In this document: positions 1 through 64,000 of the stretch, one piece after another
Numbering within the stretch: position 1 is the stretch's first letter
Layout: every line of letters starts with the position of its first letter
Source: Gudongella oleilytica
Lineage (GTDB): Bacteria > Bacillota > Clostridia > Tissierellales > Tissierellaceae
Direction of reading: 5' to 3'
DNA length: 64,000 nucleotides
Assembly (NCBI RefSeq): GCF_004101785.1
Contig: NZ_CP035130.1
Span: forward strand, 1,798,001-1,862,000
Notes under the pieces: model-generated
The model's input: the letters and a program-made list of their open reading frames with translations, nothing else
What the model was told of the DNA's origin: nothing
Database searches by the model: none
Translations under genes and position numbers: made by a program

Positions 1-1227
1 GCATTTGCCCTTATTTTCTTCAGGAGGGTCCAAAAGGATTTTAAAGAATCAGATGAGTCAGAGGCGAGGCTTACAACTACCTTACAGGAGAATCTTACAG
101 GGATAAGGGTAGTGAAGGCATTTGCAAGAGAAGCATACGAACTTGGAAAATTCGATATCAGAAATAGCGAGTACAGAGTTCTTGTTAATAAGCTAATTAT
201 GAATCTGGCAATGTACTGGTCAGTTTCAGATTTTATCAGTATGCTTCAGGTCGGCCTGACAATAGTGGTAGGTACCTGGATGGTCGTTCAGGGAAACCTG
301 ACACTTGGTGTCCTTATCTCTTTTATTAGCTACGTCAATATGATGGTTTGGCCAGTGAGGCAGCTTGGAAGGACCCTCACTGACATGGGAAAGGCAACTG
401 TTTCCATTAAGAGAATTGATGAGATTTTTTCTACTCCTGTTGAGGTACTCGTAGAGAATGGGGAAGAACCTGAGGTCCATGGAAATATCGAGTTCAGGGA
501 TGTTAGCTTCAGCTACGAAAAGGACAGGATGGTTCTGGATCATATAAGCTTTTCTGTAGAAAAGGGTCAGACCTTGGCTATAATCGGCTCAACCGGCTCA
601 GGAAAAAGCTCATTGGTCCATTTGCTGCCAAGACTTTATGATTACGATGACGGCTCAATTAAAATTGATGGAAGAGAGCTTAAGTCGATCGACAGACAGT
701 GGGTAAGAAAAAATGTCGGTTTGGTTCTTCAGGAGCCATTCCTTTATGCAAAAACGATCAAGGAAAATATTAGACTTACAGATCCCACTAAGGAGGATAA
801 TACTGTTTTTACAGCTGCAAAGACTGCATCTATCCACAATGATATACAGTCATTTGATAAGAAGTACGACACTCTCGTAGGAGAAAGAGGGGTGTCGCTC
901 TCAGGGGGTCAGAAGCAAAGGATGTCGATTGCAAGGACAATAATAAGCGAAACCCCGATAGTCATATTTGACGATTCACTCTCTGCAGTTGATACTGAAA
1001 CAGATGTACAAATAAGAAGAGCTCTTTCAGCCAGGAGGAACAAATCCACAACGATAATAATATCCCATAGGATTTCTACAGTTTCCGAGGCAGACATTAT
1101 TTTAGTCATGGACAAAGGGAAAATAGTTCAGAAGGGTACACATGAGGAGCTTATCAATACAGAAGGGCTATATAAAAGAGTTTATGAGATCCAATCATCA
1201 ATTGATGAGGATCTGGAAGCCGTTTAG
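1..1227 (+). CDS. ABC exporter half-transporter, degenerate-site subunit (5' partial)
   Basis: Permease fused to ATPase, subunit of an ABC-B type exporter in the cytoplasmic membrane; substrate unknown, family members export drugs, lipids or peptides. The reading frame is open from base 1, so the start lies outside and 408 residues are visible. They hold the end of the membrane domain (two hydrophobic segments near nt 190-350), then the nucleotide-binding domain: Walker A GSTGSGKS (nt 586-609), signature LSGGQ (nt 898-912), Walker B and an H-loop SHR. The residue after the Walker B Asp is Asp (nt 970-975, FDDS), where active ATPases carry Glu. The next gene follows after 11 nt and has the complementary pattern, so the two probably form a heterodimer with one hydrolytic site. 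Confidence 0.93.
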   Translation, partial: AFALIFFRRVQKDFKESDESEARLTTTLQENLTGIRVVKAFAREAYELGKFDIRNSEYRVLVNKLIMNLAMYWSVSDFISMLQVGLTIVVGTWMVVQGNLTLGVLISFISYVNMMVWPVRQLGRTLTDMGKATVSIKRIDEIFSTPVEVLVENGEEPEVHGNIEFRDVSFSYEKDRMVLDHISFSVEKGQTLAIIGSTGSGKSSLVHLLPRLYDYDDGSIKIDGRELKSIDRQWVRKNVGLVLQEPFLYAKTIKENIRLTDPTKEDNTVFTAAKTASIHNDIQSFDKKYDTLVGERGVSLSGGQKQRMSIARTIISETPIVIFDDSLSAVDTETDVQIRRALSARRNKSTTIIISHRISTVSEADIILVMDKGKIVQKGTHEELINTEGLYKRVYEIQSSIDEDLEAV

Positions 1228-1238
1228 GAGGTGGATCT

Positions 1239-3056
1239 ATGGATGAAGTAAAAAATAAAGCACCGAAAGTAGATCTGAGGGTATGGAAGGATTTCTTTAC
1301 CTATCTGAAGCCCTATAAAAGGGAATTCCTTAGGCTTACCGGAATTATGGCTGCCTTGGGCGCTATGGACAGTACCTTTCCGCTGTTGACAAAATATGCG
1401 GTTGATAATTTTATAGAAAAAAACTCCCTCGATGGGCTTGGGGGCTTTATAGTTATTTATATTCTTGCTGTTGCGCTGCTAAGCGGTATAATATTTGTCT
1501 TCATAAAGCTTGCGGGAAGACTTGAAACCTCAATGGCACACGATATAAGAAGGATAGGGTTTGTAAGGCTGCAAGAGCTTTCTCTGTCTTATTATGACGA
1601 TAAGGCAGTTGGGTGGCTGATGGCAAGAATGACCTCCGACATAAACAGACTCAGCGAGACTATAAGCTGGGGGTTGGTGGATTTGGCCTGGGGTATGACG
1701 ATGATGACAGGAGTAACGATATACATGTTTATTCTGAATGCAAGGCTTGCAGCTATAACTTTGTCGGTTATTCCTATACTTGCAATCATAAGCGTCTACT
1801 TCCAGAGAAAGATATTGGTCGCACAAAGAGAGGTAAGAAAGATAAATTCACAAATAACCGGTGCTTACAACGAGGATATACAGGGAGCTAAAACAACGAA
1901 GACTCTGGTAAGGGAAATATTGAACCTTAATGAATTCTCTGGTTTGACTTCTTCACTCAGAAACAGCTCTATCAGAGCCGCGGTACTATCATCAGTTTAC
2001 CTCCCTATAGTAATCGGCCTTGGCAGTGTTGGGACTGCACTTGCATTAAGCTTTGGAGGAGGGTATATCCTTACAGGAGCGATAACCTACGGTACCTTGG
2101 TTGCTTTTATTTCCTATACCTCTCAATTTTTTGAACCTGTAAGACAGATGGCAGTAATTTTCGCAGAAATACAGGGTGCACAGGCATCTGCAGAAAGAGT
2201 ATTTTCTTTACTCCGTGAGGAGCCTGCTATTAAGGACAGCGAGGAAGTATTGAACAAATATGGCGATATATTCGACCAGAAAAAAGAGCTTTGGCCAAGT
2301 ATAAAGGGAAAGGTGGAATTCAAAAACGTAAGCTTCCATTATAATCCTGATGAGCCCGTTCTCACCGACTTTAACCTTTCAGTGGAACCAGGCCAGACGA
2401 TCGCTTTGGTTGGCGAAACCGGGTCAGGGAAGTCCACTATAGTCAATCTGTTCTGCAGGTTTTACGAGCCTGTTAAGGGTGAGATACTGATCGATGGTTA
2501 CAATTACAAGGATATGCCACTCAACTGGATCCATGATAATCTTGGCTATGTTCTTCAGGCACCGCACCTTTTCAGCGGAACAATCAGGGATAATGTAAGA
2601 TATGGTAAGCTTGATGCAACCGATGAAGAGATAGAGGAAGCCTGCAGGCTTGTCAATGCACACAGCTTCATAACAGAGATGAAGGATGGGTACGATACCC
2701 AGGTAGGAGAGGGAGGAAATCTTCTATCGACAGGTCAGAAGCAATTGGTTTCATTTGCCAGGGCTATAGTCAGAAACCCGCAGCTGTTTGTCCTGGATGA
2801 AGCGACATCATCGATCGATACCGAGACAGAAAAGATAATCCAGGATGCTATTTCCAGGGTGCTTGAGGGCAGAACCAGTTTCGTAATTGCCCACCGGCTG
2901 TCTACCGTTAGAAATGCTGACAGGATACTGGTTATCAGGGATGGAAGGGTTATAGAGGATGGAACCCACAGAGAACTTATAAAGGCAAGAGGCTACTACT
3001 ACAGCCTTTACAGCAATCAGTTTATGGATGAAAAGAGCAAGGCGATCTTAGGTTAA
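1239..3056 (+). CDS. ABC exporter half-transporter, catalytic-site subunit
   Basis: Second half of the exporter, 605 residues, full family length. Residues about 30-330 form the membrane domain (six hydrophobic segments expected); the ATPase domain follows with Walker A GETGSGKST (from nt 2412), signature LSTGQ (nt 2724-2738) instead of LSGGQ, Walker B LFVLDEA with the catalytic Glu (nt 2799-2801), and H-loop AHR. The start has a strong ribosome site (AGGAGGTGG) that overlaps the previous stop region, so the genes are translationally close. The variant signature motif in this subunit would complete the dead site of its partner. The stop codon overlaps that of the convergent PAP2 gene, so neither gene has its own terminator here. 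Confidence 0.95.
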   Translation: MDEVKNKAPKVDLRVWKDFFTYLKPYKREFLRLTGIMAALGAMDSTFPLLTKYAVDNFIEKNSLDGLGGFIVIYILAVALLSGIIFVFIKLAGRLETSMAHDIRRIGFVRLQELSLSYYDDKAVGWLMARMTSDINRLSETISWGLVDLAWGMTMMTGVTIYMFILNARLAAITLSVIPILAIISVYFQRKILVAQREVRKINSQITGAYNEDIQGAKTTKTLVREILNLNEFSGLTSSLRNSSIRAAVLSSVYLPIVIGLGSVGTALALSFGGGYILTGAITYGTLVAFISYTSQFFEPVRQMAVIFAEIQGAQASAERVFSLLREEPAIKDSEEVLNKYGDIFDQKKELWPSIKGKVEFKNVSFHYNPDEPVLTDFNLSVEPGQTIALVGETGSGKSTIVNLFCRFYEPVKGEILIDGYNYKDMPLNWIHDNLGYVLQAPHLFSGTIRDNVRYGKLDATDEEIEEACRLVNAHSFITEMKDGYDTQVGEGGNLLSTGQKQLVSFARAIVRNPQLFVLDEATSSIDTETEKIIQDAISRVLEGRTSFVIAHRLSTVRNADRILVIRDGRVIEDGTHRELIKARGYYYSLYSNQFMDEKSKAILG

Positions 3057-3700
3057 CTAAGAGCCTTGCTCTTTTTCTTATTATACAATTGATCTATCAG
3101 TCTTGCAGATGCCAGATAGTATAGGTATCCGCCTGCATATCCTCCTAAAATATCTGTTGGCCAATGGACACCCAGCGAAAGCCTGCTAAGTCCCATGATA
3201 ACTATATACAGGATAGCTGCTGCATATGGAATTCTTGGATCGGTTTTACCCTCCTGCTTCCTTGCTATTAGAAATGCTATAGTCAGAAACATGGACATTG
3301 AAACCATGGAGTGACCGCTTGGATAGCTAAATCCTCCCTGCTGGACTTTAAAAAATTCCTCAGGCCTGACCCTTTGAAATATCTGCTTGAGAGTATGATT
3401 TGCAATCCAGCTTCCCAATGATGCAGATAAAAGCATGCAGGCAGAATAATTGTACCTCTTGATCAGCATATAAGCAATTACCAGTCCTACAGCAGGAAAC
3501 AGAAACAACTCCGATCCCAGGAATGAAATTACCTTCATAAATGCCAGCATTCCAGGGCTCTGATTTTCACTGATCCTTATCAAAAGCTTTTCATCGAAGA
3601 GGATACCCTTGTTATCCCACCCTGAAAGTAAACCCAAATAGATCAAGATTGCAAAACTAAAGATGATCAAAATCTTCCTGGCATTTTTCATTTTCTGCAT
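3053..3700 (-). CDS. PAP2-family membrane phosphatase
   Basis: Probable lipid phosphatase (undecaprenyl-diphosphate or phosphatidylglycerol-phosphate type), 215 residues, with several hydrophobic segments. The three PAP2 motifs are present in order: K-x6-RP (KQIFQRVRP), PSGHS, and SR-x5-H-x3-D (SRLSLGVHWPTD); the two His residues are the usual catalytic pair. The exact substrate cannot be told from sequence. Start is uncertain: GAGGG lies only 2-3 nt before the first ATG, and a second in-frame ATG nine bases on (MKNARK) has better spacing. It is convergent with the ABC pair, overlapping it by 4 nt, and lies downstream of the gcv operon terminator, so it must have its own promoter; none is convincing. 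Confidence 0.88.
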   Translation of the reverse strand: MQKMKNARKILIIFSFAILIYLGLLSGWDNKGILFDEKLLIRISENQSPGMLAFMKVISFLGSELFLFPAVGLVIAYMLIKRYNYSACMLLSASLGSWIANHTLKQIFQRVRPEEFFKVQQGGFSYPSGHSMVSMSMFLTIAFLIARKQEGKTDPRIPYAAAILYIVIMGLSRLSLGVHWPTDILGGYAGGYLYYLASARLIDQLYNKKKSKALS

Positions 3701-3713
3701 TTCCCTCTTTCTA

Positions 3714-3745
3714 AAAGAAGCAACGGGAAAGCCCGTTGCTTCTTT
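3714..3745 (-). terminator. Intrinsic terminator of the gcv operon
   Basis: Perfect 14-bp inverted repeat (arms 3714-3727 and 3732-3745, 4-nt loop) just past the lpdA stop codon. On the minus strand the right arm ends in CTTCTTTT, giving a short U-run. Confidence 0.85.
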
Positions 3746-3746
3746 C

Positions 3747-5171
3747 TCAACCTCTTCTTTTCTTTTTTGGCGCTATATGGATAGCAGCCTCATCCAAGCC
3801 CAATGCTGCCTCAAAAAAAGCCTCTGACAGGGTTGGATGTGCATGGATCGTACGCTTGATTGCAGATACATCCATGTTGTTCGATATTGCCAGTGCACCC
3901 TCGTGTATCAGGTCATTTGCATGAGGCCCGATGATGTGTACCCCCAATATCCTGTTGTCTTCATTGGATGCAAGGATTTTTACTATCCCGTCTGTCTCCC
4001 CTAAGGATAGAGCTTTGCCGTTGGCTGAGAACATGAATTTGCTCGATCTGTAGTCTATGCCCTTCTCCTTTAGCTGCTCCTCTGTGAATCCAACCTGGGC
4101 AACCTCAGTCATTGTGAATACGCATGCAGGCCAGTGCTCGTGGTTTAAATCGGGCTTATGACCCATTATGGTTTCAACGACATACTCGCCCTGTGATGAT
4201 GCAACATGAGCCAGCTGAATCCCCTTGGAATTTACATCACCAATAGCATATATCCCTGGTACAGTAGTCTCATAGCTGTCGTTGACTTTGATGCCTCGTC
4301 CCGAGAATTCTACTCCGATTCCCTCCAGGTTTAATCCCTCAACCAAAGGGGCTCTGCCAGATGCTATCAGTACATAATCGCCAATTACTTCAATTTCCTC
4401 GTCCTTTTCCTTATAACGTGCGACCACCTTCAGATGTTCGCCGTCCTTTGTGATCTCCTTTGCCCTGATGTCGACATAAGTTTCGATCCCCTGCTTCTTC
4501 AACATAGGAGTCAGTCTTTTAGCTATCTCCTTGTCTCCATCCTTCAGTATCCTGGATGCCAGAAGTATTACGTGAGAACCCAACTCCTTGTAAATGCTTG
4601 CAAACTCAAGTCCTATTACTCCACCGCCAACAACTATAAGTGTTTCAGGTACATGATCCAGCTCCAGAAGATCGTCTGAAGTGATCACGCCCGGAAGGTC
4701 TATACCTTTTGTCTCAGTCATCTGGGGAAATGAGCCTGTTGCAATTATTATATTGTCAGCCTCTACTTCCTTGGAGCCACCCCCATTAAGCTGTACGTTA
4801 AGGGTGTTCTTATCCTTAAAGGATGCCTTACCCTGTATCAGTTCAATATTTTGGTAAGAACCGATCAGCCGCTCAATGCCGCTGACCAGGTCGTTTACTA
4901 CCTTGTTTTTTCTTTCAAGCAATGCCTTCCCATCAAGACTGAAGCCATCCACCTTAATGCCAAACTCATGTGAATTCCTGAGATCTGACAATATCTGAGC
5001 ATTTCGAAAATAAGTTTTTGTCGGTATGCAGCCTCTGTTGAGACAAGTTCCTCCTATTTCCCTGTTCTCTATAAGATAAACCTGGGCTTCCAGCTGTGCA
5101 GCCCTTATTGCAGCGACGTAGCCTCCAGGCCCGGCACCGATTATAGCAATTCTTTTTGTCAAACGGTACAC
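3747..5171 (-). CDS. lpdA: Dihydrolipoyl dehydrogenase (glycine cleavage L-protein)
   Basis: FAD enzyme that reoxidises dihydrolipoyl-GcvH with NAD+. FAD motif GAGPGG at residues 12-17, redox disulfide GGTCLNRGCIP (Cys43, Cys48), NAD motif GGGVIG, and the C-terminal HxHPTxxE active-site motif near residues 443-450 are all present; 474 residues is the family length and there is no N-terminal lipoyl domain. Last gene of the gcv operon, so it is probably dedicated to glycine cleavage. The frame opens with GTG directly after the gcvPB stop (no gap). A TTG nine bases on, at 5162, has AGGTG five bases before it and is an equally good start. The C-terminus is a run of Lys and Arg. Confidence 0.96.
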   Translation of the reverse strand: MYRLTKRIAIIGAGPGGYVAAIRAAQLEAQVYLIENREIGGTCLNRGCIPTKTYFRNAQILSDLRNSHEFGIKVDGFSLDGKALLERKNKVVNDLVSGIERLIGSYQNIELIQGKASFKDKNTLNVQLNGGGSKEVEADNIIIATGSFPQMTETKGIDLPGVITSDDLLELDHVPETLIVVGGGVIGLEFASIYKELGSHVILLASRILKDGDKEIAKRLTPMLKKQGIETYVDIRAKEITKDGEHLKVVARYKEKDEEIEVIGDYVLIASGRAPLVEGLNLEGIGVEFSGRGIKVNDSYETTVPGIYAIGDVNSKGIQLAHVASSQGEYVVETIMGHKPDLNHEHWPACVFTMTEVAQVGFTEEQLKEKGIDYRSSKFMFSANGKALSLGETDGIVKILASNEDNRILGVHIIGPHANDLIHEGALAISNNMDVSAIKRTIHAHPTLSEAFFEAALGLDEAAIHIAPKKKRRG

Positions 5172-6626
5172 CTACCCTTCATATTTGACGATTATATCAC
5201 GGGCAGCCTTTACTTCGTTTGGTCTTCGTACTACTGTGTCGTGAGGTGCTGATTTGACCATCTCAGGATCCGCTTCTGCTTCCTCGGCTATTTTTATCAT
5301 GGCTTGGATAAACTCATCAAGAGTCTCCTTGCTCTCAGTTTCGGTAGGCTCTATCATAAGCGCCTGGTTTATGATCAGCGGGAAGTAGATCGTAGGCGGA
5401 TGGTATCCCATATCCAGCAATCTCTTGGCAATATCTAAGGTAGTTACTTCGCTTAGGGTATCCTTCAAGCCGCCAAGGACAAATTCATGCTTGTATATAG
5501 TATCTATCGGCAGATAATAGTGATCCTTCAGCTGACTCATAATATAGTTTGCATTAAGAACAGCCATTTCGGAAGCCTTCTTAAGACCATCACCACCCAA
5601 TGTCAGGATGTAGGTGAATGCTCTTACAAGAATACCAAAGTGTCCGTAGAAATCCTTTACCTTACCTATGGTATTTGGATAGTCATAGTCGAAGAAATAT
5701 CTTTCCCCTTCCTTTTCCACCATTGGAACAGGAAGGAATTCAACCAGTTCCTTCTTGACCCCTACAGGTCCTGAACCAGGTCCTCCTCCACCATGTGGAG
5801 TTGAGAATGTCTTGTGAAGGTTGAAGTGTACTACGTCAAAGCCCATGTCACCAGGTCTTGCGTGGCCCATAATAGCATTAGCGTTTGCACCGTCATAGTA
5901 CAATAATCCGCCAGCATCATGAACAATTTTCGCTATTTCCAGAATACCTTTGTCAAATATACCAAGAGTATTTGGATTTGTAAGCATCAAGCCTGCAGTA
6001 TCTTCACCAACAGCTGCTTTAAGGGCATCAAGGTCAACCAGTCCGTCTTTAGTGGATTTGATCTCAACTATCTTATAGCCGGCCATAGCTGCAGTAGCAG
6101 GGTTAGTGCCGTGAGCAGAGTCCGGAACTATGATCTTGTTTCTATTAAGATCTCCTCTCTTCTCATGGTATGCTTTTATCAGCATTATTCCAGTCAACTC
6201 TCCATGTGCACCGGCCGCTGGCTGTAAGGTCATTCTATCCATTCCGGCAACTTCACACAGATACTTTTCCAGCTCATAAAGCAATTGCAGAGATCCCTGG
6301 ATACAGTCCTCTGACTGGTGAGGATGAAGATTTGCAAAGCCATCGAATCTTGCAGTATCCTCGTTAATTTTTGGATTGTATTTCATTGTACAGGAGCCCA
6401 GCGGATAAAATCCCGTATCGACTCCATAGTTTTTGTTGGATAGATTTGTGTAATGTCTTATGACATCAACCTCAGTTAACTCAGGAAGCTTCAGCTCCTC
6501 CTTACTGACGAAGTCATCTGGAATAAGGCTGCCAAGCTCCTTGTCCTCCACATCAAGCGGCGGAAGCATATAAGCTTTCCTTCCTGGTTTGGAAAGTTCG
6601 AATATCAATTTATCGTATTTTCTCAT
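5172..6626 (-). CDS. gcvPB: Glycine dehydrogenase (decarboxylating) subunit 2, P-protein
   Basis: PLP-dependent subunit that, with GcvPA, decarboxylates glycine and loads aminomethyl onto GcvH. 484 residues, normal for the two-subunit P-protein of Firmicutes and archaea. The PLP lysine lies in [18 protein letters not shown], near residue 270. Its ATG overlaps the gcvPA stop by one base (TAATG), so the two subunits are translationally coupled, as expected for a stoichiometric pair. Confidence 0.97.
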
Positions 6627-7969
6627 TATATCCCCTCCAATACGCCAGTCAGCCTATCAATTTCTTCCTTCGTTCTCTTCTCAGTGACTGCATATAGGAT
6701 ACCGCCCTTCATTTCAGGATACTCCTTGCCCAGGTCATAGCCGCCGATCATATTCTCAGCTCTCAGGGCTTTATTAATATCCATAGGATCCTTGTCTGAA
6801 ACTACTGCAAACTCCTTGAAGAATGGTTTATCGAACATAGGCTTGTATTTTCCTGACTTTGTCAGTTGCTCGAAAGCATAATGAGCCTTCTTGGTTGACT
6901 GCATAGCTACCTCTCTCAAGCCTTCCTTTCCGAGAGTAACCATATAGACAGTAGCTGCCAGTGAGTTTAATCCCTGGTTAGAGCAGATATTTGATGTCGC
7001 TTTTTCTCTTCTGATATGCTGCTCTCTTGCCGTTAGTGTAAGAACGAATGATCTCTTGCCGTCAAGGTCCTCTGTTTGACCGACGATCCTTCCGGGAAGC
7101 TTTCTAATATAGTCGTTCTTTACAGCCATAAATCCAAGGTATGGGCCTCCGAAGCTTACTGGTATACCCATCGATTGTCCTTCGCCAACCACAACGTCAA
7201 CTCCCAGGTCACCAGGCTTCTTCAAGATGCCAAGGGATATTGGGTCAACTGACGCTACAAATGTAGTTTTCTTGCCTTTGTGAGCAACTTCTCCAAGTGC
7301 CTTCAGATCTTCGATTATACCAAAAAAGTTAGGGCTCTGTGCTATAACTGCAGCTGTATTGTCATTTACCAGACCTTCCAGGGCCTCGATATCAGTCACT
7401 CCATCCTTGATGTCAGCTTCGATGACCTTCAAATTCTGAACATGGGCATATGTGTGAAGGATCTTTCTTGCATCAGGTTTAACTGATTTGGATATTATTA
7501 TTTCGTCCTTCTTTGAGTATGCTGCCGCCATAAGCGCAGCCTCAACAACAGCTGTTCCTCCGTCATACAAAGAAGCATTTGCAACATCCATTCCAGTCAG
7601 ATTACAAATAAGTGTCTGGAACTCGAATATATACTGGAGAGTTCCCTGGCTTATTTCAGGCTGGTATGGTGTATAGGAAGTATAATACTCACTTCTTGAT
7701 ATTATATGGTTCACAACCGATGGGATATAGTGGTCATATGCGCCTGCACCTAAAAAGCTTGTCAGTTTTGTCATTGAACAGTTCTTGTCAGCCAGGCTCT
7801 TAATGTATGACACTACCTCCAGCTCGCTTTTGGATTTGGGAATGTTAAGCTCCCTGTCCATGTGGACCTCTTTCGGGATATCCTCAAACAACTGGTCTAC
7901 GCTTTCAAGGCCAATGGCCTTGAGCATTTCCTGGATATCCTCAGGTGTATTGGGTATATAGGGATGCAT
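6626..7969 (-). CDS. gcvPA: Glycine dehydrogenase (decarboxylating) subunit 1, P-protein
   Basis: Partner of GcvPB, homologous to the N-terminal half of the long single-chain P-protein; 447 residues. It has the typical opening ([13 protein letters not shown]), the [13 protein letters not shown] stretch near residue 95 and the glycine-rich FGGPYLGF segment, and it lacks the PLP lysine carried by subunit 2. Starts one base after the gcvH stop region, with a GAGG site before it. The split into two genes is the normal arrangement for this lineage, not a broken gene. Confidence 0.97.
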
Positions 7970-7970
7970 A

Positions 7971-8354
7971 TTATACCTCCTCAGCTAAAAACTTTTCGTA
8001 ATCCTCACTTGTCATTAATTCATCAAGCTCAGCCTTGTCAGCTATCTCTATCTTGATCATCCAGTTTTCGAAAGCATCTGCATTAAGAAGTGCCGGATCA
8101 TCAACCAGTTCTTCATTTACCTCTACAACCTTTCCGCCAACTGGCAGATAAACGTCTGACGCTGCCTTAACTGACTCAACAGCTGCAAATGCCTCTCCCT
8201 TTTCAAATTCATCATCGACCTCTGGAAGCTCAACATAAACTATGTCTCCAAGATGATGCTGCGCATAGTCTGAAATCCCTACAAATGCAAGATCTCCCTC
8301 GACCTTTACCCATTCATGATCCTTAGTGTAATGATACCCCTTTGCAACTTTCAT
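7971..8354 (-). CDS. gcvH: Glycine cleavage system H-protein
   Basis: Small lipoyl carrier that shuttles the aminomethyl group between P-, T- and L-proteins. 127 residues. The lipoylation site is Lys63 in ESVKAASD; the opening [16 protein letters not shown] is diagnostic. A GGAGG-type site precedes the ATG. Lipoate must be supplied by a ligase or synthase elsewhere; no lipoate gene is present in this operon. Confidence 0.98.
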
Positions 8355-8366
8355 ATTTGAACCCTC

Positions 8367-9467
8367 CTATTTTTTCTTATTCAAAAATTTTTTGCTTATT
8401 ACCTTCGCTTTGGCAAATTTGTTTCTGATCTTTATATCAAGCTCAGTACCAAGCTCAGTGTACTCAGATTTCACAAGAGCATTGCCTATGATCTTACCTA
8501 AAGTCGGACTCATGTAGCCTGTGGTTACATGGCCTATCTTCTCTCCGTCTTTATAGATTTCATATCCTTCTCTTGCTATTCCCCTGTCGATCATCTCAAA
8601 GCCCACCAGCTTGCGCTTAAGGCCTTCGCTCCATTGTTTGTTCAGAGCTTCCTTTCCAATAAAGTCTGATACCTTGTCAAGCTTGACGAAGTATTTAAAT
8701 CCAGCCTCCAATGGTGATATGGTGTCGTCGAATTCATGCCCGTAAAGAGGCAGCGAAGCTTCGAACCTCAAGGTGTCCCTGCATCCCAACCCGCAAGGCA
8801 TGATCTCCTCGTCCTTGCCAGCTTCAAGGATAGCATTCCAGACCTTGACTATCCCTGTGTTGTCTGTATAGATCTCAAATCCGTCCTCTCCGGTATATCC
8901 AGTCCTTGAAACCATACAATCGACACCTGCAACAGATACGTTCCTTTCAAGGAAGAAAAACTTGATTTGTGAAAGATCAAAATCGGTCAATTTTTGGAGA
9001 ACCTTTTGTGCCATCGGACCCTGGATAGCCAACTCACCTACTGTGTCGGAAATGTTTTCGGTCGCGACATCGAAGTCTCCCTTGTTAGCAAGTATCCATT
9101 TATAGTCCTTGTCGGTGTTTGAAGCATTAACTACCAGGTAGAAATCTTCTTCGCCGAATCTGTAAACCAGAAGGTCATCGACGACTCCTCCCTCAGGGTT
9201 GCAAAAATGTGTATAGATGATTTGGTTGTCGACCAGCTTGGTTACATCGTTTGAAACCAGGTAATCAACAAAGGCCAGTGCATCCTTGCCCTTGACAGTG
9301 ATTTCTCCCATGTGGGATACATCAAACAATCCCACAGCGTTTCTAACTGCCTGGTGCTCAGGAACTAATCCCTTGTACTCCACCGGTAAAAACCAACCGG
9401 CATAATCGACAACATTCCCCCCCAGCTTGACGTGTTCTTCATAAAGCGGGGTTTTTTTTGCGTCCAT
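8367..9467 (-). CDS. gcvT: Aminomethyltransferase (glycine cleavage T-protein)
   Basis: Transfers the methylene group from aminomethyl-GcvH to tetrahydrofolate, releasing ammonia. 366 residues, first gene of the operon. Recognised by TPLYEEHVKLGGNVVDYAGW at the start, GLFDVSHMGEI near residue 46 and the folate-binding SRTGYTGEDGFEIY segment near residue 200. Start is supported by AAGGAG eight bases upstream. The 154 bases before it are shared with the divergent aldo/keto reductase; I see a weak 8-bp hairpin at 9530-9555 but no tandem glycine-riboswitch core. Confidence 0.97.
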   Translation of the reverse strand: MDAKKTPLYEEHVKLGGNVVDYAGWFLPVEYKGLVPEHQAVRNAVGLFDVSHMGEITVKGKDALAFVDYLVSNDVTKLVDNQIIYTHFCNPEGGVVDDLLVYRFGEEDFYLVVNASNTDKDYKWILANKGDFDVATENISDTVGELAIQGPMAQKVLQKLTDFDLSQIKFFFLERNVSVAGVDCMVSRTGYTGEDGFEIYTDNTGIVKVWNAILEAGKDEEIMPCGLGCRDTLRFEASLPLYGHEFDDTISPLEAGFKYFVKLDKVSDFIGKEALNKQWSEGLKRKLVGFEMIDRGIAREGYEIYKDGEKIGHVTTGYMSPTLGKIIGNALVKSEYTELGTELDIKIRNKFAKAKVISKKFLNKKK

Positions 9468-9621
9468 TTAATCACTCCTTCCCATTTGTTGTGTTATAAT
9501 CTCAATATGCTACACTAATTCTACCCCTTAAGGTCTCCTCTAAACTGAGAAACCTAAAAGATAAGCTAATTCAGTGCTGTAGCGGGTAGTATGATTTCAT
9601 TATACATAAGGAGGTTTTTAT

Positions 9622-10746
9622 ATGCAATACCGTGAGATTACCAGTGAAAAGTTAAATGTTTCACTATTAGGTTATGGATGTATGCGCTTTCCAGTGGTGG
9701 GAGGAGATAATTCAAGGATAGATTTTGAGGAATCGGAAAAGCTTCTTAAGTATGCGATCGAAAATGGTGTAAACTACATCGATACGGCCTACCCCTATCA
9801 TGGCGGGAAATCTGAGGATTTTGTAGGTCAGGTACTGTCCCTCGGATTGAGGGAAAGGGTATATCTCGCGACAAAAAGCCCTGTCTGGCTCGTCAAAAAA
9901 TATGATGACTTCATAAAATATTTGGATGAACAGCTCGTTAATTTACGGACAAATTACTTTGATTTTTATCTTCTCCACTCCCTTGATGCAGAATCCTGGA
10001 AAAAAATCGTTGAGCTTGAAGTATTCGATTTCATCCATGAAGCGAAGTCTTCAGGTAAAATAAAAAATATCGGGTTCTCATTTCATGACGATCTTAAAGT
10101 ATTCAAGGAAATAATAGATTCTTACGATTGGGACTTCTGCCAGATCCAGCTGAACTATATGGACACAGGATATCAGGCAGGACTTGAAGGATTGATGTAT
10201 GCGAAAAACAAAGGAATAGATGTTGTCGTAATGGAGCCCCTAAAGGGAGGGAAACTGGCAAATATTCCTCAAAAGTCAAAAGAAGCTATTGAGAGCAAAG
10301 CTTCTGAAAGGACTGCTGCAGAGCTTGCCCTTAAATGGCTGCAGCAGCTGGATGGTGTCAAGGTTGTTCTCAGCGGAATGTCAAGCATGGAACAGGTGGA
10401 GGAAAACATCAAAATTTATTCTGATAATACTCCTTTGTCGGAATCTGAGCTTGAGGCAGTGGATTATCTTAAATCCTTCTTCGAGAGCAGGATTGCCGTT
10501 GGGTGTACCGGATGCGAGTATTGTCAACCCTGTAAAGCCGGAGTTCGGATACCTGGAATATTTGAGCTGTACAATAATCTTACGGTATATGAGACTGTTG
10601 ACCAGTCGAAATCATCATACAAAGGCTATGTAGAGAAAGGAGCCTCTTCACTTTCCTGTGTTGAATGTGGAGAATGTGAAGCGATCTGTCCACAGCAGCT
10701 TTCGATCATCAGTCAACTTAAGGATGCACACAAAGCCTTGATATAA
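9622..10746 (+). CDS. Aldo/keto reductase with C-terminal iron-sulfur domain
   Basis: Predicted oxidoreductase of the aldo/keto reductase type fused to a ferredoxin-like tail (374 residues). The barrel carries the tetrad residues Asp and Tyr in IDTAYPYHGGKSE, Lys in LATKSP and His in YLLHSL. Two cysteine clusters follow: CTGCEYCQPC near residue 295 and CVECGECEAICP near residue 343, enough for one or two 4Fe-4S clusters. Such proteins are common in anaerobes and are thought to take electrons from ferredoxin-type carriers; the substrate is unknown. AAGGAGG precedes the ATG by six bases. It is a single-gene unit, divergent from gcvT and convergent with rpsI. Confidence 0.92.
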   Translation: MQYREITSEKLNVSLLGYGCMRFPVVGGDNSRIDFEESEKLLKYAIENGVNYIDTAYPYHGGKSEDFVGQVLSLGLRERVYLATKSPVWLVKKYDDFIKYLDEQLVNLRTNYFDFYLLHSLDAESWKKIVELEVFDFIHEAKSSGKIKNIGFSFHDDLKVFKEIIDSYDWDFCQIQLNYMDTGYQAGLEGLMYAKNKGIDVVVMEPLKGGKLANIPQKSKEAIESKASERTAAELALKWLQQLDGVKVVLSGMSSMEQVEENIKIYSDNTPLSESELEAVDYLKSFFESRIAVGCTGCEYCQPCKAGVRIPGIFELYNNLTVYETVDQSKSSYKGYVEKGASSLSCVECGECEAICPQQLSIISQLKDAHKALI

Positions 10747-10750
10747 GCGA

Positions 10751-10786
10751 TGCCCTGACCAAATTTGACCAGGGCATTTATTTTCC
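10751..10786 (+). terminator. Probable terminator of the aldo/keto reductase gene
   Basis: Seven-bp GC-rich stem (TGCCCTG / CAGGGCA, 12-nt loop) beginning four bases after the stop codon, followed by TTTATTTT. Confidence 0.7.
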
Positions 10787-10790
10787 CACA

Positions 10791-10823
10791 TTATCCACAT
10801 TATCCACAATCCACAGTGGATAA
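10791..10823. promoter_or_regulatory. Cluster of DnaA boxes
   Basis: Two perfect TTATCCACA boxes lie head to tail with no gap (10791-10799, 10800-10808). A third, inverted and one base off consensus (TTATCCACT on the minus strand, 10815-10823), overlaps a 6+1+6 palindrome at 10809-10821. The cluster sits between convergent genes, so it is not placed as a promoter operator. A DnaA-binding or titration site is inferred from the box sequence alone. Confidence 0.6.
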
Positions 10824-10842
10824 ATTTGAAACAGTTTCAAAT
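10824..10842. repeat. 19-bp near-perfect palindrome
   Basis: ATTTGAAAC-A-GTTTCAAAT: two perfect 9-base arms around one base, directly beside the DnaA boxes and between two terminators. Looks like a protein-binding site or small hairpin; function unknown. Confidence 0.5.
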
Positions 10843-10854
10843 CTGCTTCATTAC

Positions 10855-10887
10855 CTAAAAAAGAAAAGCACCGGTTTTCCGGTGCTT
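10855..10887 (-). terminator. Intrinsic terminator of rplM-rpsI
   Basis: Nine-bp stem AAGCACCGG / CCGGTGCTT with a TTTT loop (10866-10887), five bases past the rpsI stop, followed on the minus strand by TTCTTTTTT. Confidence 0.9.
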
Positions 10888-10891
10888 CCAA

Positions 10892-11284
10892 TTATCTCTT
10901 GCTGAACTGTGGACTTTTTCTTGCTTTCTTAAGTCCATATTTCTTTCTTTCCTTCATTCTTGGATCTCTTGTGAGGTGCCCAGCCTTCTTAAGTAAAGGT
11001 CTCAGCTCTCCATCCGCCTGTAGAAGGGCTCTTGCGATTCCATGTCTAATAGCTCCTGCCTGACCTGTAAATCCGCCTCCATGTACGGTGACCTTTACAT
11101 CGTACTTGTCCACGGTATCACTTATTGTCAAAGGCTCCTTAGCTATTACCTTAAGAGTCTCATAGTTGAAAAACTCGTCAATATCTCTTCCATTTATAGT
11201 CATCTTCCCGTTTCCAGGAATCAATCTAACTCTTGCAACAGATGTCTTCCTTCTTCCTGTTCCGATAAATTGTATTGCAGCCAT
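10892..11284 (-). CDS. rpsI: 30S ribosomal protein S9 (uS9)
   Basis: Small-subunit head protein whose C-terminal tail reaches the P-site tRNA. 130 residues, with the typical [14 protein letters not shown] opening and the basic tail [12 protein letters not shown] that ends in the invariant SKR. Second gene of the rplM-rpsI pair, 24 bases after rplM. Confidence 0.98.
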
Positions 11285-11308
11285 TTACAGTCCTCCCTTC
11301 CTACCAGA

Positions 11309-11737
11309 TTAAAATTCGTATACTTCCGGCTTTTGAGCTTCATGTCCATGCTCAGTGCCTCTGTATACCTTCAATTTTCTGTACATGCTTCTTCCAAGGC
11401 TGTTCTTTGGCAACATACCCTTTACTGCAAGCTCGATGATCTTCTCTGGATTCTTGACAATCAGATTTCTGTATGGAATCTGTCTCAATCCTCCGGGATA
11501 TCCTGTATGATAAGTGTAATTTTTCTGATCCAGTTTCTTCCCTGTCAACTTCACCTTATCGGCATTGATGACGATAACGAAGTCACCAGTATCTACATAC
11601 GGTGTATATATAGGTTTATTCTTACCTCTCAGAATCGTAGCGATCTCAGTGGCTAATCTACCTAACACTTTATTTTCAGCGTCGATTATATACCATTTTC
11701 TTTCGATTTCATTGGCTTTTGCCATGTAGCTTTTCAT
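11309..11737 (-). CDS. rplM: 50S ribosomal protein L13 (uL13)
   Basis: Early-assembly large-subunit protein; 142 residues, normal length. Contains [17 protein letters not shown] and the [15 protein letters not shown] segment typical of bacterial L13. AAGGAGGG lies eight bases before the ATG. It is preceded by a separate promoter and a roughly 70-nt leader with a hairpin, which fits the L13 autoregulatory leader known in Firmicutes. Confidence 0.98.
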
Positions 11738-11808
11738 CTGTTTCCCTCCTTACAACAACTTTTTTCAAGGTGTTAATAAGAAGTTTCCGGGCTTCTTCTT
11801 ACACACTC
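11738..11808 (-). promoter_or_regulatory. Candidate L13-type ribosomal protein leader
   Basis: The 5' untranslated region of rplM from the predicted transcription start. It contains a hairpin (AAGAAG, 8-nt loop, CTTCTT, about 11780-11799) ahead of the ribosome site. Low-GC Gram-positives are known to carry an L13 leader at this position; the match here is by position and general shape only. Confidence 0.5.
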
Positions 11809-11814
11809 TTATAC

Positions 11815-11843
11815 ATTCTAATACAACCTAATTAGCTTGTCAA
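11815..11843 (-). promoter_or_regulatory. Promoter of rplM-rpsI
   Basis: Minus strand: -35 TTGACA (11838-11843), 17-base spacer, -10 TAGAAT (11815-11820). It begins eight bases after the truA stop codon. Confidence 0.8.
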
Positions 11844-11851
11844 CAGCCTAT

Positions 11852-12589
11852 TTACTCGTAAAAAACTTTTTCTAAGAATAATCCCTTTGCAGGAGCAGTG
11901 TGACCTGCACAGTTTCTGTCTCTTTGCTCGAGTATCCATGGGATGGAATCCTTATCTCTCTGCCCATTTCCAATCTCCACCAAGGTACCAACCATTATTC
12001 TTACCATATTTCTCATAAAACTGTCGCCATCGATCCAAATATCAACCATTTCTCCCTTTTGCCTGATATCTATCCTGTTAACTTTTCTGACAGTTGTTTT
12101 GGTTATGCTCCTTCTCCCCTTGAAGGACTTGAAGTCGTGACTGCCTATGAAGTGTTCTGCTGCGTACCTCATAATATCAATATCCAGTGGATACTTGAAG
12201 TGATAGCAGAAATTTCTAAACATCGGTCTTTCCACCTCACCAGTATAGATTCTATACCTGTATCGCTTATGGGTAGCACTGAACCTTGAGTGAAAGCTCA
12301 TATCCACCTCCTGTGAATCTATTACCCTGATGTCATCAGGAAGCTCATTATTCAGAGCAAACTTGAATTTATCACCCGGTATCGTAGAACCTGTATGAAA
12401 ATTGGCGACCTGACCCAGCGCATGCACTCCGGCATCAGTTCTTCCGGAGCCTTTTACTGATATCATCTCTCCAGTGACTGCAAGGATCGCTTCCTCGATC
12501 TTCTGCTGCACAGAAACGCCGTTCTCCTGATATTGCCATCCATTATATGCCGTCCCGTCATACTCCAATACCAGCTTTATGTTTCTCAT
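11852..12589 (-). CDS. truA: tRNA pseudouridine(38-40) synthase
   Basis: Makes pseudouridine at positions 38, 39 and 40 in the anticodon arm of many tRNAs. 245 residues. The catalytic Asp is Asp52 in GSGRTDAGVHALGQ; VEYDGT-like opening (LEYDGTAYNGWQ) and the MVRIMVGTLVEIG segment near the C-terminus are typical. Last gene of the ECF unit, four bases after ecfT. Confidence 0.97.
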   Translation of the reverse strand: MRNIKLVLEYDGTAYNGWQYQENGVSVQQKIEEAILAVTGEMISVKGSGRTDAGVHALGQVANFHTGSTIPGDKFKFALNNELPDDIRVIDSQEVDMSFHSRFSATHKRYRYRIYTGEVERPMFRNFCYHFKYPLDIDIMRYAAEHFIGSHDFKSFKGRRSITKTTVRKVNRIDIRQKGEMVDIWIDGDSFMRNMVRIMVGTLVEIGNGQRDKDSIPWILEQRDRNCAGHTAPAKGLFLEKVFYE

Positions 12590-12593
12590 TTGA

Positions 12594-13394
12594 TCACCCC
12601 AGATATCTGGTGGCTATTAGGATACCAAAGAATGCTGTCATACCGGTAAGAACCACATAATCCATGTTTTTAAAGCTAAGTTCATTAAGCCTCGTTCTGC
12701 CATCCCCGCCTCTATAGCATCTTGCTTCCATTGCAGTCGCAAGATCATCTGCCCGTCTGAAGGCATTTATGAATAATGGTACCAATAGGGGAACGAGATT
12801 CCTGGCGCGATTAAGGATGTTTCCAGATTCGAAATCAGCACCTCTTGCCATTTGTGCCTTCATTATCTTGTCGGTCTCCTCCAACAAAGTCGGTATGAAT
12901 CTCAGAGCGATTGTCATCATCATTGCAAGCTCATGTGCAGGCAATCCAATTTTCTTAAATGGGGACAATAGTCTTTCTATACCATCTGTTAGAGCAATTG
13001 GAGACGTGGTCAAGGTCAACAATGATGTTCCTGTTATAAGGAAAACAAGCCTTAAGGCCATAAACACAGACTGTCTAAGTCCCTCCTTGGTTACAGTAAG
13101 CGGGCCAAGCTCAAAAAGCACCTCTCCCTTGGTCATAAACAGGTTAATTGCAAAGGTGATAAGTATTATGAACATCAAGGGTCTTAGCCCCTTTAAAATG
13201 AACTTAACAGGGAGCTTTGCAGTTTTTATGACTGCAGCAATGAATAGGACTATGAAAATATACGGATAAAACTTGGATATGAAGAAAAGGGATGCAATAA
13301 AAAGTGCCGTCACCACTATCTTGACTCTGGGATCAAGCTTATGTATAAGTGACGTTCCCGGGAAATATTGACCTATAGTGATATCCTTAAGCAT
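12594..13394 (-). CDS. ecfT: Energy-coupling factor transporter transmembrane protein
   Basis: Membrane scaffold that couples the two ECF ATPases to exchangeable vitamin-binding S-components. 266 residues with about five hydrophobic segments. The two coupling-helix motifs contain Ala-Arg-Gly-like signatures: MARGADFES near residue 183 and [13 protein letters not shown] near residue 222. No S-component gene is nearby, so this is the shared (group II) module that serves substrate-binding proteins encoded elsewhere. Overlaps ecfA2 by 8 nt. Confidence 0.95.
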
Positions 13395-14250
13395 CCTTCT
13401 TACCTCTCAAATATTTCAATATCTCGACCTTGGCTTCTTCAATAGTCAGCACATCATCCTTGACATCGTGTCCGGATGCCTTGAATTTTTTCATGAATTT
13501 AGTAATCTGGGGTATGCCTAAGCCCATACCCTCAAGCTCGTCAGATCTTCCGAATATTTCTCTTGGCGATCCATCCATGGCGAGCCTTCCTCTGTGCATG
13601 ACAAATATCCTGTTAACCAACCTCGCAATGTCTTCCATGCTGTGGGAAACGAGTATTATTGTGATATTTTCTTTCTCATACAATGTCCTGATCTCATCGA
13701 GTATATCATCTCTGCCCTTGGGATCCAATCCTGCTGTAGGCTCGTCCAGAACAAGTACTTTTGGCTTCATCGCCACAACACCAGCTATGGCCACCCTTCT
13801 CTTCTGCCCACCTGACAGCTCGAACGGGGATCTATCCTTCAGCTCCTCGAAATCAAGACCTACAAGATCCATAGCATGCCTGACTCTTTCGTCCACTTCT
13901 TCCTGTGACAGTCCAAGATTCTTCGGTCCAAAGGCTATGTCCTTGTATATGGTCTCTTCAAACAGCTGATGCTCCGGGTATTGAAATACCAAGCCAACCT
14001 TCTGTCTTATATTCTTAAGTTTGGTGCTTTTGTCAGAAAGGCTGTCTCCATCTATAATTATTTCTCCGGATGTTGGCTTAATAAGTCCATTGAGATGCTG
14101 AACGAGAGTTGATTTCCCTGATCCGGTATGACCGATAAGCCCAATGAACTCTCCCTCTTCAATTCCAAGACTGATATCGTCAAGTGCCTTTTTCTCAAAA
14201 GGGGTCCCTGGATTATATACGTAGCTAAGATTCTTTATTTCAATTATCAT
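13387..14250 (-). CDS. ecfA2: ECF transporter ATPase A2
   Basis: ATPase subunit of the ECF vitamin and metal uptake module, 287 residues. Walker [10 protein letters not shown] (near residue 39), Q-loop [11 protein letters not shown], signature [17 protein letters not shown], Walker [14 protein letters not shown] and H-loop VSHSM are all intact. The YPEHQLFE variant of the Q-loop is typical of the A2 subunit. Overlaps ecfA1 by four bases (ATGA), so the ATPases are translationally coupled. Confidence 0.96.
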
Positions 14251-15083
14251 AATATGTCCACCAGCTCCTCGACTGAGAGAATGTCGTCTCTGAAGTCATA
14301 ACCTTCTTTGTTCAGCTCATATACCAGCTCGGTTACCTGGGGTACGTCCAAACCCATAGATTTTAGGAGATCTACCTTTCTGAATATATCATTTGGAGTC
14401 CCAAGCATTACAGATTCGCCTTCATTCAATACAAGTATCCTGTCGGCTTCAACTGCTTCATCCATAAAATGTGTTATCAGGATTATAGTCTTGTTTTTCT
14501 CCTTGTTGAGCTTTTTAACAGTATCCAATACCTCCTGGCGACCAACCGGATCAAGCATTGCCGTTGGTTCATCAAAAATTATGCAGTCAGGTTCCATTGC
14601 GAGTATGCCAGCTATTGCCACCCTTTGCTTCTGTCCTCCGGAAAGAAGATGGGGAGCATGTCTTTTATACTCTGACATTTCTACTACCTCAAGAGCGTCA
14701 TCAACCCTCTTGCGGATCTCTGCTGGCGGTATCCCAAGGTTTTCTGGTCCGAAGGCCACATCCTCTTCGACAATGGTTGCGACTATCTGATTGTCAGGAT
14801 TCTGAAAAACCATCCCCGCAGTAGATCTTATGTCCCATATCCGTTCTTCATCCCTTGTGTTGATGCCATTCACAAACACATTGCCCTTTGATGGCAGGAT
14901 AAGCCCGTTGATCATCTTGGCAAGAGTGGATTTACCTGAGCCGTTATGCCCAAGAACTGCGAGAAATTCGCCTCTCTTGACCTCCAGGCTAAGGTCCTTG
15001 ACAGCCAGCTGGATGCTTTCGTCAATATAGGAGCTGTACTCATAGCTGACATTTTCAATTTTTATCATTATATCTTCGTTCAT
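14247..15083 (-). CDS. ecfA1: ECF transporter ATPase A1
   Basis: First gene of the ECF unit, 278 residues, pairs with EcfA2 to form the ATPase dimer. Walker [10 protein letters not shown] (near residue 45), Q-loop [11 protein letters not shown], signature [17 protein letters not shown], Walker [13 protein letters not shown] and H-loop ITHFM are present; the NPDNQ Q-loop marks the A1 type. GAGGT lies seven bases before the ATG. A strong promoter stands just upstream, so the unit is separately transcribed from the ribosomal superoperon. Confidence 0.96.
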
Positions 15084-15118
15084 GACGCTACCTCAATCGA
15101 TTATTCTGTTCCTTATCC

Positions 15119-15147
15119 AATATACCATATGGATACCCTTATTTCAA
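15119..15147 (-). promoter_or_regulatory. Promoter of ecfA1-ecfA2-ecfT-truA
   Basis: Minus strand: -35 TTGAAA (15142-15147), 17-base spacer, -10 TATATT (15119-15124), about 35 bases before the ecfA1 start. Confidence 0.78.
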
Positions 15148-15179
15148 TTTTGGATTCATTGTTGGAAAAAAGATGGTGA

Positions 15180-15213
15180 AAGCTAAAGGGACTAAGCATT
15201 TCAACTTAATCCC
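15180..15213 (-). terminator. Terminator at the end of the S10-spc-alpha superoperon
   Basis: Nine-bp stem GGGATTAAG / CTTAGTCCC (one G-U pair, 8-nt loop, arms 15188-15196 and 15205-15213) eight bases past the rplQ stop. Only a short TTT follows, so termination may be partial. Confidence 0.6.
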
Positions 15214-15220
15214 CCACAAT

Positions 15221-15562
15221 CTACACCAATTCCAATATTGCCAGCTCTGCTCCGTCTCCGCGGCGTGGACCTGCTTTGATAACTCTTGTATAGCCGCCTT
15301 TTCTCTCGGCATACTTGGGAGCAATTTCATCAAAAAGTTTCTTTACTACGTCTTCATCATATATAAAGGCCAATGCTTGTCTTCTTGCGTGAAGATCTCC
15401 CCTCTTGCCAAGAGTGATCATCTTTTCGGCCATTCTCTTCGTTTCTTTTGCTCTTGTAACTGTGGTTTCTATCCTCTCTTCCCTAAGCAATGAAGTAACC
15501 TGGTTTCTAAGCATTGCTTTTCTGTGGGCAGTGGGACGACCCAGCTTTCTTAAAGTTGTCAC
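15221..15562 (-). CDS. rplQ: 50S ribosomal protein L17 (bL17)
   Basis: Last gene of the superoperon, 113 residues, normal for bacteria. [20 protein letters not shown] near the N-terminus and the [17 protein letters not shown] tail motif identify it. Directly follows rpoA, as in almost all Firmicutes. Confidence 0.98.
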
Positions 15563-15586
15563 ATTAATCCCTCCTTCTTGCTATGA

Positions 15587-16534
15587 TTACTCATCACTGC
15601 TCTTTAGGCTCAAACCCAACTCAGCAAGCTTTCTCTGGACTTCCTCAAGGGATTTCTTACCCAGATTCCTTACCTTCATCATGTCGTCCTCAGTTTTCTG
15701 TGTGAGCTCCTCAACAGTGTTAATTGCTGCTCTCTTAAGGCAGTTGTAGCTCCTTACTGACAAATCGAGCTCTTCGACTGTCATTTCAAGAACCTTTTCC
15801 TTCTTGTCCTCTTCCTTTTCCACCATGATCTCTACGTCGCCTACATGCTCAGTAAGACCGATGAATAGGTTAAGATGCTCAGTAAGGATCTTTGCTCCCA
15901 AAGAAGTGGCCTCGTCAGCACTCATAGTACCATTGGTCCATACCTCCAGGACAAGCTTATCGTAGTCGGTTATCTGACCAACTCTTGTGTTTTCCACGTG
16001 GTAGTTTACCTTTGTTACTGGTGTGAAGGATGAATCCACTGGAATAACCCCAACAGGCTGACTGTCCTTCTTATTCTTCTCAGCTATGGAATAGCCTCTT
16101 CCTCTTATTAGCTCCAGCTCAATATAAAGCCTTCCATCCTCATTGACAGTGGCAATGTATTGATCTTTGTTTACTATTTCAACATCCATCCCTGTAGCTA
16201 TGTCTCCTGCTGTTACAACCTGAGGTCCTTCAGCATCTATGATCATAGTTACAGGCTCTTCTGTGTACATTTTAGCAGCAATTTCCTTGATGTTGAGTAT
16301 GATTTCAGGAACGTCCTCAAGTACTCCGGGTATTGTTGCAAATTCATGCAATACGCCCTGGAACTTTACTGATGACACAGCAGCTCCGGGGAGAGATGAC
16401 AATAATACTCTCCTCAATGAGTTGCCAAGAGTTGTTCCATAGCCCCTCTCAAGAGGCTCTACAACAAATTTCCCGTAGCTTCCATCTTCGCTTAATTCGA
16501 TGATTTCAATTCTGGGCTTTTCAATTTCAATCAT
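15587..16534 (-). CDS. rpoA: RNA polymerase alpha subunit
   Basis: Dimerises to nucleate RNA polymerase assembly. 315 residues: N-terminal domain to about residue 230 (with [19 protein letters not shown] near residue 29 and the [10 protein letters not shown] stretch), a short acidic-basic linker ([13 protein letters not shown]), and a C-terminal domain (about 248-310) with the [14 protein letters not shown] helix that contacts UP elements and regulators. The linker is short, as usual in Gram-positives. Between rpsD and rplQ in the alpha operon. Confidence 0.98.
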
Positions 16535-16598
16535 TAATCATAACCCTCCTTGGCTTTTGGTTTTCTAACGGACGAGGGCAACTGATATTGTCTATCTA

Positions 16599-17222
16599 TT
16601 ATTTCGAGTAAAGCTCGACAATCAAGTGCTCTTCCACTGGGAGGTCTATGTCTGCTCTTGTGGATTCAGCCACAATTGTACCTCTCATCTTCTCAAGGTC
16701 AACATTTATCCAGGGTACTGTATTGCCATTGTGGTTTTCCACAAGTGCCTTGAACTTCTCGCTTCCCCTGCTTTTTTCCTTAACTTCGACAACATCTCCT
16801 GCTATGGTCAACAGTGAAGGGATGTTTACCTTATTGCCGTTTAGTAGGAAGTGACCGTGAGTTACTAGCTGTCTTGCCTCAGCTCTTGAGGATGCAAAGC
16901 CCATTCTGTAAACTACGTTATCAAGTCTTGACTCCAATATCTTAAACAGGTTCTCACCTGTTATACCTTTCATCTTGTCAGCCATGTCGAAGTACTTGGC
17001 CATTTGTGATTCTGAGATCCCGTAGAATCTACGAACCTTTTGCTTCTCCCTTAGCTGCATGCCGTACTCGGTTACTTTCTTTCTGGACGTACCGTGCTGA
17101 CCAGGAGCAAAGTTTCTCTTGTTCAAAGCACATCTGTCCGTATAGCATCTGTCTCCCTTAAGAAACAGCTTTGTCCCCTCTCTTCGGCACAACCTGCATA
17201 CTGGGCCAGTATATCTTGCCAT
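16599..17222 (-). CDS. rpsD: 30S ribosomal protein S4 (uS4), zinc-binding type
   Basis: Primary 16S rRNA binder that starts small-subunit assembly. 207 residues. N-terminal cysteines (CRLCRREG ... CYTDRC, residues 9-31) can form a zinc site, the C+ form; the S4 domain lies near residues 95-160 ([21 protein letters not shown]). In B. subtilis S4 represses its own gene, but rpsD here is inside the alpha operon, unlike the B. subtilis monocistronic gene, so that control may differ. Confidence 0.98.
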
Positions 17223-17240
17223 ATCTATCTACACCTCCTA

Positions 17241-17639
17241 TTAAACTCTTCTTCTCTTCGGCGGCCTGCAGCCGTTGTGTGGGATTGGGGTAACATCCTT
17301 TATCATGCTTACCTCAAGTCCTGATGCCTGAAGTGACCTTATTGCAGCTTCTCTTCCTGAACCAGGTCCCTTAACGAATACCTCAACGATCTTTAGTCCA
17401 TGTTCCATAGCTTTTTTGGCTGCTTCCTCAGCTGCCTGTTGAGCGGCATACGGAGTGGATTTTCTTGACCCTCTGAAGCCTAATTGACCAGCGCTTGCCC
17501 AAGAAATAACATTTCCCTGCATGTCTGTCAAAGTTACCATTGTATTATTGAATGATGAAGAAATGTGAGCCTGACCTCTCTCGATGTTCTTACGCTCTCT
17601 TCTTCTCACACGAGTTGCTTTACCTTTTTTAGGTGCCAT
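17241..17639 (-). CDS. rpsK: 30S ribosomal protein S11 (uS11)
   Basis: Platform protein of the small subunit that contacts 16S rRNA near the Shine-Dalgarno helix. 132 residues; recognised by [19 protein letters not shown] and the C-terminal [18 protein letters not shown]. Lies between rpsM and rpsD with a GGAGG site before the ATG. Confidence 0.98.
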
Positions 17640-17657
17640 TTAATTCCCCTCCTTTAC

Positions 17658-18020
17658 CTACTTCTTCTTGGATACAATTCTTCTAGGGCCTTTTCTGGTC
17701 CTTGCATTAGTCTTGGTCCTTTGACCTCTAACCGGAAGCCCTCTCTTATGCCTTAAGCCTCTGTAGCAGTTGATCTCCTTGAGACGCTTTATGTTCAGTG
17801 CGATATCTCTTCTAAGGTCACCCTCTACATGATAGGTGTCAATAATTGCTCTAAGGTTGGAAACCTCAGACTCAGTAAGATCCTTTACTCTGGTGTCAGG
17901 ATTTACTCCGGCTTTCTTAAGGATCTCATTTGACCTTGTTCTGCCAATGCCGAAAATATATGTCAAGCCAACTTCAACGCGTTTTTCTCTTGGTAAGTCC
18001 ACGCCTGCAATTCTAGCCAT
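17658..18020 (-). CDS. rpsM: 30S ribosomal protein S13 (uS13)
   Basis: Head protein that bridges to the large subunit and touches the P-site tRNA. 120 residues, with [26 protein letters not shown]-type opening (start to about residue 26) and the [21 protein letters not shown] segment near the C-terminus. Ends in a basic [10 protein letters not shown] tail. Confidence 0.98.
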
Positions 18021-18054
18021 TAACTTCTACACCTCCTATTATCAATATCTTCCA

Positions 18055-18168
18055 TTAGCCTTGCTTTTGTTTATGTTTAGGATTTTCACAGATAACCATT
18101 ACTCGTCCTTTTCTTTTTATTATCTTGCATTTTTCACACATCTTTTTTACGGATGGTCTGATTTTCAC
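18055..18168 (-). CDS. rpmJ: 50S ribosomal protein L36 (bL36), zinc type
   Basis: Found by reading the minus strand. 37 codons from a GTG start (18166-18168) with GGAGGG six bases upstream. The protein opens [15 protein letters not shown] and ends [12 protein letters not shown], with Cys-x2-Cys, a third Cys and a His that form the zinc ribbon of the C+ paralog. Standard place between infA and rpsM. The GTG start and small size explain why it is easily missed. Confidence 0.97.
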
Positions 18169-18184
18169 AATAATCCCTCCTATG

Positions 18185-18406
18185 CTACTTGTTTCGCCAG
18201 GTTATTCTGCCCCTTGTCAAATCGTAGGGAGAAAGCTCCACGGTTACGGTGTCCCCTGGCAATATCCTGATATAATTCATCCTCAGTTTGCCGGAGATAT
18301 GGGCTAAAATTTCATGACCATTTTCAAGTTTAACCTTGAATATGGCATTTGGCAGCGCATCCACCACAGTACCCTCAACCTCGATGACGTCTTCTTTTTT
18401 AGCCAT
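18185..18406 (-). CDS. infA: Translation initiation factor IF-1
   Basis: Blocks the ribosomal A site during initiation. 73 residues, a single OB fold: [38 protein letters not shown] and the C-terminal [17 protein letters not shown] lies ten bases before the ATG. Sits between a KOW-domain gene and rpmJ. Confidence 0.98.
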
Positions 18407-18434
18407 TGGATTTCGAACCTCCTGTTCAGAACGT

Positions 18435-18716
18435 TTAGAAACTCTTATTGAAAGGTTCCAATATCTTTCTAATATATGAGTTGTTAATCTTAACGCTGTT
18501 TTCTATCTTTTCCTTGAATTCGGGAAGCACAGTGTTGAACACTATCAAGTGCTTGATCTTCTTTTTCTTTGGGCTGTCAAGCCTTCTGAGGTCTCCGTCC
18601 ACTATATAGACGTACTGCTCATCAGCTATCCCATAAACAAGGAAGATCCTTCCCTTGTCGCGGCCAGCTCTTGACTTTACCACCTGTCCGATGGATATGT
18701 CAGCAGTTGAATCCAT
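18435..18716 (-). CDS. KOW-domain RNA-binding protein (L14e/L27e-like)
   Basis: Small basic protein, 93 residues from the ATG chosen here. The N-terminal half has the KOW pattern [20 protein letters not shown], followed by [23 protein letters not shown] and a variable tail. Homologs sit at this place in many Clostridia and are annotated as L14e/L6e/L27e-like or KOW proteins; an rRNA-binding role is inferred, not shown. The frame can also open at a GTG three codons upstream, but AGAGG is spaced eight bases from this ATG. It lies directly after adk, where map is usual. Confidence 0.8.
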
Positions 18717-18730
18717 TGTATTCACCTCTT

Positions 18731-19393
<663 letters not shown>

Positions 19394-20668
19394 CTATTTC
19401 AAGAATCCTTTGTAATGTCTCATCAATAGCTGAGACTCGATCTGTTTCATAGTTTCCAGTGCAACGCCGACTACTATTATTATTGCAGTTCCGCCAAAGT
19501 TGATATTCATGTCAAACACCTTCGACATTACAGTCGGAAGTGTCGCCAGTATAGCCAGTGATATACCTCCAACGAAAACTACTCTATTGACTACCTTGTT
19601 GAGATAATCTGAGGTTGGCCTTCCGGGTCTGATGCCTGGGATGAAGCCTCCATGCTGCTGCAGGTTCTTTGAGTACTCAACAGTATTGAACTGGACTGCT
19701 GTATAGAAATATGTGAAGAACACTATCAACAGTATATTTAGTATTGAATATATCCAAATTCCAACGTTCCCTGAAGGTGTCAGATACTTCTCTATCCACT
19801 GGGTAACTCCCCCTTGTGAGAACAGTGCCAGTGTCTGTGGAAGTGCCAGTAATGATGAAGAGAATATTACGGGGATTACCCCAGCCATCAATACCTTTAT
19901 AGGTATATGAGTGCTTTGTCCGCCGTACATTTTTCTACCTACCACTCTTTTTGCATACTGGACCGGTATCCTTCTTTCACCTTCTTGCAATGCAACTACG
20001 AATACTATGATTGCAAGCAGTACCACTCCGAAAAGTATAAGCGTGATCGCGCTCATTTGTCCTATGCTTACCAGTCTGATCCAGTTGATGATATCAGATG
20101 GAAGTCTTGAGATGATTCCTATGAAGATCAGAAGTGATATACCGTTTCCAATTCCTCTCTCCGATATAAGCTCCCCAATCCACATAAGAAATGCAGTACC
20201 AGCCACCATGGATAGTATTACTATTATTGTCTGCATGATATTTGTCGTTTCCAAGGCTTGTCTGAACAATCCAAAGGTATATCCGCTGGCTTGAACAGCT
20301 GCCAATACTATGGCACCATATCTTGTGTATCTATTGATCTTCTTTTTACCTTCCTCGCCTCCCTTAGCAAGCTCCTCAAGCTTAGGGATCGCGATGGTCA
20401 ATAGCTGTATGATGATCGATGCTGTAATGTATGGATAGATGTTTGCAGCGAATATACTGTAGCTGCTGAAGGTTCCCCCTCCCATCATGTCCAGGAACTG
20501 AAGGATCCCACCTTGACTGCTGTTGAAAATGCTGCTGATGATATCCTTATTCATAAAAGGTACAGGTATAGCTGCTCCAAGTCTAACTACTAAAAGCATC
20601 AACACCGTGAATATCAGCTTTTTTCTTATGTCCGGCACTCTCCATGCATTCCTTAAGGTTGAAAGCAT
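19394..20668 (-). CDS. secY: Protein translocase subunit SecY
   Basis: Central channel of the Sec translocon, 424 residues, ten hydrophobic segments expected. Opens MLSTLRNAWRVPDIRKKLIFTVLML; the plug and pore region (GGGTFSSYSIFAANIYPYI), the cytoplasmic QEGERRIPVQYAKR loop and the QQHGGFIPGIRPGRPT loop that contacts SecA and ribosome are present. Its start is immediately next to the rplO stop, with no gap. SecE is encoded at 45459-45671; SecG is not in the window. Confidence 0.98.
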   Translation of the reverse strand: MLSTLRNAWRVPDIRKKLIFTVLMLLVVRLGAAIPVPFMNKDIISSIFNSSQGGILQFLDMMGGGTFSSYSIFAANIYPYITASIIIQLLTIAIPKLEELAKGGEEGKKKINRYTRYGAIVLAAVQASGYTFGLFRQALETTNIMQTIIVILSMVAGTAFLMWIGELISERGIGNGISLLIFIGIISRLPSDIINWIRLVSIGQMSAITLILFGVVLLAIIVFVVALQEGERRIPVQYAKRVVGRKMYGGQSTHIPIKVLMAGVIPVIFSSSLLALPQTLALFSQGGVTQWIEKYLTPSGNVGIWIYSILNILLIVFFTYFYTAVQFNTVEYSKNLQQHGGFIPGIRPGRPTSDYLNKVVNRVVFVGGISLAILATLPTVMSKVFDMNINFGGTAIIIVVGVALETMKQIESQLLMRHYKGFLK

Positions 20669-21127
20669 CTAAATCACCTCAACCTTTCCCCCCGCGGCTT
20701 CGATCTTCTCAGCGGCGGTTTTGCTGAATTTATGTGCCTGAACTGTCAATTTGACGCTCAATTCTCCATCCCCAAGGACCTTAACCCCATCCTTAGCTTT
20801 TCCTGGTTTAACGATCCCTTCTGCAAAAAGCAGCTCAGGAGTAACAACTGTATTTTCTTCAAATCTATTTAAATCTTCAAGATTCACGATCGCGTATTCA
20901 GTAGCGAAAATATTGGTAAAACCACGCTTTGGCATTCTTCTAAACAAAGGCATCTGGCCACCCTCAAAACCAGGTCTTACTCCACCGCCTGATCTTGCAT
21001 TTTGGCCTTTGTGTCCCTTACCAGATGTTTTACCAAGTCCTGATCCGATTCCACGTCCAAGTCTCTTTTTGGGTTTGGACCCACCACCGGCGTTTGGTCT
21101 TAAATCATTCAGTTTCAATTGGTACAC
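20669..21127 (-). CDS. rplO: 50S ribosomal protein L15 (uL15)
   Basis: Late-assembly large-subunit protein, 152 residues. The long Gly/Lys/Arg-rich N-terminal extension ([20 protein letters not shown]) and the [15 protein letters not shown] segment are typical. Abuts secY. Confidence 0.98.
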
Positions 21128-21135
21128 CTCCTTTA

Positions 21136-21306
21136 TTAGTCTATTACTTCAACCATGTAGTCTACTTGATGTATCATACCTCTGATTTGAGGGGTATCAT
21201 TCTTTTCCACTACTTGACCGATCTTCCTTAATCCAAGGGCTTTGACTGTTTTTCTATGGATTTCAGGTCTCCCGATGAGACTCTTAACCAATTTGATTTT
21301 GATCAT
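21136..21306 (-). CDS. rpmD: 50S ribosomal protein L30 (uL30)
   Basis: Small gene found by reading the minus strand between rplO and rpsE; 56 residues from the ATG at 21304-21306. Sequence [18 protein letters not shown] with [13 protein letters not shown] and the end DYMVEVID is clear L30. An in-frame ATG two codons upstream (21310-21312) is possible, but AAGGA is only one base from it and seven from the ATG chosen. Confidence 0.95.
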
Positions 21307-21323
21307 AGTCATTTCCTTCCCCC

Positions 21324-21830
21324 CTAACCTAGTATTTCTTCTATGGTTTTTCCTCTTAGTTTAGCAACGTCCTCTACCTTCTTAAGTCCCTTAAGGGCTT
21401 CCAATGTTGCGTTAACTACGTTTCTCGGGTTGTTTGAACCAAGTGATTTGGTTCTGATATCTCTGATACCTACAAGCTCGCAAACAGCACGAACTGCTCC
21501 GCCTGCAATAACTCCAGTACCCTCTTTTGACGGCTTCAACAGAACTCTTCCTGCTCCGTAGATTCCAGTAATTTCGTGAGGGATAGTGGTTCCTACCAAC
21601 GGTATCTCTATAACGTGCTTCTTAGCATCCTGGATCGCTTTTCTTATCGCCTCAGGAACTTCCATGGCTTTAGCCATTCCAACGCCTACATGACCATTTT
21701 CGTCTCCAACTACTACTAATGCGCTGAATCTGAAGTTTCTTCCGCCCTTAACAACCTTTGTTACACGGTTAATATTGACAACTCTTTCTTTCAAATCCAA
21801 TTCACTTGCATCTATATACAAACGTTCCAT
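21324..21830 (-). CDS. rpsE: 30S ribosomal protein S5 (uS5)
   Basis: Decoding-accuracy protein near the mRNA entry channel. 168 residues: N-terminal RNA-binding domain with [20 protein letters not shown], and the C-terminal domain with [19 protein letters not shown] and [11 protein letters not shown]. Spectinomycin-contact region ([11 protein letters not shown]) looks wild type. Confidence 0.98.
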
Positions 21831-21847
21831 TTATTCCCCTCCTTCTA

Positions 21848-22210
21848 CTAAAATTTCAGTCCTGCTTCCCTTGCTCCGTCAGCAAGCTCTTTTACTCTTC
21901 CATGGTACAGATAGCCGCCTCTGTCGAAGACAACCTCTTCGATGCCCTTCTCAAGAGCTCTTTTTGCGATTGTCTGTCCAACAACCTTTGCAGCTTCCTT
22001 ATTCTTAGTTGAGGCAAGGTCCAAAGTTTTGTCCAGGGTCGATGCAGCAGCCAAGGTGTGGCCTGCAACGTCATCAATGATCTGTGCATATATATGGCTT
22101 CCGCTTCTATATATGTTCAGTCTTGGTTTCACAGGAGTGCCATAAACTTTTTGCCTTACTCTGGTATGTCTAACCTTTCTGGTCTTGTTCTTATCTATTT
22201 TCTTAAGCAA
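21848..22210 (-). CDS. rplR: 50S ribosomal protein L18 (uL18)
   Basis: 5S rRNA-binding protein of the central protuberance, 120 residues. [20 protein letters not shown] near residue 15, [12 protein letters not shown], and the tail [20 protein letters not shown] identify it. Confidence 0.98.
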
Positions 22211-22226
22211 ATCTGTTCACTCCCTT

Positions 22227-22766
22227 CTACTTACCTGTTTTTCCAACCTTACGTCTGATAACCTCATCAGAGTACTTGACTCCCTTGCCCTTATATGGCT
22301 CAGGCTTTCTGTAATCTCTGATCTTAGCCGCGTAGTTTCCAACCTGCTGCTTATTTATTCCCTTAACAATTATCTTGTTTTGTGCAGGAACCTCTACTTC
22401 TATTCCGCTTGGATCCTCAAGCTCTATCGGATGTGAATAGCCTAGTGTTAGAACCAGCTTATTCCCATTCTTTGCAGCTCTATATCCTGTACCAACTATA
22501 TCCAGTGTCTTTGAATAACCTTCAGTAACCCCAACGATCATGTTTGATATCAATGTCCTTGTCAATCCATGAAGGGACTTGTGCTTCTTTGTCTCTGACG
22601 GTCTGGATACATTCAGTACGCCGTCTTCTATTGTAATAGCCATCTCAGGGCTTACTTGCTCAGATAACTGTCCTTTTGGACCCTTTACCTCAACGAAGTT
22701 TCCGTCGTTTATCTTGATTTCTACTCCGCTTGGCAGATTAATTGGCTTTAAACCTATTCTTGACAT
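22227..22766 (-). CDS. rplF: 50S ribosomal protein L6 (uL6)
   Basis: Large-subunit protein near the GTPase-associated region; 179 residues with the two duplicated L6 folds. [17 protein letters not shown] opens it; the C-terminal [20 protein letters not shown] signature is intact. Confidence 0.98.
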
Positions 22767-22800
22767 GAGTGCACCTCCTGTTCCAATAATCTAGTAATTA

Positions 22801-23196
22801 TTACCAAACGTAACAAATTACTTCTCCACCCACATTTTCTTTTCTAGCCTGCTTGTCAGTCATTATACCTTTAGATGTGGATAATACAGCAATTCCAAGG
22901 CCGCCAAGCACTCTTGGGATCTCGTCGCTCTTCACATAAACCTTAAGTCCTGGCTTGGAAATCCTCTTGATCCCGCTTATTACCTTCTCACTGTTCTTGC
23001 CGTATTTCAAATCTATTCTAATAATACCTTGCTTGCCGTCTTCGATCACGTCAAATCCTTTTATAAAGCCTTCGCTTAGAAGGATTTGGGCAATTTCTTT
23101 CTTTATATTGGAAGCAGGAACATCTACTGAATCATGCTTAGCATTGCTGCTGTTTCTTATACGCGTTAACATATCCGCGATTGGATCTGTCATCAT
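22801..23196 (-). CDS. rpsH: 30S ribosomal protein S8 (uS8)
   Basis: 16S central-domain binder, 131 residues; in E. coli it represses the spc operon. [16 protein letters not shown] opens the protein and [20 protein letters not shown] and EVICYVW close it. Two ATGs are adjacent; GGAGGT is spaced eight bases from the first. Confidence 0.98.
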
Positions 23197-23226
23197 GTTT
23201 TGTTACCTCCTTTCATAACCTTAGAA

Positions 23227-23412
23227 TTACCAGCTGGCTTTTCTCACTCCAGGGATTTGACCCTTATAAGCTAATTCTCTGAAGCAGATACGGCATATGC
23301 CATATTTTCTCAATACGGCATGAGGTCTTCCGCATAGCTTGCATCTACTATATTCTTGTGAGCTAAACTTTTGCTTTCTTTGTTGTTTAGCAACCATCGA
23401 TTTCTTTGCCAA
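23227..23412 (-). CDS. rpsN: 30S ribosomal protein S14, zinc type (uS14)
   Basis: Short zinc-binding form, 61 residues, with [20 protein letters not shown] (two Cys-x2-Cys pairs) and the conserved end [11 protein letters not shown]. The spc-operon copy is the constitutive zinc form in Firmicutes. Confidence 0.98.
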
Positions 23413-23429
23413 GATTTTCCCCTCCTCTT

Positions 23430-23972
23430 TTACTTTCTAAAGGGCATTCCCATTTTCTCTAAGAATACTCTAGCCTCTTCATCAGTCTTAGCTGTAGTTA
23501 CGATTACAATATCAAGTCCTCTGATTGAGTCAACCATATCGTATTCGATCTCAGGGAATATTAGCTGTTCTTTAATTCCAAGCGCATAGTTTCCTCTTCC
23601 GTCGAAGGATGTGTCGCTGACACCTCTGAAGTCTCTAACCCTTGGAAGAGCAATGTTCATAAGCTTGTCAAGGAACTCATACATTCTTTGACCTCTTAAG
23701 GTAACCTTAGCTCCTACCTTCATACCTTCTCTAAGCTTAAAGTTAGCTATGGATTTCTTAGCTTTAGTCACGACAGGTTTTTGTCCGGTTATGATTTCAA
23801 GCTCCTTTACAGCTGATTCAAGAACCTTTGGGTTGTCCCTGGCTTCTCCAAGTCCCATGTTTATGATGACCTTTTCAAGCTTTGGTACTTCCATGACATT
23901 CGTATAATTAAACCTTTCCATCAAGGCACTTATTACTTCATTTTGATATTTGTCTTTTAATCTGGAAGTCAT
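23430..23972 (-). CDS. rplE: 50S ribosomal protein L5 (uL5)
   Basis: 5S rRNA-binding protein that bridges to the small subunit and P-site tRNA. 180 residues; [17 protein letters not shown] near residue 27, [20 protein letters not shown] and the end [20 protein letters not shown] are diagnostic. Confidence 0.98.
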
Positions 23973-23996
23973 TCCATTACCTCCTCTCTACATTGA

Positions 23997-24311
23997 TTAT
24001 TTGTCAAGTACTTCTCCGCACTTTTTGCAGACTCTTACCTTTGTTCCGTCCTTCTGGATCTGATGGCCTACACGCACTCCTGTTTTGTCCTTGGGGCAAT
24101 ATATCATTACCTTGGATACGTTCAAAGGTGCCTCGAACTTCACGATCCCGCCCGGTTTTGTAGGTCCGGCAGTCTTCTTGTGCTTAGTTACAATGTTTAC
24201 GCCTTCAACAACTACTCTATTTTCTTTAGGCATAGCCCTTAATATCTTGCCAGTCTTGCCTTTATCTTTTCCTGATATTACTACAACGGTATCTCCACTT
24301 TTAACGTGCAT
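23997..24311 (-). CDS. rplX: 50S ribosomal protein L24 (uL24)
   Basis: Early assembly initiator at the 5' end of 23S rRNA; 104 residues with an N-terminal KOW motif ([20 protein letters not shown]) and NIVTKHKK. The C-terminal CPKDKTGVR ... [10 protein letters not shown] carries Cys residues that may bind zinc, a feature of many Gram-positive L24 proteins. Confidence 0.98.
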
Positions 24312-24326
24312 GCTCTACACCTCCTT

Positions 24327-24695
24327 CTATAGTACTTCCGGTGCCAATGATATGATCTTCATGTAGTTTCCTCTTCTGAGTTCTCTTGTAACCGGCCCAA
24401 ATATTCGGGTTCCTACTGGATTCTTATCTTCCTTTATAATAACAGCTGCATTATCGTCAAATTTGATGTAAGTTCCGTCTTGTCTTCTTACTTCCTTCTT
24501 TGTTCTGACTACAACAGCCTTAACAACTTGTCCTTTTTTTACAACCCCGCCAGGTGTTGCGCTTTTGACCGCACAAACTACTATATCTCCTACACTGGCA
24601 TACTTTTTATTGGTTCCGCCAAGAACTCTGATAACTAAAAGCTCTTTTGCTCCAGAATTATCAGCGACTCTCATACGGCTTTCGGTTTGAATCAT
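24327..24695 (-). CDS. rplN: 50S ribosomal protein L14 (uL14)
   Basis: Intersubunit-bridge protein, 122 residues, standard bacterial length. [19 protein letters not shown] and [13 protein letters not shown] are invariant-type motifs. It is also the contact point for the silencing factor RsfS, which is not in the window. Confidence 0.98.
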
Positions 24696-24721
24696 TTGAA
24701 TACCTCCCTTCGCAATAAGTC

Positions 24722-24976
24722 CTATTTGGCTTTTTCAATAATCTCGACTACTCTCCATCTCTTATCCCTGCTAAGTGGTCTAGTCTCCATTATTTGAACC
24801 TTATCCCCGACAGCACATTCATTATTCTCATCGTGGGCTTTGAATCTGGTCGTTCTCTTTACCTGCTTCTTATACATCGGGTGAGTAACAAATGTCTCTA
24901 TGGCAACGACAACTGTCTTATCCATCTTGTCACTTACAACTGTACCGATTTTAACTTTACGATTTCCTCTTTCCAT
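24722..24976 (-). CDS. rpsQ: 30S ribosomal protein S17 (uS17)
   Basis: 16S 5'-domain binder, 84 residues, OB fold. [19 protein letters not shown] and the [20 protein letters not shown] end are typical. Seven bases after rpmC. Confidence 0.98.
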
Positions 24977-24983
24977 TTAGAGA

Positions 24984-25190
24984 TTAAACCTCCTTCCTTA
25001 CGGATAATTCTCTTTCTCGTACGATGGTTTTCACACGAGCGATATCTTTTCTAACCGAACTTATTCTCATGGGGTTATCTAATTGACCTGTAGCCAATTG
25101 AAATCTCAAATTGAAAAGCTCTGACTTTAAATCCATTAGTTTTGTGTTTAATTCCTGCTCTGACATTTGGCGAATTTCTTTAGCTTTCAT
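24984..25190 (-). CDS. rpmC: 50S ribosomal protein L29 (uL29)
   Basis: Protein at the peptide exit that helps anchor SRP and trigger factor. 68 residues from the ATG at 25188-25190 ([14 protein letters not shown]), which matches family length; the frame stays open 11 codons further into rplP, but that extension is not part of L29. The chosen start overlaps the rplP coding end by 11 nt, so translation is coupled. Confidence 0.96.
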
Positions 25191-25623
25191 TAGCTTCACC
25201 ACCCTTATCTTGCGTTTCTTCACGTGTTACGAATTTTGTCTTTATAGGCAGTTTGTGAGCTGCAAGTCTCATAGCCTCCCTTGCATCTTCCTCTGTTACG
25301 CCACCCATTTCAAACAATATTCTGCCTGGCTTGACTACTGCTACCCAGTACTCAGGTGATCCTTTCCCGGAACCCATACGAGTCTCAGCTGGTTTTTCAG
25401 TAACAGGCTTGTCAGGGAACACCTTGATCCATATATTCCCGCCCCTCTTTACGTACCTTGTCATAGCACGTCTTGCTGACTCTATTTGGTTGGAAGTGAT
25501 CCATGCAGGTTCAAGTGCCTGAAGTCCGAACTCACCATAGGTAATGGTGTTTCCTCTCATTGCCTTGCCCTTCATTCTTCCTCTATGAACTCTTCGATAT
25601 TTAACTCTTTTAGGCATTAACAT
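25180..25623 (-). CDS. rplP: 50S ribosomal protein L16 (uL16)
   Basis: Late-assembly protein that organises the A-site tRNA pocket. 147 residues; [19 protein letters not shown] and [19 protein letters not shown] are diagnostic. GGAGG is nine bases from the first ATG and 15 from the ATG two codons later (the more typical MPKRVKYR start), so either may be used. Confidence 0.97.
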
Positions 25624-25652
25624 TTCAACTTTCCTCCTTCCTACGGCAATAA

Positions 25653-26327
25653 TTATTCTACGGTTGCTATCTCAACTGCATGCTTTTCTACTTTTTTAGT
25701 AGGAAGAACTTCTCCTTTATAAATCCATACCTTGACTCCAAGCTTTCCGTAAGTTGTGTTGGCTTCTGCAAATCCATAATCAATGTCTGCTCTAAGTGTC
25801 TGCAAAGGAATAGTACCCTCACTGTAGCCTTCCGTTCTTGCCATATCAGCCCCACCAAGTCTCCCTGCAACAGCAGTTTTGATTCCCTTTGCTCCGGATC
25901 TCATAGTTCTTTGGATAGCCTGCTTCATCGCTCTTCTGAAGGTTACCCTTCTCTCAAGCTGGGAAGCTATGTTCTCTGCTACCAATTGAGCGTCCAGCTC
26001 TGGAACTTTGATTTCTTCAACGTTGACGACGACGCTTTTCTTTGTCATCTTCTCAACAGCGACTCTAAGCTCCTCAACTCCTGCTCCGCCTCTGCCTATT
26101 ACCATTCCCGGCTTAGCTGTAAATACGGTAACTTTTATCTTGTTGGCTGCTCTTTCTATTTCAATCTTGGATACGCCTGATATATAAAGCTTTTCCTTGA
26201 TATATTCACGGATTTTAAAGTCTTCTACCAGATACTCATTGAAGGTCTTCTTGTCTGCATACCACTTTGAATCCCAATCCTTGATTATGCCGACTCTGAG
26301 ACCGTGCGGGTTAACTTTTTGACCCAT
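25653..26327 (-). CDS. rpsC: 30S ribosomal protein S3 (uS3)
   Basis: mRNA-entry protein with helicase role. 224 residues: [23 protein letters not shown], a KH domain ([20 protein letters not shown] near residue 70) and a C-terminal domain with [17 protein letters not shown]. All typical. Confidence 0.98.
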
Positions 26328-26344
26328 TAACTTTCCCTCCTTTT

Positions 26345-26680
26345 CTACTCGCGTTCTTTGACAACTACTCCAATGTGACTGCTTCTCTTTATGATAGGAT
26401 ATGCCATACCCTTTGCTTTAGGTCTGAATCTCTTCATCCTTGGTCCTTCGTTGGCATAAGCCTCTGAAACATAAAGATTTTCTCTATCCATGTTGAAGTT
26501 GTTTTCAGCGTTTGCAACAGCGGAATTCAATACCTTCTCCAGAGCCTTTGCACCTCTTTTAGGTGTAAACTTCAGGATCGAGAGAGCTTCGTCCACTTGC
26601 TTGCCTCTGATTTCAGCACATATGAAGTTTACCTTCAAAGGAGAAATCCTAACATATTTAGCTATAGCTTTAGCTTCCAC
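26345..26680 (-). CDS. rplV: 50S ribosomal protein L22 (uL22)
   Basis: Exit-tunnel protein, 111 residues. [20 protein letters not shown] opens it; the tunnel hairpin region [18 protein letters not shown] near residue 80 is intact, with no insertion or deletion of the macrolide-resistance kind visible. Confidence 0.98.
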
Positions 26681-26699
26681 TTTTCTAACCCCCTTCGAT

Positions 26700-26987
26700 T
26701 TACCTTCTTACTCCAGATGATTTTTCATTCTTGTCCACGTGACTTCTGAAAGTTCTGGTTGGTACAAATTCTCCCAGCTTGTGTCCTACCATATCCTCTG
26801 TTACGTATACGGGGACGTGCTTCCTTCCGTCATGTACTGCTATGGTATGTCCTACCATTTGTGGAAATATAGTTGAACGACGTGACCAGGTCTTTATAAC
26901 TTTCTTGTCGTTAGTCTTGTTAAGCTCCTCTACTTTTTTAAGTAGATGTCCGTCGATAAATGGTCCTTTTTTAAGGGATCTGCCCAT
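26700..26987 (-). CDS. rpsS: 30S ribosomal protein S19 (uS19)
   Basis: Head protein that pairs with S13; 95 residues. [40 protein letters not shown] and [15 protein letters not shown] are standard. Confidence 0.98.
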
Positions 26988-27010
26988 GTTTTTTCCTCCT
27001 TTCAGAAGTA

Positions 27011-27841
27011 CTATTTCGTTCTTCTTCTTACGATATATTTATCTGAGCTCTTGTTCTTCTTCCTTGTCTTGTATCCAAGAGCAGGCTTGCCCCATGGAGT
27101 ACTTGGTGCAGGCATACCGATCGGTGCTCTACCCTCTCCACCACCGTGTGGGTGATCAACAGGGTTCATGGCTGAACCTCTTACGGTTGGCCTTATTCCC
27201 ATATGTCTTGATCTTCCGGCTTTACCTATTGTGATGTTCTCGTGATCGATATTTCCAACCTGACCTATAGTCGCACGGCATTCAACAGGTACCAGCCTGA
27301 ATTCGCCTGAAGGAAGCTTAAGCTGTGCCATTTTGCCTTCTTTAGCCATTAGCTGAGCACTTGCTCCTGCTGATCTTACAAGCTGAGCGCCTTTTCCAGG
27401 CTTAAGCTCTACGTTGTGCACTGTTGTACCAACGGGGATGTCCTTAAGCTGAAGAGCGTTTCCGATCTTGATGTCTGCGTTTTCGCCGGATTCAATAACG
27501 TCTCCAACCTTGATGTTATGTGGTGCCAATATATATCTCTTCTCGCCGTCAACATAGTTGATCAGGGCAATATTAGCAGTTCTGTTTGGATCGTATTCAA
27601 TGGCTGCTACCTTTCCAGGTATACCGTCCTTGGATCTATTAAAGTCGATCATTCTGTATTTTTTCTTTGCACCACCGCCTCTATGACGGATAGTGATTCT
27701 ACCTTGTGAGTTTCTTCCGCTGTTCTTATTTAGGCTTACCACTAATGATTTTTCAGGTTCTGTTTTAGTGATTTCCTCGAATGTTGACACGCTCATCTGT
27801 CTTCTGGCAGGGGAAGTAGGTTTGAATTTCCTAATACTCAT
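27011..27841 (-). CDS. rplB: 50S ribosomal protein L2 (uL2)
   Basis: Peptidyl-transferase-centre protein, 276 residues. Contains [20 protein letters not shown], the SAGASAQL segment, and the conserved [17 protein letters not shown] loop with the His residue long linked to peptidyl transfer. End [13 protein letters not shown] is typical. Confidence 0.98.
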
Positions 27842-27867
27842 TGGTTTTCCCTCCTTTTATCTCCTAA

Positions 27868-28161
27868 TTATTCCATCCCTTCGAAGAACTCAATCTTCTT
27901 GGAGTCATCAGTAAGCTTCACAATTGCTTTTTTCCAGCTTGGTCTTCTTCCGCTGTGAATTCCTTGTCTCTTCATTTTCCCAAGCATGTTCATAGTGTTG
28001 ACCTTTTCAACCTTTACTCCGAAAATCGTCTCTACCGCTTTTTTGATCTCAGATTTATTAGCTTTCTTGTCAACTGCGAATGTATATTTGTTGAAGGACA
28101 TATCCTCCATGCTCTTCTCGGTAATTATCGGTTTAATGATAATATCGTGTGGGATACGCAT
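27868..28161 (-). CDS. rplW: 50S ribosomal protein L23 (uL23)
   Basis: Exit-site protein and docking point for trigger factor and SRP, 97 residues. [21 protein letters not shown] and [19 protein letters not shown] are typical. Its ATG overlaps the rplD stop by one base. Confidence 0.98.
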
Positions 28162-28784
28162 TATGCATACACCTCCTCGACTCTTTTAACAGCCTCTTTC
28201 GTTATTATGAATGAGTTGTACTTCAGTATGTCGTAAACGTTGATAGTGTTGACAAGTGCGGTTGCAATATTTGGTATGTTGTTTGCAGATCTGATAACGT
28301 TGGCGTCCTTCTCTGCCATAACTATCAATGCCTTCTTATCAGCCTTAAGGTTAGCAAGAACCTTCTTCATTTCCTTTGTCTTTGGAGCATCAAAGCTTAG
28401 TTGATCGACAACTATCATCTCATTGTTTTGAAGCTTGTCGGTAAGCACTGACTTAAGAGCCAGTCTTCTGACTTTCTTCGGTACGCTGTAGCTGTAATCT
28501 CTTGGCTTAGGTGCGAAAACAACTCCGCCGCCCTTCCATTGTGGGGATCTGATGCTTCCTTGTCTTGCCCTGCCGGTGCCTTTCTGTCTCCATGGCTTTC
28601 TACCACCACCTCTAACTTCAGCTCTCGTCTTGGCAGACTGTGTACCCTGTCTCCTGTTTGCCAATTGGTTCTTGACAACCTCGTAGACAACGTGCTCGTT
28701 TATTTCAACGCCGAATATTTCTTCACTCAGCTCCATCTCTTCTACTATTTCACCTTGCATGTTATATACATTAACTTTAGGCAT
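28161..28784 (-). CDS. rplD: 50S ribosomal protein L4 (uL4)
   Basis: Exit-tunnel protein, 207 residues. The tunnel loop [19 protein letters not shown] near residue 65 is intact. L4 is the autoregulator of the S10 operon in E. coli and has been reported to act on the B. subtilis S10 leader; a leader of suitable length lies upstream of rpsJ here. Confidence 0.98.
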
Positions 28785-28811
28785 TTTGCATCCTCCTTTC
28801 CGCCTGGATTA

Positions 28812-29438
28812 TTACTTTTTAACGGTTGCCTTGATGGATACAAGACCCTTTTTTGGTCCGGGAACTGCTCCCTTAACAAGTATCAGGTTCTTTTCAGAGT
28901 CCACTCTTACAACCTCAAGATTTTGAACAGTAACTCTTTCGTTACCCATTCTGCCCATCATTCTGTGTCCCTTGAATACTCTCCCGGGATAGGTACCTGC
29001 TGACATACCACCAGGCATTCTGTGGAACTTGGAACCATGAGTCTCTCTACCTCTTCCAAAGCCGTGTCTCTTGATTACGCCGGCTGTTCCTTTTCCCTTG
29101 GAGCTTCCGGTCACATCAACCATGTCTCCCTCGGAAAATACATCTGCCTTTATCTCTTGGCCTATTTCAAACTCATCAGGATTCTCGACCTTGAATTCTC
29201 TAAGGAACTTTCTGTAAGCAACATTTGCTTTGTCAAAGTGACCCTTAGCGGGCTTAGTCATTCTCTTCTCCTTGACATCGCCGAATCCAACCTGAATCGC
29301 ATTGTATCCGTCCTTCTCCACTGTCTTCTTCTGAACTACGAAAAGCGGACCAGCTTCGATTACAGTAACTGGAACCAAAGTTCCGTCTTCCTTGAAAATT
29401 TGAGTCATACCAACTTTTTTGCCCAACATGTTTTTCAT
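28812..29438 (-). CDS. rplC: 50S ribosomal protein L3 (uL3)
   Basis: Early-assembly protein reaching the peptidyl-transferase centre, 208 residues. [20 protein letters not shown] opens it and [19 protein letters not shown] forms the tip loop. GGAGGTG is seven bases before the ATG. Confidence 0.98.
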
Positions 29439-29493
29439 TGCTTTACACCTCCGACTTTATAGCGGATTGCCTCTTTGGCAATCATATAAATTA

Positions 29494-29805
29494 TTATAGT
29501 TTTATCTCTATGTCTACGCCTGCAGGAAGATTCAGCTTCATTAGTGAATCGACCGTCTTTTGATTCGGGTTGAGGATATCGATAAGTCTCTTATGAGTTC
29601 TTTGCTCGAATTGCTCTCTGGAATCCTTGTACTTATGAACCGCTCTAAGGATAGTTATGATCTCCTTCTCTGTCGGCAATGGAACCGGACCTGATACGGA
29701 AGCCCCTGTCCTCTTAGCAGTTTCTACGATTCTCTGTGCTGATGAATCCAGCAGCTCATGATCGTAAGCCTTCAACCTGATTCTTATTTTTTGCTTGTTT
29801 GACAT
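29494..29805 (-). CDS. rpsJ: 30S ribosomal protein S10 (uS10 / NusE)
   Basis: First gene of the S10-spc-alpha superoperon; also the NusE antitermination partner of NusB. 103 residues with [30 protein letters not shown] and the end [22 protein letters not shown] precedes the start. The 341-base leader upstream is described separately. Confidence 0.98.
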
Positions 29806-30093
29806 TTAATTTCCCTCCTTCTATCGCATGTTGATACTCTACATGCGACTTGAGACACCGATACACCCTCCCGGGTGTTTTCTATTTTTTTTAAAATTTA
29901 CGGATCTCAGCCGCCCGATTTATAACCGGACATTCTCAGCAAAAATTCCCTGCAAATGCAGCAACCTTTTGCCTCATCGCAATGTCTAAATCAAAACACT
30001 AATATAGTTTACATCAAAACAAAGCAAAACACAAGTATTTTTTACTGTTTTGCCTCGAAAATTCGATGTCTTTTCATGAGCTTGAACGACACC
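29806..30093 (-). promoter_or_regulatory. rpsJ promoter-leader region (341-bp gap between tuf and rpsJ)
   Basis: The largest gene-free stretch of the window (29806-30146). On the minus strand a -10-like TATATT (30001-30006) has only a weak -35 (TTTGCT), which would give a leader of about 190 nt. The leader holds an 8-bp hairpin (arms 29824-29831, 29841-29848) just before the ribosome site and a GC-rich 6-bp hairpin at 29863-29878. Long ribosomal-protein leaders at this place are known in Bacillus. No open reading frame here looks like a gene. Confidence 0.45.
29863..29892 (+). terminator. Plus-strand intrinsic terminator inside the rpsJ leader
   Basis: ACACCC / GGGTGT stem with a TCCC loop, followed on the plus strand by TTTCTA and eight T. 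It points against all nearby genes, so it would stop an antisense transcript; on the minus strand it is only a hairpin. Confidence 0.5.
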
Positions 30094-30120
30094 GAAAGAA
30101 GGAGTAAAACCCCTTCTTTC
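30094..30120 (-). terminator. Hairpin at the end of the str operon
   Basis: Nine-bp perfect stem GAAAGAAGG / CCTTCTTTC with a 9-nt loop, 27 bases past the tuf stop. The U-run is poor, so it may act as a weak terminator or 3'-end stabiliser. Confidence 0.55.
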
Positions 30121-30146
30121 AAGTATCGCAAGTATGCTTTTATAAA

Positions 30147-31340
30147 TTATTCGTAAACCTTAGTTACAACGCCTGCTCCTACTGTTCTTCCGCCTTCTCT
30201 TATCGCGAATCTCAATCCTTCTTCCATCGCGATCGGTGTGATAAGCTCGATCGAAAATCTTGCGTTGTCTCCCGGCATTACCATCTCTACGCCTTCTTCA
30301 AGCTTGATATTGCCTGTTACGTCTGTTGTCCTGAAGTAGAACTGTGGTCTGTAGCCGTTGAAGAATGGGGTATGTCTTCCGCCCTCTTCCTTGCTCAGTA
30401 CGAATACCTCTGAGTCAAACTTTGTATGGGGCTTTATTGACTTCGGCTTTGCAAGTACCTGGCCTCTTTCGATCTCAGTTCTTTGTACTCCTCTTAGAAG
30501 CACTCCTATGTTGTCTCCTGCCTGTGCCTCGTCAAGAAGCTTCCTGAACATCTCTACTCCGGTTACTACTACTGTTCTGGACTCTTCTGTTAGACCTACT
30601 ATCTCTACGTTGTCGCCGGTCTTTACTACTCCTCTTTCTACTCTGCCTGTTGCTACTGTTCCTCTTCCTGTGATTGAAAATACGTCCTCTACTGGCATCA
30701 GGAATGGCTTGTCTATCTCTCTTTGTGGCTGTGGAATGTATGTGTCTACTTCTTCCATCAGCTTAACTATCTTGTCTCCCCATGGTCCCATTGGATCATC
30801 AAGTGCCTTCAATGCTGATCCTGCTACGATCGGTGTGTTGTCGCCATCGAATTCGTACTCTGTCAGAAGCTCTCTTACTTCCATCTCTACAAGCTCGATT
30901 AGCTCAGGGTCGTCTACCATGTCTTCCTTGTTAAGGAATACTACTATCTTAGGTACTCCTACCTGCCTTGACAGTAGGATGTGCTCTCTTGTTTGTGGCA
31001 TTGGGCCGTCTGCTGCCGATACTACAAGGATTGCTCCGTCCATCTGTGCTGCTCCGGTGATCATGTTCTTTACATAGTCAGCATGGCCTGGGCAGTCTAC
31101 GTGTGCGTAGTGTCTGTTTGCTGTCTCATACTCTACGTGGGATGTAGATATGGTGATTCCTCTTTCTCTCTCCTCAGGTGCCTTGTCTATGTGTGCGTAG
31201 TCGATGAATTCACCTGTTCCGAATCTCTTGTTCAATACTAATGTTATCGCTGCTGTCAGTGTGGTTTTACCGTGGTCAACGTGGCCTATTGTTCCTACGT
31301 TAACGTGGGGTTTCGTTCTTTCAAATTTTTGCTTACCCAT
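30147..31340 (-). CDS. tuf: Elongation factor Tu, str-operon copy
   Basis: Delivers aminoacyl-tRNA to the ribosome. 397 residues. GTPase motifs GHVDHGKT (19-26), DCPGHADY (82-89) and NKED (137-140) are intact, as are domains 2 and 3. Differs from the second copy at 46041-47234 by a single residue (Asp181 here, Glu there) and by about six bases in all. Follows fusA by 23 bases. The end of the gene and the ribosome site are identical in both copies, while the outer flanks differ. Confidence 0.99.
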
Positions 31341-31363
31341 TTCTTGATCCTCCCTTGATTGCT

Positions 31364-33433
31364 TTATTTGTTTCCCAATACCTTTTCAGATATACTTGCA
31401 GGAACTGGCTCGTAATGGTCGAATTGCATCGAGTAAAGTCCTCTACCCTGGGTGTTTGATCTAAGGTCCGTTGCATAACCGAACATTTCTGACAGCGGCA
31501 CATATGCTCTGATTATCTGTGCTCCGCTGACTAACTCCATTCCTTCCATCTTGCCTCTTCTTGAGTTGATATCTCCGATTACATCCCCCATGTATTCCTC
31601 AGGTACTGTAACCTCTACCTTCATCATAGGCTCAAGCAGAGTAGGTCCAGCCTTTCTAAGGGCTTCTCTAACTCCCATTGATCCCGCTATCTTAAACGCC
31701 ATTTCTGATGAGTCAACGTCATGGTAAGATCCATCATAAAGGGTTACCTTTACATCCAGTACAGGGTAACCGCCCAGAATTCCAGATTCCAATGCCTCCT
31801 GGATCCCGTTGTTGATTGGATTGATAAATTCTCTTGGTATTGCTCCACCTACGATAGCATTAATGAACTCATAGCCTTTGCCAGGTTCATTAGGCTCTAC
31901 CTTAAGCTTACAATGACCGTATTGTCCTCTACCGCCTGATTGTCTTACATACTTGCCTTCAGCATCAGCTGGCCTGGAAATAGACTCCTTGTAGGCAACC
32001 TGAGGGCTACCGACGTTTGCTTCCACCTTAAATTCTCTGAGAAGTCTGTCTACGATGATCTCAAGGTGAAGCTCGCCCATACCGGCGATAATAGTCTGTC
32101 CTGTTTCTTCGTCAGTATATGTCCTGAAGGTTGGGTCCTCTTCTGCAAGTTTGGCAAGTGCAATGGACATTTTTTCCTGGCTGGCCTTTGTCTTTGGTTC
32201 AATAGCGACATGGATAACCGGCTCAGGGAATACCATAGATTCAAGTACGATAGGATTTGTGTCGATGCTAAGTGTGTCTCCAGTAGTAGTATCCTTAAGA
32301 CCTACTGCTGCAGCGATATCGCCGGCATAAACCTCTTCAACCTCTTCTCGCTTGTTTGCATGCATCAAAAGGATCCTGCCGATTCTTTCCTTCTTGCCCT
32401 TTGTGGAGTTTGTTACATAGCTTCCAGCCTTTAGGGAACCGGAATATACCCTGAAGTAAGCAAGCTTGCCTACAAATGGGTCTGTAACTATCTTAAAGGC
32501 CAATGCTGAGAAAGGCTCGCTGTCGTCTGCATGTCTTAATTCCTCTGCATCAGTAGATGGATTTATACCAACTACCGGAGGAATATCAAGTGGTGAAGGC
32601 AGGTAATCCAGAACAGCATCCAAAAGGATCTGGACTCCCTTATTTTTGTAGGATGATCCGCAAAGAACAGGGGTCATCTTAACATCTATCGTCGCTTGTC
32701 TTATTCCAGCTTTAATCTCTTCCTCGTTAAGAGCTTCCCCTTCGAGGTATTTCATCATCAGAGTCTCATCGTACTCAGAAATCGCTTCTATAAGCTTTTC
32801 TCTGTACTCTTCAGCCATTCCTGCCATATCCTGGGGAATGTCTGTGATCTCGATCTCCTGTCCCAAATCGTCCTTGTATATCCTTGCCTTCATCGTTACA
32901 AGGTCAACCATTCCAACAAAGGTGTCTTCCTTTCCGATCGGAAGCTGAATAGGAACTGCATTGGCCTTAAGCCTGTCCTTCATCATACTTACCGCTCTGT
33001 AATAGTCAGCACCTGTTATATCCATTTTGTTTACGAAAGCCAATCTGGGTACGCGGTATTTGTCCGCTTGTCTCCAAACAGTCTCCGACTGAGGCTCTAC
33101 TCCTCCTTTAGCACAAAATAAAGCAACAGCTCCATCAAGTACGCGCAGGGATCTTTCAACTTCAACAGTAAAATCAACATGCCCTGGTGTATCTATGATG
33201 TTGATCCTGTGATCCTTCCAGAAAGCTGTAGTTGCAGCAGAGGTGATAGTGATACCTCTTTCTTGTTCCTGCTCCATCCAGTCCATTTGGGCTCCACCCT
33301 CGTGGGTCTCGCCTACTTTGTGTATTTTACCTGTATAAAATAGAATTCTTTCTGTGGTGGTCGTTTTTCCTGCGTCGATGTGAGCCATTATGCCGATGTT
33401 TCTGGTTCTTTCAAGTGATACTTGTCTTGGCAC
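31364..33433 (-). CDS. fusA: Elongation factor G
   Basis: Translocase GTPase, 689 residues, full five-domain length. G1 [10 protein letters not shown] (residues 17-26), DTPGHVDF and NKMD motifs are present; the domain IV loop begins [13 protein letters not shown]. Only this EF-G copy is in the window, in the normal str-operon order rpsL-rpsG-fusA-tuf. Confidence 0.99.
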
Positions 33434-33497
33434 AATTTTTCCTCCTTAATTACCTACTAATCAGTCCCATCCACACATTTATGCAATATGACACTTA

Positions 33498-33968
33498 CTA
33501 GAATCTGTAGTGTGCAAAAGCCTTGTTGGCTTCAGCCATTTTATGTGTATCTTCTCTCTTTTTAACACTTGAGCCAAGACCGTTTGCTGCATCCATCAAT
33601 TCCTTTGCAAGCTTCTCAACCATGGTCTTCTCTCCTCTGTTTCTCGAGTAGGTAACCAACCACCTGAGTCCTAACGTTTGTCTTCTTTCAGCTCTAACCT
33701 CTATTGGAACCTGGTAGTTTGCACCACCGATCCTTCTTGCCTTAACCTCAAGCACAGGCATGATGTTGTTCATTGCCTTGTAGAAAACCTCTAATGGGTC
33801 ATCTCCTGTCTTTTGGGCAATCATATCGAACGCACCGTAAACGATGTTTTCTGCGATACCCTTTTTCCCGTCAAGCATAATTCCGTTAATAAGCTTGGTT
33901 ACTACCACATCATTGTAGATCGGATCTGGCATAACCTCTCTTTTTGGCACATGTCCTTTTCTAGGCAC
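33498..33968 (-). CDS. rpsG: 30S ribosomal protein S7 (uS7)
   Basis: Head assembly starter, 156 residues from a GTG start (33966-33968) with GAGGAGGG seven bases upstream. The frame is open 22 codons further to an ATG, but that part is not S7 and the GTG gives the exact family length ([19 protein letters not shown]). The segment [20 protein letters not shown] and the end [12 protein letters not shown] are typical. S7 is the translational repressor of the str operon in E. coli. Confidence 0.96.
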
Positions 33969-34072
33969 TATTCTTCCCTCCTCAACTATATAGAGTAAAT
34001 TCATTGGTACTCGGCCGTAGCCGTCGCGCCTCAAAATGCATCTATATTAAAGTAGTTAGCATTTCAAGCACT

Positions 34073-34495
34073 TTACTTCTTAACCTTCTTTGGTCTCTTG
34101 GCACCATACTTGGATCTTGCCTGGAGTCTCTTGTCGACACCTGCGGTATCCAGCGTACCTCTGATGATGTGGTAACGAACACCTGGAAGGTCTTTAACTC
34201 TTCCACCTCTTATAAGAACAACGCTGTGCTCCTGAAGATTATGTCCGATTCCAGGAATGTAGGCAGCAACTTCAAGTCCGTTTGTAAGTCTTACTCTTGC
34301 GACCTTTCTCAAAGCTGAGTTAGGCTTCTTCGGGGTTACAGTTCTAACAGCTACGCAAACACCTCTTTTTTGTGGTGAGTTAGCTTCTGATTCCCTTTTC
34401 TTAAGAGTGTTCAATGACATTCCAAGCGCTGGGGACTTTGATTTGTAGACTACCTTTTCTCTTCCTCTTCTAACAAGCTGGTTAATTGTTGGCAT
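34073..34495 (-). CDS. rpsL: 30S ribosomal protein S12 (uS12)
   Basis: Decoding-centre protein, 140 residues, the usual Gram-positive length with the insertion before SPQKRGVC. The streptomycin-sensitivity lysines in [11 protein letters not shown] and the [13 protein letters not shown] loop are wild type. Confidence 0.98.
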
Positions 34496-34509
34496 TAAGG
34501 CACCTCCTT

Positions 34510-34758
34510 CTAATTTTTATTTAATAACGCAGCGACTGCCGCATTAATATCTATCCCACAGGCCTCTCCCAACTCCTCCATCCTGTCTACGTAGGTAATG
34601 GGAACAGACCTCAAGCGACAAAGCTCCTCAATCTCACCTGTCACTTTCCTATCGGCGTCAAGGGCTATAAAAACCATCTCGACACCTGTCTTTGCAAGGG
34701 CTCTTTTAACCTGCTTCGCCCCAACTATTTTGTCATGTGTCTTTAACATTGAAAGCAT
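34510..34758 (-). CDS. ybxF: L7Ae/L30e-like RNA-binding protein (YbxF family)
   Basis: 82 residues from the ATG at 34756-34758, the usual YbxF length. The frame continues nine codons upstream, but those codons are the ribosome site itself (AAGGAGG, eight bases before this ATG). [19 protein letters not shown] and [14 protein letters not shown] match the L7Ae fold that binds kink-turn RNA. Family members sit before rpsL in Firmicutes; the exact role is not settled. First gene of the str operon. Confidence 0.88.
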
Positions 34759-34783
34759 TCTTTCTTCCTCCTTAGAACATGCC

Positions 34784-34817
34784 AAAGATTATGTGGCCAT
34801 TTGGCCACATAATCTTT
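34784..34817 (-). terminator. 34-bp perfect hairpin between rpoC and the str operon
   Basis: Two 16-base arms (34784-34799 and 34802-34817) with two bases between. On the minus strand it ends in CTTT with no further U-run, so it could be a terminator for rpoBC or a processing hairpin. It lies 46 bases past the rpoC stop and ends before the YbxF ribosome site. Confidence 0.6.
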
Positions 34818-34863
34818 ATGTCATCAAGAATCTCACAAGTTTGCACACTTAATCATTCTAACA

Positions 34864-37800
34864 TTAGAGATTAGCACTGTCAACAAAATTTTCTTCCACT
34901 GACTTTGTCTCAGAGTCCAGAATTTCGACATTCTTATACCTCTTCATTCCCGTTCCAGCTGGTATAAGTTTACCGATTATTACGTTCTCCTTAAGCCCAA
35001 GAAGGAAATCTTCCTTGCCCTTTATTGCGGCTTCAGTAAGAACTCTTGTTGTCTCCTGGAATGAGGCTGCAGACAGGAATGAGTCAGTTGCCAGCGATGC
35101 CTTGGTGATTCCCAGTAAGGTCATCCTTCCGACTGCAGGCGTTCCGCCTTCCTCTGTTACCCTTTTGTTGGTATCCTCAAACTCAAGTACATTTACAAGG
35201 CTGCCTGGCAGCATGTCAGTATCTCCTGAGTTCTCAATCTTTACCTTGCCAAGCATCTGCTTGACTATTATCTCGATATGCTTGTCGTTGATATCTACAC
35301 CCTGCAGTCTGTATACACGTTGAACTTCCTTGACGATGTAATTCTGTACGCCCTTCACGCCCTTTATTCTCAGGATGTCATGCGGGTTGACAGAACCCTC
35401 GGTAAGCTCGTCTCCAGCCTCTATAATATCACCAGGTTTTACCTTGATCCTTGATCCATAAACTATACTGTAGGTTGCCGTTTCTCCACTTTCGGAGGTA
35501 ACGATAACTTCTTTCCTTCTTTTATTCTCGTTGAGGCTCACCACCCCGTCGATCTCTGAGATCACCGCAAGTCCCTTTGGTTTTCTTGCTTCAAAAAGCT
35601 CCTCGACCCTGGGGAGACCCTGTGTGATGTCAGCAGCTGCCGCAACTCCACCGGTGTGGAAGGTTCTCATCGTAAGCTGAGTTCCAGGCTCACCTATGGA
35701 CTGAGCTGCTATTATTCCAACTGCCTCTCCGATATTGACTTCCTTTCCGGTAGCAAGGTTCCTGCCGTAGCAATGTGCGCAAACACCAAACTTGGCTTTG
35801 CATCCAAGAACTGAGCGTACCTTTACTTCCTTGATACCGACACTTTGGATTTTGTCAGCCATATCCTCGCTGATCATAGTGTTCGCCTTAACCATGACCT
35901 CTCCTGTTTCAGGATGAACTATATCCTCAAAGGTATATCTTCCGTCAATTCTGTCCCTCAGCTCTTCAAGGACTTCCTTTCCGTCAGTAAATGCCTTTAC
36001 CAGGAAATACTGATCTGTACCGCAGTCTACTTCTCTTACGATAACATCCTGGCTGACGTCGACAAGTCTTCTGGTAAGATATCCTGAGTCTGCCGTTCTA
36101 AGTGCTGTATCAGCAAGTCCCTTTCTGGAGCCGTGCGTTGAGATAAAGAACTCAAGTACTGAAAGTCCCTCTCGGAAGTTAGACTTTATTGGAACCTCGA
36201 CAGTACGTCCTGATGCACTGGCCATTAGTCCACGCATTCCTGCAAGCTGTCTGATCTGGTTCTTGCTTCCTCTCGCTCCTGAAATTGCCATGATATATAT
36301 ATTATTCATGGGATCCAGGCCCTTCATAAGGACGTCTGTTACATCCTCAGTTGTCTGGTTCCAGATTTCAATTACCTTTTCATATCTCTCATCGTCGGAG
36401 ATAAGTCCTCTTCTGTAGGACTTCTCAAACTTGTCTACTTCTTCCTCTGCCAGCTTGATCATTGCCGGCTTCTCATCAGGTACGATGACATCTCCCATGG
36501 AGATCGATATAGCACCGACTGTGGAGTATTTGAAGCCCATCTCCTTGATATGATCCAGAGTATCTGAAGTGACTGCATTGCCATGCTTTCTGAAGCATTT
36601 ATCTATTATAAGGCTTAAGAACTTTTTATCAACTACTCTGTCTACTTCAAGCGAGTAGAGGTCATTCTCCCTGTCGACGAATCCAAGGTCCTGTGGAATA
36701 TTCTCGTTGAAAATAAATCTTCCAACGGTGCTTTCAACAAGCTTGCCCTTGTCTTCCTTGTCCAGCTTGACTCTTACCTTCACCCTTGCGTGAATGCCAA
36801 TGTCTCCATTGTGGTAAGCATGGAGCATCTCATCGAAGTCCTTGAATATCTTGCCTTCTCCAGCCTCTCCCTCTCTGGCCACAGTCAGGTAGTAGCTTCC
36901 CAATACCATGTCCTGAGAAGGAGTGGTTATTGGTTTTCCGTCCTTTGGTGCAAGAATATTGTTTGTAGAAAGCATCAACAGTCTTGCTTCAGCCTGAGCT
37001 TCAGTTGACAATGGAACGTGCACTGCCATCTGGTCTCCATCGAAGTCAGCATTATATGCAGTACAAACCAGAGGATGGAGCTTTATTGCCTTGCCTTCTA
37101 CAAGCACCGGCTCAAACGCCTGGATCCCAAGTCTGTGAAGAGTAGGGGCTCTGTTCAGAAGTACGGGATGGTCCTTTATTACAGACTCCAGAACGTCCCA
37201 AACCTGAGGCTTGACTCTTTCAACCATTCTCTTTGCACTCTTTATATTGTGAGCATGACCATCTTCTACAAGCTTTTTCATGACAAACGGCTTGAACAAC
37301 TCCAATGCCATCTTCTTAGGAAGACCGCACTGGTAAAATTTCAGCTCAGGGCCTACGACTATTACTGATCTTCCGGAATAATCTACACGCTTCCCAAGAA
37401 GGTTCTGTCTGAATCTTCCCTGCTTGCCCTTGAGCATGTCTGAAAGGGACTTAAGCGGTCTGTTCCCGGGCCCTGTTACCGGCCTGCCTCTTCTGCCGTT
37501 GTCAATCAGAGCATCAACAGCTTCCTGAAGCATTCTTTTTTCATTTCTTACTATTATATCCGGTGCTCCAAGGTCAAGAAGTCTCTTTAACCTGTTGTTC
37601 CTGTTTATTACTCTTCTGTAAAGATCATTAAGGTCAGAGGTTGCGAATCTTCCGCCGTCCAGCTGTACCATCGGCCTGAGATCCGGCGGTATTACCGGCA
37701 CTACGTCGAGGATCATCCACTCCGGTCTGTTTCCGGACTTTCTGAATGCCTCAACTACCTCGAGTCTCCTTGTGATCCTGATCTTTTTCTGTCCGGTAGC

Positions 37801-38484
37801 GTCCTTAAGCTGAGCCTTAAGCTCCTTTGAATCCGCCTCAAGGTCTATCCTCTCAAGCAGGGTCTTGATCGCCTCCGCACCCATCATTGCTTTGAACTTA
37901 TTGTGGTACTTATCCAGGGCATCCCTGTATTCAGCCTCTGTGAGAAGCTGTTTTTCGTACATTGCAGTATCTCCCGGATCTGTAACAATATATGAAGCGA
38001 AATAAAGCACTTTTTCAAGAGCTCTTGGACTCATGTCAAGTATAAGACCCATACGGCTTGGTATACCCTTAAAATACCAGATGTGAGATACGGGAGCTGC
38101 AAGCTCGATGTGTCCCAGCCTCTCTCTTCTTACCTTTGCCTTGGTTACCTCGACTCCACATCTGTCGCATACAACGCCCTTGTATCTTACTCTTTTATAT
38201 TTGCCGCAGTGACATTCCCAGTCCTTAGTAGGTCCGAAAATCTTTTCACAGAACAAGCCTTCCTTCTCCGGCTTCAAAGTCCTGTAATTTATAGTCTCCG
38301 GCTTTTTGACCTCACCCTTCGACCATTGTCGTATTTTCTCCGGTGATGCAAGCCCGATCCTTATGGAGTCGAAGGTAAACACCTTGTCGTTGGGACCTGC
38401 ATCGGAGATATTCAGCTTATCAGGTGAATTTATACTTGCATCCTCAATTTCCTGCTCTGGGGTTATGATTTTATCAGTTGCCAA
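34864..38484 (-). CDS. rpoC: RNA polymerase beta' subunit
   Basis: 1206 residues. The catalytic Mg-binding motif NADFDGDQM is present, as are the N-terminal zinc ribbon ([19 protein letters not shown] near residue 76) and the second zinc site ([11 protein letters not shown] near residue 875). No large lineage insertion is evident; the length is normal for Clostridia. Forty bases after rpoB, same transcript. Confidence 0.99.
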
Positions 38485-38524
38485 GGAGCATTCTCTCCTT
38501 TCATAATATTATATGAAGCCTTCC

Positions 38525-41500
38525 TTAATCCAAATCCTCGTCATCTAATCCAGGGAAATCTTCCTCATCGTCCTCTTCTATCAGGAATCCCTTTGGAATC
38601 TCCGCAACAGGCTTTTTAGATATAGTCTTTGATTTGGATCCAAAGTCAGCGTCCTCGTCCTCATCTTCCTCATCATCGAGGAACAATCTTCCTCTTGCTG
38701 AATCATCAGTCAGCAGATCGAGCTCCGTCAAGTCATCATCAGTAGATTCCTTTATCGGGATCTCCTCTCTTTGCTCACCCATTACCTTAATATCAAGCGC
38801 CAAGCTTTGCAGCTCCTTGATCAGTACCTTGAAGGATTCAGGTATACCCGGTTCAGGAATATTCTCGCCTTTGACTATGGCTTCATAAGTTTTTACTCTT
38901 CCAATTATATCGTCAGATTTTACAGTAAGGATCTCCTGCAGAGTATGGGCTGCGCCATATGCCTCCAGGGCCCACACCTCCATCTCACCAAATCTCTGAC
39001 CTCCAAACTGTGCCTTTCCACCCAGTGGCTGTTGAGTTACCAGTGAATAAGGTCCCGTCGATCTGGCGTGGATCTTATCGTCTACAAGATGGTGAAGCTT
39101 AAGCATATACATATATCCCACTGTTACGGGATTTGCGAATTCCTCTCCTGTACGGCCGTCTCTGAGATTGATCTTTCCATTTTCCGGATAATCGGCTTTT
39201 CTCAGGGCTTCCATGATGTCTTCCTCGTTTGCCCCGTCAAATACCGGCGTGGCAATGTTTATACCAAGCTTCTTGGCTGCAAGTCCAAGGTGGACCTCCA
39301 ATACCTGTCCCAGGTTCATACGGGATGGTACTCCAAGAGGATTCAGCACTACGTCAACAGGGGTTCCGTCCGGCATATAAGGCATGTCCTCCTGAGGCAT
39401 AATCCTGGAGATGACACCCTTGTTTCCATGTCTTCCACACATTTTGTCTCCGACATTTATTTTTCTCTTGGTTGCTATATATACCCTGACCATTTGATTT
39501 ACGCCAGGAGGCAGCTCATCGCCGTTGTCTCTGGAGTAGATCTTCACATCAACGATGATACCGGTTTCGCCATGAGGCACTCTCAAAGATGTGTCTCTGA
39601 CCTCTCTTGCTTTTTCACCGAATATGGCCCTTAGAAGTCTTTCCTCAGCTGTAAGCTCAGTTTCTCCCTTAGGAGTAACCTTCCCGACCAAAATATCTCC
39701 GGCCTTTACCTCCGCTCCGATCCTGATGATACCTTTTTCGTTGAGATCCTTTAGCATTTCCTCTCCAACGTTAGGAATATCTCTGGTTATTTCCTCCGGA
39801 CCCAGCTTTGTATCTCTTGCCTCTGACTCGTACTCCTCAATATGAACTGAGGTAAGAACGTCCTCTATGACAAGTCTTTCATTAAGGAGTATCGCGTCCT
39901 CGTAGTTATACCCCTCCCAGGTCATAAATGCTATAAGCAGGTTCTTGCCAAGTGCTATCTCGCCCTGATCTGTACTCGGACCATCGGCAATTATCTGATC
40001 TCTCTCGATCTTTTCCCCAGCCTTGACAATCGGTCTCTGGTTTATCGTTGTGCCCTGGTTTGATCTCTTGAACTTCAAAAGCTTATATCTGTCAATCTGG
40101 TTATCCGAATCTCTTCTGATCAATATTTCACTGGAGGTTACCTTGTGTACGACTCCGGAGTTTCTGGCAACCACAACAACTCCTGAATCCTTGGCTGCCT
40201 TGTACTCGATGCCCGTTCCGATAATAGGAGCTTCAGTGACCAAAAGTGGAACTGCCTGTCTTTGCATGTTGGCACCCATCAGAGCCCGGTTGGCGTCGTC
40301 ATTCTCAAGGAATGGTATCATTGCTGTACCGACTGATACTATCTGCCTTGGCGAAACATCCATATAATCGATGTCCTCAGGACTGAATATATCTGCTACA
40401 CCTGCCTTGCCTCTTGCTATTATCCTCTTGTTCTCGAATTCATTGTCTTCAGTAAGCTTTTCATTTGCCTGAGCGATGATCAGTTCATACTCGATATCTG
40501 CAGTAATATAGTCTATATGACCGGTTACCTTGCCATTTTTGACTCTTCTGTAAGGAGCTTCAATGAAGCCGTATTCATTGATCCTTGCATAAGTGGTCAG
40601 GGAGGTTATCAGTCCGATGTTCGGTCCTTCAGGCGTCTCTATGGGACACATTCTTCCATAGTGGGAGTTGTGAACGTCTCTTACCTCGAAGCCTGCTCTG
40701 TCTCTGCTTAAACCGCCTGGTCCCAACGCTGACATCCTTCTCTTGTGAGTCAGCTCAGCCAACGGGTTCGTCTGATCCATAAACTGCGACAGCTGGCTGC
40801 TTCCAAAGAACTCCTTGATAGAAGCAACAACCGGCCTTATATTTATCAAAGCTTGGGGTATTGCCATCTCGACATCCTGGATGGTCATTCTTTCCCTGAC
40901 AACTCTTTCCATTCTTGCAAGACCGATCCTGAACTGGTTCTGCAAAAGCTCTCCAACGCTTCTCAGTCTTCTGTTGCCTAAATGGTCGATGTCGTCTGTA
41001 TTTCCAATTCCGTAGAACAGGTTGAATTCGTAATTGATGCTCGCTACAATATCGTCAATGATTATATGTTTGGGAGACAACTCCTTAATTCTGTCTTTTA
41101 TAGCCGACTTAAGCTCTTCCTTGTCAGGATACAACTCCACAAGCTCCTTCATTAGCGGGAAGTATACCTTTTCTCTCAAGCCAAGCTCCTTCAGAGAGAA
41201 TGGAAGTCCAAAGATTTCTCCACTGACAAAATTATTGCTCAATACTTTTATTTCCTTCCCGTCATCAAGGAGGACCTTTATAGTATTTATTCCTGTAGCC
41301 TCGATCTCCAAAGCCTTTTCCCTGGAGATTTTTTCTCCCTTTTCAAGCAATATCTCGCCAGTTGAGGGATCTATCACGTCATGGGCAGCTCTTTTGCCGG
41401 TTATCCTGCTGTAGAGGGCCAGTTTCTTGTTGAATTTGTATCTTCCTACCTTAGCCAGGTCATATCTTCTTGGATCAAAGAAAAGGTTGTTCAACAGACT

Positions 41501-42253
41501 CTTTGCACTGTCGACTGTCGGCGGTTCACCTGGTCTCAGTCTTCTGTATATTTCAAGCAAAGCCTCCTCTTCAGTTGAGGTAGTGTCTTTTTCAAGAGTC
41601 GTCAACAGCTGCTCAGTTTCTCCGAGCAGTTCGATTATTTCGCTGTCCGATTGAATTTTCAAAGCTCTAAGAAGAGTTGTTATCGGAACCTTTCTGGTCC
41701 TGTCGATCCTGACGTAAACGATGTCGTTTGAGTCAGTCTCGTACTCAAGCCAGGCTCCCCTGTTAGGGATAAGGGTCGAAGAATAAAGCCGCTTGCCGGA
41801 TTTATCGATTTCTTCGTTGTAGTATACACCAGGGGATCTGACCAGCTGGCTTACTACTACTCTCTCTGCTCCGTTGATAATGAAGGTACCCTTGTCGGTC
41901 ATCAGCGGCATTTCACCCATGAATACCTCCTGCTCCTTCACCTCACCGGTTCCCTTGTTTATTAGCCTTACCTTGACCTTCAATGGTGCTGAGTAATTTG
42001 CGTCTCTTTCTCGGGCTTCATTCTCATCATATTTTATGGACTCGCCGATATGGTAGTCGACAAATTCCAAAATGAGATTGCCTGTGTAGTCCTGGATGGG
42101 GGAGATGTCTTCAAAAACCTCCTTCAATCCTTCCTTGAGAAACCAATCGTAGGAGGATTTCTGTACCTCAATCAGATCGGGCAGATCAAGTACCTCGTCG
42201 ATGCGGGAGTAACTCATTCTGACCCGCTTTCCAAATGTTACAGGATGTACCAT
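38525..42253 (-). CDS. rpoB: RNA polymerase beta subunit
   Basis: 1242 residues from the ATG at 42251-42253 ([19 protein letters not shown]), which matches clostridial RpoB starts and has AGGGGTG upstream. An open extension of 25 codons upstream runs through a leader hairpin and is not counted. The rifampicin pocket [20 protein letters not shown] and SALGPGGL is wild type. The C-terminus carries a long acidic tail ([11 protein letters not shown] ... [17 protein letters not shown]) after the conserved core, a feature of several Clostridia. Confidence 0.98.
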
Positions 42254-42440
42254 TAAAATTTCACCCCTCATTAAACTAAAATACCCAAAAGCACTTGCTT
42301 TTGGTAAAATTTTCTGCCAGTCGTCCAATATAACGGGTCGTCTTTAATCGTATAAAATTCCCATTATAATTATTATTATGCAATATATTACATTATCATA
42401 CGAGTATCATATTGTCAAACACTTATACGACAGAATTATT
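42254..42440 (-). promoter_or_regulatory. rpoB promoter and leader
   Basis: Minus strand: -35 TTGACA (42413-42418) with -10 options TAATGT (17-base spacer) or GATAAT (15). A second, perfect -10 TATAAT lies at 42363-42368 with a weak -35. Downstream, a 9-bp hairpin CCAAAAGCA / TGCTTTTGG (42285-42304) followed by TATTTTAGTTT sits just before the ribosome site, as an attenuator would. Confidence 0.5.
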
Positions 42441-42472
42441 GAAAAAAAAGAGGCTTTCCTCGAAAGCCTCTT
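42441..42472 (-). terminator. Intrinsic terminator after rplL
   Basis: Eleven-bp perfect stem AAGAGGCTTTC / GAAAGCCTCTT (3-nt loop) seven bases past the rplL stop, followed on the minus strand by a run of eight T. Strong. Confidence 0.92.
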
Positions 42473-42479
42473 AAGTTAA

Positions 42480-42863
42480 CTATTTTACCTCTACAGCTGC
42501 TCCTACTTCTTCAAGCTTAGCCTTCATGGAAGCTGCTTCTTCTTTTGTTACTGCTTCCTTAACTGGCTTTGGTGCTCCGTCTACAAGATCCTTAGCTTCT
42601 TTAAGTCCAAGGCCAGTAAGCTCTCTAACAACCTTGATAACCTTTATCTTCTCAGCACCAGCTGATGTAAGGATTACGTCGAACTCAGTCTTCTCTTCTT
42701 CCACAGGAGCTGCTGCACCTGCAACTGGAGCTGCTGCTACTGCCATCGGAGCTGATGCGCTTACTCCGAATTCTTCTTCAAGAGCCTTTACTAATTCTGA
42801 AAGCTCTAATACTGTAAGGTTTTTAACTTCTTCAATAAGATTTAATACTTTTTCACTTGCCAT
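42480..42863 (-). CDS. rplL: 50S ribosomal protein L7/L12 (bL12)
   Basis: Stalk protein present in several copies per ribosome, recruits translational GTPases. 127 residues: N-terminal dimer domain, Ala/Pro/Val hinge ([18 protein letters not shown]) and C-terminal domain with [20 protein letters not shown]. Ends just before a strong terminator. Confidence 0.98.
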
Positions 42864-42892
42864 TTTATTTATCCCTCCGATTTGTATTATGC

Positions 42893-43423
42893 TTACGCAC
42901 TCTTTTTCTCTGCTATTGCGTTAAGAGCAATAGCCAAGCCTCTGATCGTTCCCTGAAGAACATTTGCGAATCCCTGGATCGGTGCATTGAAACCACCCAG
43001 TACCTGTGCAATAAGAACTTCTCTTGGTGGAAGCTCTGCCAGGCTCTTTACTCCCTCAGCACTGATTACCTTGCCATCTACGATACCAGCCTTGATTTCC
43101 AGCTTGTCATTTGTCTTAGCAAATTCTGTTGAAATCTTTGCCGCTGAAACCGGGTCATTGATTCCGAAGGCAACTGCCGACGGCCCTTTAAGAAATTCAT
43201 TGAATTCCTCTAATCCCAGCTCCTTGAATGCAAATCTCATCATTGTGTTTTTGTAAACCTTGTAGTCAACGCCCGCATCTCTGTATCTTTTTCTGAGTTC
43301 AGTCAGCTGAGCTACGTTAAGGCCTCTGTAATCGACCAACACCATTGATTGAGATGAACTGATCTTTTCTTTGATTTCCTCAACTATTTGAGCTTTCGCT
43401 TGAAGGGTTTGTTCCTTCACCAT
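42893..43423 (-). CDS. rplJ: 50S ribosomal protein L10 (uL10)
   Basis: Stalk base that carries L12 dimers; with L12 it autoregulates its operon through the leader. 176 residues. [22 protein letters not shown], the KNTMMRFAF segment and the Ala-rich C-terminal helix that binds L12 are present. First gene after the L10-type leader. Confidence 0.98.
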
Positions 43424-43570
43424 TGTTCACCTCCTGATTTCTTCTCCTAATAAACAAGGGTCTCACACGCAGACACGCAGAGACCCAAATAATCATATTT
43501 GTATTATCTCACCTCGGCAGGGTATTGAGCCATTGGCACCTGCTGTCTGCGGTTCCTTATTTAATTGACC
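43424..43570 (-). promoter_or_regulatory. L10-type ribosomal protein leader with terminator-like hairpin
   Basis: Leader of rplJ-rplL. It contains the AGCAGGTGCCAATGGCT and CCCTGCCGAGGTG elements seen in Firmicutes L10 leaders (around 43505-43553), the site where the L10-L12 complex binds. Farther down, GGGTCTC / GAGACCC (43472-43500 region) followed by TTGTTTATT looks like an attenuator. A regulatory role is established for the family; the fit here is by eye. Confidence 0.8.
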
Positions 43571-43575
43571 CTTGA

Positions 43576-43604
43576 ATTGTACCAGATGTATTCTACCGTG
43601 TCAA
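43576..43604 (-). promoter_or_regulatory. Promoter of rplJ-rplL
   Basis: Minus strand: -35 TTGACA (43599-43604), 17-base spacer, -10 TACAAT (43576-43581). It starts one base after the rplA stop codon. Confidence 0.85.
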
Positions 43605-44303
43605 CTACTCAGTGAGTTTTCCTGGATTGATTTTTACTCCAGGGCCCATAGTGCTGGCAACTGTTACGGTTCTAAGGTATTTACCCTTTGCTGCTGCCGG
43701 CTTAGCCTTTATCAATGCCTCTACGATAGCCTGGAAGTTTTCTCTAAGCTTATCGGTTCCGAAGGAAACTTTTCCTATGGGAACATGCACGATACTTGCC
43801 TTGTCTACTCTGTATTCTACCTTACCGGCCTTGATCTCATTAACAGCCTTTTCAATATCGAAGGTTACTGTTCCTGATTTTGGGTTAGGCATAAGTCCTT
43901 TTGGTCCAAGGACTCTACCTATTCTACCAACAACGCCCATCATGTCCGGAGTAGCGACTACTACATCGAAATCCAGCCATCCCTCGTTTTGGATCCTTGC
44001 AACCATTTCGTCTCCACCGACGAAGTCAGCGCCTGCATCCTCAGCTTCCTTTACCTTCTCGCCCTTGGCGATAACAAGTACTTTTCTTGTCTTTCCAGTA
44101 CCATGTGGAAGGACTACTGCTCCTCTTACCTGCTGATCAGCATGTCTTGGGTCTACTCCAAGTCTTACTGACAATTCTATAGTTTCATCAAATTTGGCTT
44201 TGGCTGTTTGCTGAACAAGCTCCAATGCCTCTAATGTGTCATAGAGCTTTGTTCTATCAACAAGCTTCATGCTCTCCTGATAGTTTTTTCCTCTCTTTGG
44301 CAT
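43605..44303 (-). CDS. rplA: 50S ribosomal protein L1 (uL1)
   Basis: Large L1-stalk protein that moves with the exiting tRNA; in E. coli also a translational repressor of rplKA. 232 residues. RRGKNY-type opening ([11 protein letters not shown]), [20 protein letters not shown] and [18 protein letters not shown] are typical. Confidence 0.98.
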
Positions 44304-44349
44304 AACTTAAAACCTCCTCGTGGTATTAGCGATCAAATCTCCCACATAA

Positions 44350-44775
44350 TTATTGTTCTACCTCTACTCCCATGCTCCTTGCTGTTCCTGCTACCATGCT
44401 CATCGCTGCCTCTACTGATCCAGCGTTTAGGTCAGGCATCTTTGTCTCAGCTATTTGTCTTACCTGAGCTTGGGTCAGCTTAGCTACCTTTTTCTTGTTA
44501 GGTTCCTTTGAACCTGACTCGATTCCGACAGCCTTCTTAATAAGAACCGGTACCGGCGGAGTCTTCGTTATAAAAGTAAAGGATCTGTCCTGATATACTG
44601 TCAGTACAACCGGAATGATCATGCCTGCCTGGTCTGCTGTCCTTGCGTTGAACTCCTTAGTAAACTGCATTATGTTTACACCATGGGGTCCCAATGCTGT
44701 ACCTACAGGTGGGGCTGGTGTTGCCTTACCTGCCGGGATTTGCAATTTTACTAGAGCTATGACTTTTTTTGCCAT
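44350..44775 (-). CDS. rplK: 50S ribosomal protein L11 (uL11)
   Basis: GTPase-associated centre protein, needed for RelA activation and the thiopeptide site. 141 residues. [20 protein letters not shown] and the C-terminal rRNA-binding [10 protein letters not shown]-like segment ([17 protein letters not shown]) are present; the N-terminal prolines of the thiopeptide site are wild type. Confidence 0.98.
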
Positions 44776-44864
44776 AATTCCACCTCCTCATTTCATTGTG
44801 GTTTAGCGGGAAAATCCCTCCCACTGCACTTCCTATTTATAAAGCAATATTGCTTATAAACCGA

Positions 44865-45419
44865 TTACATTTTTTCTATCTGATCAAATTCAAGCTCCAC
44901 CAATGTCTCCCTCCCGAACATGGAAACATAGACCTTTGCCTTGCGCTTCTCCATGCTGATGGTGTCGATGGTTCCGATAAAGTTTTCGAAAGGACCAGTG
45001 ATAACCTTCACAACATCCTTGGACTTGAAGTCGACCAAAGGCATTACTACCTTTTCCTGAACTCCCAGTGCTCTTACTTCTGAATCGGATAGAGGTACGG
45101 GCTTTGACGAAGGTCCGACAAATCCGGTCACTCCCCTGGTGTTCCTTACTAGATACCAGGATTCGTCATTTATTATCATTTTGACGAGAACGTAGCCTGG
45201 GAACATTTTTCTTTCCTTCAGCTTCTTCTTCCCAGACTTGGTTTCTATATACTCTTCCGTAGGCACCGCCACTTCGAATATATCATCCCTCATCCCTCTG
45301 TTTTCCACCATTTTTTCAAGGTTGGCCTTCACTTTGTTTTCATGACCAGAATAAGTGTGGACTACATACCATTTTGCTTGTTTGGCTCTTTCTTCCCTAC
45401 TTAATTCTTTGTCCGTCAT
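44865..45419 (-). CDS. nusG: Transcription termination/antitermination factor NusG
   Basis: Binds RNA polymerase and modulates pausing. 184 residues: NGN domain (KWYVVHTYSGHENKVKANLE), the RKMFPGYVLVKM strand, and a C-terminal KOW domain (VKVITGPFENFIGTIDTI). Same transcript as rpmG and secE. Confidence 0.98.
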   Translation of the reverse strand: MTDKELSREERAKQAKWYVVHTYSGHENKVKANLEKMVENRGMRDDIFEVAVPTEEYIETKSGKKKLKERKMFPGYVLVKMIINDESWYLVRNTRGVTGFVGPSSKPVPLSDSEVRALGVQEKVVMPLVDFKSKDVVKVITGPFENFIGTIDTISMEKRKAKVYVSMFGRETLVELEFDQIEKM

Positions 45420-45458
45420 AATGCACAGGACCTATACAGGCCCTTCCCTCCCTTGTAT

Positions 45459-45671
45459 TTAAGAAATAATAAGTGATAAAATACCGCCTATTCCAAGATC
45501 CAGAACATATACTACCAGCGCTGTAAGGACACTGATAAATAATACTACACCTGTGTAGTTGATTAGCTCTTTTTTATTTGGCCAAAGAACTTTCTTTAGC
45601 TCAAACTTGACCCCTCTGAAGTAAGTGGCTATTTTATCCTTGAATTTAACAGTTTCAGTTCCTGCCGCCAT
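45459..45671 (-). CDS. secE: Protein translocase subunit SecE
   Basis: Essential clamp of SecY. 70 residues with one transmembrane helix near the C-terminus (TGVVLFISVLTALVVYVLDL) and the amphipathic helix FELKKVLWPNKKEL before it. Short single-helix form, normal for Gram-positives. Confidence 0.97.
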   Translation of the reverse strand: MAAGTETVKFKDKIATYFRGVKFELKKVLWPNKKELINYTGVVLFISVLTALVVYVLDLGIGGILSLIIS

Positions 45672-45696
45672 TGTTTCACATCCTTACTTTGAGTTA

Positions 45697-45846
45697 TTAT
45701 TTTGTTTCCTTGTGAGCAGTGTGTGTCTTGCAGAACTTGCAGTATTTTTTAAGCTCAATTCTTTCAGTCGTGTTTTTCTTGTTCTTCTTAGTGATGTAAT
45801 TTCTTTGCTTGCACTCAGTGCACGCCAATGTGACTCTGTCTCTCAT
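45697..45846 (-). CDS. rpmG: 50S ribosomal protein L33 (bL33), zinc type
   Basis: Read directly on the minus strand; 49 residues. [17 protein letters not shown] and [15 protein letters not shown] give two Cys-x2-Cys pairs, the C+ zinc form. GGAGGTG lies seven bases before the ATG. Standard place before secE. Confidence 0.97.
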
Positions 45847-45961
45847 TTATCACACCTCCTACCCTTTCCCGATTCCGAAATTCTATGTCAATAAAAGTAT
45901 CAGGGCACAATATCCCATTATTTTAAGACTACTAATATAACCTATCATAAATAAAAAATGC

Positions 45962-45980
45962 TGTCAATAAATTTATTGAC
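45962..45980. promoter_or_regulatory. Palindrome containing a -35-like box upstream of rpmG
   Basis: GTCAATAAATTTATTGAC (45963-45980) is a perfect 18-bp palindrome. Its minus-strand half forms TTGACA (45962-45967), but no good -10 follows at 16-18 bases, so the promoter call is weak. Confidence 0.35.
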
Positions 45981-46004
45981 CCGTTTGAGCCTGCGGGAAT
46001 CATT

Positions 46005-46035
46005 AAAAAGACCAGGTCAAAAGACCCAGTCTTTT
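46005..46035 (-). terminator. Intrinsic terminator of the second tuf gene
   Basis: Thirteen-bp stem (arms 46006-46018 and 46023-46035, two G-U pairs, TTTT loop) six bases past the tuf stop, ending in CTTTTT on the minus strand. Confidence 0.85.
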
Positions 46036-46040
46036 ATAAA

Positions 46041-47234
46041 TTATTCGTAAACCTTAGTTACAACGCCTGCTCCTACTGTTCTTCCGCCTTCTCTTATCGC
46101 GAATCTCAATCCCTCTTCCATCGCGATCGGTGTGATAAGCTCGATCGAAAATCTTGCGTTGTCTCCCGGCATTACCATCTCTACGCCTTCTTCAAGCTTG
46201 ATATTGCCTGTTACGTCTGTTGTCCTGAAGTAGAACTGTGGTCTGTAGCCGTTGAAGAATGGGGTATGTCTTCCGCCCTCTTCCTTGCTCAGTACGAATA
46301 CCTCTGAGTCAAACTTTGTATGGGGCTTTATTGACTTCGGCTTTGCAAGTACCTGGCCTCTTTCGATCTCAGTTCTTTGTACTCCTCTTAGAAGCACCCC
46401 TATGTTGTCTCCTGCCTGTGCCTCGTCAAGAAGCTTCCTGAACATCTCTACTCCGGTTACTACTACTGTTCTGGACTCTTCTGTTAGACCTACTATCTCT
46501 ACGTTGTCGCCGGTCTTTACTACTCCTCTTTCTACTCTGCCTGTTGCTACTGTTCCTCTTCCTGTGATTGAAAATACGTCCTCTACTGGCATCAGGAATG
46601 GCTTGTCTATCTCTCTTTGTGGCTGTGGAATGTATGTGTCTACTTCTTCCATTAGCTTAACTATCTTGTCTCCCCATGGTCCCATTGGATCCTCAAGTGC
46701 CTTCAATGCTGATCCTGCTACGATCGGTGTGTTGTCGCCATCGAATTCGTACTCTGTCAGAAGCTCTCTTACTTCCATCTCTACAAGCTCGATTAGCTCA
46801 GGGTCGTCTACCATGTCTTCCTTGTTAAGGAATACTACTATCTTAGGTACTCCTACCTGCCTTGACAGTAGGATGTGCTCTCTTGTTTGTGGCATTGGGC
46901 CGTCTGCTGCCGATACTACAAGGATTGCTCCGTCCATCTGTGCTGCTCCGGTGATCATGTTCTTTACATAGTCAGCATGGCCTGGGCAGTCTACGTGTGC
47001 GTAGTGTCTGTTTGCTGTCTCATACTCTACGTGGGATGTAGATATGGTGATTCCTCTTTCTCTCTCCTCAGGTGCCTTGTCTATATGTGCGTAGTCGATG
47101 AATTCACCTGTTCCGAATCTCTTGTTCAACACTAATGTTATCGCTGCTGTCAGTGTGGTTTTACCGTGGTCAACGTGGCCTATTGTTCCTACGTTAACGT
47201 GGGGTTTCGTTCTTTCAAATTTTTGCTTACCCAT
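46041..47234 (-). CDS. tuf: Elongation factor Tu, second copy
   Basis: 397 residues, identical to the str-operon copy except Glu for Asp at residue 181; about six base differences over the whole gene. Shares the same ribosome site and the last bases past the stop, while leader and terminator differ. It sits 65 bases after tRNA-Thr and is probably read from the same promoter. The near identity over 1.2 kb in one genome indicates recent gene conversion. Confidence 0.99.
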
Positions 47235-47298
47235 TTCTTGATCCTCCCTTAATAATATTCTTCCTAAGAAAACTTATCCGGGTGTTTCTAATTTTATA

Positions 47299-47374
47299 TG
47301 GAGCCCACGACCGGACTTGAACCGGTGACCTCTTGCTTACCATGCAAGTGCTCTACCTCCTGAGCTACGTGGGC
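47299..47374 (-). tRNA. tRNA-Thr (anticodon GGT)
   Basis: Complete 76-nt cloverleaf with encoded CCA: acceptor GCCCACG / CGTGGGC, D arm GCTC / GAGC, anticodon stem CTTGC / GCAAG with loop ATGGTAA, T arm ACCGG / CCGGT with loop TTCAAGT. Reads ACC and ACU codons. A promoter lies directly upstream and tuf directly downstream. Confidence 0.98.
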
Positions 47375-47386
47375 TTACAGTATGTT

Positions 47387-47415
47387 ATTTTACTATTGAA
47401 CCATAGCCTTGTCAA
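47387..47415 (-). promoter_or_regulatory. Promoter of tRNA-Thr and tuf
   Basis: Minus strand: -35 TTGACA (47410-47415), 17-base spacer, -10 TAAAAT (47387-47392). The predicted start is only about six bases before the tRNA, so very little leader must be removed. Confidence 0.85.
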
Positions 47416-47418
47416 TAC

Positions 47419-48060
47419 TCATTCTCCAATTATAAGGTATCTTTCGATTTTCCTTTTTACCCTTTGAAGCGCGTTGTCGATGCTCTTTACCCTACGGTTC
47501 AAGTTCGTCGCTATCTCCTCATAGCTTCTGCCCTCCACATAGGATTGGAGTACCTCCCTTTCAAGTGAAGTCAATAGTCCAAACAGCTTTTGCTCAATGC
47601 TGTCCATCGATTCCTTTCCAATTATAAGCTCCATGGGATCGGTCGACCTGCCTGAGCCTACAGTCTCCATAGCACTTGAACTCCCCTCGCCATAGGCTGG
47701 CTTGCTAAGGGAGACGTAGGTATTCAAGGGTATATGCTTTTGTCTTGTTGCCGATTTGATCGCCGTGATCATTTGTCTTGTAATGCAAATATCCGCAAAG
47801 CTCTTAAAAGATGATGCCTTATCCATGTCATAGGTTCGGATAGCCTTGTAGAGTCCTATCATACCCTCCTGCACGATGTCATCCCTGTCAGCTCCTACAA
47901 TATAATAGGAGTGTGCCTTGATCTTCACGAAATCCTTGTACTTGTATATGAGGTGCTCAAGCGCAGAAATGCTGCCATCATTTGCTATGGCAACGATTTG
48001 TTCGTCTGTCTTTGTATCCAGATTCTCCTGTGGTTCGGATACTGTTCTGTCAATGCTCAT
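47419..48060 (-). CDS. sigH: RNA polymerase sigma factor SigH
   Basis: Sigma factor for stationary phase and entry into sporulation, 213 residues from the ATG at 48058-48060, with GGAGGAG five to seven bases upstream; a TTG seven codons earlier is less likely. Region 2 has DDIVQEGMIGLYKAIRTYD and FKSFADICITRQMITAIK; region 4 has LTSLEREVLQSYVEGRSYEEIA and the helix NRRVKSIDNALQRVKRK. Its presence suggests a spore-forming ancestry, though SigH also exists in some non-spore-formers. Confidence 0.95.
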   Translation of the reverse strand: MSIDRTVSEPQENLDTKTDEQIVAIANDGSISALEHLIYKYKDFVKIKAHSYYIVGADRDDIVQEGMIGLYKAIRTYDMDKASSFKSFADICITRQMITAIKSATRQKHIPLNTYVSLSKPAYGEGSSSAMETVGSGRSTDPMELIIGKESMDSIEQKLFGLLTSLEREVLQSYVEGRSYEEIATNLNRRVKSIDNALQRVKRKIERYLIIGE

Positions 48061-48091
48061 TTCCACTCCTCCAGCAATCAAGTCATAATAA

Positions 48092-48613
48092 CTATTTATC
48101 CCAATCTTTCAGCTTGTGGTGGACTCTGTCAGCGAGTCTGCCCAATTGGATATCGTTCTTCATATTTATCTTTTTCCTTTTTTTTGCAACAAGCCTCATC
48201 TCGTCATCGATCTCTGCCTCCAGCTCTCTGGCAGAAAGTCTGGTCCCGCCCCGGGAAAGTATTATCTCCTGCTCCGTTCTGTCCGAGGTTGCGACTCTTA
48301 TCCTTTTTATTCGTCCAAGCTCATCGAGCATTTTCTCGATATAATGGTCTGCAAGCTCATTTTCCTTTGTATAAACAACCGTTATGCCTTTGTACTCCTC
48401 TTCCTTACGTATGCTTCCCTTTACCAGGTGAGCATCGAAAACTACAATGGTTTCTATTCCAGAATAATGGTGGTACTCAGAGAGTATCTCCAATAGCTCA
48501 AGCCTTGCCTGCTCAAAGTCGACCGCTGCAACTTCTTTAAGTCTGTCCCAGGAATTTATGATGTTGTAGCCGTCAACTACAAGCATCTCACTGTTCTTGC
48601 TATTCCCTGCCAT
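48092..48613 (-). CDS. rae1: NYN-domain endoribonuclease (YacP/Rae1 family)
   Basis: 173 residues. The PIN/NYN acidic residues lie in LVVDGYNIINSW, VVFDAH and VATSDRTEQE. In B. subtilis the family member Rae1 cleaves mRNA in the ribosomal A site. The start is inside the last codons of rlmB (14-nt overlap), so expression is coupled to that rRNA methylase. Function in this organism is inferred from family and neighbours. Confidence 0.88.
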   Translation of the reverse strand: MAGNSKNSEMLVVDGYNIINSWDRLKEVAAVDFEQARLELLEILSEYHHYSGIETIVVFDAHLVKGSIRKEEEYKGITVVYTKENELADHYIEKMLDELGRIKRIRVATSDRTEQEIILSRGGTRLSARELEAEIDDEMRLVAKKRKKINMKNDIQLGRLADRVHHKLKDWDK

Positions 48614-49343
48614 GAGATTGTCTCACTGCCTCATAGATCAAAATGGAAGCCGCATTGGATGCGTTCAACGAGGATATTTTCCCCTTCATTGGAATGCTCA
48701 CAAGAACATCGCACTTATCCTTGACCAACCTTGAGAGACCCTTGCCCTCGCCACCGATGACAATTCCTATTGAGCCGGTCATCTCAGTATCCGAGTAGGA
48801 CTTCTCAGCCTCAGCATCGGCACCGTAGAGCCATAGTCCCTTTGCCTTCAGCTCATCCATCGTCTGAACTATATTGTTGACCTGGGCAATCTTCATATGC
48901 TCAACCGCTCCTGCAGAGCTTTTGTATACAGTCTGATTTACCATTGCCGATCTTCTCTTGGGGATTATTACTCCATGAACTCCAGCGCACTCAGCAGTTC
49001 TTATGATAGCTCCCAGATTATGAGTGTCCTCGACCCCGTCCAGTACAACTACAAAGGGCTTTTCTCCCCTTGCCTTTGCTTTAGACAGTATCTCATCCAC
49101 AGACGAATATACAAACCCTGTGACAAGAGCCACTACCCCCTGGTGTGCGTTCCCCTGAGCCATTGAATCCAATTTTTTCTTGTCCACCTGCTGGACTACT
49201 ATCTTCCTGTCCTTAGCGATGCCAATGATCTTTGTTATCGAGCCCTTCAGTTCTCCCTTAAGAACATAAAGCTTGTCTATCTGCTTCTCTGATTTCAAAA
49301 GCTCAAGTACGGGATTCCTGCCTGCAACATACATTTCATTCAT
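48600..49343 (-). CDS. rlmB: 23S rRNA (guanosine-2'-O-)-methyltransferase, RlmB type
   Basis: SpoU-class methyltransferase, 247 residues. An N-terminal substrate-binding domain (YVAGRNPVLELLKSEKQIDKL) precedes the knotted catalytic domain with DTHNLGAIIRTAECAG, IVIGGEGKGLS and IPMKGKISSLNASNAASI (the three SpoU motifs). Conserved place between mrnC and yacP; thyX intervenes here. Confidence 0.93.
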   Translation of the reverse strand: MNEMYVAGRNPVLELLKSEKQIDKLYVLKGELKGSITKIIGIAKDRKIVVQQVDKKKLDSMAQGNAHQGVVALVTGFVYSSVDEILSKAKARGEKPFVVVLDGVEDTHNLGAIIRTAECAGVHGVIIPKRRSAMVNQTVYKSSAGAVEHMKIAQVNNIVQTMDELKAKGLWLYGADAEAEKSYSDTEMTGSIGIVIGGEGKGLSRLVKDKCDVLVSIPMKGKISSLNASNAASILIYEAVRQSHGRE

Positions 49344-49363
49344 ATATTATTCTCCTCCAAAGG

Positions 49364-50140
49364 CTATCTTTGAGCCTCTCTATTCATATCTTCAAAAAAT
49401 TCTCTTACTTCCACTATTTTGCCACAGGTCATGGCTCCCTCAGGACATGGGCCGTTCACACAGCCTGGGCCCGCATTCTTAAACAGGGTAGGATACACCT
49501 TCTTTACCTCTCTGAGCATCTCAATCCCAAGTCTTCTTATCTCCCACTGTGCTCTGTTGCAGGTTCTTAACGCAAAGAAGTTTAAGAGGCTCCTTGCATT
49601 CATAGTAACTACTATCTTCGTCTCGCAGGCATTGGGAAAAACATATCTCGCATCCTCGATGGCATCCTTTTCAGCTCTTTGCTTGGCGTCCTTTTCCTTT
49701 CTGCCCTGAGCAAGGTAAGCATCATAATGCTCCGCAAAGAGCACTTCAACAAGCTTATCATATGCTGCCTGGTCAGCCTCCATTGTCTTTATGAACAGCT
49801 CCCTGGCTTCAGGATTTTTTTCTATGCTTGGGGGGATGATGTATTCAAACTGATCAAGTCGTACATATCTTTGTGATTGCTGGGAATAACTGGCTATCCT
49901 GTGTCTTACCAGCTGATGGGTAAGGGTCCTGGAAACCCCCTCTATTCCAAATGTGAAGCTCACATGCTCTATGGGGCTTTCGTGTCCCAGGTCCATTAAA
50001 AGGTCAAGAAAGTTATGGACTCTCTCCTCATCCTGTCCCTGCTCTATCTCATCGATTCCCACCGGAGAGTAGCACAGCTTTGCAGCAGAGGCTACAAGCT
50101 TCTCGCCATCAGGAGTATATCTTAGCAACTGTACCTTCAT
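49364..50140 (-). CDS. thyX: Flavin-dependent thymidylate synthase
   Basis: Makes dTMP from dUMP using FAD and methylene-tetrahydrofolate. 258 residues. The ThyX motif RHR-x7-S is [14 protein letters not shown], near residue 80; the C-terminal [20 protein letters not shown] segment carries the nucleotide and folate contacts. GGAGGAGG precedes the start. No thyA is in the window, so this may be the only thymidylate synthase. Confidence 0.96.
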
Positions 50141-50151
50141 GGGGCCTCCTC

Positions 50152-50589
50152 CTATCCTTTGATCTTCTTAATGTCTTCAAACAGCTCCATCAGCCTCTCA
50201 TCTCTCCCTGAAAGGTAGAGATAGCCCATGAGACACTCGAAGCCTGTGGCATATTTATAATCGATCAACTCAGCGTTTTTTGGCGAAGTGTTGGTCTTTG
50301 CATTCCTGCCCTTCCTGACCATCTCTCTCTCTCTGTTGTCCAGCTTATCGTCGAGGCTGTGGACCAACTCTGCCTGTGAGGCTGCACTGACGTAGCCAGT
50401 AGCCTTTTTATGGAGAAGCTTTGCGTTTTGATCCCTGTTAAGGATAACAGTTCTAACAAATAGCTCGTAGACTGCATCTCCGATATAAGCCAGCTGAAGG
50501 GGTGAAAGCATCTCCACATCCTCTCTGCTAAGTGACTGGTTCATTCGTCTGAATATGTTCAAATCATCAAGCTCTATGCTCTTTTCCAT
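50152..50589 (-). CDS. mrnC: Mini-ribonuclease III
   Basis: RNase III-like domain without a double-strand RNA-binding domain, matures 23S rRNA. 145 residues, normal length. Active-site region [15 protein letters not shown] and the second acidic cluster [23 protein letters not shown] are intact. Overlaps cysS by 16 nt, as in the family's usual gene order. Confidence 0.95.
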
Positions 50590-51968
50590 TTTACACCATC
50601 TTTTGTATCCTCAAGGATTATGCCTCTCTCCTTAAGGATATCCCTGATCTCATCCGATTTCTTAAAATCCTTGTTTGCCCTGGCTGCCGTTCTCTCCTCG
50701 ATAAGCTTTATGATCTCATCATCGGGAAGCTCATCCTGCTTTGACAGTATCCCAAGGACCTTTGCCAGCTCCATGAGGGTATTCAGAGCGTACTCAGTCT
50801 CCTTATAGCCTGTGGTCTCGTCAACCTCTGAATTTGTGAACTTCACAAGGTCAAATACCGAAGCGACAGCATCTGCAGTATTAAGGTCATCCTCCATGCT
50901 GGCAATAAAGCTGTCTCTGAATGAATCCACTTTTAAAGCGAACTCCTTATCAAGTTCCGAATCTTCCTTACCTGCTCTTTCAAGGCAATATTCCAGGTGC
51001 TTCTTTGCATTGTAAAGTCTCTCAAGGCCATTCTTATTCTGATCCATAACCTCTCTGCTGAAATTTATCGGTGATCTGTAATGTGCTGAAAGCAGGAAGA
51101 ATCTTAAAACCTCAAGGTCGTATTCCTGGTGGATCTCCTTTATTGTAAAGAAATTCCCAAGGGATTTGGACATCTTCTGATTGTCAACAAAAAGCATCCC
51201 GTTGTGAAGCCAATAGTTGGCAAATGGCTTTCCTGAAAGCGTCTCCGACTGGGCGATCTCGTTCTCGTGGTGAGGAAACTGAAGATCCTCTCCGCCTGAA
51301 TGGATGTCGATCGTCTCGCCCAACAGCGCCTTTGCCATAACCGAGCACTCAATATGCCAGCCTGGTCTTCCCTTGCCCCACGGGCTGTCCCATGATGGCT
51401 CGCCGGGCTTTTCCTTCTTCCACAGAACAAAATCCAGAGGATTTCTCTTGTCCTCATTTACCTCGATCCTGGCACCGCTTTGCAGCTCATCAATGTTTTT
51501 TTTGCTAAGCTTTCCATAATCCTTTGCGCTTTCTATGCTGAAGTAAACATTGCCGTCTACTGCATAGGCGGCACCCTTTTTCTCCAGCTCAGCGATAAAC
51601 TGGACCATTTGGGAGATGTAGTCAGTTGCTTTTGGATGCACGGTATTGTAATCGTAGATATTTAGTCCCTGTGCGTCCTCCTTAAAGGCAGCTATATATC
51701 TGTCTGCTACCTCCTTGACGGTTATATTCTCCTCATTGGCCTTATTGATCAGCTTGTCATCGATATCCGTAAAGTTGACTACGAATTTAACGTCGTAGCC
51801 TCTGTATATGAAAAACCTTCGCAATGTGTCGAATACAACCAGCGGTCTTGCATTCCCAACATGGATAAAGTTATAGACAGTAGGTCCGCAATTGTACATG
51901 GATACCTGACCTTCTACCACAGGCACGAATTCTTCTTTTCTTCTGGTTAGTGAATTGTACAGCTTCAT
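50574..51968 (-). CDS. cysS: Cysteinyl-tRNA synthetase
   Basis: Class I synthetase, 464 residues. CGPTVYNFIHVGNARP holds a zinc Cys and the HIGH-like motif; a further zinc Cys and His cluster lies in HIECSVMAKALLGETIDIHSG; the KMSKS motif is KMSKSLGN. The C-terminal domain is normal length. AGGAGG lies seven bases before the ATG. It has its own promoter and an unusual leader with a terminator-shaped hairpin. Confidence 0.97.
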   Translation of the reverse strand: MKLYNSLTRRKEEFVPVVEGQVSMYNCGPTVYNFIHVGNARPLVVFDTLRRFFIYRGYDVKFVVNFTDIDDKLINKANEENITVKEVADRYIAAFKEDAQGLNIYDYNTVHPKATDYISQMVQFIAELEKKGAAYAVDGNVYFSIESAKDYGKLSKKNIDELQSGARIEVNEDKRNPLDFVLWKKEKPGEPSWDSPWGKGRPGWHIECSVMAKALLGETIDIHSGGEDLQFPHHENEIAQSETLSGKPFANYWLHNGMLFVDNQKMSKSLGNFFTIKEIHQEYDLEVLRFFLLSAHYRSPINFSREVMDQNKNGLERLYNAKKHLEYCLERAGKEDSELDKEFALKVDSFRDSFIASMEDDLNTADAVASVFDLVKFTNSEVDETTGYKETEYALNTLMELAKVLGILSKQDELPDDEIIKLIEERTAARANKDFKKSDEIRDILKERGIILEDTKDGVKWKRA

Positions 51969-51996
51969 ATGCTTACCTCCTGATCTTATTTAATGC

Positions 51997-52028
51997 AAAA
52001 ATCGTCTCTGATTACGGAGACGATTTTT
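51997..52028 (-). terminator. Intrinsic terminator between gltX and cysS
   Basis: Twelve-bp perfect stem (arms 51997-52008 and 52017-52028, 8-nt loop) whose right arm ends in ATTTTTG on the minus strand. It lies about 75 bases past the gltX stop and also downstream of the cysS promoter. Confidence 0.88.
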
Positions 52029-52066
52029 AAGTATTCGTTGTTAAAGCATCTCCTGCTATCAAATCC

Positions 52067-52095
52067 ATTCTACACGATTGAGATGCTTATTTCAA
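52067..52095 (-). promoter_or_regulatory. Promoter of cysS
   Basis: Minus strand: -35 TTGAAA (52090-52095), 17-base spacer, -10 TAGAAT (52067-52072), beginning eight bases past the gltX stop. A 9-base inverted repeat AAGCATCTC / GAGATGCTT (52044-52052, 52080-52088) flanks the -10. Confidence 0.72.
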
Positions 52096-52102
52096 TAGGC
52101 GC

Positions 52103-53578
52103 CTACCTGTTGAGTATGGCGTCTGCCCTTGATATTATCCTGTCTTTGCCAAGAAGGTACAGCACATTGACAAGCTCAGGACCATGAACGCTTCCAGTGA
52201 GAGCTACCCTTACAGGCATGAAGAGGTTTTTCCCCTTAATGCCTGTCGCCCCCTGAATTAGCTTCATAAAGCCCTTGGCATATTCCATATCGATCATATC
52301 TATCTTTTCAAGCTCAGCCTTGATAGCCTGCATAAGGACCTTGGCATTTTCATTTTCAAGATGCTCTGCATAAGCCTCCTCCTCTATTTGAAGCTTATCC
52401 TTGAATATGAAATCCACCTTCTCAGGCAATTCCGAAAGTGTAGACATCCCTTCCCGTACGGTGTCTATAAGGATATTCAGCCATTCTTCATTTTCATTGA
52501 CGAACACATCATCTATAAATCCAGCTTCAACAAGATACGGAACACTTAGTGCGCTGATCTCCTCTACGGACTTGCTCCTTATATAGTGTCCGTTGACCCA
52601 ATCCAGCTTATCCTTGTCAAATATCCCGCCGGTCTTGGATACTCTTTCGAAGGAAAATCTTTCGACCATATCCTCCATGGAAAGGATCTCCTCATTGTCC
52701 TCAGGACTCCAGCCAACCAATGCAAGGTAATTCACAAGCCCTTCAGGCAGGTAGCCCTTAGTTCTGAAGTCATCCACAGAAACATCTCCGTGTCTCTTTG
52801 ACAGTTTCTTCCTTTCCTTATTAAGGACAGTAGGCAGGTGAACATAGGTCGGTTTTTCCCATCCGAAGGCCTCGTAAAGATAAATATGCTTGGGAGTTGA
52901 AGGCAGCCACTCCTCGCCCCTTACTATATGGGTTATCCCCATCAGCTGGTCATCGACTACTACAGCCATATGGTATGTCGGGTACCCGTCTGATTTCAAT
53001 AGAACCTGATCGTCTATGTCATTGGTGTTAATGGTTATGTCGCCTCTCACTAAATCATGGAAGTGTATGTCCCTGTTGTAAGGGAGCTTCAGTCTTACGA
53101 CGTGCTCCTCCCCTGCCGCTACTCTCTTCCTTGCATCCTCAAGAGGAATATTCCTGCAGAAGCCGTCGTACTTTGGTACCATGCCCTTGATTTTCTGCTC
53201 TTCCCTTACCGCCTCCAGCCTGTCCTTTGAGCAGAAGCAGTAGTAGGCGTGTCCTTTTTCAAGAAGCTCATCGACATACTTCCTGTAGATTGGAAGTCTT
53301 TTTGACTGGACATATGGACCGTATTCTCCTCTTTCCACAATATGTCCATCCTCAATGAACACTCCTTCATCGTACTTTATTCCAGCCCATTCCAGAGAAT
53401 GGATAAGATTCTCTATAGCTCCTTCAACAAACCTGGTCTGGTCAGTATCCTCTATCCTTAATACAAATTTGCCGCCATTTCTTTTGGCAAACAGATAATT
53501 GTAAAGAGCTGTCCTGAGTCCACCGATATGAAGATATCCGGTAGGGCTGGGGGCAAATCTCACTCTGATCTCACTCAT
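52103..53578 (-). CDS. gltX: Glutamyl-tRNA synthetase
   Basis: Class I synthetase, 491 residues. HIGH motif in FAPSPTGYLHIGGLRTALYN, KLSKR in KERKKLSKRHGD, and a YCFCSKDRL Cys pair that may hold zinc. Length fits a non-discriminating or discriminating enzyme; the sequence alone does not decide, and glutamine amidotransferase (gatCAB) genes are not in the window. GGAGGTG is seven bases before the ATG. Confidence 0.97.
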   Translation of the reverse strand: MSEIRVRFAPSPTGYLHIGGLRTALYNYLFAKRNGGKFVLRIEDTDQTRFVEGAIENLIHSLEWAGIKYDEGVFIEDGHIVERGEYGPYVQSKRLPIYRKYVDELLEKGHAYYCFCSKDRLEAVREEQKIKGMVPKYDGFCRNIPLEDARKRVAAGEEHVVRLKLPYNRDIHFHDLVRGDITINTNDIDDQVLLKSDGYPTYHMAVVVDDQLMGITHIVRGEEWLPSTPKHIYLYEAFGWEKPTYVHLPTVLNKERKKLSKRHGDVSVDDFRTKGYLPEGLVNYLALVGWSPEDNEEILSMEDMVERFSFERVSKTGGIFDKDKLDWVNGHYIRSKSVEEISALSVPYLVEAGFIDDVFVNENEEWLNILIDTVREGMSTLSELPEKVDFIFKDKLQIEEEAYAEHLENENAKVLMQAIKAELEKIDMIDMEYAKGFMKLIQGATGIKGKNLFMPVRVALTGSVHGPELVNVLYLLGKDRIISRADAILNR

Positions 53579-53621
53579 TTACTGCACCTCCTGATAATCA
53601 TCTATAAATCTACTCTTGATT

Positions 53622-55346
53622 TTATAACTTTAGTCCTGCTTCTGCAAATACTCCTTCAATTCTGCCCTTCAACTTATCAACAGTGATTTCTTCCTTGTTG
53701 TCACTGCTTCTAAGAGAAAATTCGATTACTCCCTCTGCTGCTTTCTTGCCAACAGTTATTTGTACAGGCACACCGATAAGATCTCTGTCGTTGAACTTGA
53801 CCCCCACTCTCTCGTTCCTGTCGTCGAGAAGCGTTTCAACACCAAACGACGTCAGCATTGAGTAAAGTTTTTCTCCAAGCTCGGCTTGCTCCTCATTTCT
53901 GGAGTTTACTACGGTTATGATCGCATGGTAAGGAGCGGCAACAAGCGGCCAGTTGATACCCTTCTCGTCATGGTATTGCTCAACTATCGCAGCAACAGTC
54001 CTTGAGATTCCAACTCCGTAGCTTCCCATAACAAAGGGTTTTTCCTTGCCATTCACATCAAGGAAGGTTGCCCCAAGACTTGTGCTGTACTTGGTACCCA
54101 ACTGGAATATGTTCCCTACCTCTATCCCTCTTGCCAGCCTAAGTGGTTCTCCGCAGACGGGGCAGCTGTCCCCTTCAACCACCATCAGAAGATCATCCGC
54201 AACCTCTCCGGTAAAATCTCTTCCGAAGTTCACGTTCTTCAAATGGTAGTCGGTTTCATTGCCTCCGACCACAAGATTGGCTATTTCGGTCACTCTCTTG
54301 TCAACAATGAGTCTTGTACCCTCCTTTAATCCAACAGGGCCTGTAAAACCTTTGTTCGCTCCAGTTATTGCTATTATCATATCCTCGTCAGCCATTTCAA
54401 TCTCATGTCCTGCAGCTCCAAGGAAATTCGCCAGCTTTGTCTCATTAAGCTCTCTGTCTCCAGGTACCATAACAACTACAGGATTGCCCTGCACTGAGTA
54501 TACAAGCGACTTACCAAACACGTATTTCTCAGTTCCAAAAAATTCCACAAGCGCGTCTATAGTCTTTACCTCAGGTGTCTTGACTCTTTCCATCTGAAGT
54601 TGTTCCCTGCTGTGTTCCCGAGTTTTGTAAACCACTGCAGACTTTTCATCCGTAGCCGCAAAGTCGCAATGATCGCAATAGGCGACAACTCCCTCTCCAA
54701 CGTCACTCATGGCCATGAATTCGTGGGATATCTTCCCGCCCATGGCACCAGTGTCTCCCTGAACCACCTTGTAATCCAGCTTTAATCTTGTAAAGATTGC
54801 ATCATAGGCGTCCCACATCTTTTGATATGCTTCCCTCATGCCGTCATCATCAATGTCAAAGCTGTAGGCATCCTTCATTATGAACTCACGACACCTCATT
54901 AGACCGAATCTTGGCCTTTTTTCATCCCTGTACTTCGTCTGGATCTGATAAAGATTCAAGGGCAGCTGCTTGTAGGATCTGATTTCATCCTTTACAAGAT
55001 CAGTAAAGTATTCCTCATGTGTAGGCCCCAGACAAAACTCTCTGTCGTTCCTGTCCTTCAGTCTCCACATCTCAGGTCCGAAATTTGCCCATCTTCCAGA
55101 TGCCTCCCAAAGCTCTCTTGGCTGGATAGCAGACATTAGGAGCTCCTGGGAGCCTGCTCTGTCCATTTCCTCTCTTACAACCTGCTCCACCTTTCTGATG
55201 GTCCTGTAGCCCAATGGCAGATAGGAATACACTCCGCTTACAAGCTTTCTTATCATGCCTGCCCTAAGGAGCAGCTGATGACTTGGTATTTCGGCCTCTG
55301 AAGGCACCTCTCTAAGGGTTGGCATATACATCTTTGACATTCTCAT
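53622..55346 (-). CDS. proS: Prolyl-tRNA synthetase, bacterial type
   Basis: Class II synthetase with an inserted editing domain. 574 residues from the ATG at 55344-55346 (GAGGTG eight bases upstream); a GTG three codons earlier overlaps that site. Motif 1-2 region includes [18 protein letters not shown] and [21 protein letters not shown]-type segment ([20 protein letters not shown]); the editing domain spans about residues 225-405; the C-terminal anticodon domain follows. Preceded by a T-box, so expression responds to uncharged tRNA-Pro. Confidence 0.96.
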
Positions 55347-55380
55347 TCGATTCACCTCGTTGGTATAGTTTTAAGCTTAC

Positions 55381-55600
55381 AAAAACCCCTCGTCTCAGCA
55401 AGAGACGAAGGGTCGATTCCGCGGTACCACTCTTATAAACCACATTGGTTCACTTTATGGCTATAACGCTGCCTTGCGTCTGGTGCTCCAGATACTCCGG
55501 GACGGGTTTGCGATACAGCGGGCCAGAGATCTTTTCAGCCTCGGATCTCCTCTCTTAGACCATGAAAACCGCTACTATTCCCCTTCTTCGTCAATATTGA
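55381..55600 (-). promoter_or_regulatory. T-box riboswitch for proS
   Basis: Leader with the T-box GGTACCGCGG (55419-55428), an upstream Stem I with AGTAGCGG and AGAGAGGAG elements, and a terminator (11-bp stem, arms 55386-55396 and 55402-55412) followed by TTTTTG at 55381-55385. A CCC triplet at 55504-55506 on the 3' side of the presumed specifier loop fits proline. T-boxes bind uncharged tRNA to prevent termination; tRNA-Pro is inferred from the gene and triplet. Confidence 0.92.
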
Positions 55601-55602
55601 TT

Positions 55603-55631
55603 AGTTTACACAAATGAACCTTTGTTGTCAA
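55603..55631 (-). promoter_or_regulatory. Promoter of proS
   Basis: Minus strand: -35 TTGACA (55626-55631), 17-base spacer, -10 TAAACT (55603-55608). It overlaps the end of ispF. Confidence 0.7.
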
Positions 55632-56104
55632 TCCATTTTTTCTATCAGGCAAACTGCCTGAGCTGATATACCTTCCTCTCTTCCCTCAAATCCGAGCCAC
55701 TCGGTGGTGGTGGCTTTGATACCTATGTTATCAGGCGAGGTTTCAAGCACTTCAGCAATATTTACCCTCATCTTGTCAATATGAGGTGCAAGCTTTGGCC
55801 TTTGCGCAGCTACGACACAATCGGCATTCACCAATCTGTATCCCCTGGAGCGCATTATATCCTTTACTCTTCCAAGGAGAATAAGGCTTGATATATCCTT
55901 ATAGCTTTGGTCAGTGTCGGGGAAATGCTTCCCGATGTCACCCTCAGCCATCGCACCCAATATTGCATCCATCAGGCTGTGGACCAGGACATCCGCATCC
56001 GAGTGTCCCAATAAGCCCTTCTCGTGCTCGATCTCAACTCCGCCCAGAATAAGCTTTCTACCCTCAACCAGCTGATGCACGTCGTATCCTATACCTATCC
56101 TCAT
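55628..56104 (-). CDS. ispF: 2-C-methyl-D-erythritol 2,4-cyclodiphosphate synthase
   Basis: Fifth enzyme of the MEP isoprenoid pathway. 158 residues. Metal residues lie in IGYDVHQL (Asp8, His10) and in the [17 protein letters not shown] helix; the end [18 protein letters not shown] is typical. Ten bases after ispD, a normal pair. Confidence 0.97.
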
Positions 56105-56113
56105 TTACTCCTC

Positions 56114-56842
56114 CTATAGGCTTTCAGAATTTATTGCACCGGTATATTTGCCCGCAGCTATAAGCTCTGCAACTACCAGATCCTCCGGCGTGGTGATCTT
56201 TATATTATCGTAGCTCCCCATAAGCATCGTTACAGGGTAGCCTTTCTTCTCAACAAGAGAGCTGTCATCAGTTCCAAGTATGCCCTCTGAGAAGGCATAC
56301 TCATAGCCCTCCTTCAAAAGCTTTGTCTTAAAGCATTGTGGAGTCTGAGCTGCCCACAGCAGTGACCTCTTCGGAGTATGGTGCACAATATCGCTGTCAT
56401 CAACTACCTTTATAGTATCCTTCAGGGGAACGCCGATAACACAGGCTCCAAGCTCATAGGCACCCTTTATCCCCTTTAGGATGGATTCCTGTCTTACAAA
56501 TGGACGTGCACCATCGTGCGTCAGTACTATATCCGCCTTCTCATTCAGAGCCATGATCCCATTGTATACAGAATCCTGTCTTTCCTTGCCACCCTTGATA
56601 ATGTTTGAGACCTTCTTGAAGCCATACCTTCTTACGATCTCCTTGCGGCAGTAATCAACCTCATTCTCCTTTGTTACCACGATTATCTCATCTATATATC
56701 TGCACTGCTCAAACTTTTCAATGGTATGAGCCAGTATGGGCTTGTTGTCTATTACTATAAATTGCTTGTTTATCTTGCTTCCCATCCTGTTGCTCATTCC
56801 AGCAGCTGCTATTATTACCGATACGTAATTACCCTTATACAT
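56114..56842 (-). CDS. ispD: 2-C-methyl-D-erythritol 4-phosphate cytidylyltransferase
   Basis: Third MEP-pathway enzyme, makes CDP-methylerythritol. 242 residues. CTP-binding loop AAAGMSNRMGSKINKQF at residues 12-28, THDGARPFV near residue 105 and TPQCF are the family motifs. Directly before ispF. Confidence 0.97.
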   Translation of the reverse strand: MYKGNYVSVIIAAAGMSNRMGSKINKQFIVIDNKPILAHTIEKFEQCRYIDEIIVVTKENEVDYCRKEIVRRYGFKKVSNIIKGGKERQDSVYNGIMALNEKADIVLTHDGARPFVRQESILKGIKGAYELGACVIGVPLKDTIKVVDDSDIVHHTPKRSLLWAAQTPQCFKTKLLKEGYEYAFSEGILGTDDSSLVEKKGYPVTMLMGSYDNIKITTPEDLVVAELIAAGKYTGAINSESL

Positions 56843-56875
56843 TCCTTCACCCCGTATACTGATAAGGTAATAGCC

Positions 56876-57982
56876 TTAGACTACTTTGTCATACAAAACC
56901 TTTGGCTTTGCGAAGATCATTCTGCCTGCAGATGTTTGAAGTACAGATGTAACTATTACATCAATGGTTTCACCAATATACCTTTTCCCGCTCTCTACTA
57001 CGATCATTGTACCATCGTCAAGATATGCAAGACCCTGACCGGATTCCTTTCCATCCTTAACAACCTGTACTACCATTTCCTCACCAGGGAGAACCACCGG
57101 CTTCACTGCATTTGCAAGCTCATTGATATTGAGGACTTCTATTCTCTGAACCTCGGCAACCTTATTCAGGTTATAGTCGTTGGTGATTATCTTGCCCTTT
57201 AGCATTTGAGTCAGCTTTAGAAGCTTAGAGTCCACCTCGGCGATATCGTCAAATTTCTTGTCGTGGATTATGATTTCAGTATCCAGTTCGTTTTGGATCC
57301 TGTTCAGAATATCAAGACCTCTTCTTCCTCTGTTTCTCTTAAGTCCGTCAGATGAATCTGCGATATGCTGAAGCTCTGCCAGTACGAATTCCGGTATTAC
57401 CAGAGGTCCTTCTATAAAGCCAGTCTTGACTATGTCTGCTATCCTGCCGTCGATTATTACGCTTGTGTCAAGTATCTTTGGACAGGATCTGCCAGCCTTT
57501 GCCTTGTCCTTTGAGCTTTTTCTTCCGCTTGCCACATTACCTGCAAAATTCCCCAGAGTATTGGAAATATCATCTATATTCTTGGTCGGTATCTTTATTC
57601 CAAGATAACCGAATAATCCGTAGAGAACTATAGATGCTATGACTCCCACATAAGGGATGCTGATCCTGTATAGGGGCTGACTCAGAAGATATGCTATGAC
57701 AAGCCCTATGATCAGTCCAATAGCTCCCAGAGCTATGTTCTGAATCGAGAATTTCTGAATCTCCGTTTCTATCAGCCTAGCTATGTTTTGCCCTTTTTTC
57801 ATGATCCAGGAAGAAAAAATAAAAAATATAATTCCAAAGGTAAAAATAAATAGTAGGATCACGGCAAACTCAGTTGCTCCTGTAAGATTGAATAGCTGAA
57901 ATTCCCGGATAAGATTGTAAGCCAGATATCCTATCAGCATTCCAAATAATCCAATCAATATTCTTAAAATCCTTTTGACCAT
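56876..57982 (-). CDS. yacL: Membrane PIN/TRAM-domain protein (YacL family)
   Basis: 368 residues from the ATG at 57980-57982 (GGAGGTG five bases upstream); an upstream GTG in frame is unlikely. Four hydrophobic segments fill about residues 5-145, then a PIN domain begins KILDTSVIIDGRIADIVKTGF with further acidic residues in SKLLKLTQMLKGKIITNDYNL, and a C-terminal TRAM domain (GYLDDGTMIVVESGKRYIG). Probably a membrane-bound RNase; substrate unknown. Same transcript as carD and ispD. Confidence 0.93.
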   Translation of the reverse strand: MVKRILRILIGLFGMLIGYLAYNLIREFQLFNLTGATEFAVILLFIFTFGIIFFIFSSWIMKKGQNIARLIETEIQKFSIQNIALGAIGLIIGLVIAYLLSQPLYRISIPYVGVIASIVLYGLFGYLGIKIPTKNIDDISNTLGNFAGNVASGRKSSKDKAKAGRSCPKILDTSVIIDGRIADIVKTGFIEGPLVIPEFVLAELQHIADSSDGLKRNRGRRGLDILNRIQNELDTEIIIHDKKFDDIAEVDSKLLKLTQMLKGKIITNDYNLNKVAEVQRIEVLNINELANAVKPVVLPGEEMVVQVVKDGKESGQGLAYLDDGTMIVVESGKRYIGETIDVIVTSVLQTSAGRMIFAKPKVLYDKVV

Positions 57983-58046
57983 ACACTCACCTCCAATAAA
58001 CAACACATATTATTATACTTCGTTTTCAGTACAATTACCATAAAAT

Positions 58047-58544
58047 TTATTCATCTATGTTCTCTGATTCCATGATTGCATCATGGACCAGCTTCTCGAC
58101 TTCAGTCATAGCCGTTCCGGATGCCAGAACAAGTTCACTTAAAAGCATCTGTCTTGCATTGCCCAGCATTTTTCTTTCACCAGTTGACAATCCCTTCTTA
58201 TCGTCAAGTATGGTTAAATTTCTTACTACAGCAGCTATCTCCTCTATGTCTCCGGTTTTGATCCTGTCCATGTTCATCCTGTAGCGTCTGTTCCAATTCT
58301 GAGGCATGGTGCTTCTGCGTCCTTTAAGGATATCCATAACACCTTCGATTTCTTCCTTATCAATAATATATCTGACTCCCACATCATCAACATTAGAAAC
58401 CGGTACCATGACCTTCATGTCACCTATCGGCATACGAATTATGAAATATTCACGTCTTTCGCCAAGTATTTCCTTTATCTCAATATCTTCAATTATCCCT
58501 GCTCCATGCATTGGATACACTATCCTATCTCCAATTTGAAACAT
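58047..58544 (-). CDS. carD: CarD/CdnL-family RNA polymerase-binding regulator
   Basis: 165 residues. The N-terminal RNA polymerase-interaction domain (FQIGDRIVYPMHGAGIIEDIE, residues 2-22, through about 65) is followed by a helical DNA-binding domain with RRSTMPQNWNRRYRMNMDRI. Family members stabilise open complexes, notably at rRNA promoters, in mycobacteria and other bacteria. First gene of the carD-yacL-ispD-ispF unit, with GAGGAGGGG before its ATG. Confidence 0.93.
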   Translation of the reverse strand: MFQIGDRIVYPMHGAGIIEDIEIKEILGERREYFIIRMPIGDMKVMVPVSNVDDVGVRYIIDKEEIEGVMDILKGRRSTMPQNWNRRYRMNMDRIKTGDIEEIAAVVRNLTILDDKKGLSTGERKMLGNARQMLLSELVLASGTAMTEVEKLVHDAIMESENIDE

Positions 58545-58613
58545 GTGATCCCCTCCTCAAATAACTTTACTTTTAAATTATAGCGCAAGGTGGCGATTAT
58601 GTAAAGCTAATAT

Positions 58614-58641
58614 ATTATCACAGAACATTTCACAGTGTCAA
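58614..58641 (-). promoter_or_regulatory. Promoter of carD
   Basis: Minus strand: -35 TTGACA (58636-58641), 16-base spacer, -10 GATAAT (58614-58619), about 70 bases before the carD start. Confidence 0.72.
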
Positions 58642-58705
58642 TACTATTTTTTCACCGCTTATACACATCCAAACCTGTAGTTGGATAGAGCAGATCATTA
58701 AGGGT

Positions 58706-58735
58706 TTGACAATGCAAGGAATGGAAAAGTATAAT
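58706..58735 (+). promoter_or_regulatory. Promoter of the small plus-strand gene
   Basis: Perfect -35 TTGACA (58706-58711) and perfect -10 TATAAT (58730-58735) with an 18-base spacer, 31 bases before the gene start. Divergent from the carD promoter 65 bases away. Confidence 0.85.
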
Positions 58736-58765
58736 TAAGCTGAGGCTGAAAAAAGAGGAGGTAGG

Positions 58766-59173
58766 ATGGATATGGGTAACAACGAAGCAAGACTGATAAC
58801 TGAATTGCAGGAGCAGGCGGCCGAGGTATTGGTCAGACACAGAAGTATACTGGACATCATGACCAAGCTGGATGAATACAATGCCAGAATCAACAGGGCA
58901 ATCGCCAAATCCGTTACCTTCTGCGGCTGTATAGAGATCAATGCAAAAAAGCAGGACTTTAATTCGACCTCGCTTAACGATATGCTGGGTAAGATGGACT
59001 CACATATTGTTGGCGAGATATGCCCGAACTGCAAGGAGATACTGGAGCAGGAAATAGGAGCATATATGTTCTTCCTGGCTTCATTGGCCAACACCCTGGA
59101 CTTTGATCTTTCAGGAACTATCGCTAAGGAACTGGACAGAACTAAAACCCTGGGAATATACGGAATGAAATAA
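58766..59173 (+). CDS. Conserved hypothetical protein with four cysteines
   Basis: 135 residues, no signal or membrane segment. Mostly helical: a charged helix with EVLVRHRSILDIMTKLDEYN (residues 15-34), then FCGC near residue 52, CPNCKEILEQEIG near residue 91, and a helical end. The CxC and CxxC pairs could bind zinc. I recall clostridial proteins with the RHRSILD pattern near carD or radA, sometimes labelled DUF1573, but I cannot confirm the family. GAGGAGG is four bases from this ATG; the ATG two codons on is an alternative. Strong promoter and terminator make it a real, well-expressed single-gene unit. Confidence 0.75.
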   Translation: MDMGNNEARLITELQEQAAEVLVRHRSILDIMTKLDEYNARINRAIAKSVTFCGCIEINAKKQDFNSTSLNDMLGKMDSHIVGEICPNCKEILEQEIGAYMFFLASLANTLDFDLSGTIAKELDRTKTLGIYGMK

Positions 59174-59204
59174 CGCAAGAGGTCAAGCCTCTTGCGTTTT
59201 ATTT
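59173..59204. terminator. Bidirectional terminator between the small gene and radA
   Basis: Ten-bp perfect stem ACGCAAGAGG / CCTCTTGCGT (59173-59197, 5-nt loop), with TTTATTTT on the plus strand. It directly follows the plus-strand stop and also lies just past the radA stop. Confidence 0.85.
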
Positions 59205-60575
59205 TAGCGTGGTATTTATTACTTCCTTCAGATTTCTGACTCTCTTTACACTTAGATTCTCAAACTTGGATTTCACAGAGGCATCAAAGGGAACGAATGC
59301 AGTTGTCATACCCATGCGATCAGCCTCTCTAAGTCTTCCATCCAGTGATGGGATCTTTTTTATCTCGCCCGTCAGGCCTACATCGGCCAGAAATACAGTC
59401 CCCGAGGGAATTGCCTGCCCTTTCACCGATGAGACGATACTCATGATCACTGCCAGGTTAGAAGATTGCTCCTTTAATTTTATCCCGCCTGTCGTCTTTA
59501 TAACGACATTCTTGTCATAGAGAGGCATTCCTCCCCTTTGTTCCAAAATGGATATCAGTGTATTAAGCTGTTCTCTCTTAAGCGCTTCCCCGATCCTCGA
59601 GGGATAAGGTGTAAAGGAGTGAGAAACAAGTGATTCGACCTCAAGAATTATTGGCCTCGTTCCTTCCTTTACTACAGTAAGAGCACTCCCTGACACCTGG
59701 CTGCCTTCACTTCTCCTTGTCATAAAGTACTCAGACGGGTTGTCTATTGAAAGCAAGCCTTCCTCTGTCATATTGAAAAAACCCATCTCCCCTGTAGATC
59801 CATACCTGTTCTTGGTTGAAAAAAGAGTCCTCAGCTCCTCGCTGGTGTCTCCCTCAATCACAAGCACTGTATCAACAAGATGCTCCAGAGCTCTTACTCC
59901 AGCCAGCTCATCCTCCTTGGTCATCTGCCCCACCACGAAAATCATCCTCGGCTTATTTGAGCTTTTAGCTACCTTGACAAGCTCATAGGCACATTCCATC
60001 GTCTGTGTCGGCGACCCGGCTCTTGAACCGGGAAATGATTCCAGCACGAAGGTTTGGATGCTGTCGACTATCACAAAGTCAGGATCTACCTGGTCTATGA
60101 CCCCGAGTACTGAATCCATGCTGTTGTCAGATACAATAAACAGATCGTCGCTTATATTTTTCAGTATCCTGTCAGCTCTTGCCTTTACCTGCGAGGTTGA
60201 TTCCTCCCCTGTTGCATATAGTGCCTTTATGCCCTTTGCCGCAAGGTCATTTGCCACCTGAAGGAGAAGTGTCGATTTCCCTGCCCCGGGCTTTGCGGTC
60301 AGTATAGTAATGGAATCCCTGACTATGCCTCCGCCCATGACCCTGTCGAACTCCTCCAAAGAGGTTTTGATCCGCTCGCTGTTGGAGGTCTTTATCTGCT
60401 TTAGTCTTGTTATATCAGCCCTTGGCCTCCGTTCTGAGGTTGGGCCCTCCGGTGACCTTGAAAGCTCCTCAAAGGATCCAAAGGCACCGCATTCAGGGCA
60501 CTTCCCCATGTATCCAACCATCTCATATCCACATACCTTGCATCTATTGATTTTAACGGTCTTAGCCAAAGGCAT
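59199..60575 (-). CDS. radA: DNA repair protein RadA (Sms)
   Basis: Branch-migration helicase for recombinational repair. 458 residues. Zinc finger Cys12-x2-Cys15 ... Cys26-x2-Cys29 (CKVCG, CPECG), Walker A AKPGAGKST at 94-102, the RadA-specific KNRYG motif near residue 255, and a C-terminal Lon-protease-like domain that lacks proteolytic function in the family. Eleven bases after clpC. Confidence 0.97.
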   Translation of the reverse strand: MPLAKTVKINRCKVCGYEMVGYMGKCPECGAFGSFEELSRSPEGPTSERRPRADITRLKQIKTSNSERIKTSLEEFDRVMGGGIVRDSITILTAKPGAGKSTLLLQVANDLAAKGIKALYATGEESTSQVKARADRILKNISDDLFIVSDNSMDSVLGVIDQVDPDFVIVDSIQTFVLESFPGSRAGSPTQTMECAYELVKVAKSSNKPRMIFVVGQMTKEDELAGVRALEHLVDTVLVIEGDTSEELRTLFSTKNRYGSTGEMGFFNMTEEGLLSIDNPSEYFMTRRSEGSQVSGSALTVVKEGTRPIILEVESLVSHSFTPYPSRIGEALKREQLNTLISILEQRGGMPLYDKNVVIKTTGGIKLKEQSSNLAVIMSIVSSVKGQAIPSGTVFLADVGLTGEIKKIPSLDGRLREADRMGMTTAFVPFDASVKSKFENLSVKRVRNLKEVINTTLK

Positions 60576-60586
60576 TCACTCTCCGA

Positions 60587-63019
60587 TCAATGTTGTCTCT
60601 TTGTAAACTTAAGCTTCTCCCCGTCGTAGTCTGCCACAATTTCCTCATCTCTTGAAACGCTTCCCTTTAATATCTCCTCTGCCAGCTGATCCTCGATCAT
60701 CTTTCTGATGGTTCTCTCAAGAGGTCTGGCTCCAAATACAGAATCAAAGCCCTGCTTGGCGATATATTTCTTCGTCTCATCCGATATTGAAATATTGACC
60801 CCTACCTTGCTCATCCTGGTTTCCAGATCCTTCACCATTATCTCCACTATTTCCATTATCTGTTCTTCCTTCAGACTATGGAATACGATGACCTCATCCA
60901 GCCTGTTGAGAAACTCAGGTCTGAAGGTCCCCTTAAGCTCCTCGGTGATTATTCCCTTCATTCTCTCGTATTCCTCCACCTCGGCATCGGAGGTTGCAGC
61001 AAATCCGAGCACATTCTGCTTCTTGAGAGATGTGGCTCCGGCATTGGAGGTCATTATTATTACAGTGTTCTTGAAATCCACTGTTTTCCCCTTGGAATCA
61101 GTAAGTCTTCCATCATCAAGTATCTGGAGCAGCATGTTGAATACATCGGGATGAGCTTTCTCTATTTCATCAAACAGTATCACAGAATATGGCTTTCTCC
61201 TTACAGCCTCAGTCAGCTGACCTCCTTCGTCGTAGCCTACGTATCCGGGAGGAGAACCAACAAGTCTTGAAACGGAGTGCTTCTCCATGTACTCGCTCAT
61301 ATCTATCCTTATCATGGCGTCCTCATCACCGAACAAAGCCTCCGCAAGTGCCTTGGCAAGATAAGTCTTTCCAACTCCCGTAGGTCCAACGAAGATAAAG
61401 CTTCCAATCGGTTTTTTCGGATCCTTAAGTCCTACCCTCGCTCTTCTGACAGCTGCAGATATAGACCTGACCGCCTGCTCCTGACCAACGACCTTCTTGT
61501 GGAGCAGCTCTTCCAGCTTCAGCAGCCTTTCGCTTTCCTCAGTTGTCATCCTGCTGACAGGCACTCCCGTCCAGCTTGAAACAATCTCAGCTACCTGATC
61601 ATACCCGATGACAAGACTTGTCTCCTGCTTAAGTCTTTGCCACTTCAGCTTATTTTTCTCAATCATCTCCTTGGTGGTTTTCTCTTCATCCCTTATCCTT
61701 GCCGCCTTTTCAAAGTTCTGAGTGTTTATTGCTTCGTCCTTTTCGTGCTGCAGCTCCTCCAGTCTCTCCTCAAGCTTCTTTAGCTCTGTCGGTGCGACGT
61801 AGTTATTTACCCTCAGCTTTGAGGCAGCCTCATCTATTAGGTCTATGGCCTTGTCAGGAAGAAATCTGTCTGTAATGTATCTGTGGGAAAGCTCTGCCGC
61901 CGCTTCCAGAGCGTCATCCGTTATTTTTACGCCGTGGTGTGCCTCATACCTGTCTCTCAGGCCCTGTAGTATCTTTATGGTGTCGCTTACCGAGGGCTCT
62001 TCAACTATTATTGGCTGAAGCCTTCTTTCCAGGGCTGAATCCTTTTCAATATGCTTTCTGTACTCATCGATTGTAGTTGCCCCAACTATCTGGAGCTCTC
62101 CTCTTGCAAGAGTGGGCTTCAGTATATTGGATGCATCGATAGCTCCTTCAGCTGCCCCAGCTCCGACTATGGTATGCATCTCGTCAATAAATAGGATTAC
62201 ATCTCCCTGTTCCTTGAGCTCCTTCATAACTGATTTCAGTCTTTCCTCAAATTCGCCCCTGTACTTCGCTCCTGCTACCATCCCAGGAAGATCAAGGGTC
62301 ACTATCCTCTTGTCTTTGATTATCTCAGGCACATCCCCCTCCACGATCTTCTGGGCTAAGCCTTCAGCGATCGCTGTCTTTCCAACTCCGGGCTCACCTA
62401 TGAGCACAGGATTATTCTTTGTCCTTCTGCTAAGGACCTGAATGACTCTTTCGATTTCCCTGGTTCTTCCTATTACCGGGTCGATCTCTCCATTTTGAGC
62501 CATCTTATTGAGATCTATGCTGTATTTTTCAAGGTTTGTCGCCTGTTTTTTCTCATTGTTCGGGGTTTGCTGCTTTGCTGTAGTCTCAGTCATCCTCTTG
62601 GCTACCTCCTGGGCAAGCTTTGCGGGGTCTACTCCAAGCCTCTTAAGTATAGCAGTAGCTATGCCCTCACCTTCAGCTATAAGACCCAGAAGAAGATGCT
62701 CTGTGCTTACATAATTGTGCCCGAAGTTCCTGGCCTCGCCGAACGCCAGCTCAAATATTTTCTTTGTTCTTGGAGTCATCCCTACAATCTCAACGCTTTC
62801 AGGGCCCATTCCGACGATATCGTAAACCTCTTTCCTTGCCTTTTCAAGAGTCACTCCCATTTCCTTAAGGGTTACTGCAGCAATACCCTGCTCCTCAGCC
62901 ATAAGTCCCAATAGCAGGTGCTCAGTTCCCACATAGTTGTGATTGAATTTCTTAGCTTCCTCCTGAGCAAGCATTATTGATTTTTGAGCTCTCTCTGTAA
63001 ATCTTCCAAACATTCCCAT
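60587..63019 (-). CDS. clpC: ATP-dependent Clp protease ATPase subunit ClpC
   Basis: Hsp100 unfoldase for ClpP, 810 residues. Two N-terminal repeats ([19 protein letters not shown] and [13 protein letters not shown]), Walker A1 GEPGVGKTA near residue 210, UVR-containing middle domain ([16 protein letters not shown] near residue 432), Walker A2 GPTGVGKT near residue 548 and the C-terminal [14 protein letters not shown] segment. In Firmicutes ClpC degrades McsB-phosphorylated proteins; mcsB is the next gene upstream. A CtsR heat-shock operator would lie before ctsR, outside the window. Confidence 0.98.
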
Positions 63020-63031
63020 ACGTTACCTCCA

Positions 63032-64000
63032 CTAATTAAAGTATTCTCTAAGCAGCTCAGCCCTGAGCATGTCTCTTTCAGCCTGGCTCATCGCTCTTCC
63101 GTAGCCGCTCTGTATGCTTCCTGCCTTTATCTCTATCATTTCCCTTATCAAATCGCTGCCGTTATAGCCCTCCAGCAAAGATACATCACACCCAAGCTTG
63201 ATCACAGATATTAGCTCCATAGCCTCACGGGAGGAGATGGTCCTTGCATATCGCAATGCACCAAGAGCCCTGTAAACTCTGTCCTGAAACTCCAGATTCT
63301 TTTTATCAAGCAGGAACAGCCTCGTATTCCTTTCTCTCGTGATAAGCTGATGGACCACACGCTCAAGCTTCTCCAGAATCTCCTCCTCAGTCTCACCAAG
63401 GGTGAGTTGATTGGAAACCTGATACAGGTGGCCTACAGCCTCAGTACCCTCGCCATATATCCCTCTTATGGTAAGACCTATCTTCTTCAAAGCATCTATT
63501 ATTCCCCCGATGTGTCCTGTTATGGATACAGCAGGCATATGGAGCATTACAGATGCTCTCAGTCCTGTTCCGGTATTTGTGGGACAAGCCGTCAGATATC
63601 CGTATTCTCCATCAAAGGCATAATCCAGTTTATCCTCAAGAGCGTCGTCAACCTGGGAGCAAAGCCCCCACCCTTCAGCAAGAGCCAAGCCCGGCAAAAG
63701 AGTCTGAAGCCTTATGTGATCCTCCTCGTTGACCATTATCGTTACCTTCTCATCTTCTCTTACGGAAAAACCACTCTTCTCAGACTGCTCTACCAATACG
63801 GGGCTGATCAGATGCTCCTCCATAAGTCTCATTCTTTCTCTGGGTTCCAGGGACGACATTTCAAAATGCCTGTAGCTGCCCTCCTCAAAGGAGCTGTCGA
63901 TAGCATCCCTCACTATTTCAAGAACCTTTCTTGCCTCCTGCTGGTCGGCATATATTGGAAATGGATGCTCCCTAAGGTTCCTTGCTACCCTTATTCTGGT
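63032..64000 (-). CDS. mcsB: Protein-arginine kinase McsB (5' partial)
   Basis: Marks proteins for ClpCP by arginine phosphorylation. 322 residues are visible; the frame is open to the window edge, where TRIRVARNLREHPFP is the usual nucleotide-site start of the kinase domain, so only a short N-terminus is missing. The guanidino-kinase active-site motif CPTNTGTGLRASVMLHMP with the catalytic-type Cys is intact, and NEEDHIRLQ is present. The last segment is the C-terminal pArg-binding domain. Twelve bases before clpC; mcsA and ctsR presumably lie beyond the right edge. Confidence 0.96.
   Translation of the reverse strand, partial: TRIRVARNLREHPFPIYADQQEARKVLEIVRDAIDSSFEEGSYRHFEMSSLEPRERMRLMEEHLISPVLVEQSEKSGFSVREDEKVTIMVNEEDHIRLQTLLPGLALAEGWGLCSQVDDALEDKLDYAFDGEYGYLTACPTNTGTGLRASVMLHMPAVSITGHIGGIIDALKKIGLTIRGIYGEGTEAVGHLYQVSNQLTLGETEEEILEKLERVVHQLITRERNTRLFLLDKKNLEFQDRVYRALGALRYARTISSREAMELISVIKLGCDVSLLEGYNGSDLIREMIEIKAGSIQSGYGRAMSQAERDMLRAELLREYFN

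Follow-up and report, generated by a model that had tools for sequence, protein, structure and literature searches.

A conserved cluster of DnaA boxes outside oriC in Gudongella oleilytica and its relatives as a candidate DnaA-control site

Background

The core of the Escherichia coli DARS loci consists of three DnaA boxes, box I being opposed to boxes II and III, and the head-to-head contact of ADP-DnaA on boxes I and II drives the release of ADP (PMC5742627, PMC8682772). Read in the genome of strain MG1655, DARS1 has the form TTATCCACT-5 nt-TGTGGATAA-3 nt-TGTGTATTA, and DARS2 shows the same spacing of 14 and 12 bp. The accessory region of DARS2 is made up of IHF and Fis sites. The essential boxes of datA all point in one direction and depend on the bend introduced by IHF (PMC5742627).

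In Bacillus subtilis eight regions of high affinity for DnaA have been described, none of them at rpsI or cwlD (PMC4447404). One of its intergenic DnaA-box clusters lies between the convergent genes gcp and ydiF (PMC4447404, PMC13220808), at about 0.3 of the arm (PMC4447404), and the joint deletion of the clusters leads to early initiation (PMC4447404, PMC13220808). A review from 2026 notes that B. subtilis lacks the datA and DARS loci and that it is not known whether this organism possesses regulators which balance ADP-DnaA and ATP-DnaA (PMC13220808).

Here we describe an intergenic cluster of DnaA boxes in a window of 64,000 nucleotides of the genome of Gudongella oleilytica.

The box cluster and its gene context

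Two abutting TTATCCACA boxes are followed by an inverted third box, the whole three-box element covering 33 bp (window 10791-10823). The initial annotation had described two perfect tandem boxes and an inverted third box overlapping a palindrome, and its coordinates proved exact. The features of the site and its surroundings are as follows:

9622-10746, plus strand: gene of an aldo/keto reductase with a ferredoxin-like domain (PF00248, PF13187)
10751-10776, plus strand: hairpin after the aldo/keto reductase gene, a probable terminator read from the sequence
10782-10790, plus strand: "box 0", a degenerate upstream box TTTCCCACA in 9-bp register with boxes 1 and 2
10791-10799, plus strand: DnaA box 1, TTATCCACA, found order-wide with the variants TTATCAACA and TTATACACA
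10800-10808, plus strand: DnaA box 2, TTATCCACA, 0 nt from box 1, the best-conserved box
10809-10814, no strand: spacer of 6 nt, ATCCAC in the window (equal to a half-box), its letters varying among relatives
10809-10821: palindrome ATCCACAGTGGAT, overlapping box 3
10815-10823, minus strand: DnaA box 3, inverted and head-to-head, TTATCCACT on the minus and AGTGGATAA on the plus strand
10824-10842, no strand: palindrome ATTTGAAAC-A-GTTTCAAAT (that is, ATTTGAAACAGTTTCAAAT), directly after the inverted box and occupying the tail position
10825-10834, plus strand: position at which other genera have the tail TTATGTnAAC; the sequence has diverged in the genus of the window
10864-10889, minus strand: intrinsic terminator of rpsI, scored by the terminator scanner
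10892-11284, minus strand: rpsI, ribosomal protein S9 (PF00380), the syntenic anchor of the element

The box cluster is flanked by the aldo/keto reductase gene and rpsI, which run towards each other. The site had been placed between two terminators and outside a promoter; the terminator of rpsI was indeed scored and a promoter scan at the site returned one promoter-like match at chance level, whereas the hairpin on the other side is visible in the sequence but fails the U-tract rule of the scanner and remains unscored. The palindrome at 10824-10842 was found in this species only and is not conserved in relatives. Two relatives of the same genus carry other short palindromes at its place.

Uniqueness in the genome and position relative to oriC

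Pattern searches of the whole genome, which comprises 2,356,157 bp in one contig, revealed 43 perfect TTATCCACA boxes (23 + 20), compared with 22 occurrences of the reversed control word. An abutting same-strand pair was found once, against about 4e-4 expected by chance from the box density, so that the possibility of tandem boxes being common by chance, raised in the initial annotation, does not hold for this genome. Perfect boxes facing each other head-to-head at a distance of 2-16 nt likewise occur at a single place, the 10791-10823 site (control word: 0).

The oriC of this genome is located at dnaA at the start of the contig. It is normal and bipartite and possesses a DnaA-trio, a box and then the trio CTACTACTATTACTACTA being located between dnaA and dnaN from C1:1418 onward. 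Perfect TTATCCACA boxes are common to this basal unwinding system and to the box cluster, whereas the neighbouring dnaA and the trio belong to oriC only; neither of the two was detected at the box-cluster site. An alternative origin was rejected as an explanation of the cluster, since oriC with its trio sits at dnaA.

The distance to oriC, which had been suggested as a check, amounts to 548 kb from dnaA on the left arm, a fraction of 0.46 of the distance from dnaA to the opposite point of the chromosome, which places the site away from oriC in mid-arm. Among seven complete genomes the distance between element and dnaA corresponds to 0.29-0.50 of half the chromosome, and the orientation of the element relative to the replication fork is constant in all seven, including two in which the segment lies on the other arm. 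The conservation of the mid-arm position could in part reflect inheritance together with rpsI and the ribosomal synteny and not selection; such inheritance does not explain the conserved letters and spacing.

A second cluster outside oriC was observed in the same genome at C1:516569-516643 (L255:4070-4144), preceding an HPF-like gene and secA by about 200 bp. It consists of four head-to-tail DnaA boxes (TTTTCCACA, CTATCCACA, TTATCCACA and TTATCCACA) 21-23 bp apart and is found on the other arm at 517 kb from dnaA, nearly mirror-symmetric to the site in the window.

Conservation of the element in relatives

When 40 relatives were searched at the DNA level with a 401-bp query, the box cluster appeared in many genomes as a match of its own. 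The loci that were read share the design (T)ATCCACn-TTATCCACA-TTATCCACA-6 nt-nGTGGATAA, mostly followed by TTATGTAAAC, in which (T)ATCCACn corresponds to the position of box 0 and is conserved in most relatives. Among the 24 aligned genomes box 2 (TATCCACA) and the inverted box 3 (G(T/G)GGATAA) are invariant, and the spacer measures 6 nt in all 24 elements, compared with 5 nt in four diverged orthologues. When 2-16 nt were allowed in a search for perfect boxes, the listed matches at orthologous sites had the 24-bp geometry, shortened to 23 bp in the diverged family f18. The mean pairwise identity in the 24-sequence alignment amounts to 83% for the 33-bp core, 56% for the 11-bp tail and 31-34% for the flanks. 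A lack of conservation in close relatives, which would have spoken against a functional site, is therefore not what the comparison revealed: the boxes are strongly conserved.

An 8-bp stem could form between boxes 2 and 3, and the site might in principle represent an RNA hairpin or terminator in which the letters of DnaA boxes occur by coincidence. However, none of the 24 sequences shows a compensatory change in this potential stem, which is broken in a few cells, a U-tract is missing and the conserved tandem box and the tail lie outside the stem. A stem without covariation is expected of DNA that is bound by a protein rather than of RNA. Given the lack of covariation and of any match in an Rfam search, the RNA element was rejected as scarcely credible.

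A sequence-only model was built from the 24-genome alignment and applied with a cut-off of E<=6e-12. It detected the element in 54 of the 249 genomes of the order (counted from the table), a number which describes the spread and is no independent proof, since the model was trained on 24 of the scored genomes. The first occurrences had come to light through simple similarity of the DNA. At this cut-off the matches comprise 54 of the 69 genomes in ten families and none of the 180 genomes in nine others, nearly always with one copy per genome. Weaker matches that are orthologous by position were found in genus g12 of family f1 (G014, G020) and in family f18 (G185, G186).

Outside the order no match of this strength was detected among the 393 genomes searched from the class and the 398 from the phylum. 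In other families of the class the model gave weak matches at different places (downstream of dnaB, in the interval between murC and a DnaB_2/DnaD-like gene, or beside PdaC-like genes), and these were not counted as members. Family f4 has head-to-head boxes of a 32-bp form, but in the three genomes read they belong to oriC, upstream of dnaA, and are not the element described here. In this family (L235-L237) a conserved TTATCCACAATTTAATCCACAnnnGTGGATAA is located about 110-180 bp upstream of dnaA, the head-to-head pair being situated inside oriC.

A search for the exact pattern in 84,980 named genomes yielded 77 stretches. Twenty-seven of these adjoin cwlD, rpsI, gcvT, an aldo/keto reductase gene or the intervening gene of families f7 and f11, and they include Tissierella praeacuta, T. 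pigra, T. simiarum, Thermohalobacter berrensis, Sporosalibacterium faouarense and [Clostridium] ultunense. From these named members we infer that the order carrying the element is the Tissierellales.

Synteny and changing neighbours

In every relative with both features in reach the element is located 3' of rpsI in one orientation, at a distance of 88 bp to 7 kb. Its usual neighbour is cwlD (NCBIfam TIGR02883), the 3' end of which mostly lies 50-280 bp from the element. In the window, and likewise in G001 and G002, two relatives of its genus, this gene is missing here and the element adjoins rpsI directly. The other flank is variable and holds gcvT, an aldo/keto reductase gene or unrelated genes. 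Based on an automatic choice of open reading frames, the site lies between convergent genes in 10 of the 26 relatives (11 with the window itself) and between tandem genes in 15.

The latter arrangement would suit a DnaA-dependent transcriptional element serving a neighbour such as the gcvT operon, cwlD or the aldo/keto reductase gene: in 15 of the 26 relatives the site is upstream of a leftward gene, often gcvT, mostly at about 60-640 bp, and in B. subtilis DnaA acts as a transcription factor (PMC4447404). However, the neighbours change between gcvT, the aldo/keto reductase gene and others, and cwlD is kept or lost, while the site stays; in the window the flanking genes converge on it and no promoter exceeds the chance level. 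We therefore regard a transcriptional role as very improbable and reject the regulation of one fixed neighbour, since the flanking genes change around the element.

Comparison with described DnaA-box sites

Like the DARS core, the element is compact and intergenic and contains one box facing two opposite boxes, and it lies between oriC and the terminus at a position that is conserved among relatives. Reverse-complemented, it reads TTATCCACT-6 nt-TGTGGATAA-0 nt-TGTGGATAA. The orthologues in G185 and G186, read in the same way, contain TTATCCACT-5 nt-TGTGGATAA, which agrees with boxes I and II of DARS1 in 18 of 18 letters and in the spacing. It differs from DARS, however, in the start-to-start spacing of 15 and 9 bp (14 and 9 bp in G185 and G186) as opposed to 14 and 12 bp, in the abutment of its boxes 1 and 2 and in its host, which belongs to a different phylum. 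Since topology and position agree with DARS and the exact spacing does not, we have not filed the element as a DARS.

The element shares with datA, which controls DnaA activity, the character of an intergenic cluster of DnaA boxes. In contrast to datA, its box 3 is inverted in all relatives and the module measures 33 bp. As the essential boxes of datA point in one direction, datA is the poorer model.

The initial annotation had compared the site with the intergenic DnaA-box clusters of B. subtilis. This holds in the loose sense of an intergenic cluster outside oriC in the Firmicutes, but the two share no address, the element residing at rpsI/cwlD, and its topology is nearer to the E. coli DARS core. 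It also contains 3-4 boxes as opposed to 4-11 sites and differs in its fixed head-to-head geometry and its orthologues over ten families.

The B. subtilis clusters are a precedent for pure titration, in which a high-affinity sink would bind DnaA after the passage of the fork and lower the amount of free DnaA. One of them lies between convergent genes, as noted above for gcp and ydiF (PMC4447404, PMC13220808), and other lineages have clusters elsewhere, such as that beside tsaD (gcp) in family f180. However, 3-4 boxes among 43 perfect boxes in the genome make a small sink, and the fixed spacing and the head-to-head box, both conserved across families, are not needed for titration, which we consider conceivable but rather unlikely.

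Other sites of interest were observed in further families. In family f180 (L248, L249, L250, L253), a member of another class, TTATCCACATTATCCACA-5 nt-TGTGGATAA shows a DARS-like spacing of boxes I and II. The genes on either side of the pair, named by eye, are tsaD (gcp) and a 5-formyltetrahydrofolate cyclo-ligase-like gene, an address which recalls gcp/ydiF. Between a polysaccharide deacetylase gene and a PdaC/DUF3298 gene, the Clostridium-like family f52 (L114-L117) possesses a different conserved DnaA cluster, TTATCAACATTATCCACA-6 nt-TGTGGATAACCTGTTATAAA, which has a tail of its own. In family f36 (L118-L122) a conserved ATCCACATTATCCACATTATCCACAGAGATATGCACATATGTTCG was found downstream of dnaB, the end of which resembles a degenerate LexA box.

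The tail and the terminus palindrome

Conserved sequence beyond the core is confined to a 10-bp tail, which is present in most relatives and not in the genus of the window. Of the 24 aligned elements 14 have TTATGT after the inverted box, usually as TTATGTAAAC. This half-site recurs in the palindrome GTTTACRTAA-N5-TTATGTAAAC. The palindrome was located in six complete genomes; five of them, among them the genome of the window (C1:1229599-1229623), carry it at 0.89-1.00 of the arm, and in the sixth, G236, it is near the origin.

A first search with a dif-type pattern returned scattered matches only. The palindrome was also observed near the terminus in the relatives G021, G037, G183, G218, G028, G015, G006, G004 and G034, often in 2-3 copies within a few kb and usually within a longer inverted repeat with species-specific outer letters. 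It is a candidate Xer or terminus-organising site, and the half-site has the letters of the XerD arm of B. subtilis dif.

These features may point to a chromosome-organisation site for DnaA and an Xer-type protein, serving for instance in SMC pausing or unloading or in holding the position of the arm, of which the boxes would be one part. At the B. subtilis terminus SMC is unloaded by XerD (as cited in PMC12322038). However, the tail is missing from the genus of the window and from some others in which the DnaA boxes remain, the palindrome of G236 lies near the origin and the Xer identity is based on the likeness to B. subtilis dif. We consider such a site quite improbable, and an Xer-type partner at the DnaA element is to be seen as a lead and not as a result.

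Proposed function

The uniqueness of the element, its conserved letters, spacing and orientation, its independence of the neighbouring genes and its mid-arm position lead us to a role in the control of DnaA. Based on the sequence comparison it is very probably a selected DnaA-control site of some kind, and it probably tunes the timing of chromosome copying. The unique tandem and the conserved boxes make a titration or reactivation site, as initially proposed, the best-supported kind of explanation. The complete explanation which we prefer, a single-copy DnaA-binding control locus outside oriC with a DARS-like mechanism, is advanced with slightly less than even confidence. The DARS topology of the element and the one-directional boxes of datA lead us to favour action by DARS-like nucleotide exchange over pure titration, an assignment by analogy that is tentative in itself. 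The lack of a known regulator of nucleotide exchange on DnaA in B. subtilis (PMC13220808) counts against it.

According to the DARS-like explanation two or three DnaA molecules would bind head-to-tail on the abutting boxes and an opposing one head-to-head on the inverted box, resulting in a compact complex. As suggested by the geometry, a pair of ADP-DnaA molecules facing each other over the 5-6 nt spacer may lose its nucleotide and be released as apo-DnaA, which would reload with ATP and promote initiation at oriC. With the site about half-way along the arm, its copy number would double at a fixed time after initiation, and this doubling would couple the progress of the fork to DnaA activity. 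The tail half-site, equal to an arm of the terminus palindrome and abutting the inverted box in most relatives, may hold an accessory protein in analogy to IHF and Fis at DARS2.

A more far-reaching version, in which an order-wide single-copy DnaA-reactivating locus of the Firmicutes combines a DARS-type core with a terminus (Xer-type) half-site, appears improbable from the sequences at hand. If true, DnaA activity would be set in mid-arm and coupled to a chromosome-segregation protein.

The occurrence of the DARS topology in a compact and deeply conserved form in the Firmicutes provides concrete DNA for the question whether regulators balancing ADP-DnaA and ATP-DnaA exist there. It is testable in cultured species such as Tissierella praeacuta, and the relatives offer a natural series of variants with a spacer of 5 or 6 nt and with the tail present or absent.
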